Virus record (IMG/VR): IMGVR_UViG_3300024353_000013 | Location: 1-44,377 of that record | Direction: 5' to 3' (one strand) | Length of the DNA: 44,377 nucleotides | Source: a virus | In this document: positions 1 to 44,377 of the stretch, one piece after another | How the letters are laid out: the number at the start of each line of letters is the position of its first letter | How positions within the stretch are numbered: the first letter of the stretch is position 1 | Translations under genes and position numbers: made by a program | The notes under the pieces: generated by a model | Told to the model about the DNA's origin: nothing | Database searches by the model: none | Seen by the model: only the letters and a program-made list of their open reading frames with translations

Positions 1-9
1 CTTGAAGCA

Positions 10-246
10 ATGAGAGATGGGAGTTGGCGAGAAAAAGAGGTTATGGTTGCCCAAGAAAGGGGGGTACGGTGTCCTTTTTGCGATAAGGAACTAGTTGAGA
101 TGGAGCGAGATACATGGGTTTATGTCCAATTCCCTGCTGTTTTTGTAGAAGAGCCTGAATGTAATTCTCCATATTTTAGTAGTGCGTATTTGAACTATTG
201 GATTCCACTAGAAGAGTTTAAGCGGATGTTGAAGGAGCTTAAATAA
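10..246 (+). CDS. Small hypothetical protein with one CxxC pair, possibly 5'-truncated
   Basis: Up to 78 residues. The frame is open to the window edge, so the true start could lie outside it; an internal ATG at 43, preceded by AAGAGG, is another good candidate and would give MVAQERG. The only motif is a CPFC pair near residue 22, possibly half of a zinc site. The C-terminus is charged. The stop codon lies 2 bases before a dif-like site (249-276), the same arrangement as the cassettes at 42.4-44.2 kb. Function unknown. This gene lies in the 1-690 flank that is an alternative to 43561-44250 in the circular map. Confidence 0.55.
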   Translation: MRDGSWREKEVMVAQERGVRCPFCDKELVEMERDTWVYVQFPAVFVEEPECNSPYFSSAYLNYWIPLEEFKRMLKELK

Positions 247-248
247 CC

Positions 249-276
249 GTGTCGCAGAAGGGAAATTATGTAAACT
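249..276 (+). other. dif-like Xer site A (28 bp)
   Basis: The site reads GTGTCGCAGAA / GGGAAA / TTATGTAAACT, which is an 11-6-11 layout like E. coli dif (XerC arm GGTGCGCATAA, XerD arm TTATGTTAAAT). The XerC arm has one change (G for T in GCATAA). It is followed at once by AGGAGG and the start of the next gene. The central GGGAAA is the same as at 44244-44249 and 43040-43045, so these sites could be recombination partners. Confidence 0.75.
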
Positions 277-287
277 AGGAGGTGAAG

Positions 288-455
288 ATGGGATTTGTAT
301 ATAAAAATTGCCCTGTATGTAGTGGTCAAATCGTCTTGGGTTCTGATGGTTCTATGTGGGAGAGCTTTTGTGTTTGTGAAATGAATCTTCAGTATGAACA
401 ACAGGAATTTGAAAGGATGCAAAAAGAGAAAGAGAGGGAAGAAGAGGAGGAATGA
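288..455 (+). CDS. Small zinc-finger-like hypothetical protein
   Basis: This encodes 55 residues starting MGFVYKNCPVCSG. Two cysteine pairs (CPVC at 8-11, CVC at 28-30) suggest a small zinc ribbon, followed by a Glu-rich C-terminal helix. The ribosome binding site AGGAGG, 10 bases before the ATG, comes directly after dif-like site A. The stop codon abuts the ATG of the next gene (453-455/456), so the two are translated together as one cassette. No family recognised. Confidence 0.7.
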   Translation: MGFVYKNCPVCSGQIVLGSDGSMWESFCVCEMNLQYEQQEFERMQKEKEREEEEE

Positions 456-686
456 ATGAGGGAGATAATTGAATGTCCTATATATTGCCATCCATGCCAT
501 GATTTAACTGAGGCAAAAGAAAAGTTGGATAAATTGACTGTTTCCCATCAAACTGTTTTAAAGCTATGGGGACTTGATAAAAAATGCCTTTGTATAATTA
601 CGGAAGGAAAAAGAGGGTGGGAAATTTATACTTCTGATGGAAAATGCTTACTTGTTACATTGCCCTATATGACCAGTATCGCATAA
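456..686 (+). CDS. Hypothetical cassette protein whose stop codon is part of a Xer site
   Basis: This encodes 76 residues. It begins directly after the preceding stop, with a purine-rich binding site (GAGGAGG) inside the previous gene. It has scattered cysteines (CPIYCHPC near 7-14; CLC near 44) and a predicted beta-rich C-terminal half. The last codons (Ser-Ile-Ala-stop) are read from the XerC arm of dif-like site B, the TAA being that of GCATAA. The same Arg-Ile-Ala-stop ending is seen at 43602. Function unknown. Confidence 0.65.
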   Translation: MREIIECPIYCHPCHDLTEAKEKLDKLTVSHQTVLKLWGLDKKCLCIITEGKRGWEIYTSDGKCLLVTLPYMTSIA

Positions 687-700
687 GGAATATGTCAACT
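676..700 (+). other. dif-like Xer site B, short core (25 bp)
   Basis: The XerC arm GTATCGCATAA and the XerD-arm end TATGTCAACT are separated by only GGAA, so the site is 3 bp shorter than the 28-bp versions. It overlaps the end of the preceding gene and precedes AAGGAGG and the ATG at 713. The sequence from 691 onward is identical to 44251 onward, so the fork between the two upstream flanks lies inside this site. Confidence 0.65.
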
Positions 701-817
701 AAGGAGGCAAAAATGACACAAGAAGAAATGAAAGCCTGGATTGATAAAGCCCCATACCAGGCCCTACTTGAAAAGTGGCGATTTGCCCCAAGCGGAAGCC
801 CCTGGTTCCAAGGAGAA
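691..817 (+). repeat. Left copy of the exact 127-bp repeat found at the window's right end
   Basis: Every base from 691 to 817 matches 44251-44377, while the bases upstream of the two copies differ. A 127-base exact overlap is the signature of a k=127 de Bruijn graph join. The simplest reading is a closed circle 691-44250 (43,560 bp) plus a tail, 1-690, that also joins the circle at this point. Confidence 0.9.
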
Positions 818-916
818 GTGGGGACATATTTCGAGAAGATTATGAGAAAAAAGAAAGAAGAGGTAGGGGAAGAGGCAGCCGTCAGGGCCAGCAAAAATAT
901 AGGCTGGGGCCGATGA
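713..916 (+). CDS. Conserved phage hypothetical protein (WRFAPxGxPxFQGEVG type)
   Basis: This encodes 67 residues. The ATG at 713 has AAGGAGG 6 bases upstream. The core LLEKWRFAPSGSPWFQGEVG at about residues 18-37, followed by a basic helix, is a pattern I recognise from small uncharacterised proteins in many phages and plasmids; its role is unknown. The stop overlaps the next start (ATGA). The first third of this gene is repeated at 44273-44377. Confidence 0.75.
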   Translation: MTQEEMKAWIDKAPYQALLEKWRFAPSGSPWFQGEVGTYFEKIMRKKKEEVGEEAAVRASKNIGWGR

Positions 917-1080
917 GCATAAAATATGACTCAAGAAAAGAGTGCAGGCGTTTTAATGATGGATTTTGGAAGTGGTTGTTCTCTGCATACTGGAGCGTGA
1001 GTAAGTGGGGGGATCGTGAGTGGGGCATAAGAATCTTTGGAGTGGTTGTTGACAATGAACCTAAAGGGGGAACGGTATGA
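913..1080 (+). CDS. Small hypothetical protein, Trp-rich
   Basis: This encodes 55 residues starting MSIKYDSRKECRRF. The ATG overlaps the previous stop (ATGA), and the stop overlaps the next ATG, so translational coupling is likely. It is rich in Trp and aromatic residues, with a beta-like segment (WGIRIFGVVVD). No family recognised. Confidence 0.55.
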   Translation: MSIKYDSRKECRRFNDGFWKWLFSAYWSVSKWGDREWGIRIFGVVVDNEPKGGTV

Positions 1081-1265
1081 ATGAATTGTCAGAATTAATT
1101 AAGCGATTAATCCCACCTACGAGAAGCAAGGAGTATGCTTATAAGATGGGGAAAGACTGCGCTAAGAATGGAGCAAACACTACCAACTGTCACTTCTCGA
1201 TTTTCTCATCTAAGGAAAATACAGACGCTTGGGAGAGAGGCAAGAATGGTCGAGTCTTGCTGTAA
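1077..1265 (+). CDS. Small protein resembling ribosome modulation factor
   Basis: This encodes 62 residues and starts in an ATGA overlap. The pattern Ala-Tyr-x-x-Gly-x-x-x-x-x-x-Asn-Gly (20-33) followed by a C-terminal Trp-x-x-Gly (52-55) resembles the short Rmf/CrpP-like proteins found in many phages, in which a glycine-turn helix pair ends in W..G. This is inference from pattern only; binding to ribosomes is not shown. Confidence 0.5.
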   Translation: MNELSELIKRLIPPTRSKEYAYKMGKDCAKNGANTTNCHFSIFSSKENTDAWERGKNGRVLL

Positions 1266-1425
1266 AGAGTGTGGAGGAGAAGTTATTTTAATTGAAGGTT
1301 GGTCGCTTGAAGCTGCTGGATATGGTTATGGCACTTTTAAATGTTTAGAATGTGGAAAAGAATCAAGTTATTATGGCGAAGGATTAATAACGAAGGAGAA
1401 AAGGAAGAATAAAAAGGAGCAATAA
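1246..1425 (+). CDS. Small zinc ribbon protein
   Basis: This encodes 59 residues starting at the ATG at 1246 (AGAGAGG upstream), overlapping the previous gene by 20 bases in another frame. Two CxxC knuckles, CKEC (6-9) and CLEC (33-36), form a classical zinc ribbon, with a Lys-rich tail. It lies 1 base before the ParB-like gene. Probably a nucleic-acid-binding accessory protein. Confidence 0.6.
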   Translation: MVESCCKECGGEVILIEGWSLEAAGYGYGTFKCLECGKESSYYGEGLITKEKRKNKKEQ

Positions 1426-1426
1426 A

Positions 1427-3103
1427 ATGCAAACCAAAACTTACAAAGAGATCCCATTATTTAGGATCTCATCGAATCCTAATAATCCCAGGAAGAATTT
1501 CTCCGGGCCCCAATTTGAGGAGCTCATTGAGTCAATCCGGCAAAAAGGCGTTATTGAACCTATTATCGTCCGCTCGAGATCTGGCAAGAATACCAGTTAC
1601 GAAGTAGTCGCCGGGGAACGTCGCCTTAGAGCTGCTTGCCTTGTCTCCGAGAATAAAAATGTCCAGTCCAAGATCCCTGCGATTATAAGAGAGCTCACAG
1701 ATGATGAGGCCTTCGACTTTATGGTCATCGAGAACCTGCAGCGTGAGGATCTGACCCCATTTGAGGAGGCCCAGAGTTACAAGCAATATTTTGAGAAGAA
1801 AGGAAAAGGATCCATTCCGGAGCTGGCAACCAGGATCGGAAAGAGTGCCGGCTATATCCGGAGAAAGATTGCGGTCCTCTCACTCCCGGGGGATATCCTC
1901 AAGGCCTGGGAAAAAGAAAAGGTCTCCTTCAGCCATCTCGAGCAGCTGCGGAGATTAAAGAGCAAGCAAGCCCTAAAGGAAGCCTTCGATTATGCTACGG
2001 GAGCAAGGTTCGGAATGGGAGACGACGGGGTGGCCTCGAAGCGCCAGCTGAAAGAGCATATAGACAACGCGGCGCCCTCGCTCAAGGATGCGCTTTTCGA
2101 CCTTGAAAAGCAGGGCTGCACAACTTGTGGCCAGAATTCAGACGTCCAGCAGGAGCTCTGGGAGATCGGCGGGATGGAGGGGATCCATTGTCTAGATAAA
2201 AAATGCTTTAAGCAGAAGCAGAATAACTTCCTCCAGGCCAACTGGAAGCAATCAAAATACCGGAAGCGCCACGGCACCACTGGATTCCGGTTCCGGGAAG
2301 ATCTCCAATGGGGAGGATTCTTTAGCTTTGAATATAGAAATAAGCCGATTAAAAAATGTAAAGAATGTCCTAAGTTTGTGACGCTCCTGCACGTTGACGG
2401 GAGGATAGAAACGGGCCAGGTTTGTATCGGTGAGGAGAAATGCTTTGAGACGGTCCAGCGGTCGAGTAGAGCAACGGACGCGGCGGTAGAAAGAGAAGAA
2501 AGAAAGGAACCGGAAGGCCCGCGAGTGGCCTGGCATGGTGAATACTTCCGGGAAGAGTTCTTGAAAAAGAGGCTCCCGGAGCGCTATCAGGAATTCAATC
2601 AAAACCATCTAAAAATGGCGCGGATGGCGTTCTTCGCCTTCGTCAAATCGGATAACGAGATCCTCAGTTTCATGGCCAAGATAATCAAACTTAAAGAACA
2701 CTACGAAGACAAGAAGCTATTCGAACGGATCGCGAAAATGGAGCTGGACGAGATCCAGGAGCTCACACAGAAATGCGCACTCAAAGTCATTATGAGACAT
2801 TGGCCAGTAACTTGTGAGGGCCGGCTGGCTGCAGCTGCGCACCTGGGGATTGATTTGGCAAAGGAATTTGCCGTCACTCAAGACTATCTGGAGCACAAGA
2901 CGATCGGGGAAATGCTCGAGTTCGGAGAGAAGTCCGGGATCTTTAAGAGCAAGATGGTCCAGGACTACTTGATCAAAACTCTCAAAAAGAAACCCGGGAG
3001 ATTCGATAGCTGCAAGAAGACGGAGCTCATCGATGTCTTCCTGGAATCTGGAGTGAACCTTGTTGGCAAAGTCCCGGATGAGATCATACCGAAGAAGAAA
3101 TAA
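1427..3103 (+). CDS. ParB/Spo0J-like nuclease-domain protein
   Basis: This encodes 558 residues. The N-terminal ParB domain is clear: NPRKNF (20-25), GERRLRAA (63-70) and ENLQREDLTPFEEA (102-115), the CTP-binding boxes of ParB/Noc-type proteins, followed by a helix-turn-helix region at about 125-180. The C-terminal two thirds are unusual for ParB and carry cysteine clusters near residues 226-265 and 310-345, probably zinc-binding. No ParA is present. It may bind a centromere-like site for plasmid-like maintenance or act as a DNA-binding transcription factor; phages use this domain for both. Codon use is more GC-rich than in the small genes on its left. Confidence 0.8.
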   Translation: MQTKTYKEIPLFRISSNPNNPRKNFSGPQFEELIESIRQKGVIEPIIVRSRSGKNTSYEVVAGERRLRAACLVSENKNVQSKIPAIIRELTDDEAFDFMVIENLQREDLTPFEEAQSYKQYFEKKGKGSIPELATRIGKSAGYIRRKIAVLSLPGDILKAWEKEKVSFSHLEQLRRLKSKQALKEAFDYATGARFGMGDDGVASKRQLKEHIDNAAPSLKDALFDLEKQGCTTCGQNSDVQQELWEIGGMEGIHCLDKKCFKQKQNNFLQANWKQSKYRKRHGTTGFRFREDLQWGGFFSFEYRNKPIKKCKECPKFVTLLHVDGRIETGQVCIGEEKCFETVQRSSRATDAAVEREERKEPEGPRVAWHGEYFREEFLKKRLPERYQEFNQNHLKMARMAFFAFVKSDNEILSFMAKIIKLKEHYEDKKLFERIAKMELDEIQELTQKCALKVIMRHWPVTCEGRLAAAAHLGIDLAKEFAVTQDYLEHKTIGEMLEFGEKSGIFKSKMVQDYLIKTLKKKPGRFDSCKKTELIDVFLESGVNLVGKVPDEIIPKKK

Positions 3104-3114
3104 AAATCAATATA

Positions 3115-3177
3115 TTGTGGTGTAAGCGCAGGGATCCACTTAGCTCGGAGAGTATTCACCACAACATATGGTGGAGG
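3115..3177 (+). promoter_or_regulatory. Alternative hairpins before the rusA-like gene
   Basis: TTGTGGTG (3115-3122) is perfectly complementary to CACCACAA (3157-3164). The second arm also contains CCAC (3159-3162), which can pair with GTGG (3171-3174) at the start of the ribosome binding site GGAGG (3173-3177). The two folds are mutually exclusive, so the leader could control access to the binding site. An alternative is a protein operator formed by the inverted repeat. Confidence 0.35.
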
Positions 3178-3182
3178 CTTAA

Positions 3183-3590
3183 ATAGAAAACAAGATCTCT
3201 TTGACTATCCCGGGTGAACCAAAAGCAAAGCAAAGGCCTAAGTGGTTTAAGCATGGGACCTACACTCCTGAAAAAACAGTAAGCTATGAATCCTATATAA
3301 AGCAATTATTCGCAACTAAGTATCCCACCTTTATGCCAATTGGATCTCCGGTGACACTCCACATCTGGGCAGGACTCTTGATACCTAAGTCAGCAAGCAA
3401 GAAGAAGCTGGGTATGATGAAGCTGGGGATATTAGAGCCGGAAAAGAAACCAGACATGGACAATATTTTAAAGACCGTGATGGACGCTCTTGAGAAATTA
3501 GCCTATAACAATGACAGCCAAATTTGCCACCTTGTTTTAGATAAGGAATATTCAGAAAGGCCAAGGCTGGAGATAACTATTTCTTGGTAA
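3183..3590 (+). CDS. rusA: RusA-family Holliday junction resolvase with an ATA start
   Basis: About 135 residues. The frame begins after a stop at 3180-3182, and the first possible codon correctly spaced from GGAGG (3173-3177) is ATA at 3183, giving IENKISLTIPGEPKAKQRP; otherwise a TTG at 3201 starts 24 bases from the binding site. RusA hallmarks are the N-terminal TIPGEPKAKQRPKW, and KPDMDNILKTVMDAL with its acidic metal-binding residues followed by NNDSQI. RusA dimers cut four-way junctions during phage recombination and packaging. The gene overlaps the antisense gene at 3577 by 14 bases. Confidence 0.88.
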   Translation: MENKISLTIPGEPKAKQRPKWFKHGTYTPEKTVSYESYIKQLFATKYPTFMPIGSPVTLHIWAGLLIPKSASKKKLGMMKLGILEPEKKPDMDNILKTVMDALEKLAYNNDSQICHLVLDKEYSERPRLEITISW

Positions 3591-3738
3591 ACTTCCTACC
3601 CTCATGGGCAGCATACAGGGCCCGCTGGTGAGCGATTGCCATCTCCCTGCTTGTTGAGCACCCACGATTTTTACCATCATCATCATACACACACCAGGGC
3701 TTATTCTTTGGGCCAGTTTTGCGAATATGGTATGGCAT
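3577..3738 (-). CDS. Small hypothetical protein, last gene of the late operon
   Basis: This encodes 53 residues starting MPYHIRKTGPKNKPWCVYDD. AGGAGG lies 6 bases before the ATG. The ending AIAHQRALYAAHEG resembles short phage proteins with an N-terminal beta hairpin and one C-terminal helix. It converges with and overlaps the end of the rusA-like gene, and no terminator is visible between the two operons. Function unknown. Confidence 0.65.
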   Translation of the reverse strand: MPYHIRKTGPKNKPWCVYDDDGKNRGCSTSREMAIAHQRALYAAHEGRKFTKK

Positions 3739-3984
3739 CTATTTCCTCCTCTCTAATTTGTCTAGCCGATCATCGAGCTTTTTAATCTCGTCTTCTCTCT
3801 TCTCGTTCCATTTTTCTTGAGTGTCTTTAAAATCCTTTACTTGTTGGCAGAGTTTCGCGAGAGTTATGGAGTTCGGGTTATTTCTCTTGCTTATTTTTTT
3901 TATTAAAGGACGAACAACATCTCTTATAATTGTGTATAATATGAGAAGCAAAACCCCTTCAGTTCCAATGTTGCTTATGTTCAT
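3739..3984 (-). CDS. Small membrane protein with coiled coil (holin/XhlA-like)
   Basis: This encodes 81 residues. One hydrophobic helix (about 8-24, TEGVLLLILYTIIRDVV) is followed by a basic patch and a charged coiled coil (45-81). A single transmembrane helix plus coiled coil in a lysis region fits XhlA-type accessory holins, but the order (helix first) differs, so this is tentative. Its ATG coincides with the end of the next gene upstream. Confidence 0.5.
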   Translation of the reverse strand: MNISNIGTEGVLLLILYTIIRDVVRPLIKKISKRNNPNSITLAKLCQQVKDFKDTQEKWNEKREDEIKKLDDRLDKLERRK

Positions 3985-4652
3985 TATGATGCTCCCGCAA
4001 CATATCCAAGCCCAAAAAAAACCGCGCTGTATAGGATATTTTTTAAGCTAAGCTTTAAGCCCGCTTTTCTAATTAGCTTGTCAGCCTCTTTGCCGGTTTC
4101 TTCTGCAATCTCATCGTAGGCTTCTTCTGCTGCAAGCTGTTCTTCCAGGCCCTTTCTTATGCTATGCTCATTTAGGTATTTCTCATACTGCTTAAAAGCT
4201 ATGGAGGCCCAAAAGTTTCTTTGTTTTATTATCTTATCCTTCTCTGCCCTTTCGTTAAAGAATCTATCTTCCCATTGTTTTAAGAGGAGATCTTTATTAG
4301 CAATAATAAGAGTCGGGTCAGTAAGCGTTTCGCCTTCTTTTTTAAGGTCATAAATAATCTGAGCTTTTTCCTCATCTCTCTTTTGACTCTCGAGTATTTC
4401 CTTATCTAATTTTAAGTTCTCCTGCTTTAATTCCTTTATTCCTTTTTCTAGCTGCTCAGTATTTTCATCGGTTGCCTTGGTCTTTTCTACGAGAACGTCC
4501 TTACTCTTTTTCAACTCCTTCTTTGCTGCTGCTAATTCTCCCTTGAGTTTCTGATACCTTGCATCGGACCGGGGGCAAGCTCTCTCGACAATAAATATGG
4601 CCAGCACAAGAATGACGATACCAAAAATTACCGGTTTTATGTAGCTTTTCAT
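3984..4652 (-). CDS. Spanin-like membrane-anchored coiled-coil protein
   Basis: This encodes 222 residues: an N-terminal transmembrane segment (about 7-23), a very long Lys/Glu coiled coil (35-190) and a second hydrophobic segment at the C-terminus (about 205-220). A transmembrane anchor plus periplasmic coiled coil beside an endolysin is typical of spanins (Rz) that disrupt the outer membrane. The extra C-terminal hydrophobic helix is unlike Rz and more like a unimolecular spanin with two anchors. Assigned from topology and position only. Confidence 0.45.
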   Translation of the reverse strand: MKSYIKPVIFGIVILVLAIFIVERACPRSDARYQKLKGELAAAKKELKKSKDVLVEKTKATDENTEQLEKGIKELKQENLKLDKEILESQKRDEEKAQIIYDLKKEGETLTDPTLIIANKDLLLKQWEDRFFNERAEKDKIIKQRNFWASIAFKQYEKYLNEHSIRKGLEEQLAAEEAYDEIAEETGKEADKLIRKAGLKLSLKNILYSAVFFGLGYVAGAS

Positions 4653-4843
4653 TAATCACCAGCCCTAAATTTCTCATGTTTTTCAAACAGCCTCTTGCCT
4701 CCTACGCCTAAGAAGCCAAACGTCCAAACGCCAGCAAATTCAATGAACGGATATTCAGCAACAACCGCTTTGATGATAGATGCAAGGATGATCCCCAGGG
4801 CCCAGAAAACATAAGCCTTTTCAGTATTTAATTTTTTAATCAT
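4652..4843 (-). CDS. Holin-like small membrane protein
   Basis: This encodes 63 residues starting at MIKKLNTEKAYVFW; AAGGTGG lies just upstream of this ATG, so I prefer it to the longer frame. Two hydrophobic helices (about 10-28 and 33-50) and a charged C-terminus give a class II holin-like topology. It lies between the peptidase and the spanin-like gene, the usual place for a holin. Confidence 0.5.
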   Translation of the reverse strand: MIKKLNTEKAYVFWALGIILASIIKAVVAEYPFIEFAGVWTFGFLGVGGKRLFEKHEKFRAGD

Positions 4844-5282
4844 GCCACCTTGCTCCTTTCCTCCATTTCTCATCTATCCTTGGATAAATGAAATAGCCAA
4901 CATCGATGTGAATAAAACTGCCAATTTCCTTATAAATCCCGATCCTTAGGACTGGTGCGGTTTTCTTAATAACCCTTGCCAGCTTATCCACTTCTTCTGG
5001 ATTACAATCTAAATCTAAAGCTAATCCGAATAAATGGATACTATAGGCAAGCCCTCGCTCTGCCCTGTTTCTTTCCGGGCAACGATAGCCAGAGCTAATA
5101 GGAATGGGTTTACTCCATGCTTCACGAATATCATGGAAGTATTTAAAAAGCATCAAGAATGGAGCCCCCATCTCTGGCTCATTTTCTTCCGTAAATAAGT
5201 CAACCGGCAGCTTCTTGCAACACTTACAGCGATACTCGCTTTCAAGAATGAATGGAGCTATATATCGATCTTTATTTTTCAT
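4836..5282 (-). CDS. Peptidase M15 family endolysin (D-Ala-D-Ala / L-Ala-D-Glu type)
   Basis: This encodes 148 residues from MKNKDRYIAP; the ATG overlaps the stop of the giant gene (ATGA). Zinc-peptidase hallmarks are present: SSGYRCPERN (63-72), S81-x-H83-x-x-G-x-A-x-D90 and the third ligand in FIHIDVG (H125). This M15_3 type of single-domain protein cuts the stem peptide or cross-bridge of peptidoglycan. The N-terminal CKCC (19-22) is a common feature of this subfamily. It overlaps the holin-like gene by 8 bases, supporting a lysis cassette. Confidence 0.82.
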   Translation of the reverse strand: MKNKDRYIAPFILESEYRCKCCKKLPVDLFTEENEPEMGAPFLMLFKYFHDIREAWSKPIPISSGYRCPERNRAERGLAYSIHLFGLALDLDCNPEEVDKLARVIKKTAPVLRIGIYKEIGSFIHIDVGYFIYPRIDEKWRKGARWHD

Positions 5283-8200
5283 TGTTCTTTTTTCCATTTG
5301 CTTATTAAAATTCTCAATCTTTTTAGGAATCTTTCCGACCACAATCCAGGGATCCTTCTCCCCAATCGTTCCAGTCCTTTCCTCTCTTCCTTATCTGTCT
5401 CTAAATATTTTGTCCAGAATACAGTAGCCCTTGCTTCCGGGGGCATTTCAGCTAAGTTTAACCACCATGCTCTATCTGGAATGTCATAGACAATGCCATA
5501 ATTCTTGAACCAACTAACAAGTCTCTTTCTATCTTCAACCGGCTGTTTTCTTATAAAGACTTTAATTTCACTGAGAACAGATCTATCTTTTATTTTTTCA
5601 TCTTTAAGTTTTCTGTAATATCTGTTGGCCATCTCGTTGAGCTCTCTCTTTTGCTTGAGTTTCCTCGTTGATTCTTCCGTCTTTGCCTTTTCCAGTTGCT
5701 TTAGCTCTGTCTCTGAATATGCTGGGGTAGCTTTAAAAACTCTCTTTATAAGCGGAAGTCTTGTTACCATTTCCGTTGTTGTTTTTCTCTTATCTTTTTC
5801 AGGCAGGTCTTTCATAGCAAGGCTGAAGCCAGCGCTAACAAGACTTGTATAAACATTTCCCCGAGTAAAAACTTGGCTTAGAGAATACCCTAATCTGTCC
5901 GGAGACCATCCCGTTATGTCCCCTGCTTCTACCAATGCCGGGTGAGTGTATATCGTGTATTCTTCTCGAGGGGTTACTTTCTCTCCTCTCCAGATGTCTT
6001 TACGAAGCCAAAAATCTTTGTTGGCCATATATCCCATCATTCCATCTAGCGAAGGAGGCAAGAGTTGATCTGGTATTAGAGGAAGAAAATCTTGAATAGA
6101 TTGTGTGACCTGGTCCGCATCGACCTCATCGCCCAATGCCTTTGCCATTAGGTTCTCAAACATAGTGCAGACAACTCTTTGTCCCTGGTCTTTAGCTATC
6201 TTAAAATACAGGTATCTTTCATTTTGATTTTTGTCTTTAAAACTCCAGGGCGTAGTGATGCAAAAATTATTAACCTTTTCTCTATCGGGTATGCTGTCCC
6301 AACATTCTTTATTGAAGTATCTATTTGCTAAATATACGCCACTAGCCAATGCTGCCAGTTGAGCAAATTTCCATAATGTCTGATAGGGCCTATCTGCCAA
6401 GGCCCTGAAGATCCCTCTTGTCCCCTGCACGGCTGCGTTAAGATATGGTATGCCTGAATCCAGAGCCTTCAATACATTTCCACCCTGGCTGAAGTCAAGA
6501 TAATTCCTTGCAATCCATGTTGCCTCATGTGGTGACTTGCCCTGCCTCAATGCTCTTTCCCGGAGAGCTAACCTTGTCCAAATTTCTGATGTTTCACCAG
6601 CATAGCCCATGACCTTTTGTGCCATCATTATTTTTTCATTTGCATCTTTAAATGGTTTCCCTTGATGGGTTAGGAATGTCATCATCCCACCTTCATCTAC
6701 ATAATCAATAAATCTTCCCTTCCTTAAAAACACATCTCCTTTTGTCGCCTCTAAATCCTTGCCCATCTGTGCAAGAAACTTAGGGAAAAAACTTGAATAC
6801 TCAGATGTTACGATCCAAACATGGCCGATGTCTCTAGGAAAATTAGTCAATGCAAAGCCGGGGTTTAGTCCTGTGGCCATGGGTTTCAAAAATCTACTTC
6901 CAGATATCCATCCGATTATATTTGCCATCTGTTCATTTATTAGCGGATCTCGAGTCAGCCACTCTTTAGCGTATTCGTCAGGCATTATCATTTCTTTTGT
7001 CTTACCCTCAATCATAGCCTTTATTTTTGTATGGCCTGCCGGTGCTTCCTGATAGATAGGCTTCCCCTCTTTTGTTGTCTTGTATACTTTAGCCAGTTTA
7101 AATATTCCATTATCAGGAATTTCTTTAGCGAGGTCATATGCTGCCTTATTTGCCCTGTTCCTGAAGATCCTTGCTTGTGTCCTCGAGATAACGGTTGAGA
7201 GAAGTGCCCTTGAGTTTGTCTCCATCACCTGTTGGCTTCCTTCATCCAGAGCCTTTATTCCGCTATCAGGGACCGTTATTGTTTTTCCGCCTATGATATA
7301 AGTTCTTTCTGGGTCAATATGCTGAATAAATCGTCTTGGTGAATAGACTCCTTTACTTTTTAAATTCTGATATGTTTGTTCATCGAGGAAGCCTTCGGAT
7401 TTTGAATCGTCCAGGACCTTCTCCATCTCCTTGAAATAAAGATCTGCCCTTTCATTTATCTCTTTCGGTATTGTCTTTAGAAATTCAGCGTGCTGTTCTC
7501 CAGTCAGTCCATGTGGATGCCTTATTCCCTTTGCTAGCAACTTATCTTTTTCTTTTTTTACTTTTTCAAGTTCTCTCTCCGCTTTTTCTCTTGCCCTGCC
7601 TCCCCATCTTTCTATTCTCTCTGCCAGTATTTTCTCTTTTGCCTCTAAAGCATTAACCGCGTCTTCATCAACTTTCCTGTATTCAGATATGGCGACTGTC
7701 CTCCTTGACTGTATCGCTCTATTAAGCAAGTCTTCATCTGCCTTAGAAATTTTTGAGTATATTTTTTTAGAAGCTTCTTCAAGCAATCTCTCTGCCTTTG
7801 AGTTTGCGCCGGCAATTAGATCGTGATGGATTGCAGCCTCTTTGCCTAAAGGACCCATATCCTTAATTAAGTCCCTTTTTACATTTCCGCTTGTGTCAAT
7901 GAGAGCACGCTTGGCTCCTCTAAATGCCTTTTTAAAGCTGGGCTTTCTTTTCTCTGCCAATAGCCTTTCGCTTTCCAGATACATCCATTCGACCTTGCCT
8001 TTATCAGTCTTTTGCAGCTCGCCCTTGAGCTCTTCCAGCTGCACTCTCTTTTTTGTTTTAGTCCTTTCTCTGATCCTTGCTATTGCCTCCTTGACTTCTT
8101 TCGTAAGAGGATAGCCAGAGTAAAGCTCCCAATCTTCTTTGGGAACTTTCTTGACATCAGTTATCACTTCCTTCATGTATTTTTCTATTTCTGAAGGAGA

Positions 8201-10660
8201 GAGACGTTCTCCCCATTTTCCCTTATAAGTCGCGCCAACTTTTAGTTTATCTTCTATTCCTAATTGTCTTGCATGTTTTTTAATTCTATCAATCCTGTCA
8301 GCTGTCAACTCACCGAGCTCCTCCATTTCTCCCGTAGGAGTTTTTACTGATACTTTTGCAAGGTCTATTCTTTCCGGGGCTTTTTCTATCTCAGGTTCAG
8401 GGGGTTCGGATTTCTTTGGTAGCTTTTTTTCCTTATACATTTCTCTTTCTTTCAAAAACTCTTTCTGTTCTGCCGTTAATTCCTTGCCTTCTTTTAATGC
8501 CTTCTCTATGGCTTTTGCCATAGGAGTATATCGTTTAAGCTCTACTGGCTCCTTACCTTTAGCAAGCTCAATAGCCTTCTCATTTATAATCTTTGTTAGA
8601 ATCGTTTTTTCTTCTGGCGTAGCAGTTTTTCTTAAAACCACTAATTCCTTCATAGGCTTGCCTTCTAAGTGCGCTCTCATAGTGGCTTCTAATGTCGGCT
8701 CTGGGATGAGTGGCTCAGGCTTTTTTTCTTCTTGCTTGCTTATGTTTTTATCAAGGATTCTCTTTTCTTTTTCTACCCTGTCAATGCGTGAGTCGATTTC
8801 ATTTGCCGCATAATATTTCTTTTCTTCTCTCAGTCCTCTTGCCTCACCTTTTAATTCTTCTATGTAATCTCCAATATCTTTACTTATTTCCTTTTGCGTT
8901 GCTAAAGGTTTGCCCATTGCTTGTTCCAGGTATCTTGTTTCCTCTCTTTTTTCAGCTTCAACTTCTTTAAATTCCTCATATTCTTCCCCTACTCTTTCTT
9001 CCTCTGCTAGCGCGGGCTCTTTTCTTGCTGGTAGTTTTTTTCGAGCAGCAAGTATGTCGTAAAGATCTACATCTCCTTCTATATTTGGATATTTATGAAT
9101 TAATAATTGTGCTGCTATATCCATCGCTTTAGCATCAGGATCCTGCTCTGCTCCTATCATCCTTAGTGGGAGAATTTTTTGTAATTCAGAACGAGAGTAA
9201 TCAGGATTAGGTTTTATCTTTCCTACTAAGTCATTAATATCCTGAAGTAACTCATCTTTATACTTAAAGGGCTTTATCTCTTTTCCTACTTTTTTAGCTT
9301 TTGGTTTTCCTAAAACTTCCTTACCTTTAGACTCGAAATATGCTGCTATCTCGCTTGCGGTTGCAATCTCCTCGTTTCCTTCCGCATACTTAGCTAGGTC
9401 TTTCCAAAGAACTCTGGGATGCTGCTCAAAAATAGCCCAGAGGCTTTCCAGCATATCCTTTTTCTCATAAAGAATTGGCGATGGTTCTACTGCAGTAGGC
9501 TTTGTCCAGGTTACATCAACGGATCCATCAGCCTTGGGGTTTATGTTTACTGTTGTTTCTGGTGGCTTCGGCTCTACCTCTCTATACATAGCGGCTAATC
9601 TCTCTGCCTCCGGAGTTTCGGGAGCAAAGATGGTTCCTCTTTCTGTGCCTATCCTTGTTGCGGGAGCCATCAATCTTGGCGCAACCCTCGGCACCGCTTC
9701 AGGTTTAATTGCAGTTTCCGGAGCTGCTGCCACCTCACCTATTCCCCTCATGAGAGGAGACCTCATTGTCCTTGTGCTTTTCATCATGGTTTGTATTTCT
9801 TGCTCCAAGGTCCTAAACTTGCTTATATCTCCCGCTGAATCCGCTACCGCCTTGCGCCATACTCCAACGAGGTCTTTTGGATATCCGATCTTCTCTGCAT
9901 AATTAAGTGCTCTTTCCATATTGCTTTTAAAAGCCTCAAACTTTATCTTCTTAGCAGCAATAGCAGCCAAGATCATATCAGCTGCACCTTCCCCTATCGA
10001 AGCCCCGGTTCTTAACCATTCAGGAGCATCTTCGGGGATAAGCTCCGATAGTTGCCTGCTCGCAAGAGGGTCATACTTTGAGCTTTCTGCAACAGAGACC
10101 GTTACATTTTTAAGTTGGATCAATGCTTCAAATATAGCAATAATCCCGGGCGCGCCAGCAAAGGCAGTAAGCCAAAGTGGTAGTCTTTTAGCTATTACAT
10201 CTGCATAGTAATTGACTTTTGGATCCTTAAAGATTCCGGCTGCTTCTTTCTTGACTTCAGGAGGATACAGCCAAAGATACTTCCTGAGTTTTTCTCCTGT
10301 TTCATATCCTCTTTTTTCTTCGGCAGTCAACGCTCTTAATGTAGGTTCTTCAGGAGCCATCTCTGGCCTGCGCTTGGCTAATTCTTCTTCTCTCCTTTCA
10401 GTCTCGAGCCTGGATTCAACTCCCTTCTCTAACATCATTTTTGCTTGAGTATATGCAGGTCCACCCATTTCTAAACGAGGTAGAATTTTCTCTCCCAAGC
10501 CTTTGATTCTTTCAAAGATTGAAGGCTCAACTTCTGGTTCAGGCAATTCCGGTTCTAGTATTTCAGGCTCCTCTTTAGATGCCTTCCTCATTAAGGATAA
10601 GAGATCTTCCTTTTCTTCCGGCTTAGAAGCCTGGCTCATTAACTCAAGAATATCTTGCAT
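5279..10660 (-). CDS. Giant virion-associated / DNA-ejection-type protein (1793 aa)
   Basis: This encodes 1793 residues. The N-terminus is acidic and repetitive (Leu-Met-x-x-Ala-Ser-Lys). A hydrophobic segment lies near 160-200, then a long Lys/Glu/Pro-rich low-complexity region (about 400-800) and a mostly helical middle. The C-terminal half (about 1150-1600) contains a globular block (LTRDPLINEQMANIIGW, NPGFALTNFPRDIGHVW) seen in large phage ejection or polyvalent proteins. Its position at the end of the structural operon, before lysis, and its length fit a protein packaged in the capsid and ejected with DNA. No protease, polymerase or lysozyme motif was identified with confidence. Confidence 0.6.
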   Translation of the reverse strand: MQDILELMSQASKPEEKEDLLSLMRKASKEEPEILEPELPEPEVEPSIFERIKGLGEKILPRLEMGGPAYTQAKMMLEKGVESRLETERREEELAKRRPEMAPEEPTLRALTAEEKRGYETGEKLRKYLWLYPPEVKKEAAGIFKDPKVNYYADVIAKRLPLWLTAFAGAPGIIAIFEALIQLKNVTVSVAESSKYDPLASRQLSELIPEDAPEWLRTGASIGEGAADMILAAIAAKKIKFEAFKSNMERALNYAEKIGYPKDLVGVWRKAVADSAGDISKFRTLEQEIQTMMKSTRTMRSPLMRGIGEVAAAPETAIKPEAVPRVAPRLMAPATRIGTERGTIFAPETPEAERLAAMYREVEPKPPETTVNINPKADGSVDVTWTKPTAVEPSPILYEKKDMLESLWAIFEQHPRVLWKDLAKYAEGNEEIATASEIAAYFESKGKEVLGKPKAKKVGKEIKPFKYKDELLQDINDLVGKIKPNPDYSRSELQKILPLRMIGAEQDPDAKAMDIAAQLLIHKYPNIEGDVDLYDILAARKKLPARKEPALAEEERVGEEYEEFKEVEAEKREETRYLEQAMGKPLATQKEISKDIGDYIEELKGEARGLREEKKYYAANEIDSRIDRVEKEKRILDKNISKQEEKKPEPLIPEPTLEATMRAHLEGKPMKELVVLRKTATPEEKTILTKIINEKAIELAKGKEPVELKRYTPMAKAIEKALKEGKELTAEQKEFLKEREMYKEKKLPKKSEPPEPEIEKAPERIDLAKVSVKTPTGEMEELGELTADRIDRIKKHARQLGIEDKLKVGATYKGKWGERLSPSEIEKYMKEVITDVKKVPKEDWELYSGYPLTKEVKEAIARIRERTKTKKRVQLEELKGELQKTDKGKVEWMYLESERLLAEKRKPSFKKAFRGAKRALIDTSGNVKRDLIKDMGPLGKEAAIHHDLIAGANSKAERLLEEASKKIYSKISKADEDLLNRAIQSRRTVAISEYRKVDEDAVNALEAKEKILAERIERWGGRAREKAERELEKVKKEKDKLLAKGIRHPHGLTGEQHAEFLKTIPKEINERADLYFKEMEKVLDDSKSEGFLDEQTYQNLKSKGVYSPRRFIQHIDPERTYIIGGKTITVPDSGIKALDEGSQQVMETNSRALLSTVISRTQARIFRNRANKAAYDLAKEIPDNGIFKLAKVYKTTKEGKPIYQEAPAGHTKIKAMIEGKTKEMIMPDEYAKEWLTRDPLINEQMANIIGWISGSRFLKPMATGLNPGFALTNFPRDIGHVWIVTSEYSSFFPKFLAQMGKDLEATKGDVFLRKGRFIDYVDEGGMMTFLTHQGKPFKDANEKIMMAQKVMGYAGETSEIWTRLALRERALRQGKSPHEATWIARNYLDFSQGGNVLKALDSGIPYLNAAVQGTRGIFRALADRPYQTLWKFAQLAALASGVYLANRYFNKECWDSIPDREKVNNFCITTPWSFKDKNQNERYLYFKIAKDQGQRVVCTMFENLMAKALGDEVDADQVTQSIQDFLPLIPDQLLPPSLDGMMGYMANKDFWLRKDIWRGEKVTPREEYTIYTHPALVEAGDITGWSPDRLGYSLSQVFTRGNVYTSLVSAGFSLAMKDLPEKDKRKTTTEMVTRLPLIKRVFKATPAYSETELKQLEKAKTEESTRKLKQKRELNEMANRYYRKLKDEKIKDRSVLSEIKVFIRKQPVEDRKRLVSWFKNYGIVYDIPDRAWWLNLAEMPPEARATVFWTKYLETDKEERKGLERLGRRIPGLWSERFLKRLRILISKWKKEQ

Positions 10661-10661
10661 T

Positions 10662-11552
10662 TTATAAATTTAGCCTGATATATTGATACTCTGCCTCTGT
10701 TAATTTATATTCTTTCATGAATTGTTCTTTATACTTTTCCATCCCTATAGCGGTTATTTTATTTGTTCTCAATTTGACTATGATTCCATCACATTTCTTC
10801 TTGTCTAAATCCCCTAAAAGTTGATCGAGAACGTTCAGTTGATTTTGTCTCATTTCACCAATTTGCGTTTTTAAATTCTCAGCCTTTGGGTCGTCTTCTG
10901 TTAAGCCCATTTCTTCTTCAAGCGACTCTAGATCATCCACAAAAACTTTCTCTTTCTTCGCGAAGAATTTTAATTGGTCTCCAAGCTGTTTTTTAGTTTT
11001 CCCATTCTTTTTTACACCTAATTCTGCCCAGCCAAGTTCTGTCTTTTCTCTTGTTACTTCTCTCGCCTCACGACCAGCTCTTGTTTTCCCAATTTCTTTA
11101 AGTAAATCCATAGCACGTTCAGATCCTAAAAGCTGTGTCGCTATCCCCATCTTTTCAGCAGGAAGATACTTGCCTGCCTCCAGTGCTCCTGCTTGATCGA
11201 CCATTGTTTCTGTATAAGGCCTAACTGCTTCTCCATATTGTTCAGGCGAGACTTCTGGCAAGGGAACTGGGATTCCAAGTTCAGAAGCCCTCCTTCTTCC
11301 TGCCATAGCCGGTCTATCTAATCCTTCAGTCCCCTTTAGAGCTGAAGCTAAGAATTTAAGCATGCTTGCATAATCATACTGCTCTGCCCTTCCCCTCTTC
11401 TCCATTTCCTCTAATGCTCCATATTCTTGAAGCCTTTTATTTAGATACATCTGCAACAATTTTCTCTGTTGATCAAGCTGCATCTTTTGCTTGGCAAAAT
11501 AAGGGAGAAACTCATTTAGGAATCTTAATGTTGGTTCAAGATCTATGGCCAC
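10662..11552 (-). CDS. Hypothetical structural protein, helical
   Basis: This encodes 296 residues, nearly all charged helix: an N-terminal LNEFLPYFAKQKMQLDQQRK coiled coil and further coiled coils at 160-250. It lies directly upstream of the giant gene (1-base gap) and downstream of three other small structural-type genes, so it is probably a virion or internal core component. No family recognised. Confidence 0.5.
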   Translation of the reverse strand: MAIDLEPTLRFLNEFLPYFAKQKMQLDQQRKLLQMYLNKRLQEYGALEEMEKRGRAEQYDYASMLKFLASALKGTEGLDRPAMAGRRRASELGIPVPLPEVSPEQYGEAVRPYTETMVDQAGALEAGKYLPAEKMGIATQLLGSERAMDLLKEIGKTRAGREAREVTREKTELGWAELGVKKNGKTKKQLGDQLKFFAKKEKVFVDDLESLEEEMGLTEDDPKAENLKTQIGEMRQNQLNVLDQLLGDLDKKKCDGIIVKLRTNKITAIGMEKYKEQFMKEYKLTEAEYQYIRLNL

Positions 11553-11561
11553 TTTATCCTC

Positions 11562-12206
11562 CTAGAAAGTCCTTGCTGGCGGTAAAGGCGATTCTCCTAT
11601 TGTCGTTGTTGGTCCTCCCTTTCCAGATGTTAAGATATACATTAACCAAGGCAACCAGTTCATGCCTCCTCCAGTTTGAAATCCTGCTTGAGTTTGTATA
11701 CCCTGTCCATAAGGGCCGAGATATTGACCTGCACCACCCATGGTAAGACCCAGATAACTCAAAAGCTGATCTAGCGAAGCTCTGGCCTCACCTCTTCGGC
11801 CGGCACTAAACATTTCAGGCATCTGTTCTGTTTGCATGAGCGTGCCAAGTAAGCCCTGAGCTCCTCCTGTAGTCGTCATAAGTGCATTAAGTCTGTTTTG
11901 TATTTCCTCAACACCAAACCCTTTCCGCACATCTGCGACTTGTTCTGATGTATATCTTCTTTCTTTCTCTTCCTCTTCAAATTCCGCCCCCGTTCCGAGC
12001 AAACCCATTCTCGATAGACCCATTCTTTTAGCCTCTATCCTGCCTCTCTCTCCAGCTTTTACTCCTCTTGTCGTGTAGCTGATGATTGCTTCCATCTCTT
12101 CAGGAGTCAGGCCTTTAGGATACTTGAGCAGATAATCATATCTTTCCCTTAATCCTGGGATTAGTTTTGAAAGTTCTGGAGACCATTGAAATGCTCCGTT
12201 TGGCAT
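11562..12206 (-). CDS. Hypothetical virion protein, Gly-rich C-terminus
   Basis: This encodes 214 residues from MPNGAFQWSPELSK; GGAGG lies 6 bases before this ATG, which decides against the upstream in-frame start. The N-terminal half is helical and charged; the C-terminal half is rich in Gly, Gln and Met (TGGAQGLLGTLM; GGAGQYLGPYGQG), with a hydrophobic patch near 185-200. Such flexible Gly-rich proteins occur among podovirus ejection proteins. The role is inferred from position only. Confidence 0.5.
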   Translation of the reverse strand: MPNGAFQWSPELSKLIPGLRERYDYLLKYPKGLTPEEMEAIISYTTRGVKAGERGRIEAKRMGLSRMGLLGTGAEFEEEEKERRYTSEQVADVRKGFGVEEIQNRLNALMTTTGGAQGLLGTLMQTEQMPEMFSAGRRGEARASLDQLLSYLGLTMGGAGQYLGPYGQGIQTQAGFQTGGGMNWLPWLMYILTSGKGGPTTTIGESPLPPARTF

Positions 12207-12207
12207 A

Positions 12208-12441
12208 TTATCCTCCTTCCCCGGGCCAGCCAAATCCCTGGTATTGGCCCATTTGAGTTTTCAGGGCTTGCAAAATCATAGGGTTAATTTCCCGGCCCTG
12301 TTGAGACCAGAATTGAAACTCAGGCTTTATCAGATCCAAATACTCTTGAATCATCCTTTCTCGCTTCTTCGCCTGGCTCTCACCAAAAAGACCTGAGAAG
12401 ATGGTTGATCCTAATATAAGTGCAATAGTTCCTGCGTCCAT
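12208..12441 (-). CDS. Small hypothetical structural-operon protein
   Basis: This encodes 77 residues. The hydrophobic N-terminal stretch (MDAGTIALILGSTIFSGLFG) looks like a membrane or hydrophobic helix, followed by a charged helix and a polar tail. AGGAGG precedes the ATG. It is the first of three genes leading to the giant protein and may be a small ejection or membrane-active protein. No homologue recognised. Confidence 0.5.
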   Translation of the reverse strand: MDAGTIALILGSTIFSGLFGESQAKKRERMIQEYLDLIKPEFQFWSQQGREINPMILQALKTQMGQYQGFGWPGEGG

Positions 12442-12456
12442 TTTATTTACCTCCTA

Positions 12457-12861
12457 TTACTTCTTATTTTCCTCCGCTTCGTGCGGATCCAGAATTTGCC
12501 ATGCCTGCCCTACCGTTAAGGCCGGGTAGTCCTTTCCAATCAATTTCTTCAACAACTTGATCTGCTCATCATCGATATCTACGAGGCCATCTCCATTGTA
12601 AATTTTTGTGGCCAACATGAATCTCTTCGCCTTTTCTTCACCCTCGAGCTGGAGTGGTTTTTTGATTTGATGCTTGCATTGAGGGCAGACGATCTCATCT
12701 GTGCCGGTATTTAAAAGAACGCTCACACAGAGCTTCTTTAGTGTAAACGGCGGGTACTTCTTCGTGATTTTGTTTTTATCTTTTGGATCAACCTCATCAG
12801 GATGTTCCGGGATAACCTTCCCGGCCAGGGTCTTGAATTGGTAGTGAAAGTCTATCTTCAT
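12457..12861 (-). CDS. Hypothetical protein with a CPQC zinc knuckle
   Basis: This encodes 134 residues. It starts with a beta-strand-like MKIDFHYQFKTLAG, contains one CPQC pair (about 60-63) and ends with a short helical acidic tail. It lies between the fibre gene and the ejection-type genes. Small proteins with this N-terminal pattern occur in phage structural operons, but I cannot name the family. Confidence 0.5.
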   Translation of the reverse strand: MKIDFHYQFKTLAGKVIPEHPDEVDPKDKNKITKKYPPFTLKKLCVSVLLNTGTDEIVCPQCKHQIKKPLQLEGEEKAKRFMLATKIYNGDGLVDIDDEQIKLLKKLIGKDYPALTVGQAWQILDPHEAEENKK

Positions 12862-12885
12862 AATTGTCTCCTTTGTTTTTCCTCT

Positions 12886-15189
12886 TTATGCAACATAATG
12901 TAACGACCAAACTTTGACATATTTTATGTCGAAAACATTTCCCGAATAAATATCCCTTGTGTTGAAATTCAACTTATCGAATTTATCGCCAGCGTTCATC
13001 GCAGTCCTATTCTGCTCAAAAGCTCCGTCAACCCACCACACAGTATAATTTCCTAATCTGTCGAAAAAATTTCTCACGATATACCAGGTATCAACAACTG
13101 CATCAACGAGCTTGGCAGTTATATTACCCGAACTTCTATACCAAATATCGTTGCTGTCTCCCCTGAAATATGCACCCTGCTCCGTAGCCGCTATGTCTTT
13201 GTCTTGGATATTAAAATATCCTCTAGAACTAGCAGCTAGAGCACTGACCCTTACCTTCCACTCAACGATTCCCACTAGAACCTCTGCACTAATAGCTGGA
13301 GTCATTGTCAAACTAGCTATACAAGCATTTACCGCACTCTGGTCGTTGAGCCTTAACATTTTTCCACCACTTGGGTCTGTTACAATTTCTGCTGTGCAGC
13401 CAGCTCCGCTCCCATTAACCCATGTTCCCCAATACGAATAATCACCTTTGCCATTTATATCGCCCAGAGCGAGATCGTTAAACCCAGAATCGAAAATTAA
13501 GACCGGTCCTTGTGCACCATCGCCAGCGACAGCAAACTCTAGACCGTCTTCGGTTGCTTTGACTTTACAAAACTTTCCAGCCTGGTCGACATAATCTTCA
13601 GGAGTATCGGTCAGATCAGGAAATGTTGAGTTCCCAGTGCCAGCAACCCATTCTACACCGGCATCTGCAGCCTTCACTCTCGCATACTTACCAGCCTGCC
13701 CAGTGATTGAATCGACGTCTTCTAAATCGGAAATATCTGCACCAAAAACAAGTGCATTAGGTGTGGCATTTACTTTGACTATTTTGTTTCCTGCCTCTGT
13801 ATAATTGGCCGGGGTATCTATCAATCCAAGAAATGTTGTAGCGCCGTTTCCTCCTGCAGGAACAGCCCAGGTTCCGTCTGCTCTTAAAAAATTTATTTCC
13901 CCACCACCTAATTTCATTAAGAGTCCATGCTTTACAGTTGAGGCGTTTAAGTCTACATTGTCGTCAGGGGAAGCGAGGTCGTCCAGCTTGATTGCATCTC
14001 CTCCGGCTAAGAGATGTTCTGCGGCATGTAACTGGGGATGATGTTGACCTGAGACCACTTCAGTCAACTCGCCATGAGCGTGAGAATGGGCTTGGGGATG
14101 GTGCTGGTCTGAGGTAATATTAGCTAAATCAACATGATCGGCGCCTTTAGTTAATACACCATCAACCGCTTTCAAAACTCCTGAGAAGTCGGAGAGCGTT
14201 AATCCCGCAAGAGTCATATGAGCCGTTGTTCTCAGGTCTTGATTAAAGCCTATAACGATTCCAGTTGAGGTTCTGAAAAATGGAATGACGTTTCCAATTT
14301 CTGCCAAAGAAACATCGTCAACGTAATAAGAAATAGCACCACCAGCACCATGACCTTTATAAAAGCGGATGCGATAGTCTGTATAATCCGGATGAGCTTG
14401 GAATTCTAATTCAAACAGTTTCCATACTGCTGAATCTGTCATTTCAATAGGATTTTCCATCCCTGCTTGCCAAGTTCCATCGGATTTAAGAGAAACATTA
14501 AATCCGGTATCTGAAACATATATCCTCAAGTCTGATGATGCATGTGCGCCTTTGATGTACCAGCATGAAAGAAGACAAGCATTTCCAGGAGTTAAGGTAA
14601 AATCCTGAAGAAACCAACATAAATCACCGCCGTACGTTGTGAGCAATCTTGCCGAATACGTGCCGCCGTGAACTATAGCCGCTTCACGAAATATTCCGTA
14701 ATAAACTCCACCACCGGATTCCGTCCAGTGTGTCAGATTTGTTGCACTCAGCCAGTCTTCCAGTCCACCATCGGTCAACCGCTCAAGCGGCGTATCGAGA
14801 GCATAAGCTTGGATAGCATTTTCTATGTTAATAGTGGGAGGAGTTCCTTCCTTCATGCAGTAACCCCCCACCATGTCAGTCACAGGATTATTTAAACCAA
14901 GGCAGAGGATCTTCTTTTCTTTATCATAAAAAAGCTTTTCATTGTCCTCGGTGAAATGACCGGTCTCATCTATAATTGGGATGGATCCTTCGGTTAATTG
15001 TGTATCAAATTTTTCAACAATCTGGTTAATTATTGGCTGGGGAATAACAATAGTTTCAGGCAATCCTATCTTGTCGTGAGAACCCCTGAATAAATTATGC
15101 TCTTTTTCAAATATTTTAATAAAACCAGTAAGATGCTCTTCTTTTAAAACTTGCTTGGTAATTTCTCTTACTTGTTCTAAGTTTATCAT
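12886..15189 (-). CDS. Tail fibre / receptor-binding protein with carbohydrate-binding-like domains
   Basis: This encodes 767 residues. The N-terminus is a helical attachment domain (1-60). Residues about 130-310 look like a CBM4/9-type jelly roll (GGVYYGIFREAAIVHGGTYSA... YYVDDVSLAEIG). Residues 350-400 hold His-rich fibre repeats (DQHHPQAHSHAHGELTE, GQHHPQLHAAEHLLAGGDAI), known from trimeric phage fibres. Repeats of the form LxDTPxxYxxAGKxxKVxA follow (450-560), and a LamG-like jelly roll (about 560-767) ends the protein. It probably binds host surface glycans. Next to the large tail protein, with a 1-base gap. Confidence 0.75.
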   Translation of the reverse strand: MINLEQVREITKQVLKEEHLTGFIKIFEKEHNLFRGSHDKIGLPETIVIPQPIINQIVEKFDTQLTEGSIPIIDETGHFTEDNEKLFYDKEKKILCLGLNNPVTDMVGGYCMKEGTPPTINIENAIQAYALDTPLERLTDGGLEDWLSATNLTHWTESGGGVYYGIFREAAIVHGGTYSARLLTTYGGDLCWFLQDFTLTPGNACLLSCWYIKGAHASSDLRIYVSDTGFNVSLKSDGTWQAGMENPIEMTDSAVWKLFELEFQAHPDYTDYRIRFYKGHGAGGAISYYVDDVSLAEIGNVIPFFRTSTGIVIGFNQDLRTTAHMTLAGLTLSDFSGVLKAVDGVLTKGADHVDLANITSDQHHPQAHSHAHGELTEVVSGQHHPQLHAAEHLLAGGDAIKLDDLASPDDNVDLNASTVKHGLLMKLGGGEINFLRADGTWAVPAGGNGATTFLGLIDTPANYTEAGNKIVKVNATPNALVFGADISDLEDVDSITGQAGKYARVKAADAGVEWVAGTGNSTFPDLTDTPEDYVDQAGKFCKVKATEDGLEFAVAGDGAQGPVLIFDSGFNDLALGDINGKGDYSYWGTWVNGSGAGCTAEIVTDPSGGKMLRLNDQSAVNACIASLTMTPAISAEVLVGIVEWKVRVSALAASSRGYFNIQDKDIAATEQGAYFRGDSNDIWYRSSGNITAKLVDAVVDTWYIVRNFFDRLGNYTVWWVDGAFEQNRTAMNAGDKFDKLNFNTRDIYSGNVFDIKYVKVWSLHYVA

Positions 15190-15190
15190 T

Positions 15191-18100
15191 TTATTCAGCT
15201 TTTATGGTTCGTTTTCCTGGCCTTGTTTTTAGGTAGAGCCAAAACTTAATTACCTGCAGCAAGCCTTCAATATCCTCTGTGTTTATAAATTCAAACGAAA
15301 AAAAACTCCCTTTAATGGCCATGCCTACTTTCTGATGAATGACGTTTCTCAATTCAGGGTTAGGGCCCGTAGGAGTCGAACCCTCAAGATTTATATTCAA
15401 TTCAGGCGAATCCCTGAAATTTGAATAGACCTTGAAAATAAGCTTCTTATCTGCTGGAAGGATGAAATCAACCCACATTCTCCTAAGCACCATCCATGAT
15501 TGGCTGCCTATCCATCCTGTCCGAAATCTCATGTTTATAAGTTGGCCATCATCGGTAGTCGCATCGGGATCCACCTTGTAAAGCTCGCCCTGTTCAGTTC
15601 CATAAAGCATTACCCTTACCCCCTTCTCTATTGCCAATACGCTTATAGAACAGATGTTTTGATGGTATGTATCGATAAAGAAATTCTTATCCTTGTAATT
15701 ATAGACAATTACTTTATTAGGGACCATGCTCGAGCCGGTAGGAATAGCCAGCCTGTATTCATTTTCTTCTGCATGGTTCCTGGCTACAGATCTGTGAGCA
15801 TACGTTTTATTTATGGTTTTAAGAACTTTTTTGACTTTATTAGGCAATTCCATTGTCGTCAAATTCCATCCATCGAATTCTTCTATTTCATAGTAATTAG
15901 ACAGGAACCTTAGTCTCTTATCTCCACATTCTGCTACGTTCGGACCAGCGATGGTTCCTATCCCGTCAATCAGTTTATCGACAACCAGCGACCCACCACT
16001 CCTTGATATTACCCATATTGAAGTTTTCTTGAACGGATAGAGATAATTATTGAATTCTTTTACCCTCAGAACCGGGCTTGCCTCATCTTCTCTTAAAGGA
16101 AAGATACTTAATGCTGTTGATTTAAACTGTTCCAAGTAACCTCGCCTTGATCTAAAAAGGCTTTCCGGATAATCTTCGACACCACAAACCCACAAGCAGT
16201 CATCCCATATCTCAATCGAATCGCCAATCGGAGGGGGATAGCTTTCATAACTTACCTCGTCTCCCAGGCCTGAGTCTGGAAGGCTGTCTTCGTATTCGGT
16301 AACGCTATTTTCAATTCTCTCGACCCAGTAACGCTTTTCTTCTCCTGCTTTGTTTCTGTAGATATTCTTATGAGTTACTTCCGGCTCTGATGAAACAGGG
16401 ATATTTGTCAGCTTAGCTACATTACCAGCAGTCAATTCTATCGTTTCAGAAGGTGGTGATGGATTGCTCTCACAAGGAAAATTCCCCCACCTTAGATAAG
16501 TAATAACATAAGAATAGGTTCCAAGAACATCTGTGATAACGGTCCAGAGTTCAAACATGAGGTCAATGCTTTCTTTTGCAGTCCAACCTAACTCCTCGTC
16601 AATATCCCATCTATTGCCGACTGTATATGTTGGATCTATTTTATCCATGCCAACTTTGACATAGTTGCTTGAGCTGACATCAAAATCCCCGTAAATGACA
16701 ATCCAGTAAGCTGTATCGGCTTTAATATCAGGCTTCACGCCTGAAAAAGTGAATGTTACCCAGATTTTCTCTATTGTAATCGAAGGTCCTGCATCTTCAT
16801 CCACTAAAGATTCAGTAACGACAATCTCACCTGCGACTCCCCCGGTGGCAATAGTATAGGTCCCATCGTTACTGGCTGAACCTACTACCTTGATCTTATC
16901 GCCGGTTAAGAACCCTGCCAGTCCGTTGTTCGAGTCTGTGATTTTCTTAGTGGCAAGAACAAAAGCTATTGTTGTGTCGGTTACTTTATCAACTCCAAAG
17001 TCAGGAAAGACTGGAAGACTGTCAGCATCTATACTGTCAGAAGCTTCTCCTACGATATCGTCTGACAGACCTTTGCTTGTAGAAGTTCCCCCTTGTCCCC
17101 TATGAATTTCAGCCCATATAAACTTGCCTGTTAGGGAACCAACCTTCGATAAATAAAGCTTAACTTTCGTTACATCAGTATCTTCATAGACCAAGAATTC
17201 TTGGGCTAAAAGTGTGGCTCCGGCTGCCTCGCGAAGTTCTTTAATGTCATCTAAATTATCAAAAGAATATTCTTGAACTTTTACCTCTCCTGTTACAGTT
17301 CCATACAGTTTAAAAGGGCAATCGTGTGTATCTGGATATCCGCTTTTCCATTCATAAGTCAACTCAATTGGATCCCAGATAATATTCCAAAAATATCCAT
17401 CTGCATATCCATCATTTTGTGTCCATCTAACATACTTTGTTGCTGAGGGACCAAGGTAATCACAATAAAGGACAAGGTAATAGACTGTGTTTGCAGTTAA
17501 AGACGGTTTGGCTCCAGAAAAGCTAAACTCTATCCAACTGCAATCAGCGGTTATTTCTGAAATATTGACATCATCTGATGCTTGCCCAACTATATATGTT
17601 GAAGCATTTTTATCTTTAGAAGTTCCATCTTGAGAACTGTGAATTTCTACCCATACCACACCAGTTGGATTCAATACCTTGCTTAATGGCAACTTAATTT
17701 TTGTTAATTCACAATTCGATTCAACCTTGAATGATTGTGCAATTAAATAATTATTGAAAATAGTTCTTAAACCTTGATAAGAACCAGTTTCCAAGAATCC
17801 ATATTCAAGCAAAATTTTTTCTTCAGTTTCTTTCCCATAAATCTTAAAAACTAAATCAACAGAATCATATCCACCCCAATCAAGCGAACCGTCTATCTGC
17901 CAGTGTTTTCCTTCTTCATATTCAGGAGAACTGCAATCAAAGCCTACCTTTACATAATCAGAGGGGCTGACATCAAAACTCCTGTAAATAACCAGATAAT
18001 AAGTCTTATCCGCATCGAGAGATGGTTTTGTCCCTGAAAATGTGAGTTCATAAATTGTCTCTATTGTAATCGAAGGCTCTGCATCTTCGTCTATCAGGTC

Positions 18101-19051
18101 TTCATCAACAACAATCTCTCCTGCGACCCCCCCAGTAGCAACAGTATAAACGCCATCATTGTGGACCGAACCTGTTACTTTGATTTTATCGCCAGTTAAG
18201 AACCCTGCTAATCCCTCGTTTGAATCTATAATTTTTTTCGTTGAAGAAACAAAGGCAATTGAGGTATCTGTTACTTTAACAAAAGAAGTTCTTATCGTGC
18301 TGACGTCCAGATCATCTGAAGCTTGTCCAACTATACCCGGTGAAGCATTTTTTGTCGCCGAAGTCGCTGATTTTGTCAGATGAATTTCTGCCCATAAATT
18401 GCCTGTTGGGGTGCCGACCTTTTTTAGTTTCAGCGTTATCTTTGTCAGTTCACAATCTACAGTCGGCTTAAATGACTGGGCTAAAAGTGTTTGTGTTGCA
18501 GCTTGCCCGAGCTCGCCACAATGATCATGGTTTGACTCTGGATATTCAGCAATTTTTTTATCGGCACTAGCTCCTTCTGTTCCAACTGTAGGTGCAGATT
18601 CAGGAGCCTCTACGCCAGAATAATGGGCCTGGCCATCTTTTATCGTTACAAGCTTCTCGTATCCAGCTACTAAAACTAATCCTTTATCCTGAACTACTGA
18701 TACAGACTTGTTAATCTTTTTGGTTGGAGAGAAAATCGAACCCCACTCATTGCCGGATTTAAGCTGTATGTCGTCTTCCAGGAAAGCAGCGATCTTAACC
18801 TCATCGGATTCCTCTATACCAAAAGCACCATAGATTTTCTTTGAGACAAAATCATATATAGAATCGAGCTTTGTCAGCCCGGGTCTTTTCTCTTTTGTCT
18901 TTCCATCCTCTCCTACCCTTATATTTTCAGCTACAAGACACTCTCTAATTGGAATTTCAGTTGGAGGGCTAGCTTCATTTAGACCTCCACCCAGATCTTC
19001 AACTGGAACTTCCTTTAATGGTTTTGGTTTAGTATAGGTATATCCTGGCAT
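15191..19051 (-). CDS. Large tail hub/nozzle-like protein with three inserted repeat domains
   Basis: This encodes 1286 residues. Residues 1-185 and about 850-1286 look like one beta-propeller-type fold (LGGGLNEASPPTEIPIRECL; SLFRSRRGYLEQF; VMLYGTEQGELYKVD), as in podovirus tail hub or nozzle proteins. Between them are three homologous beta-sandwich insertions, starting near 187, 435 and 615, each with AQSF/AQEF...LTKIKL..LSKVGxxTG..WxEIH..G and a later SG.KPSL.A...YYLV.Y. The first and third carry an extra module (LAGFLTGDKIKV) missing from the second, so the array grew by duplication. The inserts may decorate the tail or bind sugars. Confidence 0.65.
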   Translation of the reverse strand: MPGYTYTKPKPLKEVPVEDLGGGLNEASPPTEIPIRECLVAENIRVGEDGKTKEKRPGLTKLDSIYDFVSKKIYGAFGIEESDEVKIAAFLEDDIQLKSGNEWGSIFSPTKKINKSVSVVQDKGLVLVAGYEKLVTIKDGQAHYSGVEAPESAPTVGTEGASADKKIAEYPESNHDHCGELGQAATQTLLAQSFKPTVDCELTKITLKLKKVGTPTGNLWAEIHLTKSATSATKNASPGIVGQASDDLDVSTIRTSFVKVTDTSIAFVSSTKKIIDSNEGLAGFLTGDKIKVTGSVHNDGVYTVATGGVAGEIVVDEDLIDEDAEPSITIETIYELTFSGTKPSLDADKTYYLVIYRSFDVSPSDYVKVGFDCSSPEYEEGKHWQIDGSLDWGGYDSVDLVFKIYGKETEEKILLEYGFLETGSYQGLRTIFNNYLIAQSFKVESNCELTKIKLPLSKVLNPTGVVWVEIHSSQDGTSKDKNASTYIVGQASDDVNISEITADCSWIEFSFSGAKPSLTANTVYYLVLYCDYLGPSATKYVRWTQNDGYADGYFWNIIWDPIELTYEWKSGYPDTHDCPFKLYGTVTGEVKVQEYSFDNLDDIKELREAAGATLLAQEFLVYEDTDVTKVKLYLSKVGSLTGKFIWAEIHRGQGGTSTSKGLSDDIVGEASDSIDADSLPVFPDFGVDKVTDTTIAFVLATKKITDSNNGLAGFLTGDKIKVVGSASNDGTYTIATGGVAGEIVVTESLVDEDAGPSITIEKIWVTFTFSGVKPDIKADTAYWIVIYGDFDVSSSNYVKVGMDKIDPTYTVGNRWDIDEELGWTAKESIDLMFELWTVITDVLGTYSYVITYLRWGNFPCESNPSPPSETIELTAGNVAKLTNIPVSSEPEVTHKNIYRNKAGEEKRYWVERIENSVTEYEDSLPDSGLGDEVSYESYPPPIGDSIEIWDDCLWVCGVEDYPESLFRSRRGYLEQFKSTALSIFPLREDEASPVLRVKEFNNYLYPFKKTSIWVISRSGGSLVVDKLIDGIGTIAGPNVAECGDKRLRFLSNYYEIEEFDGWNLTTMELPNKVKKVLKTINKTYAHRSVARNHAEENEYRLAIPTGSSMVPNKVIVYNYKDKNFFIDTYHQNICSISVLAIEKGVRVMLYGTEQGELYKVDPDATTDDGQLINMRFRTGWIGSQSWMVLRRMWVDFILPADKKLIFKVYSNFRDSPELNINLEGSTPTGPNPELRNVIHQKVGMAIKGSFFSFEFINTEDIEGLLQVIKFWLYLKTRPGKRTIKAE
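16700..18450 (-). repeat. Imperfect long repeats inside the tail gene
   Basis: The block at about 16770-16975 matches 18060-18280 closely (same order of words such as CTATTGTAATCGAAGG, TCTGCATCTTC / CCTGCATCTTC and GGTTAAGAACCCTGC / AGTTAAGAACCCTGC). A third, partial copy without the central module lies at about 17200-17770. The similarity is at both DNA and protein level, pointing to fairly recent internal duplication or to recombination with a relative. Confidence 0.7.
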
Positions 19052-19057
19052 TTTTCC

Positions 19058-20029
19058 TTACCTTACCATCTCCTCGAGAGTCGGCCGCGCTCGGCTCGAA
19101 AGACTTGGCTCTATTGAGAAAAGCTTGTCCATCGCCTTATTTCTTTGTTCTTTATAAAACGTATCTATATTTCTGACATCATCCTGGCTCGCTATATTGC
19201 ATCTCTTTACTGCGTCAATAGGAATAAGCTCATGCACTACTTCCGGTAAAGCAGAAATAACATGCTTATTGGTCGCTGTCGCATCGAGAAGGATATCTTT
19301 TGTATCATCAGGTGCGGTGCTAAAAGTTAGGCTTATTGCTCCTGTTTCATAATCGATCGTCCCTGAGCAGTTTGTTCCTGAAATTACTCCCAGGCCATCA
19401 TCGGTAGCCTCATATTCAGTTGTTGAGATCGTATATGTGATTGTAACCGAGGATTTCTTTACGGGAATTTTCAACGATGTATGATTAAAAACTAATGTTG
19501 ACCCATCTCCAGTTCCTATTTTTTCATCAGTTATATCAGCATCGTCATATTTAAGATCTGGAATTTTAAAGAAGTAATAAGCTTTGTATCTTTCTGCTAT
19601 TGTGGATGAAGGAATAGGTCTTAATCCTACAGTCAGCCTTGCTTCCCAGAGCCAAACTTTCGGGTCCCCTTTTTCTCCAACGGTTATATCATGCTGCTGA
19701 AGCTGGTCGGCTTTTACATAAAGAAGCCCCTGTGCTTTTTTCCCTGATTCGTTGTGATAAATATCTTCCATCCTCAGAAAATCTGTAACGCTAAGATCAT
19801 CCTCGATATGATAATCCCCTTTATCTGCCTCTATCGAAAAAAGGAAATTTCCTCTAAACCACTCTGGAATATGAGGTATCAAATCTATTTCAACGCTGTG
19901 CTGTGCTATATTTATGAGATTGTTTAAGTCTGTTTCGGCAGCCTCATCATCCTTCATCAGTCCTTCCGGGCGCTCCAAAAGTTCCTGCATGTAAAAGCGA
20001 GCCATTTCTCTAAGCTCTTTTCTATTCAT
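19058..20029 (-). CDS. Tail adaptor / head-tail joining protein with inserted beta-sandwich
   Basis: This encodes 323 residues. The first 180 residues are helical and mixed (NRKELREMARFYMQELLERP..., LNNLINIAQHSVEIDLI), like a neck or adaptor protein. Residues about 165-255 form a separate beta domain (GTGDGSTLVFNHTSL ... VISGTNCSGTIDYETGAISL) that recurs in many unrelated phage structural proteins. It lies between the capsid-associated genes and the tail hub gene, which fits a head-completion role. Confidence 0.6.
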   Translation of the reverse strand: MNRKELREMARFYMQELLERPEGLMKDDEAAETDLNNLINIAQHSVEIDLIPHIPEWFRGNFLFSIEADKGDYHIEDDLSVTDFLRMEDIYHNESGKKAQGLLYVKADQLQQHDITVGEKGDPKVWLWEARLTVGLRPIPSSTIAERYKAYYFFKIPDLKYDDADITDEKIGTGDGSTLVFNHTSLKIPVKKSSVTITYTISTTEYEATDDGLGVISGTNCSGTIDYETGAISLTFSTAPDDTKDILLDATATNKHVISALPEVVHELIPIDAVKRCNIASQDDVRNIDTFYKEQRNKAMDKLFSIEPSLSSRARPTLEEMVR

Positions 20030-20053
20030 TTTTTCTCCTTCTTAAATAGAGAG

Positions 20054-20083
20054 AGAGGGAGGCAACAAAGTCTCCCCCCTCTT
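20054..20083 (-). terminator. Terminator-like hairpin after the capsid-associated gene
   Basis: On the minus strand AGAGGGGGG can pair with CCTCCCTCT (nine pairs, one G-U) around an 11-base loop, followed by CTCTATTTAAG. The T run is weak, so this is at best an attenuator between 20105 and the gene ending at 19058. Confidence 0.35.
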
Positions 20084-20104
20084 AATTTCAGTTTTTGTCC
20101 GCTG

Positions 20105-20485
20105 CTACATGATTTTGAAGTTGGCAGATAGAGTCAGGGTCTTATCCCCGGCACCAACAGGAGTTATGACATAGGCAATCTTGTCTCCAAGATTGGCTGC
20201 AACAGCTTTCATTTCATTTCCTGCAGCACTCAACTGCGTAAAGGCAGCTATCTCATGCCATTTGTCAGCAGCAGGATCTTTTGTAAGAATCGACACATCG
20301 AGAGTGGTCCCTACAAAAGCAGAGCAGTCGAGAAAGAAAGTTGCCTCTTTGAAAGGTCCAACATCAATAACATCATCTTTATTGTCGATTTCTGTAGCGT
20401 TTACTGTTCCTGAATATAGCTCTCTGGAGACGTTCCTGTATTTCAGCAACTCTGTCATATTGAAAAGAAACATTTTTGCTCCCAT
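20105..20485 (-). CDS. Probable capsid decoration or head-associated protein
   Basis: This encodes 126 residues, mostly beta strands (SRELYSGTVNATEIDN, FKEATFFLDCSAFVGTTLDVSI, DKTLTLSANFKIM). The ATG follows GGAGGTAAAA. It lies two genes downstream of the capsid gene. An all-beta 120-130 residue protein of this type (TTLDVSI..KDP...WHEIA.FTQ) is a common phage small head protein. Not assigned to a named family. Confidence 0.5.
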   Translation of the reverse strand: MGAKMFLFNMTELLKYRNVSRELYSGTVNATEIDNKDDVIDVGPFKEATFFLDCSAFVGTTLDVSILTKDPAADKWHEIAAFTQLSAAGNEMKAVAANLGDKIAYVITPVGAGDKTLTLSANFKIM

Positions 20486-20496
20486 TTTTACCTCCG

Positions 20497-20895
20497 TTAA
20501 GTAAAAGTTTTAGTTGTTGAAAACTTATTCCACTTCTTGTAAAAATCACTCTTCATCTCGAGACTTAATTTATACGCCTTTTCTCTTTTCTCTCTGTCCT
20601 CTCTATCTATTTGAACAAGAAAATTATCAAGGGAAGTGAACCTCAATTTTTCGTATCTGACTCTTCTGAGGGCTTCGAGAACACGATCATCGAGGGGGGC
20701 AAACTGGCCGTTTTTTTCAACCAGATACTCGACAATATAACCATGTCTGAATGTGTTAAACGGCGCCGGGCTAATAATCAGATATCTTTCGTATATTGGG
20801 TCCCAAAATGCAGAGAAATTGGGTGATATAAGCTTCAACTCTTTTTCAAAGCCAGGGGGGATATAATTCTCTCCCTGTCTTGTTACTTTAATCAT
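20497..20895 (-). CDS. Hypothetical head/neck protein
   Basis: This encodes 132 residues. A beta-rich first half (SAFWDPIYERYLIISPAP) and a strongly charged helical second half (VLEALRRVRYEKLRF ... DREDREKREKAYKL). It follows the capsid terminator hairpin and precedes the all-beta head protein. No family recognised; position suggests head completion or a minor virion component. Confidence 0.5.
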   Translation of the reverse strand: MIKVTRQGENYIPPGFEKELKLISPNFSAFWDPIYERYLIISPAPFNTFRHGYIVEYLVEKNGQFAPLDDRVLEALRRVRYEKLRFTSLDNFLVQIDREDREKREKAYKLSLEMKSDFYKKWNKFSTTKTFT

Positions 20896-20908
20896 CGGCT
20901 TTATTTGT

Positions 20909-20932
20909 GGGGGCTTGATTTATCAAGCCCCC
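20909..20932 (-). terminator. Strong hairpin after the capsid gene
   Basis: GGGGGCTTGA (20909-20918) and TCAAGCCCCC (20923-20932) form a perfect 10-bp stem with a 4-base loop on either strand. It lies 13 bases after the capsid stop codon. There is no real T run on the minus strand, so it may be a partial terminator or mRNA-stabilising hairpin that raises capsid mRNA relative to downstream genes. Confidence 0.6.
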
Positions 20933-20945
20933 TCTAATTCAACGT

Positions 20946-22199
20946 TTATGGTTGCTGGATATCTTTGCGTAAGCCGAATCCTCTTCTGAGCCCAGTCCCC
21001 AGGTTCGCAAAGATGTGCCCTTCAGCGACAAACTGATTCATTCTTGGAACTTTCTGCAGGATCCCTCCAGCGCCAGCTGCGCCTCTTTCCCAGGTTACGA
21101 TGCTTGGAGTTAGAACATGGAGAATGAGGTTGCTGTTTGAGACAAACATCGCGCATCCATCCGGAACAAAATAATCGGAAACAACAGGGATCTCTCGACC
21201 GTGATAATAGAAAGGCAGTCCAACCCAGCCTCCCCACATGGTTTTCTGATTGGAGAATGTTTTGTAGCTTGAGAGTATGGAAAACCAGGATCTAAATACT
21301 CCCTCAGAGACAAGAATCACATCGACTTTGGCATAGCGCTCAACTTTGTTAAGGACCTCAATCCACATATCTTCGACTAGAGGTTGTGGCACTCCATCAT
21401 TATGGAAAACAAAAGCTTTCCATGCGGGATAATCTGCAACTTTCAACCCCTGCAGTCCGTTGGCAGCATTGGGATAGGGCGGATTTGCGTCCGAGATGAT
21501 ACCACACAAGCCCATCATCTCTCCTAACCCGTTAAGTTCGCTATCAGCATGAGCTTTCTCGTTGAACAGGTAGTCGTCAGCAATAAGATCTACGGCAGCT
21601 GTCAATTTAATTTCCGTGTCATTAACAACATTTTCAATTATGGAATCATTCCCTTTTCCGCTTGTGGCATCGTAGGATTCGAGTTTCCGGTCATCCCTCA
21701 GAAAGATGGTTGATTCTTTGAAATAGGGGCTTTTCAAATCGTGAGTCTGCAGGGAACCTCCAGTTTTAACCTGGGCAAGCCTTCCTGAACCATCGAGGAT
21801 CAACTGCCGGCTCATGTCATCGGAAACACCGATGAACAAGCCTTCCTGCTCAAAATCGACAGGCTTCATGGCAGCACCTCTTCCTCTTGCAGCTTCTAAG
21901 CTCATGCCATCGAATCCCATTGAGAACATCTGGGCTCTTTTCATATAGACAAGGGTTTTTTCTGGTGTGCTTTGCTGTGCATCAGGGTAACTGGCATCGG
22001 ATCTTGCACCATGAGATTGAGCACCTTTCATCATGAGAACCTGCTTGGCATATTTTCCTTCCGGCTCAACATATTTCCAATCCTTCCGAGTTTGGTCGAA
22101 CATCTTGGAGACAGATTTGATCTGGGCAACAACACCGGGACTGATGAACTCATTGAAGAGTTCTACCTGGTCGTCTACGTTAAAAAATAGATCGGTCAT
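20946..22199 (-). CDS. Major capsid protein (HK97-like fold)
   Basis: This encodes 417 residues. It has no delta-domain-like N-terminus, which agrees with the separate scaffold gene upstream. Typical capsid pattern: N-terminal helix, an E-loop-like region (residues 60-110), a P-domain helix (DMWIEVLNKVERYAKVDVILVSEGVFRSW near 280-305) and a beta C-terminus (SNLILHVLTPSIVTWERG). Position after scaffold and before head-completion genes, the strong GGAGG site and the terminator hairpin right after the stop all agree with a highly expressed capsid gene. Confidence 0.8.
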   Translation of the reverse strand: MTDLFFNVDDQVELFNEFISPGVVAQIKSVSKMFDQTRKDWKYVEPEGKYAKQVLMMKGAQSHGARSDASYPDAQQSTPEKTLVYMKRAQMFSMGFDGMSLEAARGRGAAMKPVDFEQEGLFIGVSDDMSRQLILDGSGRLAQVKTGGSLQTHDLKSPYFKESTIFLRDDRKLESYDATSGKGNDSIIENVVNDTEIKLTAAVDLIADDYLFNEKAHADSELNGLGEMMGLCGIISDANPPYPNAANGLQGLKVADYPAWKAFVFHNDGVPQPLVEDMWIEVLNKVERYAKVDVILVSEGVFRSWFSILSSYKTFSNQKTMWGGWVGLPFYYHGREIPVVSDYFVPDGCAMFVSNSNLILHVLTPSIVTWERGAAGAGGILQKVPRMNQFVAEGHIFANLGTGLRRGFGLRKDIQQP

Positions 22200-22214
22200 T
22201 GTTATTTACCTCCG

Positions 22215-23336
22215 TTAAGATTTTTCCGCTGCCTCCGCTTTCTTCTCGAGTTGCTCAAAGCCCGCGGCAACCGCTTCTTTAAGGTTCTTGAATTCTTTTG
22301 GCTTTTTATCTCCGGCTTCTCCTGCAGGAAGTTCTGAAGGAGAGCCTACGGGGGCTTCTTCCCTCTTTTCCTTCTCTGCCAGGAATTTTGTGGCGATCGC
22401 TTTCTCGTCGACGAATTCTTCGGGATGTTCCTTGACCAACTTTTTCACATGAGCAATCATGCTCTCATGCGACTTTTTGATCGCTTCTTCCGGGGTGTAT
22501 TTTCGTTTCGATTCCCCAGGGTTTGATTCATCTTCAACTTGCAATCCGAAATTTCCCCAAACTCCTTTAGGCATTTCTTCTTCCGGTTCTATAATCGCGG
22601 CGTAATACTTTGGTCTGTGCTTTTCGATTTCGTTATCAAGATAAGCTTTTGTTTCTTTTATCGTCTTTTCAACCTCTTCCTCATCTCTTTCAAGCTCTTT
22701 CTTATCTTTCTCTTGGAGTTTTTCCTCGAGTGTTTTAACTCGTTTTTTTGTTTCGAAAAGTTCGGGGTCCACACTAAGGTCTTCCTCATCTTCCTCTTCT
22801 TCTTCTTTTTTTTGGACTTTTCCCAAAAGCTTACCATCGATACGGAGCCTTCCTTCTTTATTAGCCTTCTCGAATTCTAAGATTTCTGGCAAAAGCGGTT
22901 TTAGCTTCTTAGCCAGTTCCAAGTCCTCTTTGAATTTTTCCCTGTCTTGACTGTAGTGATATCCCTTCTGAGCTAACTCCTTTAGCTTATTGAGATCACT
23001 GACGTCAATGTCTTCTCCCTCCACTTTTAACGGGAAGGCGACCTCTTCGCCCTTGTCGTTTACGAGTCGGAGAGAGAGCTTGGATTCTTCAGAGGATTCT
23101 TCGGGCTTTTTTTTCTCTTCAGCAGACTTTTCTTCAGGCAGCGTTTTTTCCTCGGGCTTTTTTTCAGCATCTTTGGAGGACTTTTTTAAAGCCTTTTCCT
23201 CGTATGCTCTTAAAGCGTCACGAACATTACCAAACTCGGGGGGCTTGTCGGCCTTTTCCTCTTCGGAAGATTTAGCAGCTTCTTCCTTTTCGGAGGGCTT
23301 ATTTGCCTGTTCCTCTTTGGAAAGTTCTTTACTCAT
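22215..23336 (-). CDS. Capsid scaffolding protein
   Basis: This encodes 373 residues, very rich in Lys, Glu and Ser, with long coiled coils (about 60-110, 180-250) and low-complexity stretches. This charge-rich helical composition directly upstream of the capsid gene is the hallmark of phage scaffolds, which guide procapsid assembly and are then removed. No protease motif is seen, so exit rather than cleavage is likely. Confidence 0.75.
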   Translation of the reverse strand: MSKELSKEEQANKPSEKEEAAKSSEEEKADKPPEFGNVRDALRAYEEKALKKSSKDAEKKPEEKTLPEEKSAEEKKKPEESSEESKLSLRLVNDKGEEVAFPLKVEGEDIDVSDLNKLKELAQKGYHYSQDREKFKEDLELAKKLKPLLPEILEFEKANKEGRLRIDGKLLGKVQKKEEEEEDEEDLSVDPELFETKKRVKTLEEKLQEKDKKELERDEEEVEKTIKETKAYLDNEIEKHRPKYYAAIIEPEEEMPKGVWGNFGLQVEDESNPGESKRKYTPEEAIKKSHESMIAHVKKLVKEHPEEFVDEKAIATKFLAEKEKREEAPVGSPSELPAGEAGDKKPKEFKNLKEAVAAGFEQLEKKAEAAEKS

Positions 23337-23372
23337 AATTTTTTACCTCACTTTATTTTTTATAGAAAAAAA

Positions 23373-23744
23373 TTATTTCTTCGTTTTATCTTTCTTCTGT
23401 TTCTCCTTTTTTGCTTCCTCAAACGGGTCCTTCGCTTCATCCTCTGTTTTTTCGCTTGGTTGTTCAGGTTGGGGTTGCTCTGCCGGTTCTTCAGGCTCGG
23501 GTGTAGCTTCCTCTTCTGTTGTTTTTTCAGGCTCGGGTTCTTTTACTGTCTCCGCTTCTTCGGTTTCCCTGGGCTTAAAAGCCTTCAAAACATCTTTCTC
23601 GATGAACCTGTAAGCCTCGTAAACAGTCCCCTCATCGGTAATCTCAAAGGGGATTTGCTTATTCTTGACAAGCTCAAAAAGTTCGTTTTCGGATATTTTG
23701 AGGACCTCAGCCATTTGTTTGAGAGTTAAATATTCTCTTTCCAT
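23373..23744 (-). CDS. MerR/excisionase-like helix-turn-helix protein with acidic tail
   Basis: This encodes 123 residues. Residues 1-55 (YLTLKQMAEVLKISENELFELVKNKQIPFEI) match the DNA-binding wing of MerR/excisionase-type helix-turn-helix proteins. Residues 60-123 are a Glu/Pro/Thr-rich disordered tail. In this position (between portal and scaffold) it may be structural or regulatory rather than an excisionase. It ends in a Lys-rich stretch. Confidence 0.55.
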   Translation of the reverse strand: MEREYLTLKQMAEVLKISENELFELVKNKQIPFEITDEGTVYEAYRFIEKDVLKAFKPRETEEAETVKEPEPEKTTEEEATPEPEEPAEQPQPEQPSEKTEDEAKDPFEEAKKEKQKKDKTKK

Positions 23745-23745
23745 T

Positions 23746-25704
23746 TTAAGTTCCTCCTAAAGCTAATTGTTTTAAAAGCTCTTCTGGAGAGATCTCTTCC
23801 CCCGTAGGTGCAGCTAAGCCACCTGGAGGAGGCATCCCTTCAGCAGGAGCTTGAGTTTCTTCCTTAATTCTCTTAACGCTCTCTGCCATTTTTCCTTTAT
23901 GAAAATCGATCATGGCCAGCAATTTATCCTGAGATGTTTTGGGCCAGGTATCGAATTCCTCTTTCTTTCTCGTATTATTGTGAACCTCATAATGAACCGG
24001 ATGGTTGTCATCATCGCTTGGTTTCGGATCAACCTCTCCCTTCTTTATCATCTCGTTTTCTCTATGTGCCTGCCTTCGGTCTATAAGTCGCTCTTCCGTG
24101 TATTCCTCGAGGCCTTTCACCTGGAGCAAATCCATCGCCTCATCGGGATCTTTAATCAATCCTTTCTCAACAAAAGTCATAACTACATCCTGCTTGAATT
24201 TTTTGTCTGCAAAAAGTTCTACTCCTCCCCTGACCCGGACATCGGAATTGTCTTTGAGGTCAGTTCCTTCAAGAAAGATGGTGGAGGTTTCCTTGTTTTT
24301 GCCTGTAACTTTTATCAGCCTCGGCAAATCATAATGTTTCTGCATGAGTTGAAGACGGAATTTCATCGGTGCCAGCAGCGCGTTATCGATATCTTCGATA
24401 TTAGGCTCCAGCACAATCGAGTCCTGTCTTTTTAATCCTTCAAATAGAACGCCGGATGCTCTTTGAGCGTATTTGGGTAGTTGTCCATAGCTGATCTTTC
24501 TTACGGATGTTTCGGTCTCTATTTCATTCTCTTGGAATCCAAACCATCTGATTATTATTTCAGGCAAAACTGGCGGAGATTGCCAATAAGGAGCTTGCAT
24601 CCCTGCTCTGACAATCACATAATCCACGCCTGCCTTTGTGAACCTCTCAAATTCTCCCGGGCCAAGCGAACCTCCTGAGATAATTGCTTTCAACCTGTAA
24701 TTCTGTATATGCTCATCGACCATAGAGCCGAACCTGTTAAGCTGACGCTGAGCCGGTTGTGCTATTTTTACCGCTGATTCGTAAAACTGGCTGTTAAGGA
24801 TCGGTATAAGTCCGGGAATCTGGAAATGTCCGATCTGAGCATCAGGGGAGGGATTTTCATTGTCATAAAGAAGCCAGCCCGAACCTGTAGTTACCATGAA
24901 TCTTCCTTTTTTCTTCTTGTCTGTCCCCTTCTCCGAGTATTCAAGTCTCATGACTTCCTTTTCTTTTGGTTTCTGCAGCCTGTCCCTCTCGAAAATTCCT
25001 GTTCTTTTCCCTTCAGTTCTCTCATCCGGAAGAGTTCCGCGAGCTAAACCAAATTCATCCTCTACCGATTCCTTTGGAACCGGTTTTCCCTCAATGGTGT
25101 ATCTCCAGCCTTCTCTTCCTAAAGCATAAGGGTCTGTGCGGATATTGAAGGGGTTTACATAATGGTAGTCGACATTGCCAACTTTCAGCAGCTTCGGGTT
25201 GCCGTCTTTTCTTACATAAACTCTCAAGTTTTTATTCCACCATTCTTTCCAGTAAACATTTCCTGTGACGATCGCCCATAATTTTGCCATGTGGACTTTT
25301 CTTCTGAAGTCTCCGTTATCGTTTGTGTATAATAGTGCCGAAGTTCCAAGGTTCGCTGCCTTTATATCGTCTGATTCGGTTGTGTTCGGTTCGACATAAA
25401 AATTATGAGGATAGCGTAACTCCCCCCATAGCTGACGGACCATCGGCAGGATCCGGTTATAAACGTTCTTTATTTCCCTGGGGACTTTTGGAGCAAGGTC
25501 TTCGATTCTTCCTGAAGCTATGTTATAGAAATAATACTGAAGGCCCTCGAGCCAGTATATTTGTTCTTTCCAGGGCCCGTGATAATTCTTAACGACAGGA
25601 TTTTCTTCCCAGTCATTTGTTACAAACTGGACCTTTTCCTTCTGGTCCCCTTTGAGATCCTTCGGGGATATCGGTTTGAATTTCTCTTCTTTCTTCTCAG
25701 CCAT
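23746..25704 (-). CDS. Portal protein
   Basis: This encodes 652 residues, the length of podovirus-type (P22-like) portals. The N-terminal region has WLEGLQYYFYNIASGR and PREIKNVYNRILPMVRQLWGEL, typical of the portal wing. The stem/crown part is helical, and the C-terminal PPPGGLAAPTGEEISPEELL tail is disordered. Gene order terminase-portal-scaffold-capsid supports this. The dodecameric portal is the DNA channel at the capsid vertex. Confidence 0.82.
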   Translation of the reverse strand: MAEKKEEKFKPISPKDLKGDQKEKVQFVTNDWEENPVVKNYHGPWKEQIYWLEGLQYYFYNIASGRIEDLAPKVPREIKNVYNRILPMVRQLWGELRYPHNFYVEPNTTESDDIKAANLGTSALLYTNDNGDFRRKVHMAKLWAIVTGNVYWKEWWNKNLRVYVRKDGNPKLLKVGNVDYHYVNPFNIRTDPYALGREGWRYTIEGKPVPKESVEDEFGLARGTLPDERTEGKRTGIFERDRLQKPKEKEVMRLEYSEKGTDKKKKGRFMVTTGSGWLLYDNENPSPDAQIGHFQIPGLIPILNSQFYESAVKIAQPAQRQLNRFGSMVDEHIQNYRLKAIISGGSLGPGEFERFTKAGVDYVIVRAGMQAPYWQSPPVLPEIIIRWFGFQENEIETETSVRKISYGQLPKYAQRASGVLFEGLKRQDSIVLEPNIEDIDNALLAPMKFRLQLMQKHYDLPRLIKVTGKNKETSTIFLEGTDLKDNSDVRVRGGVELFADKKFKQDVVMTFVEKGLIKDPDEAMDLLQVKGLEEYTEERLIDRRQAHRENEMIKKGEVDPKPSDDDNHPVHYEVHNNTRKKEEFDTWPKTSQDKLLAMIDFHKGKMAESVKRIKEETQAPAEGMPPPGGLAAPTGEEISPEELLKQLALGGT

Positions 25705-25706
25705 GG

Positions 25707-25958
25707 TTAAAGGTTATCAGCGGCAGCTTTGGCCACTATCTCCTCCGCCGTTAATTTGGTTTTTCTCTCTTCTTCCATTTTTTTCTGCCCTTCTTTTACC
25801 ACTCCAGGATATTCTTTCTTAAAATATTCAGACTCTCTTAAATCCCTCGCCATGAATTTGGAGAAGATGTCTTCCTTCTCCCTATAGTGAAGCCATTGCT
25901 GAAGTGCGATTATTGCCAATGCAACCAATAAGGCTATGAATAAAAATAAGCTTTCCAT
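25707..25958 (-). CDS. Small membrane protein between terminase and portal
   Basis: This encodes 83 residues. One N-terminal transmembrane helix (MESLFLFIALLVALAIIALQ) is followed by a basic/acidic helix (KKMEEERKTKLTAEEIVAKAA). A membrane protein between terminase and portal is not a standard morphogenesis component; it might be an exclusion or membrane-associated accessory. Binding site AGGAGG upstream. Confidence 0.55.
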   Translation of the reverse strand: MESLFLFIALLVALAIIALQQWLHYREKEDIFSKFMARDLRESEYFKKEYPGVVKEGQKKMEEERKTKLTAEEIVAKAAADNL

Positions 25959-25967
25959 TTATTCCTC

Positions 25968-27557
25968 CTAAAACATCTGAGCTATTTTCTCCGAAGAAAG
26001 ATCTCCCTCCATGTCTCTTCTAGCCTGTTTCACAAAGTCTGAGGCTCCAACAGGCACAGGTTTGACATCGGTTTTTTTGGGAACATTTTTTATTTGAAAG
26101 TGATACCAAATCGTGTCATAAATATCTGTTCCCTTTTTCTTCCCCCTATACCAACTTAAAGCTTCGTCTTCATAATCCTTCAAGCCTGGCTTGGATAAGA
26201 TTCTTCCGCTTTCATAATATTTGACAACCTCTGAGTTCCTGTCATCCCTTGGAATGTTCTTGATCTCTAAGAGTTGAACTGGAAGCTTATGGTTGTTTAC
26301 TTTAACGAGGTCATGAAGGAAAATGCCATACTTTTCTTTCTCGATTCCTATTAAATTAACCGGTCTTTTATCAACGAACATTGACCAGTAATAGATCTTT
26401 ATCATCCAGTGATAAAGTTCCATCGGGGTTAGCTTTTTTCGTTCAGCAAATGGGATGTGAAGCCTTTCGTCCGGACACCAATCTCCAAGAGTTATAGCTG
26501 AGAAGGAGCTTTGTTGTTCTGTAGTCCCCGCACAATCTAAAATCATATTCCTGATGAAAACAGGAGGATCTTCTTTATAGTGAAAAATCCATGACGGTCT
26601 TATTTGGACCGCCTCTTCTCTTGTCGGCTGCAGCTCGTAGAGCGCATTGTAAAGATAGGAGCTCATCTTGCTCTTTTTTCTTGCAATATATTTCTCATCG
26701 ACTTTTTCTGGAAAAACAGGATTCCCGTCCTCGTCTCTTACCGGACAGCTAAAAACCGCATATCCGGCCTCTGTTACAAATTCAAGGCAAGGCTTTCTGT
26801 ATATTTTTCTAAAGTCAAACCTGAAGTTGGGATCGAGGATATATCCTGAAAGGTCATCGCTCCACCAGGTAGTTTCAAAAATAAATTCCCGAGCATCTTC
26901 GGCAAAGATCGGTTCCATCTCCTGCCATCTTCTGATAATCTTTGCCCTTCCATCTTGATTTTGAGAGTTCACCTCGTTTACCGCGTTGTCAATTATTCCT
27001 ATCTCATAGTGATGGCCCGTTAGAGATTTCTCCGGAGATCCTATGTCTATCTCAATTCTCTTGTATCGGATCTTTCCTTTATCAAAGGCGATGACGTTAA
27101 AATCGTTCTTTTTGTGGGGTATATATGGTTGATTGCCTTCCTTTAAAGGGAGGTAGTAGAATAAATATTGCAGAATTTTGTTGGTTAAAATCTCTTTAAT
27201 AATTTTCTCTGCATGGTCCTGAGCCAGGTCAAATACTCCGGAATAAATAAAGCCGTTCCCGGCTTGCCTGGCATAAGCCTTTTGTAGAAACCATTGAAGC
27301 ATCAAAGCCCGGGCTATAGAACTTTTGAGGGAGTCCCTGAACTTGAGGACCAATTTTTGAAGAGCGGGATTTTTGATAAGGAAGTCGCACAGCCTTTTAT
27401 GAACCCAGTTCAGGTCCCGGTATTCCTTTTGCTTTCCATGGTGAAGAACAAACTTACATAGGAAGAAGAGATCTGTCAGGATTTTATGGATCCACCAGCC
27501 AGGGTTTTCCTCGATCGAAGGAAACCCCATCTCTTTAAAAATATCAGGAGTTTTCAT
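25968..27557 (-). CDS. terL: Terminase large subunit (TerL)
   Basis: This encodes 529 residues. The ATPase half has a degenerate Walker A (FRDSLKSSI, 73-81), a Walker B-like hydrophobic strand with IIDN (188-191) and a coupling motif ETTWWSDDLSGYI (228-240). The nuclease half has an RNase H-like core: ILDCAGTT (acidic strand 1) and LIGIEKEKYG. It cuts and pumps DNA into the procapsid through the portal. Overlaps the small subunit by 14 bases, consistent with coupled translation. Confidence 0.85.
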   Translation of the reverse strand: MKTPDIFKEMGFPSIEENPGWWIHKILTDLFFLCKFVLHHGKQKEYRDLNWVHKRLCDFLIKNPALQKLVLKFRDSLKSSIARALMLQWFLQKAYARQAGNGFIYSGVFDLAQDHAEKIIKEILTNKILQYLFYYLPLKEGNQPYIPHKKNDFNVIAFDKGKIRYKRIEIDIGSPEKSLTGHHYEIGIIDNAVNEVNSQNQDGRAKIIRRWQEMEPIFAEDAREFIFETTWWSDDLSGYILDPNFRFDFRKIYRKPCLEFVTEAGYAVFSCPVRDEDGNPVFPEKVDEKYIARKKSKMSSYLYNALYELQPTREEAVQIRPSWIFHYKEDPPVFIRNMILDCAGTTEQQSSFSAITLGDWCPDERLHIPFAERKKLTPMELYHWMIKIYYWSMFVDKRPVNLIGIEKEKYGIFLHDLVKVNNHKLPVQLLEIKNIPRDDRNSEVVKYYESGRILSKPGLKDYEDEALSWYRGKKKGTDIYDTIWYHFQIKNVPKKTDVKPVPVGASDFVKQARRDMEGDLSSEKIAQMF

Positions 27558-28086
27558 CTGTTAGCTCCCTGTATTTTTTGGCTGCCGTTATATCATCCTG
27601 GGTAAAATGAAGATGAAATCCCATCTCCCTTACATCGACTCTCTTGGGCGGGTAGTTATCCTTGATTTTGTTTATCTCCTTGGCTGCGCTAATTACAGCA
27701 AGGTTATCTGTCATCTCCCCTTTTGCCAGCGGGTGAATAGCATCGAGCTGATCCACTAAAACCTCAGCTACCTTCTCATCTGCTCCCTTGTTATGCTTCG
27801 CTTGACATTTCTCTTCTATCTTTCCGACAATCGGCCTTCTCTCTAAAAGCTTGTTCATTGTTTTCGAGACGCTGCTTTCTAAAAATCCCGCATCAAGGCC
27901 AGCTTCTTTCTTTTTGTCGATTCCCATCACCGCTAAATTTTTGAGGGCTTGTTTATGCCGGTCGGGAAGCCTTGAAAAAGGCATGTCTTTAATCTTTCTG
28001 GGCATTAATTTTATCCGGATAGTCCGGGGGGGCCTTTCCCTTTCTTTTATAATTACCGGGATTCCTTCGACCATTACTTCTTTCAT
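27544..28086 (-). CDS. terS: Terminase small subunit (TerS)
   Basis: This encodes 180 residues. A helix-turn-helix-like region (RHKQALKNLAVMGIDKKKEAGLDAGF... near 45-75) is followed by a helical oligomerisation part and a C-terminal tail. Such proteins recognise the packaging site and bring DNA to TerL. Start could be 28086 or the Met codon 12 bases downstream; neither has a strong ribosome binding site. First gene of the late operon, facing away from the early operon at 28222. Confidence 0.75.
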   Translation of the reverse strand: MKEVMVEGIPVIIKERERPPRTIRIKLMPRKIKDMPFSRLPDRHKQALKNLAVMGIDKKKEAGLDAGFLESSVSKTMNKLLERRPIVGKIEEKCQAKHNKGADEKVAEVLVDQLDAIHPLAKGEMTDNLAVISAAKEINKIKDNYPPKRVDVREMGFHLHFTQDDITAAKKYRELTDENS

Positions 28087-28221
28087 AGGCGCACTCTATG
28101 AAGACTTGAATAATTAAAATATTGATGATAAGGATGTAATCAGCAAGTTGTTTTTTTTAAGTTATATAAAGTTTTACATAAAGTTCTTTTTAGAATATGG
28201 AAACGATTTTACAGAGGTACA

Positions 28222-28419
28222 ATGGAAGAAATTAAAAAATTAATAATTATTTTAAATAAAGAGAATATAAGTTTTGAAAAAGCTGCCAGGGAAATTGGCG
28301 TAAGTTTTCAAACCGTGTGGAACTGGACAGAAGCAAAACATATCCCCAGCGAATTGGCTCTTATCCAACTAAGGAAATTCATCAAGAAGCATGAAAACCC
28401 TAAGCCGTTGACAGAGTGA
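28222..28419 (+). CDS. Small XRE/Cro-like helix-turn-helix regulator
   Basis: This encodes 65 residues. The helix-turn-helix (FEKAAREIGVSFQTVWNWTEAKHIPSEL, about residues 18-45) is clear. The ATG has GAGG 6 bases upstream. It lies first in the early operon, opposite the late operon, with a 135-bp AT-rich spacer, the natural place for a control protein of the early/late divide. Target not known. Confidence 0.7.
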   Translation: MEEIKKLIIILNKENISFEKAAREIGVSFQTVWNWTEAKHIPSELALIQLRKFIKKHENPKPLTE

Positions 28420-28493
28420 AAACCCATGTTAAAATTAAAGTGTGAAACCAATTTAAGGCGACGTTCGCCGGCGACTACTTCGATGAGGGCCCC

Positions 28494-28808
28494 TTGAAGA
28501 TTGAGCTAAATTCTAAGGAAAGACAAATCCTCCTGGATGCCTTAATTTCTCCTGAATATTTAGATAAGGTCCGGCAGCCACAAACCCCATTCTTCATAAG
28601 AGAGCTCTACAAAAACCTTAAAACGAAAATTGCCATGAAAGAAGTTGAGGGAACAAAAGGAACACCGGAACAGGCAATCAAATTTCTAAGGAAGGAAATC
28701 AACTTTATCAATTTCAAGGCTCCGAACATGAATGAAAAGGAAAAAGAAGAAGCCCAGAAAACAATTCTCGACTACGATAAAGCAATATCTTATTTGGAGG
28801 ATTTATGA
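28494..28808 (+). CDS. Hypothetical early protein
   Basis: 104 residues from a TTG at 28494, which has only a weak binding site (GAGGG 8 bases away). Charged and helical (ISPEYLDKVRQPQTPF, AIKFLRKEINFIN). The frame is open upstream to a stop at 28443-28445 and reads like real protein (KATFAGDYFDEGP) with no ordinary start, so either the start is unusual or the segment is chimeric. Overlaps the next gene by ATGA. Confidence 0.6.
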   Translation: MKIELNSKERQILLDALISPEYLDKVRQPQTPFFIRELYKNLKTKIAMKEVEGTKGTPEQAIKFLRKEINFINFKAPNMNEKEKEEAQKTILDYDKAISYLEDL

Positions 28809-28963
28809 AATTCCAGGCAATCCCCAAAAAAGAAGAAAATAAAGAAGAGGCTGAGCTAGCAAAGAAGATCCTCGATTCGTATTACGATAAAGTTGTTATC
28901 TATCATCGAAGAGGGATCCCATTTAAGTTTACGAAAAAAACGATAATAAAAAGAATCGGATGA
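28805..28963 (+). CDS. Tiny hypothetical early protein
   Basis: This encodes 52 residues starting MKFQAIPKKEENKEEAEL. ATGA overlap with the gene before; TGGATGA overlap with the gene after. Charged helix plus basic beta-like C-terminus (VVIYHRRGIPFKFTKKTIIKRIG). Reminiscent of small phage DNA-binding or inhibitor proteins, but nothing specific. Confidence 0.5.
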   Translation: MKFQAIPKKEENKEEAELAKKILDSYYDKVVIYHRRGIPFKFTKKTIIKRIG

Positions 28964-29121
28964 AAGAAGAAAAAGTAAGATTAAAAGCCACTGACCCCAT
29001 CAATGGAGTTAAGTATGAATGTGGTTGTGTAGCCGGCAGCGATCAGCTTGCTATGCTTATGTTTTTTCCTAAAAAATGTATCAAGCATGAGAAGCCTATA
29101 ATTGGATTTTGGAAGAAATAA
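28960..29121 (+). CDS. Tiny hypothetical early protein with cysteines
   Basis: This encodes 53 residues starting MKEEKVRLKATDPINGVKYE. It overlaps both neighbours (ATGA at the start, TAATG at the end). Three cysteines (CGC at 21-23 and C40), not a full zinc pattern. Function unknown. Confidence 0.5.
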   Translation: MKEEKVRLKATDPINGVKYECGCVAGSDQLAMLMFFPKKCIKHEKPIIGFWKK

Positions 29122-29342
29122 TGTTGGAAAGTGAAAAAGTAAAAACTGTTACAGTCAACCAACTTTATGAGGTTATAAAAAATTCGGGTGTGATGGCCTA
29201 TATCGATTCGGAAAAAACCCTGATCAAAGTGATTAAAAAAATGATCGAAGGCAGACCCGCAGTAGCCATGTATTTTGAATTCTTCACTACGCGTGGCAGA
29301 ACACTAAATTACAAAATCATTTTAAAAAATCTGGAGAATTAA
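29121..29342 (+). CDS. Small hypothetical early protein
   Basis: This encodes 73 residues from the ATG overlapping the previous stop (TAATG), preferred over the upstream in-frame TTG at 29109. Alternates strand and helix (VNQLYEVIKNSGVMAYIDSEKTLIK...AVAMYFEFFTTRGRTL). No family recognised. Confidence 0.5.
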   Translation: MLESEKVKTVTVNQLYEVIKNSGVMAYIDSEKTLIKVIKKMIEGRPAVAMYFEFFTTRGRTLNYKIILKNLEN

Positions 29343-29344
29343 GA

Positions 29345-29503
29345 ATGAAAAACCTTAACCCCCATTTTGATAAAGCCATCCCAACAGAAGAAGACTGCAA
29401 AAGAATTAAAGCACATGAAGCCTACTACAGAAAGAGATTAGATAAAATCATGGGAGAGGAGATGCTGAAGCTTTTTAAAATCGTTTTAAAGATGAGTAAA
29501 TGA
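29345..29503 (+). CDS. Tiny hypothetical early protein
   Basis: This encodes 52 residues starting MKNLNPHFDKAIPTEEDCKR; helical and basic. It follows the previous stop by 2 bases and overlaps the next start (ATGA). Function unknown. Confidence 0.45.
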   Translation: MKNLNPHFDKAIPTEEDCKRIKAHEAYYRKRLDKIMGEEMLKLFKIVLKMSK

Positions 29504-29643
29504 GAGAGATCCCGTATAAAGGCAAGAAAGGAAAAATACTTTGGTTTCGCCCAGTTTTACACCCTGATGGCACTCTGTGGCAAACAGGTCTATGTGGCGG
29601 AACAATCATCCTTAGAAAAGTGCCAAAAAGGAGAAAAAAATGA
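29500..29643 (+). CDS. Tiny hypothetical early protein, basic
   Basis: This encodes 47 residues starting MREIPYKGKKGKILWFRP. Beta-like, ends Lys/Arg-rich. Overlaps both neighbours (ATGA each side), completing a chain of tightly packed, coupled small genes. Function unknown. Confidence 0.45.
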   Translation: MREIPYKGKKGKILWFRPVLHPDGTLWQTGLCGGTIILRKVPKRRKK

Positions 29644-29933
29644 GAAGATTAGAAATAAACTTCCCACCATTCGACTCTATCGTTTGTGATCCGCTGCTTG
29701 AAAAATACTTTGTTTATGATGAAAAAAAATTAGCACCTGAAAAAATCAATGTATTCGGATACGCTGTAATCATAGAAAATTATATGCCCGAAAAATCAGC
29801 ACTCTTCCTCCATGATAAAAATATAGTGGCCATCTACAAAGACGGTAAATTAGTTTTTGATAAAATTAAAATAAAAAATTTGGAGATAACTTTTGCTGAT
29901 TTTTTGAAAGGTAAAATGAAAAAAGGAGATTAA
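29640..29933 (+). CDS. Hypothetical early protein
   Basis: This encodes 97 residues. Beta-rich with regular strand patterns (RLEINFPPFDSIVCDPLL, YAVIIENYMPEKSALFLHDKNIVAIYKDGKLVF), reminiscent of a small SH3- or OB-like protein. Coupled to the previous gene by ATGA. Function unknown. Confidence 0.55.
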   Translation: MRRLEINFPPFDSIVCDPLLEKYFVYDEKKLAPEKINVFGYAVIIENYMPEKSALFLHDKNIVAIYKDGKLVFDKIKIKNLEITFADFLKGKMKKGD

Positions 29934-29936
29934 GAA

Positions 29937-30251
29937 ATGTCATATCATCAAATAATACAAATTGAAATTGACTGTGATTTTCCTGGATGTGATGAATACC
30001 TTAGTTTTAGTGATGAGGGATGGGAGAAAGTAAGTAAAATGATTAAGGCTATCGGATGGACTTGGTTAGATTTTCCGGGTGATGATGAATATTCTCAACA
30101 AACACATCTTGATTTTTGTCCTGGCTGTAAAGACAAAGAAATCCCCATAAGTGAAGCTCATGATTGTGTTTATATAAGAAAAACCAAAAAAGGAAAAGTA
30201 TCACATTATGGAAGTGTTCTTGAGTGTTATTTTTGTGGAAAATTAAAATAA
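29937..30251 (+). CDS. Zinc-binding hypothetical early protein
   Basis: This encodes 104 residues. Three cysteine pairs (CDFPGC near 13-18, CPGC near 60-63, CYFC near 96-99) suggest a zinc-binding fold. The first residues (IIQIEIDCDFPGCDEY) resemble the start of small zinc-ribbon phage proteins. Preceded by AAAGGAGA. Function unknown. Confidence 0.55.
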   Translation: MSYHQIIQIEIDCDFPGCDEYLSFSDEGWEKVSKMIKAIGWTWLDFPGDDEYSQQTHLDFCPGCKDKEIPISEAHDCVYIRKTKKGKVSHYGSVLECYFCGKLK

Positions 30252-30267
30252 ATAAAAGGAGTGTAAT

Positions 30268-30540
30268 ATGCAAGAAATAATGAAAGATGGTTCAGAAGGC
30301 AAAGCCTTTGTGGAAAACACGATCGAAGAGCTTCTCCCCCACATTAAGAAATCGCTCGAAGATCCCAACGTCAAATTCGTCAAAGTGTTTAAAGGTGAAG
30401 CATTAGGAAAACAACCGTTTGAAGAAAAAGATGAGTTCATAGCAGAAGAAGAAAAGTGTGGAGTGATAGAACAAATTATAGAAGATGATAAAAAAGAAAA
30501 AAAGAAAAGACCCTTTCCCTATGTGAAAAGGAGTAAATAA
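30268..30540 (+). CDS. Hypothetical early protein, acidic
   Basis: This encodes 90 residues. AAAGGAG lies 8 bases before the ATG. Helix-rich and charged (IEELLPHIKKSLEDPN; EEKDEFIAEEEKCGVIEQI), ending in a basic stretch. The stop overlaps the next ATG (TAATG). Function unknown. Confidence 0.5.
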   Translation: MQEIMKDGSEGKAFVENTIEELLPHIKKSLEDPNVKFVKVFKGEALGKQPFEEKDEFIAEEEKCGVIEQIIEDDKKEKKKRPFPYVKRSK

Positions 30541-30773
30541 TGTCAAACCTGGACTACCCTATCTCCCTACTTGAAGACGAAGCCATTAAATTTTCAACCG
30601 CTCTTCAACTCTCAGGCTATAACCAAATACAAAGAACAAATCAACTTGACGGAATTAGAAGAGCTATCAATATCTTGATCAAAGAGAAAACAAAAGAGGA
30701 AGAAAAGAAAAGAAGAGAGAAAGTGAAGGAAATAAGAAAGGGAATCGTTAATGATAAAAATATAAAATTATAA
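30540..30773 (+). CDS. Small helical hypothetical protein
   Basis: This encodes 77 residues, almost all helical (SLLEDEAIKFSTALQLSGYN; GIRRAINILIKEKTKEEEKK), with a very basic C-terminus. Probably nucleic-acid or partner binding. Last clear gene of the early operon before a 560-bp non-coding stretch. Confidence 0.5.
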   Translation: MSNLDYPISLLEDEAIKFSTALQLSGYNQIQRTNQLDGIRRAINILIKEKTKEEEKKRREKVKEIRKGIVNDKNIKL

Positions 30774-30915
30774 AAATGAAATATGAAAATTAGGAGAGCA
30801 GGGGTTGTATGATAATAAGACCCCCCAAATCGAAAAGCCCCACATACCCCCTTTTGAGCATCAAGACGGCGCCAGGTGGCCGATCTGGGCTAAAATAAGG
30901 ATAAAATAGGCGTGA

Positions 30916-30943
30916 AGTTGACATAATAGTCGTTATGCGACAC
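30916..30943 (-). other. Perfect dif-like Xer site (28 bp), left edge of the ArdC/RadC module
   Basis: On the minus strand: GTGTCGCATAA / CGACTA / TTATGTCAACT. Both arms are identical in sequence to the best cassette-region arms, but the core differs. It faces opposite to the cassette sites and in the same direction as 34525-34552. Confidence 0.85.
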
Positions 30944-30969
30944 AGAATCACCCCTTAAAACACTCTCTT

Positions 30970-30997
30970 AGTTGACATAATACATATTATTCTTCTT
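30970..30997 (-). other. Degenerate dif-like site with intact XerD arm
   Basis: Plus-strand AGTTGACATAA (30970-30980) equals the complete XerD arm on the minus strand, followed by TACATA as the core. The XerC-arm position reads TTATTCTTCTT and shares only TTAT. Probably a relic or a XerD-only site. Confidence 0.45.
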
Positions 30998-31333
30998 TTC
31001 CTCTCTTTTCTTAGGGTGTTGCTCTCTCTACTCGAAATAGCTCCTTCCTCTTCTCTTTCTCCTGCCTATTTATATCATAATGTATATATACTCCTCTCTC
31101 TTTTCTTCATATTGTATTCTTTTCTTCTCTTCATATAGACATATATATATACATAATGTTTATTCTTATCATAATAGATATTAAATATACATAATGATTA
31201 GATAGCGGGGGGGGATGATCATCGATGCCGCGGCCGGCTGCCGGTCCCGGGTCCTGGCCAGGCGTTGGCCTCTACCTCTGTTATTCCTTGACAATGGCCT
31301 TTCTCATGTTAGCGTTAAATTGGAGGTGAATTC

Positions 31334-31798
31334 ATGGAGTTCTCAGTATTTCAAAAGCCTATTATTAAAAATCCTTTTCGTTTTTCTTCTTCTGCTGATG
31401 TCTATGAAAAGATGAAAGGATATCAAAAAGCTGATCGTGAAATATTCGTGGTTCTCTTTCTCAATTCTAAGAATGTTGTTACTAATATCGAGACGCATAC
31501 AATCGGCTCGTTTGATACGACGGCCGTTTATCCTCATCAGATTTTCCGTAGCGCTCTGCTTAACAATGCATGTTCTATTATCTGTGTTCATAATCATCCT
31601 TCGGGCGACCCGGAGCCTTCTGTTTCTGATCGAGAGATAACAAAGCAAATCTCCATCGGTTCTCATGTGATAGGGATTCGGCTCCTCGATCATATCGTTC
31701 TGGGTGATTATGGCCGTTACTTCTCATTCGCTGATGATGGTTTAATCGGGGATTACGAAAAGGAATCAGAAGCAAAATTTAAAGGGGGTGAAAAATGA
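31334..31798 (+). CDS. radC: RadC-type JAB/JAMM domain protein
   Basis: This encodes 154 residues. JAMM metal motif H86-x-H88-P-S-G-D-x7-D99 within CVHNHPSGDPEPSVSD and an upstream Glu36 in DREIFVVLFLNSKN. RadC-like proteins (often misnamed DNA repair proteins) are common in plasmids, phages and ICEs next to ardC-type genes, with unknown true role. GGAGGTG precedes the ATG. First gene of the Xer-bounded module; coupled with the next gene. Confidence 0.85.
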   Translation: MEFSVFQKPIIKNPFRFSSSADVYEKMKGYQKADREIFVVLFLNSKNVVTNIETHTIGSFDTTAVYPHQIFRSALLNNACSIICVHNHPSGDPEPSVSDREITKQISIGSHVIGIRLLDHIVLGDYGRYFSFADDGLIGDYEKESEAKFKGGEK

Positions 31799-31944
31799 AG
31801 TCTTATTGTTACAGAGGATTTGTTATCTATCAGCGCGGCGAATGGTTCCAGGTCAACAAGGCCTGCTATAGAAAATTGAAGCACGCCAAGCACGCTATAA
31901 ATCAATATCTGGCTGAGAAAGCTAGACGTGAGGTGCAAACATAA
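31795..31944 (+). CDS. Small basic hypothetical protein
   Basis: This encodes 49 residues starting MKSYCYRGFVIYQRGEWFQV, overlapping the RadC stop (ATGA). A three-strand beta sheet then a helix (KHAKHAINQYLAEKARR) resembles small DNA-binding-like phage/plasmid proteins. Function unknown. Confidence 0.55.
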   Translation: MKSYCYRGFVIYQRGEWFQVNKACYRKLKHAKHAINQYLAEKARREVQT

Positions 31945-31955
31945 CCATTGACAAT

Positions 31956-31998
31956 CTCAGACAGTCGCAAGGCTGTTAATCCTTGCGCTGTCTCTGAG
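31956..31998 (+). promoter_or_regulatory. Long hairpin in the ardC leader
   Basis: CTCAGACAGTCGCAAGG (31956-31972) pairs with CCTTGCGCTGTCTCTGAG (31981-31998) across an 8-base loop, giving about 15 pairs. It lies 40 bases before the ardC start and has no T run, so a regulatory leader, RNA processing site or operator is more likely than a terminator. A related hairpin precedes the gene at 32925. Confidence 0.55.
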
Positions 31999-32038
31999 GT
32001 TTCAATCCTCAAATAAATATCTTGGAGGTGAAAGTAAA

Positions 32039-32869
32039 ATGAAAGGCGCTGAGCGAAATAAAGTCTTGCTTGGCAAGCTGAAGGATTTATCCTCTGCCTT
32101 GGTTACGGATCCCGATAAGCTGAAGGCCTTTGCTGACAGGTGGCGCGGTGGATTCCGTCAATACTCGTTTTATAATCAGCTGTTGATTGCGATTCAAAAG
32201 GGCGATGCTACATTGTGCGCTGGTTTCAAGCAATGGAGAAAGCACAAGCGATGGGTCAATGAAGGTGAAAAAGCTCTGTGGATTCTGGCTCCCGGGATCG
32301 TTCCTTACAAGAAAAGGATAGTCAATAAAGATGGTGATGAAAAAGAGATCGAGGAAAAAGTCATCAAGTATTTCTTTTCTGTTGCTGTGTTCGATATCTC
32401 TCAAACATCGGGTCAAGAGCTGCTGATCGGCAATAGTGAAGTCATGGGCAATGGTGATCTTAGCCTGGATGATGTCTCTTCAAAGTTTGATTATCCTGTC
32501 AAGGTTTCTCAGGGTTTGGCCGATGGTTCTACGGATGGTAAAAATATCAAGATTTCTAAACGTTCTAACAGGGCTCAGATGGTTGCCTGTTATTTCCATG
32601 AGTTAGCACACATTCTGCTAGACCATGCTAAGGACAGAGGGAAAAATCTTTCCAGGCAAGTTCGAGAGCTCGAGGCTGAGGCGACCAGTTACCTTGTTTG
32701 TTCCTGCATCGGGATTGAGAACGAAGGCGCAAAGTCTTACATTGGCCATTGGAACGGAAGCAAGGAAAAGATTGACAAGTCGGCGTTGAAGATTCTGGGG
32801 ACCGCTGAAAAGATTCTGAGGAAAGTCAAGCCTGAATGGTTTGACCGTCCTCTAGCATTGGCTTGCTAA
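32039..32869 (+). CDS. ardC: ArdC-like antirestriction protein with zinc metallopeptidase domain
   Basis: This encodes 276 residues. The N-terminal ~110 residues (LKAFADRWRGGFRQYSFYNQLLI...GFKQWRKHKRWVNEGEKALWIL) match the ArdC single-strand DNA-binding domain. A C-terminal zinc peptidase has HELAH (187-191) with a third ligand in the ELEAEATSYLV helix (Glu212 or Glu214). ArdC proteins protect incoming single-stranded DNA from restriction; here it may act during phage or plasmid-like entry. GGAGGTG precedes the ATG. Confidence 0.85.
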   Translation: MKGAERNKVLLGKLKDLSSALVTDPDKLKAFADRWRGGFRQYSFYNQLLIAIQKGDATLCAGFKQWRKHKRWVNEGEKALWILAPGIVPYKKRIVNKDGDEKEIEEKVIKYFFSVAVFDISQTSGQELLIGNSEVMGNGDLSLDDVSSKFDYPVKVSQGLADGSTDGKNIKISKRSNRAQMVACYFHELAHILLDHAKDRGKNLSRQVRELEAEATSYLVCSCIGIENEGAKSYIGHWNGSKEKIDKSALKILGTAEKILRKVKPEWFDRPLALAC

Positions 32870-32871
32870 GT

Positions 32872-32915
32872 TTTCAGACCATGGCAAGGGCTAAGTCCTT
32901 GCCTGGCCTCTGAAA
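32872..32915 (+). promoter_or_regulatory. Hairpin leader of the 32925 gene, related to the ardC leader
   Basis: TTTCAGACCATGGCAAGG (32872-32889) pairs with CCTTGCCTGGCCTCTGAAA (32897-32915), with a mismatch bulge. Like the ardC leader it has CAGAC...GCAAGG...CCTTGC...CTCTGA in order, so the two look like one regulatory element used twice. The start of the binding site (GAAAGG) overlaps the end of the stem. Confidence 0.5.
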
Positions 32916-32924
32916 GGTTAAGCC

Positions 32925-33311
32925 ATGAGAAAGAGATGCAATTTTACTTTGCCTAAACCGTTTGTTGTTCTCTCTACTCATGGCCTTAAAAGGAATGGAT
33001 ACCGTAAATATATTATTTATCCTGATCTCTCTCATTTCAAAAAAGCCTGTCTTAATTGTGGCCAGAGGATCGTCAAGGAAAAAAGAAGTTCATGCCTATT
33101 AGGTGATCCTCAATTTATGCTTAAATTTTATGGGCTCGATATGAATCGACCCAAAGGAATTTTTATAAGTCTAGGCGCTGTTCCTCTAGACTTAAAGCCT
33201 TATCCTTTGGCGGTGGACGTTAAGGCTTTCCTAAAGAAACATCGTCAAAAGCCTAAAAAAATGGCAAGGCTGAGGGCTAAAAACAAAAGGCTTGCTGACA
33301 GATTGGAATAG
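32925..33311 (+). CDS. Hypothetical protein with one zinc-type CxxC
   Basis: This encodes 128 residues. The only obvious motif is CLNC (42-45). Beta-rich middle (HFKKACLNCGQRIV; GIFISLGAVPLDLKPYPL) and a strongly basic helical C-terminus (KKHRQKPKKMARLRAKNKR). The start is 9 bases after the leader hairpin. Module accessory gene of unknown role. Confidence 0.6.
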   Translation: MRKRCNFTLPKPFVVLSTHGLKRNGYRKYIIYPDLSHFKKACLNCGQRIVKEKRSSCLLGDPQFMLKFYGLDMNRPKGIFISLGAVPLDLKPYPLAVDVKAFLKKHRQKPKKMARLRAKNKRLADRLE

Positions 33312-33597
33312 ACAATCTTGCTTTGCAGATTATTAAAGTAAATCTGTCGTGTAGCAGTTACGTTAAAACTCTTTTCCCTGTAGAGGGAAGTCAAAATAAT
33401 ACACGTTCTTTGACAGGCTGACGCAAGTTCTTATGTGGAGTCAATCGGGATTTTATTTTGAGTTGAAAAGGTTGGTTTCATGAATCCTGCGCATACTACC
33501 CTTTGGGTGTATTGGGGACAGGTTGACGTATAGCGTCTGCGTCCTACAGAGGACTAAGTAAAGGCCTGTCAAAGGATACCTCACATTGTGGGGTATA
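33312..33597 (+). ncRNA. Candidate structured non-coding RNA region
   Basis: No gene is found in this stretch. It is full of complementary segments: CAGATT/AATCTG around 33340; TTCCCT (33374-33379) / AGGGAA (33384-33389) with loop GTAG; an 11-bp perfect long-range stem CTTTGACAGGC (33408-33418) / GCCTGTCAAAG (33564-33574); GTCC/GGAC at 33541-33554; and a 9-bp stem with a 3-base loop at 33576-33596. A GACAGGYTGACG motif occurs twice (about 33412 and 33515), so alternative pairing is possible. No known RNA family recognised; a multi-gene leader or regulatory RNA is possible. Confidence 0.35.
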
Positions 33598-33699
33598 TTG
33601 GAATTGCCTAGTTGAAATAATTTATTTCTTCTTCAACCAAAGTTTTATCCATCCATATTTATTCCAGTCCATTTTTCCTTTTTAGCTCCCTTTTAATAT

Positions 33700-33879
33700 C
33701 TATAAAGGTAAAAGTTCATCTTTAACAAAATGTGCTGAAACTAACATCATAATAATTGCCCCACCTAAAAAAGATAAGATAATATAAATTGGGCTTTTTG
33801 TAATAATCGCTATAGCTCCTAATATATAAGCAACGAAAAAATTAAAAAAACAACACAAATAAAAATTTGCTTCACTCAT
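33700..33879 (-). CDS. Small two-helix membrane protein
   Basis: This encodes 59 residues from MSEANFYLCC; the ATG has GGGAGGTG 4 bases away, better than the GTG upstream. Two hydrophobic segments (about 6-26 and 28-48) fit a two-transmembrane protein. It is transcribed divergently from the ribbon-helix-helix regulator at 33972, whose operators lie between them. Possibly a membrane toxin or exclusion protein controlled by that regulator; no direct evidence. Confidence 0.6.
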   Translation of the reverse strand: MSEANFYLCCFFNFFVAYILGAIAIITKSPIYIILSFLGGAIIMMLVSAHFVKDELLPL

Positions 33880-33920
33880 TTGCACCTCCCTTCCCTGTTA
33901 TTATACCCCAGGTTTTTTAT

Positions 33921-33971
33921 TTGTCAAAAAAAGATTTGACAATTGTATATCTTAGTATTAGATTATACAAT
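33921..33971. promoter_or_regulatory. Double operator/promoter between divergent genes
   Basis: Two perfect 8-bp inverted repeats lie back to back: TTGTCAAA/TTTGACAA (33921-33928 and 33935-33942, 6-base spacer) and ATTGTATA/TATACAAT (33942-33949 and 33964-33971, 14-base spacer). A TTGACA (33936-33941) could be a -35 box, although no well-spaced -10 is clear. The right repeat ends 1 base before the ATG of the regulator at 33972, so binding would also block its translation start. Typical autoregulated operator for a dimeric repressor. Confidence 0.6.
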
Positions 33972-34136
33972 ATGATTAAAGAAAGAATAATTCAAAGACA
34001 TGTCCTTATCCCTGAAGGTCTCGACCAAAAGATATGTGAACTTGCCAAGAAAAGAGACATGAAGATTACTGCTATAATAAGACAAGCAATAAAAGAATTT
34101 TTAGAGATGCAAAGGATAAGAGAAAAATCTCTCTAA
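33972..34136 (+). CDS. Ribbon-helix-helix (CopG/Arc-type) repressor
   Basis: This encodes 54 residues from the ATG at 33972, directly after the operator repeats and without a strong ribosome binding site. Sequence MIKERIIQRHVLIPEGLDQKI...RDMKITAIIRQAIKEFL has the typical N-terminal beta strand and two helices of ribbon-helix-helix proteins. Dimers would insert the strand in the operator's major groove. It probably represses its own gene and the divergent membrane gene. Confidence 0.75.
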   Translation: MIKERIIQRHVLIPEGLDQKICELAKKRDMKITAIIRQAIKEFLEMQRIREKSL

Positions 34137-34178
34137 CATAAATTCGCCTTAATCGGGGCGAGGGGAAAAGGAGGGATA

Positions 34179-34511
34179 GTGCGGAGGATTTCAAAGGAAA
34201 TATTAAGAAAGATAAATCTACAACGAAAAATGATGGGAATTACACAAGCTCAATTAAGCTTAAAAATGGAAAAGAGTCCTCAATTCCTTACAAAAGTAAA
34301 ACAAGATGACCGGGATCTAAAAGTTGATGATTTTTTTAAGGCCGCGGAAGCCCTGGACATTAACCCTTGCTATTTACTTCCTGATGATATTTTAGAAAAT
34401 CTCAACAACGAAAACATAGAGGAAGCAATTAAAGTTTTAACCAACAAAGGCTACAGAATAACCTTAGAAGAAAGTGAACAAAAGAAAAGCATAGGTGATG
34501 ATAAAGGATGA
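34179..34511 (+). CDS. XRE-family helix-turn-helix regulator
   Basis: This encodes 110 residues with a GTG start and a strong GGAGGG site. Residues about 12-60 form a clear Cro/C1-type helix-turn-helix (GITQAQLSLKMEKSPQFLTKVKQDDRDLKVDDFFKAAEAL). The C-terminal 50 residues are charged, without a peptidase. Follows the ribbon-helix-helix gene closely. Probably a phage/plasmid control protein. The Xer site begins 14 bases after it. Confidence 0.75.
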   Translation: MRRISKEILRKINLQRKMMGITQAQLSLKMEKSPQFLTKVKQDDRDLKVDDFFKAAEALDINPCYLLPDDILENLNNENIEEAIKVLTNKGYRITLEESEQKKSIGDDKG

Positions 34512-34524
34512 TAAAGTGATGTTT

Positions 34525-34552
34525 GCTTCACATAATAACCGTTATGCGACAC
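34525..34552 (-). other. dif-like Xer site (28 bp), right edge of the ArdC/RadC module
   Basis: Minus strand: GTGTCGCATAA / CGGTTA / TTATGTGAAGC. The XerC arm is perfect; the XerD arm has three changes from TTATGTCAACT. It is in the same direction as 30916-30943, so recombination between the two would remove the 3.6-kb module as a circle. The cores differ at two of six positions (CGACTA, CGGTTA). Confidence 0.75.
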
Positions 34553-34603
34553 AGCTAATATCTACAGGGGGGGAATCAACTTTTTATTTAGCATTGTGTT
34601 GGA

Positions 34604-34614
34604 TTATGTCAACT
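34604..34614 (+). other. Isolated XerD half site
   Basis: TTATGTCAACT exactly equals the consensus XerD arm, in plus orientation, 52 bases right of the full site. No XerC arm precedes it at the proper distance. Its presence mirrors the extra half site beside 30916, as if an older site was split at each module edge. Confidence 0.4.
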
Positions 34615-34718
34615 TTTATCAAAAACCCCCTCAAATCCTTCATGAGAGCCCCGCATTTGGACGATCCCTGCTTAACTAATGCAGGTGTATCCATAAATCA
34701 ACTATAACGGAGGTAAAA

Positions 34719-35000
34719 ATGTCAAACGGTGGAGATGTGGCCGCAAAAGAGGCCACAAAGATGACGGCCATAACCAAGAAGATGGACTACCTTACTGAAT
34801 CATCTACAAAAAACATAAAATTATCCAGCGAGATTAGATCTAAACTTTTGGCATCTGGTGAGCTCACGGCAAAGGACGAGGCTGAAAAAACACCAAGAGA
34901 ATCCGGGCAGCTGAACAACATCATTGACCGCTTGCAAGATATCTTAAATTCAATCAACTCATCTAACGCTCACCTTGTCTCGGTAAACAAAGAGATTTGA
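34719..35000 (+). CDS. Hypothetical coiled-coil protein
   Basis: This encodes 93 residues with a strong ACGGAGGTAAAA site. Helical and polar (MTAITKKMDYLTESSTKNIKLSSEIRSKL; LNNIIDRLQDILNSINS), likely a short coiled coil. Its stop is overlapped by the next gene's TTG. It begins the block leading to the Tas-like gene. Function unknown. Confidence 0.6.
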   Translation: MSNGGDVAAKEATKMTAITKKMDYLTESSTKNIKLSSEIRSKLLASGELTAKDEAEKTPRESGQLNNIIDRLQDILNSINSSNAHLVSVNKEI

Positions 35001-35098
35001 AATTAAGAAGGCGTCTTAACTGGCCGTTGCTCATTGTCTGGCTGGCCTGGTTGTCTTTAATAATCATCCTCCTTTACCAGGCCTTTAAAAGACTATGA
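34997..35098 (+). CDS. 33-residue membrane protein
   Basis: The TTG start overlaps the previous stop (TTGA). The product is Met-Lys-Leu-Arg3-Leu-Asn-Trp-Pro followed by one transmembrane helix (LLIVWLAWLSLIIILLY) and QAFKRL, i.e. positive residues on both flanks of a single helix. Small proteins of this design often modulate membrane proteins. Kept because of the coupled start and the clear hydrophobic segment; expression is not shown. Confidence 0.5.
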   Translation: MKLRRRLNWPLLIVWLAWLSLIIILLYQAFKRL

Positions 35099-35130
35099 GC
35101 TCGGCCTTAATTTTAAACGGAGGTGAAACA

Positions 35131-35367
35131 ATGAACGATGAAAGCACAGGCAGTCCCGAAGAAAGATCTGATGAAGAGATTTCTTCACAACCTTCAGAAA
35201 AGCCTACGATCCGGAAGTGGGTGAGTGTCAACATAAAGCTGGTTGATGGTCATTACCTGGCCACCTTTAACCATGACGCTCCAAGGATCTTTCACAACAT
35301 GCAGCAGCTTTTGATGGCTATTGAGGTTGAGTCTTCTAAGCTGGGGCCATGGGCCCCACAAACCTGA
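35131..35367 (+). CDS. Hypothetical protein upstream of the Tas-like gene
   Basis: This encodes 78 residues from MNDESTGSPEERSDEE, chosen because ACGGAGGTGAAACA precedes this ATG; a longer frame from 35095 lacks a site. Acidic N-terminus, then beta-like WVSVNIKLVDGHYLATFNHDAP and a helix (MQQLLMAIEVESSKLG). No nuclease or RNA-binding motif. A possible partner of the downstream locus by position only. Confidence 0.55.
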   Translation: MNDESTGSPEERSDEEISSQPSEKPTIRKWVSVNIKLVDGHYLATFNHDAPRIFHNMQQLLMAIEVESSKLGPWAPQT

Positions 35368-35414
35368 GCTAGACCTGATGGTTGCTAGGGTAAGCTAGCT
35401 ATAGATCTTTGGTA

Positions 35415-35433
35415 GGACTGTTGATGGCAGTCC
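35415..35433 (+). promoter_or_regulatory. Leader hairpin before the Tas-like gene
   Basis: GGACTG (35415-35420) and CAGTCC (35428-35433) form a perfect 6-bp stem with loop TTGATGG, 110 bases before the start codon. It adds to a long (158-base) structured untranslated leader. Confidence 0.35.
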
Positions 35434-35481
35434 AGGATTTAAAGCTCGAACAATCTCTTTTTGTTCCAACTATCCCATTTC

Positions 35482-35520
35482 GGGGGGAAGGGCGCAACCC
35501 CCTCCCCTTTTTAAAGGAGG
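35482..35520 (+). terminator. Terminator-like hairpin that can mask the Tas-gene ribosome binding site
   Basis: GGGGGGAAGGG (35482-35492), a 5-base loop and CCCCCTCCCC (35498-35507), then TTTTT (35508-35512), form an intrinsic terminator. The CCTCC at 35501-35505 is also complementary to the binding site GGAGG (35516-35520), 5 bases before the ATG. The two pairings exclude each other. It looks like a transcription/translation switch that keeps the guide-RNA locus low unless induced or read through. Confidence 0.6.
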
Positions 35521-35525
35521 AAAAC

Positions 35526-36299
35526 ATGATTAACGAACAAGCGTATTTTGCGGCTACAACATTGCAGTTTATACAAAAAGCTCGAGTGGCCGCACAGGTA
35601 AGAGAAACGCATCTTGAGAAAAACGGGAAGAGCTGCGAATTGACAAAGCAGGTCGTGGAGAGAGCGGGGAAATTCGAGGAATGGCTGAACGATGAAATCG
35701 GGAAATACGTGAGGGAGCATCCCGCCTACGACTGGTTCAGTAAGGTGAAAGGGGTCGGCAACCTGAACATAGGCAAGGTGCTGAGCCTGATTGACATCGA
35801 ACGGGCGACGATGGTGAGCAAACTCTGGCGCTATGCTGGGATCGGGGTGGTGGACGGAAAGGCGGAGCGGCAACAAAAAGGAAAGAAACTCCACTACAAC
35901 AAGATGCTGAAATCCATGTGCTGGAGGTTGGGAAAGAGCCTGATCAGGGCAAAAGGAGAATATTACAAATATTATCAAGAGAAAAAAAGGGAATACGAAA
36001 GAAGATTCAGGGAGGAGGGAAAAGAGATAATATCGGCAACGAAGCTTCCAAAGGATAAGCGAGGACTCAAAACGGAAACAGATGAGTTTTTTGCCCTGGG
36101 ACATTTAGACATGATGGCCATGAGGAAAATGATCAAACTTTTCCTCTCGCATTTATGGTTGATATGGAGAAAGGCCGAGGGGCTTTCCATCACCGCACCG
36201 TATGTCCATGCTATAAAGGGACACAGCGATTACAGGCCACCGGAAGATTTTATGGAACCGGTGACTGAAGAAAAGAAGCAGGTTGAAGCACAGCTATGA
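35526..36299 (+). CDS. Tas-like (TIGR-associated) protein with Nop/IS110-C-terminal-like domain, no nuclease
   Basis: This encodes 257 residues. AAAGGAGG lies 5 bases from the ATG. The N-terminal ~65 residues are helical. From about 68, FSKVKGVGNLNIGKVLSLIDIERATMVSKLWRYAGIG (71-107) is a helix-hairpin-helix followed by KKLHYNKMLKSMCWRLG (120-136), the signature of the C-terminal half of IS110-family transposases, which is related to the Nop domain of Tas proteins. GHLDMMAMRKMIKLFLSHLW (192-211) completes it. The N-terminal RuvC-like catalytic domain of IS110 is absent and no HNH is seen, so it should bind RNA and DNA without cutting. Its stop codon lies in the first repeat of the array. Confidence 0.85.
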   Translation: MINEQAYFAATTLQFIQKARVAAQVRETHLEKNGKSCELTKQVVERAGKFEEWLNDEIGKYVREHPAYDWFSKVKGVGNLNIGKVLSLIDIERATMVSKLWRYAGIGVVDGKAERQQKGKKLHYNKMLKSMCWRLGKSLIRAKGEYYKYYQEKKREYERRFREEGKEIISATKLPKDKRGLKTETDEFFALGHLDMMAMRKMIKLFLSHLWLIWRKAEGLSITAPYVHAIKGHSDYRPPEDFMEPVTEEKKQVEAQL

Positions 36300-37018
36300 T
36301 GAATGAGAAATCCACTCTGTCAAAGCGAGCCAAAACATTTGAGAAACCCTCTGTTAAGGAGCGAGCTATTTCTAATAAGTAATCCATAAAACATAAGCGA
36401 GCTAAAATGAATAAGGAATCCAATTAAAATGAGCGAGCTGATATAAAGGAGAAATCCACGAAAGAAAAGCGAGCCAAATGATGAGAGAAATCCACTCACT
36501 AAGAGCGAGCTATGATCGGAAAGAAACCCATGCGTCCAGAGCGAGCCAACGTTTTAACGAAACCCATCCATTGGAAGCGAGCCGGAATAAATGAGTAATC
36601 CAAACAGGAATAGCGAGTCAGATGATCAGAGGAATCCGCAACTTGTAAGCGAGCTATGTATATTGAGAAATCCAGAACTATTGAGCGAGCTACAAATAAT
36701 GAGAAATCCATTGACCGGGAAGCGAGCCAAATTTTTTGAGAAATCCATGCTCTATGAGCGAGCCTTATATATTGTGAAAACCATAAGTGATAAGCGAGCT
36801 ACTGGAGCGAAGAAACCCAGGATTCCAAAGCGAGCCATGTTCAGGAAGTAACCCGACATGTCTGAGCGAGCTTCATAAAGAAAGTAATCCACACGTTATG
36901 AGCGAGCTAAGATTGGTAAGAAATCCACGGAAATAAAGCGAGCCATTGACAATGAGAAATCCAAAGTTTTTGAGCGAGCCATGATTAAGAAGGAAACCAA
37001 GTAGTTGGAGCGTTGAGC
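36287..37018 (+). repeat. TIGR array: 20 units of paired repeats with two spacers each
   Basis: Period 36 bp (one unit of 37). Each unit: edge-type repeat AGCGAGCYA (9) - spacer A (8) - loop-type repeat RAGWAAYCCA (10) - spacer B (9). Edge repeats start at 36324, 36360, 36396 and so on at 36-bp steps to 36684, then 36721 to 36973. A degenerate first copy (AGCACAGCTA, 36287-36296) overlaps the end of the Tas gene and a broken last copy (AGCGTTGAGC) lies at 37009. All 40 spacers differ; examples: A/B of unit 11 from 36648, TGTATATT/GAACTATTG; of the unit from 36721, AATTTTTT/TGCTCTATG. Stop codons fall in spacers in every frame, so it is not protein. Conserved boxes with variable spacers at fixed spacing match tigRNA precursors of 36 nt. 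Array direction agrees with the Tas gene. Confidence 0.88.
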
Positions 37019-37132
37019 TTAGGCAAGGTAAGCCAATTTTAAACATGAGAGTACAAGACGAGACAACAACTTTTATCAAAGGCAAGAAGGTTCGTAGATT
37101 TTATACGGGAAAAATAAGGGAAAGGAGAAAAG

Positions 37133-37762
37133 ATGATAGAAGAAGGTCAAATAAAAAAATTAGAAATAACAGCCGCTAGCTTCCCGGCCCGGGCAAGCTT
37201 CATCATTGTTAATAGCCAGGCAACGCTGGATCGGGCCAACGAATTCATGAAGGCCGTAAAAACTTACATAAAGGCAATAGCTGACTTGATGGATCCCGCA
37301 ATAGAAAAAGGCAAGGCGGCCGTTGCTGAAAACGTATCAATAAAAAAGAGGCTTCAGGGCCCGGCAAAAGAAGCGGAGGGAATAGTCAAGCCGGTGATCA
37401 CGATATACCTAGCAGAGCAAGACGACCTAAGAAGAAGGGCCAAGGAAGAAATAGCCCAAGCGATAGAGAAGAAGTTTGAAAAGGCAAGGGAAATTGAAAG
37501 GCTGGGCGATAAGGAAAAGGCTGAGGAGATAAGGAAAAAGGAAACGGCCGTAGCTGAGGTCCTACCACCACCGGTCAAGACTGCCGGGACGCACCTGACA
37601 AAATATTGGACTTGGGAAGAAGAAGATCCAGATAAGATCCCCAGGAAATATTACATTCTTGATAGGCTTGAAATAAACAGGATAGTAAGAGAGCAAAAAG
37701 GAAAAACAAACATTCCTGGAATAAGAGTCTTCCAGAGATCATCATCATCAACAAGGATTTAA
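37133..37762 (+). CDS. Hypothetical recombination-operon protein
   Basis: This encodes 209 residues with an AGGAG site. Long helix regions (about 35-75 and 115-150, RRRAKEEIAQAIEKKFEKAREIERLG) then a C-terminal domain with WTWEEEDPDKIPRKYYILDRLEINRIVREQKGK (near 165-195). This C-terminal pattern is familiar from a phage protein family found just before RecT or other recombinases. The helical part may bind host nuclease or DNA; role unproven. Confidence 0.6.
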   Translation: MIEEGQIKKLEITAASFPARASFIIVNSQATLDRANEFMKAVKTYIKAIADLMDPAIEKGKAAVAENVSIKKRLQGPAKEAEGIVKPVITIYLAEQDDLRRRAKEEIAQAIEKKFEKAREIERLGDKEKAEEIRKKETAVAEVLPPPVKTAGTHLTKYWTWEEEDPDKIPRKYYILDRLEINRIVREQKGKTNIPGIRVFQRSSSSTRI

Positions 37763-37775
37763 AGGGAGGCAAGCT

Positions 37776-37970
37776 ATGGAAAAATATGATGGATGGGTAG
37801 TTAAAAGCTCCCATGGAAGAAACCCCTGGCTTCTTTTGTGGAGCTTCGGAAAGACAAGAAAAGAAGTCATAGAGAATTTTGAAGAGGCATGGGAGGGAGA
37901 GCGTTGGAAAAAACATAGAAGGGCAGGATTTTATAAAATAGTCAAAGTAAAATTTGTGGAGGTGGCATAA
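37776..37970 (+). CDS. Small hypothetical protein
   Basis: This encodes 64 residues with a GGGAGGCAAGCT site. Sequence YDGWVVKSSHGRNPWLLLWSFGKTRKEVIENFE suggests a small alpha/beta protein, seen as an accessory in phage recombination operons. The stop overlaps the next ATG (ATAATG). Function unknown. Confidence 0.55.
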   Translation: MEKYDGWVVKSSHGRNPWLLLWSFGKTRKEVIENFEEAWEGERWKKHRRAGFYKIVKVKFVEVA

Positions 37971-39064
37971 TGCCAGCAATAAAAAAACCAGCAAAAAACC
38001 CAGAAAAAAAGGCAGCACCAAGGAAGAAGCCAAAGGAAAAAGAAGAAGTATTAGAGGGCGTACTGGTTGAGGAACCAAAGGCTGAGGAGAAAGTTCCGGA
38101 AACAAAGATAGTCAAGGTTATGCCAGACTATGAGCAATTGATGAACCTATCTGATGTCTTCAGCAAGGCAGGCCTCTTCCCGGGAATAGAAAATCAATAC
38201 CAGGCTGCTGCCGTGATTCAGCTGGGCCAGGAAATAGATCTCCCACCGATGACCGCACTAAGGACGGTATTCGTGATCCCCAGCAAAAGAGGATCCACCT
38301 TGTGCATAAAAAGCGAAGCTCTCTTGGCCCTGGCAATCAAGAAGGGAGTTCATATGGAGGTTCTTTCAAAGACCAACAAAGGTTGCAAGTTAAGGTTTTC
38401 CCGGAAAGGACAGAAGGAGCACATTGAAGAGTTCAATGAAGAAGATGCAAAAAGGGCAGGGTGCCTAACGCATGACAACTGGATGAAGCATCCAACAAAT
38501 ATGTATTTATGGAGGTGCGTGAAAAACGGCCTGCAGGTTTTCGATGCTCGTCTTTCCCTTGGACTTTCAACTGTAGAGGAAATGCAAGACGAAGGCCTTG
38601 TTGATATTATCCAGCCTCCAGTTGAAAAAGAAGAGAAGCCTCCGGAACCTGAAGAGGAAAAGAAGGCACAGGTATCGTTTACTAAATCCAAAGAGCAGCC
38701 GGCCGCTGAACCCGCAAAAGAAGAGAAGCCTCCGGAACCCCCAGCGCCACCACTAGAAGAAAATGAAGCAAGACAAAAAGAGCTCGTTGTTGAAGATATA
38801 AAAGAATACCTCAAAGCCGGAGGGATTGACAGGAAGCTATTCAAGAAATGGTTGGGTGAGGAGCTGCAGCCTAGTAAGCCTGACAGGGAATTTGTCGGCC
38901 TGAAATTTAACAACTGGTCTTTTACTGAGGGCAAACTTGATGACCTAAAGCTAATAAAAGATAACATGGAATGGGCTGTTGAGAAATACTTGGAATCAGA
39001 AATATTCAAAGCGGAAGCCAATAAAGAGGCACCTGACGAACCAAAGACGGAAGATCCTTTATGA
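37970..39064 (+). CDS. recT: RecT-family single-strand annealing protein
   Basis: This encodes 364 residues. After a Lys/Glu/Pro-rich N-terminal extension (1-45), the core reads LSDVFSKAGLFPGIENQYQAAAVIQLGQEIDLPPMTALRTVFVI...SEALLALAIKKG (about 55-125), RKGQKEHIEEFNEEDAKRAG and NWMKHPTNMYLWRCVKNGLQVFDARLS, the pattern of RecT proteins. A second Pro/Glu/Lys-rich linker leads to a C-terminal domain near 260-350. It anneals single strands made by the exonuclease encoded next. Its stop overlaps the exonuclease start. Confidence 0.88.
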   Translation: MPAIKKPAKNPEKKAAPRKKPKEKEEVLEGVLVEEPKAEEKVPETKIVKVMPDYEQLMNLSDVFSKAGLFPGIENQYQAAAVIQLGQEIDLPPMTALRTVFVIPSKRGSTLCIKSEALLALAIKKGVHMEVLSKTNKGCKLRFSRKGQKEHIEEFNEEDAKRAGCLTHDNWMKHPTNMYLWRCVKNGLQVFDARLSLGLSTVEEMQDEGLVDIIQPPVEKEEKPPEPEEEKKAQVSFTKSKEQPAAEPAKEEKPPEPPAPPLEENEARQKELVVEDIKEYLKAGGIDRKLFKKWLGEELQPSKPDREFVGLKFNNWSFTEGKLDDLKLIKDNMEWAVEKYLESEIFKAEANKEAPDEPKTEDPL

Positions 39065-39834
39065 CAAAAGCCCTGCCTCATGTCACGCAAATTATCGGCC
39101 AGCTAAGCAAGCCTCAATTGATCCCCTGGGCTACCCGTCTGGGTGTTGAATTCATGCAGGGCAAAACAATTGAAGTTGTTGGTGCCAGCGTAACCAGGCT
39201 ATTACAAGAAATCGAAGATATGACGCTGGTAAAAAGTGAGATGATGACAGGGAAGTTAAAAAACATTATAGCTGAGGTCAATAAAAATTTCGGCGGTGAT
39301 GCAAGTGAGATAACGCAGGAAGCCAAGGCCCAGCACACAAAAGTAAAAGATGCGGCCAGTGATCGGGGAAAGAGAGCTCATGCCGCAATCGAAAGCTTCC
39401 TTGGTGCCGCAGATGGCGCCCAGATAGACGTTGATGAAGACGTAGCAAAGCCTTTTAAGAAATTCATCGACTGGTGGATCTTCAATGATGTTGAGGTGGT
39501 TGAGGTTGAATGTCCTGTATGGAGCGATGAAGGCGGGGGATATAAGGGAAGGTTTGATCTTGCAGCTACGCTAGGAAAAGAAGGTAAGGAGATCTTGTAC
39601 CTGATTGATTTTAAGTTCACGCCCAGGCTATACGATGACGTAAGGATGCAACTGGCAGCCTACTTCTATGGTTGGAAACAAAGGACAAAACATATTCCGG
39701 AAAGGGCCGCTGCTTTGCGGCTAGACTTTACTGATGGGCCAGAGGAGTTTGCCGTGATCCTGGAATCCGAGCTTTATCGTGAATACCAGAAATTTCTAAG
39801 GCTCGTCGAATTCTGGCATTTAGCTAACGCTTAA
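39061..39834 (+). CDS. PD-(D/E)XK exonuclease (RecB/Cas4-like), RecT partner
   Basis: This encodes 257 residues, overlapping the RecT stop (ATGA). Motifs in order: RGKRAHAAIE with H107, GRFDLAA with D166, LIDFKF with D183-x-K185 and QLAAYFYGW (Q197), the classic nuclease layout of phage lambda-exonuclease-like or RecB-type partners. It resects double-strand ends to give 3' single strands for RecT. Confidence 0.85.
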   Translation: MTKALPHVTQIIGQLSKPQLIPWATRLGVEFMQGKTIEVVGASVTRLLQEIEDMTLVKSEMMTGKLKNIIAEVNKNFGGDASEITQEAKAQHTKVKDAASDRGKRAHAAIESFLGAADGAQIDVDEDVAKPFKKFIDWWIFNDVEVVEVECPVWSDEGGGYKGRFDLAATLGKEGKEILYLIDFKFTPRLYDDVRMQLAAYFYGWKQRTKHIPERAAALRLDFTDGPEEFAVILESELYREYQKFLRLVEFWHLANA

Positions 39835-39835
39835 A

Positions 39836-40261
39836 ATGGCAAATCTTAGATCAGCAAACATTGTTATTTTTATTGGACATCTCTCTACTGATATCAAGTT
39901 CAAGTTGGTTAAATCAAAAAGAAAAGGGAAAGAAAAGGAGGATACGATAGGTATGGCAAGCTTTAATTTGGCTACAAATGAGACTTTCGGACCAGAAGAT
40001 AAGCGCGTGGAATTTCATCGCATCGTTGTATGGGGCAAGAGAGCAAGTTATTGTGATAAATACCTAAAAAAGGGAAGCTTTCTACATATCATGGGAAAAT
40101 TAAGACATCGTTCTTTTCAAGCAGCTGGTGGAATAAGGCAATGGATTACTGAGGTCCATGCTGAAGATGTTACGTTTTTAGGTAAGAAAGAAGATCTTCC
40201 TGATATTCCCAAAGAGGAAGGGCCCACACCAGAAATCCAGGGAAGAAGTGATCCATTTTAG
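39836..40261 (+). CDS. ssb: Single-stranded DNA-binding protein (SSB)
   Basis: This encodes 141 residues. OB fold features: N-terminal NIVIFIGHLSTDIKFKLV, then SFNLATNE, VEFHRIVVWGKRASYCDKYLKKGSFLHIMGKL and the strand WITEVHAEDVTFLG. The short C-terminal tail ends GRSDPF, close to the DDIPF-type tip that recruits partners in bacterial SSBs. It starts 1 base after the exonuclease stop. Confidence 0.9.
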   Translation: MANLRSANIVIFIGHLSTDIKFKLVKSKRKGKEKEDTIGMASFNLATNETFGPEDKRVEFHRIVVWGKRASYCDKYLKKGSFLHIMGKLRHRSFQAAGGIRQWITEVHAEDVTFLGKKEDLPDIPKEEGPTPEIQGRSDPF

Positions 40262-40344
40262 GGGTAGTGGGAGATGGGCTTTTGCTTTCACCTCTAGTTC
40301 ACCCTGCTATCCCTTTTATTAACTTACTCTAAAGGAAAACATGA

Positions 40345-41100
40345 ATGGCTGCTGGAGGATATATAAAAATATGGAGAAAAATAAAAAGTCATTCGTATTG
40401 GAAGGAGCCTCGGAGGTTTTCAAAATTTGAGGCCTGGATGGATCTTGTTATGACGGCAGCCGGACTCGACTTTGAGGTCCCCTATCGAGACCAGGTTATA
40501 AAATTAAAAAGAGGACAAATGATTATAGCTGAAAGAAAGCTCGCCGAGAGGTGGCAATGGAGCCGGGACCGAGTCCACAGGTTCCTGAGTAATTGCGTCC
40601 ATAATGAAGAAATACGATACCACAGGCAAGACCACAGGTTTTCGATAATAAGTATTGCAAAATATAACACTTACAATCCGCCGGCAGCTCCTCGAGGGCC
40701 CACAGACAAGACCACAGACAAGGCCACAGGCAATACCACAGACAAGGCCAATATAAATAAAGATAAAAGAAGTATTAAAAGAAGTATTAAAAGAATTAAT
40801 AAAGAAACCAGTGAAGATCTCACAGAAGAAATTCTTCAGTTCTTTGAAGAAGAATTTAAAAGATTCTGGGATGAATACGATCCCCGGGGAAAGAAAAACG
40901 AGGTGTATGCCAAGAAGCGCTTCCTGGCCCTTTGTAAGACAGGGCAGCTTCCGGAGTTTGAAAAGGGCTATGCTGGTTATTCAGATTACCTTAAAGATCA
41001 AAGAATCAATAAGGGCTTTGATCAACGGCCGAAACATTTCTCAACTTTAGTATCAGACTATAAGGAATACATTGGGTTTGTATATAAACCACCTATGTAA
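40345..41100 (+). CDS. O-like replication initiator (winged helix) containing the origin
   Basis: This encodes 251 residues. The N-terminal winged-helix region (GYIKIWRKIKSHSYWKEPRRF to about 105) has the pattern of phage replication initiators/O proteins (RGQMIIAERKLAERWQWSRDRVHRFL). A repetitive Thr-Asp-Lys linker (about 118-135) is encoded by DNA iterons. The C-terminal part (150-251) resembles a helicase-loader-interacting DnaD/O C-domain. It should recruit the host helicase. No separate helicase gene found, so host helicase is used. Confidence 0.75.
   Translation: MAAGGYIKIWRKIKSHSYWKEPRRFSKFEAWMDLVMTAAGLDFEVPYRDQVIKLKRGQMIIAERKLAERWQWSRDRVHRFLSNCVHNEEIRYHRQDHRFSIISIAKYNTYNPPAAPRGPTDKTTDKATGNTTDKANINKDKRSIKRSIKRINKETSEDLTEEILQFFEEEFKRFWDEYDPRGKKNEVYAKKRFLALCKTGQLPEFEKGYAGYSDYLKDQRINKGFDQRPKHFSTLVSDYKEYIGFVYKPPM
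40699..40805 (+). other. Putative replication origin inside the initiator gene
   Basis: Four tandem 12-bp repeats, consensus RCCACAGRCAAK (40699-40746), with two more partial copies upstream (40619-40642). Immediately right is a 57-bp almost pure A/T stretch (40749-40805) containing GAAGTATTAAAA twice. Iterons followed by an unwinding region inside the initiator gene is the layout of lambda ori in gene O. Repeats are in frame with the coding triplets, so protein-level repeats explain part of the regularity. Confidence 0.55.
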
Positions 41101-41112
41101 ACGGAGGTAAAA

Positions 41113-41277
41113 ATGGGATGCGTTCATGCCTATGAAATACTTAAAAGAAAGGAAGCCATTAGGTTTACTTGTGATGCCTGCGTTGCCAAAAAAATTATGT
41201 GGGCAAAAATAGCGGCGATCAAAGAAGCTATAAAAATATTAAAAGATAAGAGAGATTCAATTTCAATTAAGAAATAA
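41113..41277 (+). CDS. Small hypothetical protein with cysteines
   Basis: This encodes 54 residues. ACGGAGGTAAAA is an excellent site. MGCVHAYEILKRKEAIRFTCDACVAKKIMW contains CDAC and C3, a possible zinc site, with a basic helical tail. Function unknown. Confidence 0.55.
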   Translation: MGCVHAYEILKRKEAIRFTCDACVAKKIMWAKIAAIKEAIKILKDKRDSISIKK

Positions 41278-41290
41278 AGGATAAGAAACA

Positions 41291-41410
41291 ATAGGCGGTA
41301 GCGATGAAAAAGAAGATGCCCCCACCTTGGTTCCCATCAACAAACCCCCTAATTGCTGACAATTTATACCGGGCTTCTTGCATTTTTCCCGGTGTCGCTA
41401 TCGCCTTTTA
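41291..41410 (+). other. Inverted repeat enclosing a 35-codon frame
   Basis: AGGCGGTAGCGA (41293-41304) pairs with TCGCTATCGCCT (41396-41407), one G-T mismatch, followed by TTTTAA. The enclosed frame 41304-41411 reads MKKKMPPPWFPSTNPLIADN...IAF with no proper binding site and its start inside the left arm. A regulatory RNA or a small peptide is possible; neither is certain. Confidence 0.3.
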
Positions 41411-41420
41411 AGGAGAAAAA

Positions 41421-41669
41421 ATGAAAAAAGAAGAACACGAAAGACGCATGAACTTTGCCCTGCAGCTTGCTGCTACGGCATGGTGTGGGAAGAAAACGAA
41501 AAGCAATGTTATGGACGGCGACCTTGCAGAAGAGTTTGCTAAGATCCTTGTGGTTGAAATGTATAAGCCTCGTCTTGGCTGCGCTACTACCAGGGAGATC
41601 CTCGAGGAGTTAAGGGTCCGGATAGAAGTGGATGGCAAGCTGGATTACAGGACCATAGATTCAGATTAA
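41421..41669 (+). CDS. Small hypothetical protein
   Basis: This encodes 82 residues with AAGGAGAAAAA upstream. MKKEEHERRMNFALQLAATAWCGKKTKSNVMDGDLAEEFAKILV and REILEELRVRIEVDG; helical with a charged C-terminus. The LAEEFAKIL pattern is common in phage accessory proteins. Function unknown. Confidence 0.55.
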   Translation: MKKEEHERRMNFALQLAATAWCGKKTKSNVMDGDLAEEFAKILVVEMYKPRLGCATTREILEELRVRIEVDGKLDYRTIDSD

Positions 41670-41689
41670 ATTTTAAAAGGAGATCTAAT

Positions 41690-42298
41690 ATGTATTATGT
41701 TTTATTTACTTACATCAAGAAGCACGGTAAGGGATGGCTTCCCTTCTCGATGGAGTCTAAAGTCATTGAGTTTCTACATGAGAGTTATGAGGATATCAAA
41801 GTCGTTAAGATCATCGAAGTAAAAGCAGAGCACCGCTTAGGCCTGATCGTAACTGAGGATTATGTTAAATCAACCTTGGAGCCGGAAAAAATTATCCGTG
41901 ATGATCCTCCCGTTCCATTCCCAGAAGAAGAAACCGAGAGCCTAGTCGAATTAGAAAAAAAGCCAGAAGAAATTATGAAGGAAAACAAGAAAACGCTCGA
42001 AGAACTAGAGGACGGAGAGCCCAGCGCCATGTCTAAAATAGGGGATGACATAGAAGAAGAAATGGAAGAAGAGTTGACACCCGAACAAAAAACTAAGAAA
42101 GCCATGGAGGATGCTAACGGGCTAATAGAGAGAGAGAAGAAAAGAGAGGAACAAAGGAAGAAAGGCTGGAAGCTATGCACTAAATGTAACAGTAATAGAG
42201 TAGCCCCCTGGAACGAGAGCAAGATCTGTTCGGCCTGCCAAAACGAAAGGAAGACCACCAGGCCCTACGCAAGAAAGACGGAATTTTCTGGGCTTTAA
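41690..42298 (+). CDS. Hypothetical protein with C-terminal zinc ribbon
   Basis: This encodes 202 residues. AAAGGAGA upstream. N-terminal alpha/beta part (MYYVLFTYIKKHGKGWLPF... VVKIIEVKAEHRLGLIVTED), a strongly acidic middle (80-150) and a C-terminal zinc ribbon with CTKC and CSAC (about 168-186) plus a basic tail. The stop overlaps the next start (TAATG). Confidence 0.6.
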   Translation: MYYVLFTYIKKHGKGWLPFSMESKVIEFLHESYEDIKVVKIIEVKAEHRLGLIVTEDYVKSTLEPEKIIRDDPPVPFPEEETESLVELEKKPEEIMKENKKTLEELEDGEPSAMSKIGDDIEEEMEEELTPEQKTKKAMEDANGLIEREKKREEQRKKGWKLCTKCNSNRVAPWNESKICSACQNERKTTRPYARKTEFSGL

Positions 42299-42456
42299 TG
42301 CAGGAGCGGACTAAGCGGATCAGGCTGGCAAAGAAGCGACACCGGCATGAGCTCACAAAGAAACGGATGCGCAAGGGAAGGCTGGCGGAGTCCCGGGAAG
42401 AGCTAAGGAAGCAACGCTTTTGGCGTAAAGAAGGACGACCAAAACAAGGGAAGTGA
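42298..42456 (+). CDS. Very basic small protein
   Basis: This encodes 52 residues, one third Lys/Arg (MQERTKRIRLAKKRHRHELTKKR...), likely a helical nucleic-acid binder. Starts in a TAATG overlap with the gene before. Function unknown. Confidence 0.5.
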   Translation: MQERTKRIRLAKKRHRHELTKKRMRKGRLAESREELRKQRFWRKEGRPKQGK

Positions 42457-42458
42457 AG

Positions 42459-42821
42459 ATGGTAAGAAATAGAACTGTTTATTGTAAGGTTTGTAGTAAG
42501 AAGCTGGCTTGGTGGGATATGTTTTCAAATCTTCAGTATGAGGACGAATGGGAGTGTTTGGGAGAATTCAGGCAGAAACAAGTTGATGCTTGGATAAGTA
42601 AAGACAGGAAGACGATTACATATAGCAGGAAAAAGCCTCGGGGAGCAAAACCGCTTAAATCCCAGATGATGCCCTGTTCCCTTTATCATGATACAAAATA
42701 TTGTAGTTCTTGCGTAAGGAAAATTGGGTTTAAATGCGTAAGGCCGAGATGTAAGGGACCGATCCGGATGGTGCGCAGGAAAAATGGCACTTCGACTAAA
42801 TATGCTCATGGGGGTTGGTAG
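42459..42821 (+). CDS. Multi-cysteine zinc-binding protein before a Xer cassette
   Basis: 120 residues from the ATG at 42459 (GGGAAG upstream); a GTG 6 bases earlier is possible. Zinc pairs CKVC (9-12), CSSC (80s), CVRPRC (near 93-98). The stop codon TAG abuts the dif-like site, sharing its last G. It marks the beginning of the cassette region on the right side. Confidence 0.6.
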   Translation: MVRNRTVYCKVCSKKLAWWDMFSNLQYEDEWECLGEFRQKQVDAWISKDRKTITYSRKKPRGAKPLKSQMMPCSLYHDTKYCSSCVRKIGFKCVRPRCKGPIRMVRRKNGTSTKYAHGGW

Positions 42822-42845
42822 TGTCGCATAAGGAAGATGTCAACT
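42821..42845 (+). other. dif-like Xer site, short core (25 bp)
   Basis: GTGTCGCATAA then GGAA then GATGTCAACT. The XerC arm is perfect; the core is short as in the 676-700 site. It overlaps the preceding stop by one base and is followed by CGGAGGTGAAGA and the ATG at 42860. Confidence 0.65.
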
Positions 42846-42859
42846 AACGGAGGTGAAGA

Positions 42860-43057
42860 ATGTTACAGATAGTAGCCAAAATTAGTAAATTAGGCTCTAT
42901 ATCAAAAGACAGGAAACAAACAATAGAGCTTACTAATGTTGCCGTTATGAGTGGGGATTTTTGCGAAGGAGAAGAAAGAAGAATAGTATTTCTCAACGCA
43001 AAAGAATCAGAACAATTCAATAAATTTAGTGTCGCACAAGGGAAATATATCAACTAG
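42860..43057 (+). CDS. Cassette protein whose end reads through a Xer site
   Basis: This encodes 65 residues. The site CGGAGGTG is 5 bases from the ATG. The last 11 codons (FSVAQGKYIN-stop) are encoded by the following dif-like site, and the stop is its terminal TAG. Beta-rich (KISKLGSISKDRKQTIELTNVAVMSGDF). Function unknown. The C-terminus is thus set by the site, so it would change if the neighbour cassette were swapped. Confidence 0.6.
   Translation: MLQIVAKISKLGSISKDRKQTIELTNVAVMSGDFCEGEERRIVFLNAKESEQFNKFSVAQGKYIN
43029..43055 (+). other. dif-like Xer site (27 bp), GGGAAA core
   Basis: GTGTCGCACAA / GGGAAA / TATATCAACT. The XerC arm has one change (C for T in GCATAA). It lies inside the end of the preceding gene, and is followed by AGGAGGAGG before the ATG at 43073. 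Confidence 0.6.
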
Positions 43058-43072
43058 GAGGAGGTAAAGAAT

Positions 43073-43471
43073 ATGACTAAACTACCAAAATGTACCCTAT
43101 GTGGTAAAGAAGAGGGTCTTTATGCCTTAACGGTTTCTCACGACGGAGATGACTTGTTTTTTGTGGCGTGTTGTAAGAAATGTAGGGAGGGAGACAGGGA
43201 ACAAACGATTGATTATTTTTTTCCGAAGGGAGAGAAAATAACGGACAAAAAGCGAGTACAATTATTGAGGTATATTAGGGATAAGTGTCTTAATGAGGGA
43301 AAATTTATAAACCGCAGTAAACTACTAGAAATTAGGAAGCGGATTAAGGAGCATCCGGTAGATATTATCCTTGATACAGAAAGCACACGAAGCCTAGTAA
43401 GGGAAATTAGAGATACCTCTTATGATGCTAAATATAGAGAAACAGACCGTAAAAGGAAATTGCATAGGTAA
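43073..43471 (+). CDS. Zinc-finger cassette protein
   Basis: This encodes 132 residues. GGAGGAGG upstream. CTLC (8-11) and CCKKC (34-38) form a zinc knuckle pair at the N-terminus, as in small restriction/transcription-related phage proteins; the rest is helical and basic. A following 42-residue gene starts 2 bases on. Confidence 0.6.
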   Translation: MTKLPKCTLCGKEEGLYALTVSHDGDDLFFVACCKKCREGDREQTIDYFFPKGEKITDKKRVQLLRYIRDKCLNEGKFINRSKLLEIRKRIKEHPVDIILDTESTRSLVREIRDTSYDAKYRETDRKRKLHR

Positions 43472-43473
43472 GA

Positions 43474-43602
43474 ATGAGAGTAGAATGGAGATTATGTGAT
43501 TGCTGTAAAAAACGTAAAGACCATTGTTGGTACATTAGGGGACAGTGGCTCTGTATGATTTGTAGGATTGAGAAATATAGAGATAAAAGCCGTATCGCAT
43601 AA
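43474..43602 (+). CDS. 42-residue zinc-finger cassette protein
   Basis: MRVEWRLCDCCKKRKDHCWY...LCMICRIEKYR; CDCC (8-11) and CMIC (27-30) form a compact zinc finger, with Arg/Lys elsewhere. Its final codons Arg-Ile-Ala-stop come from the XerC arm of the site at 43592. AATGAG start has no strong binding site; likely coupled to the previous gene. Confidence 0.55.
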   Translation: MRVEWRLCDCCKKRKDHCWYIRGQWLCMICRIEKYRDKSRIA

Positions 43603-43617
43603 GGCAATATGACAACC
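43592..43617 (+). other. dif-like Xer site, short core (26 bp)
   Basis: GTATCGCATAA / GGCA / ATATGACAACC. The XerC arm is identical to that of 676-700; the XerD arm has two or three changes. It provides the stop of the preceding gene and precedes AGGAGGTGATAAAGA and the ATG at 43633. Confidence 0.6.
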
Positions 43618-43632
43618 AGGAGGTGATAAAGA

Positions 43633-43845
43633 ATGGCTAAGAAAAAAGAAAAAGATGCTTATACAGCATCCGACCCATATGTTCCTCAGACTTATGGGCA
43701 TGAAGAAATGTATAAGGCGATGGTTGAGGAGCATGGGGTTGCAGGAGCAAACAAGATAATTAGCCAAATGCAAAGAGAAAAAGAGAAATTGAAGAAAGAG
43801 AATTGGCCAGAATACAAGAGTCGATATTGTGGAAGAGTGAGATAA
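43633..43845 (+). CDS. Cassette hypothetical protein
   Basis: This encodes 70 residues. AGGAGGTG 9 bases before the ATG, directly after the Xer site. MAKKKEKDAYTASDPYVPQTYGHEEMYKAMVEEHGVAGANKIISQ: disordered start, helical end. Function unknown. Confidence 0.55.
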   Translation: MAKKKEKDAYTASDPYVPQTYGHEEMYKAMVEEHGVAGANKIISQMQREKEKLKKENWPEYKSRYCGRVR

Positions 43846-43865
43846 CCTAAAAAGGAGATATAAAA

Positions 43866-44234
43866 ATGGAAAAAACATTAGTAAAAAAAGGAAAATTTAA
43901 GGTAAGGACAATCAAGGATTTATTCATTAAGCATGGAAATCACACAAGTGCAGAACTCCCCGTTAGTATTAAAATATCCTGTCATGGAAGTAGTAAAACT
44001 TTTCAAGAAATCCTTGATGGCAATTCCCTATCGTTAAGCCTTTTGTATTTGAGATTTGCGGTAAGGGAAGTAAGAACATTTGGTAGAGACTTGAATATCC
44101 AAAGAATACAGGATGCTACTCTCAACATTATGCTTCTCTCTCTTATTGTTAATGAACAGCTTGAACGACAATGTTATCTAAATGGAAAAATCGAACGGGA
44201 ACGACAGCGTTGCCTAACTGACCATGATTGTTGA
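43866..44234 (+). CDS. Cassette hypothetical protein
   Basis: This encodes 122 residues. AAAGGAGAT precedes the ATG. A first half of strands (FKVRTIKDLFIKHGNHTSAELPVSIKISCHG) and a helical second half ending CLTDHDC. The stop overlaps the first base of the 28-bp site E. Function unknown. Confidence 0.55.
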   Translation: MEKTLVKKGKFKVRTIKDLFIKHGNHTSAELPVSIKISCHGSSKTFQEILDGNSLSLSLLYLRFAVREVRTFGRDLNIQRIQDATLNIMLLSLIVNEQLERQCYLNGKIERERQRCLTDHDC

Positions 44235-44260
44235 GTCGCATAAGGGAAATTATGTCAACT
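44233..44260 (+). other. dif-like Xer site E (28 bp), best match of the cassette region
   Basis: GAGTCGCATAA / GGGAAA / TTATGTCAACT: a perfect 11-6-11 site. It overlaps the preceding stop codon and is followed by AAGGAGGC and the ATG at 44273. The bases from 44251 on repeat 691 on, so this is the natural upstream flank of the 713 gene in the circular map. Confidence 0.8.
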
Positions 44261-44377
44261 AAGGAGGCAAAAATGACACAAGAAGAAATGAAAGCCTGGA
44301 TTGATAAAGCCCCATACCAGGCCCTACTTGAAAAGTGGCGATTTGCCCCAAGCGGAAGCCCCTGGTTCCAAGGAGAA
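44251..44377 (+). repeat. Right copy of the 127-bp exact repeat
   Basis: Identical to 691-817, beginning with the XerD arm of site E. Contains the ribosome binding site and the first 35 codons (44273 onward) of the gene at 713-916, cut by the end of the window. Best read as an assembly overlap closing a circle. Confidence 0.9.

What the first reader, a model, noticed from the sequence alone, without database searches (positions are those of the whole stretch)
35526..37018. TIGR-Tas-like RNA-guided locus in a phage genome
Directly seen: a 257-residue protein with an IS110 C-terminal/Nop-like helix-hairpin-helix core, followed at once by 20 tandem units of about 36 bp. In these, two conserved short repeats (AGCGAGCYA, RAGWAAYCCA) alternate with two different variable spacers of 8-10 nt. 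Established: TIGR-Tas systems (reported 2025, from phages and parasitic bacteria) consist of a Nop-domain Tas protein plus such an array, processed into 36-nt tigRNAs with two spacers that pair with opposite strands of a target. Inferred: this is such a system, of a nuclease-free type since no RuvC or HNH domain is visible. A binding-only effector could repress host, prophage or rival-phage genes.
Basis: partly seen in the sequence, partly recalled or inferred. Interest (0 to 1): 0.97.

Follow-up and report, generated by a model that had tools for sequence, protein, structure and literature searches.

The report
Phage-borne TIGR-TasA RNA-guided DNA-binding system
A virus of bacteria carries a small protein and 20 short RNA guides of the recently described TIGR-Tas kind, in the version that can bind DNA but has no domain for cutting it; a comparison with its relatives suggests that some of the guides are aimed at gene promoters, which would make it a natural gene-silencing tool.

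Summary
Window 35526-36299 encodes a 257-aa protein, followed at once by 20 units of 36 nt (36292-37012). It passes NCBI's TIGR-Tas model (195 bits, cut-off 100) and resembles solved TasR and TasH by sequence (E 2e-22, 2e-12) and predicted fold. It lacks their N-terminal nuclease, so it is a TasA. Both array ends are truncated inside the edge repeat, predicting 36-nt tigRNAs. This is a new member of a known kind (Science 2025, PMC12045711).

The addition is at guide level. (1) Guide pairs are conserved between divergent phages: 14 inter-array pairs with at most 3 of 18 mismatches, 0.65 expected. (2) Over ~30 arrays the most over-represented 5- and 6-mers in reconstructed targets are TTGAC and TTGACA, the sigma-70 -35 box (11 independent guide clusters, 2.0 expected, p 0.0003), replicated in arrays fetched after the hypothesis was written down (p 0.001; weaker, 0.024, against intergenic DNA). 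(3) Guides match neither their own genome nor other TIGR phages above chance.

Best reading: TasA binds promoters of the host or of rival elements and blocks transcription. Membership is near certain; the promoter role is a hypothesis. No actual target was found.

The parts
35513..35520 (+). ribosome-binding site AAAGGAGG of tasA
   Evidence: sequence
35526..36299 (+). tasA: 257-aa solo Nop-domain Tas protein without nuclease domain
   Evidence: NF052498 195.1 bits; PDB TasR/TasH matches; model and Foldseek
36292..37012 (+). TIGR array, 20 units of 36 nt: edge AGCGAGCYA, spacer A 9 nt, loop AGWAAYCCA, spacer B 9 nt
36292..36327 (+). first tigRNA unit: 5'-truncated edge AGCTA overlapping the last codons of tasA; reconstructed target TGATGAATG|TTGACAGAG contains a -35 box
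36829..36864 (+). conserved guide F1 (TGTTCAGGA / ACATGTCTG), shared with L003 and L004
36865..36900 (+). conserved guide F2 (CATAAAGAA / CACGTTATG), shared with L003 and L004
36937..36972 (+). guide with spacer A TTGACAATG (-35-like)
36973..37008 (+). conserved guide F3 (TGATTAAGA / AGTAGTTGG), shared with L003 and L004
37009..37012 (+). 3'-truncated terminal edge repeat AGCG; with AGCTA at the 5' end it marks the predicted processing point AGCG|AGCYA
   Evidence: same truncation in L003, L005, L006
37017..37033 (+). weak hairpin GCTTA-GGCAAGG-TAAGC followed by CAATTTT; possible but unconvincing terminator
   Evidence: sequence; below the threshold of the terminator scan

Best explanation
A TIGR-TasA system of a tailed phage. 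The array is transcribed with tasA and cut at AGCG|AGCYA in each edge repeat into 36-nt tigRNAs (inferred from the published process and from the array's own truncated ends). A TasA dimer holds one tigRNA by the AG...C(Y)A box D/box C pairs of edge and loop. Spacer A pairs with one DNA strand and spacer B with the other, so that a target reads A + revcomp(B). Without a nuclease, TasA opens and bends the site and blocks what happens there. The guide content points to promoters: -35 boxes are over-represented, so the most likely effect is repression of host genes, or of genes of other mobile elements, at transcription initiation. Shown: family membership, lack of nuclease, array architecture, guide conservation, TTGACA enrichment. 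Inferred: transcription, processing, DNA binding, repression.
For: Family model, PDB matches and fold. Array register and truncated ends. First base of edge and loop agree in 24 of 25 array consensuses (L052 and L053 near-duplicates; Fisher p 1e-4), as published for box D. Guide pairs kept between divergent phages: 14 pairs with at most 3 of 18 mismatches against 0.65 expected. TTGACA is the top hexamer of 2080 in the first 106 targets (7 against 0.86, family-wise p about 0.01). Pre-specified replication in 22 further arrays: 6 against 1.13, p 0.001, and TTGAC 15 against 4.2. After collapsing related guides: 11 of 253 clusters in 8 arrays against 2.0, p 0.0003. Both nulls from real DNA agree (13 against 2.6 GC-matched genomic, 3.8 intergenic). 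All-hexamer and all-5-mer scans on 274 targets put TTGACA and TTGAC above every one of 300 null maxima. No self-targeting (1 two-mismatch self hit, 1.85 expected).
Against: No target was found. Only about 5% of targets contain TTGACA (9% TTGAC), so most guides are unexplained. TATAAT is not enriched. The replication set alone is only p 0.024 against an intergenic null. In the relatives L003, L006, L007 and L014 a TTGACA promoter lies directly after the array (sequence), so some TTGACA spacers could come from local copying and not from selection for targets. The hypothesis arose from inspection of the first set. No transcript or binding data.
Confidence: 0.55

Rival explanations
1. TIGR-TasA acts by binding inside genes or replication regions of rival phages, plasmids or satellites (interference by blocking replication or elongation, as in type IV or V-M CRISPR systems), without preference for promoters.
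For: The discovery paper proposes it for TasA (PMC12045711). The conserved guides F1, F5 and F6 differ mostly at positions spaced by multiples of three, as synonymous changes in a coding target would. Guides do not hit their own genome.
Against: TTGACA enrichment is not predicted. No match in 27 other TIGR-bearing phage contigs (918 kb). F1 and F2 patterns hit IMG/VR only at chance (3 and 7 unrelated stretches). F3 hits are two unrelated gene families that do not carry the literal spacer. No hit in phages or plasmids (low sensitivity).
Confidence: 0.3
2. TasA aids phage integration, partition or DNA architecture by guided bending (integrase aid or ParB partner).
For: The paper notes a strong DNA bend and tasA-parB operons. 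The window encodes a ParB-family protein at 1427-3103.
Against: That parB is not near tasA (34 kb away on the linear record). Twenty different guides are not needed for one attachment or centromere site. No self-targets.
Confidence: 0.08
3. The repeats are iterons or protein-binding sites and the protein is an ordinary IS110-type transposase remnant.
For: PHROG 4285 is annotated 'transposase'.
Against: The protein matches Tas proteins far better than IS110 and has no DEDD domain. Two alternating repeats with two unique spacers are not iteron-like. The same arrangement occurs beside tasA in about 30 unrelated contigs, and the first base of edge and loop agrees.
Confidence: 0.02

Closest known systems
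TIGR-TasA with dual-repeat array (e.g. Flavonifractor plautii FpTIGR; PMC12045711)
   Same: solo Nop-domain protein, array of edge and loop repeats with two 9-nt spacers, truncated edges at both ends
   Different: 20 units, more than the usual 5-15; box D reads AG instead of UG in this array; array begins inside the tasA stop region; guides shared with other phages
TasR (PDB 9mty) and TasH (PDB 21kl, 9w04)
   Same: Nop core, sequence and fold
   Different: no RuvC or HNH domain N-terminal to the Nop core
IS110/IS621 recombinases with bridge RNA (PDB 8wt6)
   Same: distant fold similarity of the RNA-binding domain (E 0.6)
   Different: no DEDD catalytic domain, no bridge RNA; an array of many guides instead
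Nuclease-free CRISPR effectors (type IV, type V-M), as cited in PMC12045711
   Same: works like them: guided binding without cutting
   Different: unrelated proteins and guide architecture

Membership tests
TIGR-Tas (dual-repeat) | Tas Nop-domain protein | tested here: met
   NF052498 195.1 bits over cut-off 100; PDB TasR/TasH by sequence and fold
TIGR-Tas (dual-repeat) | two alternating 8-12-nt repeats with ~9-nt unique spacers, beside the tas gene | tested here: met
   25 array consensuses
[quoted passage not shown]
   AGCTA at 36292, AGCG at 37009
TIGR-Tas (dual-repeat) | box C/D motifs covary between edge and loop repeats | tested here: met
   first base A/A in 19, T/T in 5, A/T in 1 arrays
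TIGR-Tas (dual-repeat) | additional base pair inside the edge repeat supported by covariation | tested here: inconclusive
   C3-G6 can form in AGCGAGC but hardly varies, so there is no covariation
TIGR-Tas (dual-repeat) | rho-independent terminator after the array | tested here: inconclusive
   only a weak 5-bp hairpin at 37017-37033; none in the scan
TIGR-Tas (dual-repeat) | array transcribed and processed to 36-nt tigRNAs bound by Tas | not testable with these tools
   needs RNA sequencing
TIGR-Tas (dual-repeat) | tigRNA-guided DNA binding with A and B on opposite strands | not testable with these tools
   needs binding assay; no natural target found
TasA subtype | no nuclease domain | tested here: met
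   257 aa begins at the coiled-coil/Nop region; no Pfam domain
TasA-TasParB operon | parB-like gene operonic with tasA | tested here: not met
   only ParB-like gene found is at 1427-3103, not adjacent
IS110 transposase | N-terminal DEDD domain | tested here: not met
   domain absent; IS621 fold match only E 0.6

The most novel reading that the evidence does not exclude
TIGR-TasA systems are phage-encoded, RNA-guided transcriptional repressors: a set of conserved guides is maintained by selection to sit on -35 boxes of promoters of the host or of competing elements, while most other guides turn over rapidly.
Probability: 0.35. Interest if true: 0.85.

Novelty: new member of a known kind. Interest (0 to 1): 0.58.

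Why it matters
The 2025 discovery paper states that natural targets of TIGR guides and the role of nuclease-free TasA, the commonest effector, are unknown. Conserved guide pairs between phages and a -35-box bias give a first sequence-based handle on that question. They predict where to look (promoters) and which guides to test first (F1-F3 and the TTGACA guides).

Tried and rejected
Self-targets of all guides: chance level. Cross-targets in 27 other TIGR-phage contigs, gaps 0-2: 2 one-mismatch hits against 1.9 expected. On the smaller, earlier set (fewer arrays and contigs) three other geometries were also tried and were around control level. Terminase idea for F1-F3, from a two-mismatch hit at 26387 in the window's own terminase gene with synonymous changes: the count of such hits is at chance and other terminases lack the motif. 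Fetching terminase relatives: none found. F1 in IMG/VR: 3 stretches, two of them one homologous tail-fibre motif. F2: 7 unrelated stretches. F3: 23 stretches, mostly two homologous gene families that do not carry the literal spacer. F1 in 147 Cloacimonadota genomes: 3 one-mismatch hits, as by chance. Four L014 guides in the MAG that holds L014: none with up to 2 mismatches. Five window targets against phages and plasmids by blastn: none, but 18-nt targets are near the limit of that search. Internal promoters inside the array as a cause of TTGACA: unlikely, since orientations are mixed and two cases exist only in the reconstructed target (reading of the listings). No Rfam match and no tRNA in the window.

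Full report
What is there. The window is a 44,377-base phage record without end repeats with a structural module on the minus strand (terminase, portal, major head protein) and an early module on the plus strand. In the early module an ORF of 257 codons (35526-36299) with a strong ribosome-binding site is followed by an array of 20 units (36292-37012). Units are edge AGCGAGCYA, spacer A (9), loop AGWAAYCCA, spacer B (9); one unit has 37 bases. The first unit begins with AGCTA, part of the last tasA codons, and the stop codon lies in its spacer A. The last repeat is AGCG. The two truncated ends add up to one edge repeat cut as AGCG|AGCYA, and 5+9+9+9+4 = 36, the published tigRNA length.

What the protein is. 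Pfam has no match; PHROG 4285 'transposase' is an old label. NCBIfam NF052498, TIGR-Tas, scores 195.1 bits against a cut-off of 100. PDB sequence matches are TasR 9mty (E 2e-22) and TasH (E 2e-12), aligned from residue 48 to TasR 151 and from 38 to TasH 108, so the nuclease part is missing. A model from six homologues (pLDDT 80.7, pTM 0.77) matches TasH and TasR complexes with E from 6e-9 to 1e-6, and IS621 only at E 0.6. It is a TasA.

Relatives. IMG/VR and genome scans gave close relatives L003 (77-79% identity), L004, L005, L006 (60-62%), L007 (56%) and L014 (64%, on a 3.5-kb contig of a Cloacimonadota MAG), plus L015 (44%, Nomurabacteria MAG) and about 35 more distant ones. All 34 contigs searched match the family, 32 over the cut-off. 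Most have a 36-nt array, and the first base of edge and loop agrees in 24 of 25 array consensuses, one of the published hallmarks; L052 and L053 are near-duplicates, so the number of independent arrays is slightly lower.

Guides are conserved. Comparing spacer pairs between arrays, 14 pairs differ by at most 3 of 18 bases against 0.65 when B spacers are shuffled within arrays (first seen). Three guides (F1, F2, F3) are shared by the window, L003 and L004. In the window and L003 they stand in the same order and spacing, while the two units between them have diverged beyond recognition. L004 and L005, with very similar TasA, share only three guides. So turnover is fast and a few guides are kept, which suggests selection (inference). 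Several differences are spaced by multiples of three (F1, F5, F6), as expected if a coding target is tracked, but the number is too small to prove it.

Guides favour -35 boxes. The target of a tigRNA was reconstructed as A + revcomp(B), from the published 8-nt 3' overhangs and the C-5 rule (my derivation). In 106 targets from the first eight arrays TTGACA was the most over-represented of all 2080 hexamers (7 against 0.86; family-wise p about 0.01). This was noticed by eye first and then written down before 22 further arrays were fetched. In those, TTGACA occurs in 6 of 168 targets against 1.13 (p 0.001) and TTGAC in 15 against 4.2. Against real viral DNA of matched GC the new set gives p 0.005, and against intergenic viral DNA 0.024; both sets together give 4e-6 and 1.6e-4. 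After collapsing related guides 11 of 253 clusters in 8 arrays remain, against 2.0 (p 0.0003). TTGAC and TTGACA are the top 5-mer and 6-mer over all 274 targets, above all 300 null maxima. Most cases lie within one spacer, so the result hardly depends on the target geometry. Two TTGACA guides are themselves related between arrays (L003/L056 and L004/L056). TATAAT is not enriched.

Where the targets are not. All guides were scanned against their own contigs and those of the other TIGR phages (918 kb): 2 one-mismatch hits against 1.9 expected, and 1 self hit at two mismatches against 1.85. Searches for F1-F3 in IMG/VR, for F1 in 147 Cloacimonadota genomes, for four L014 guides in its MAG, and for five guides in phages and plasmids were negative or at chance. 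The hosts of these phages are unknown, so host promoters remain the open possibility.

Interpretation. Membership in TIGR-TasA is as good as sequence can make it; processing and binding were not tested. The mechanism I favour is guided binding that blocks transcription initiation. Its weak points are the missing target, the small share of TTGACA guides, and the TTGACA promoters that lie directly behind several arrays in relatives, which could seed such spacers locally. I put the promoter model at about one in three as a general statement on TasA, and the broader statement (TasA binding DNA by tigRNA, regulatory or interfering, with transcription as the most likely level) at 0.55.

Noticed in passing
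window 26387-26404 (-): The window's own terminase large-subunit gene matches the F3 guide of L004 with two synonymous mismatches (IKIYY); the number of such hits is at chance level.
   Followed up: yes
window 1427-3103 (+): 558-aa ParB-family protein in the same phage; the paper reports tasA-parB operons, but here the genes are far apart.
   Followed up: partly
window 31334-31798 and 32039-32869 (+): RadC/JAB protein and ArdC-like anti-restriction protein a few kb upstream of tasA, an early counter-defence region.
   Followed up: no
window 37133-39064 (+): Exonuclease-like and RecT-like genes directly after the array.
   Followed up: no
L003 after 6096, L006 after 1400, L007 after 8950, L014 after 3080: A TTGACA promoter-like sequence lies directly behind the array, before the next gene; TTGACAATG behind the L003 array equals spacer A of window unit 36937.
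   Followed up: partly
L008 (Microcystis phage Mvi-JY20) 3911-5000: Cultured phage with a tasA homologue annotated as hypothetical protein and an unannotated array of about ten units; host is known, so it is a good test case for targets.
   Followed up: no
L031, L032, L033: Mycobacterium phages Rich gp50 and prophiFSAT01-1 gp27 and Rhodococcus phage Peregrin gp187 are distant homologues without a dual-repeat array within 4 kb; possibly the stem-loop type.
   Followed up: partly
L042: Array of 19 units in a contig whose name points to an isolate genome (IMG 642979336), with box D UG; host could be looked up and its chromosome searched for targets.
   Followed up: no
L015 4633-5950: Nomurabacteria TasA with two arrays, upstream and downstream, that share the identical guide ACGCATCGG/AGAGTGAAA.
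   Followed up: no
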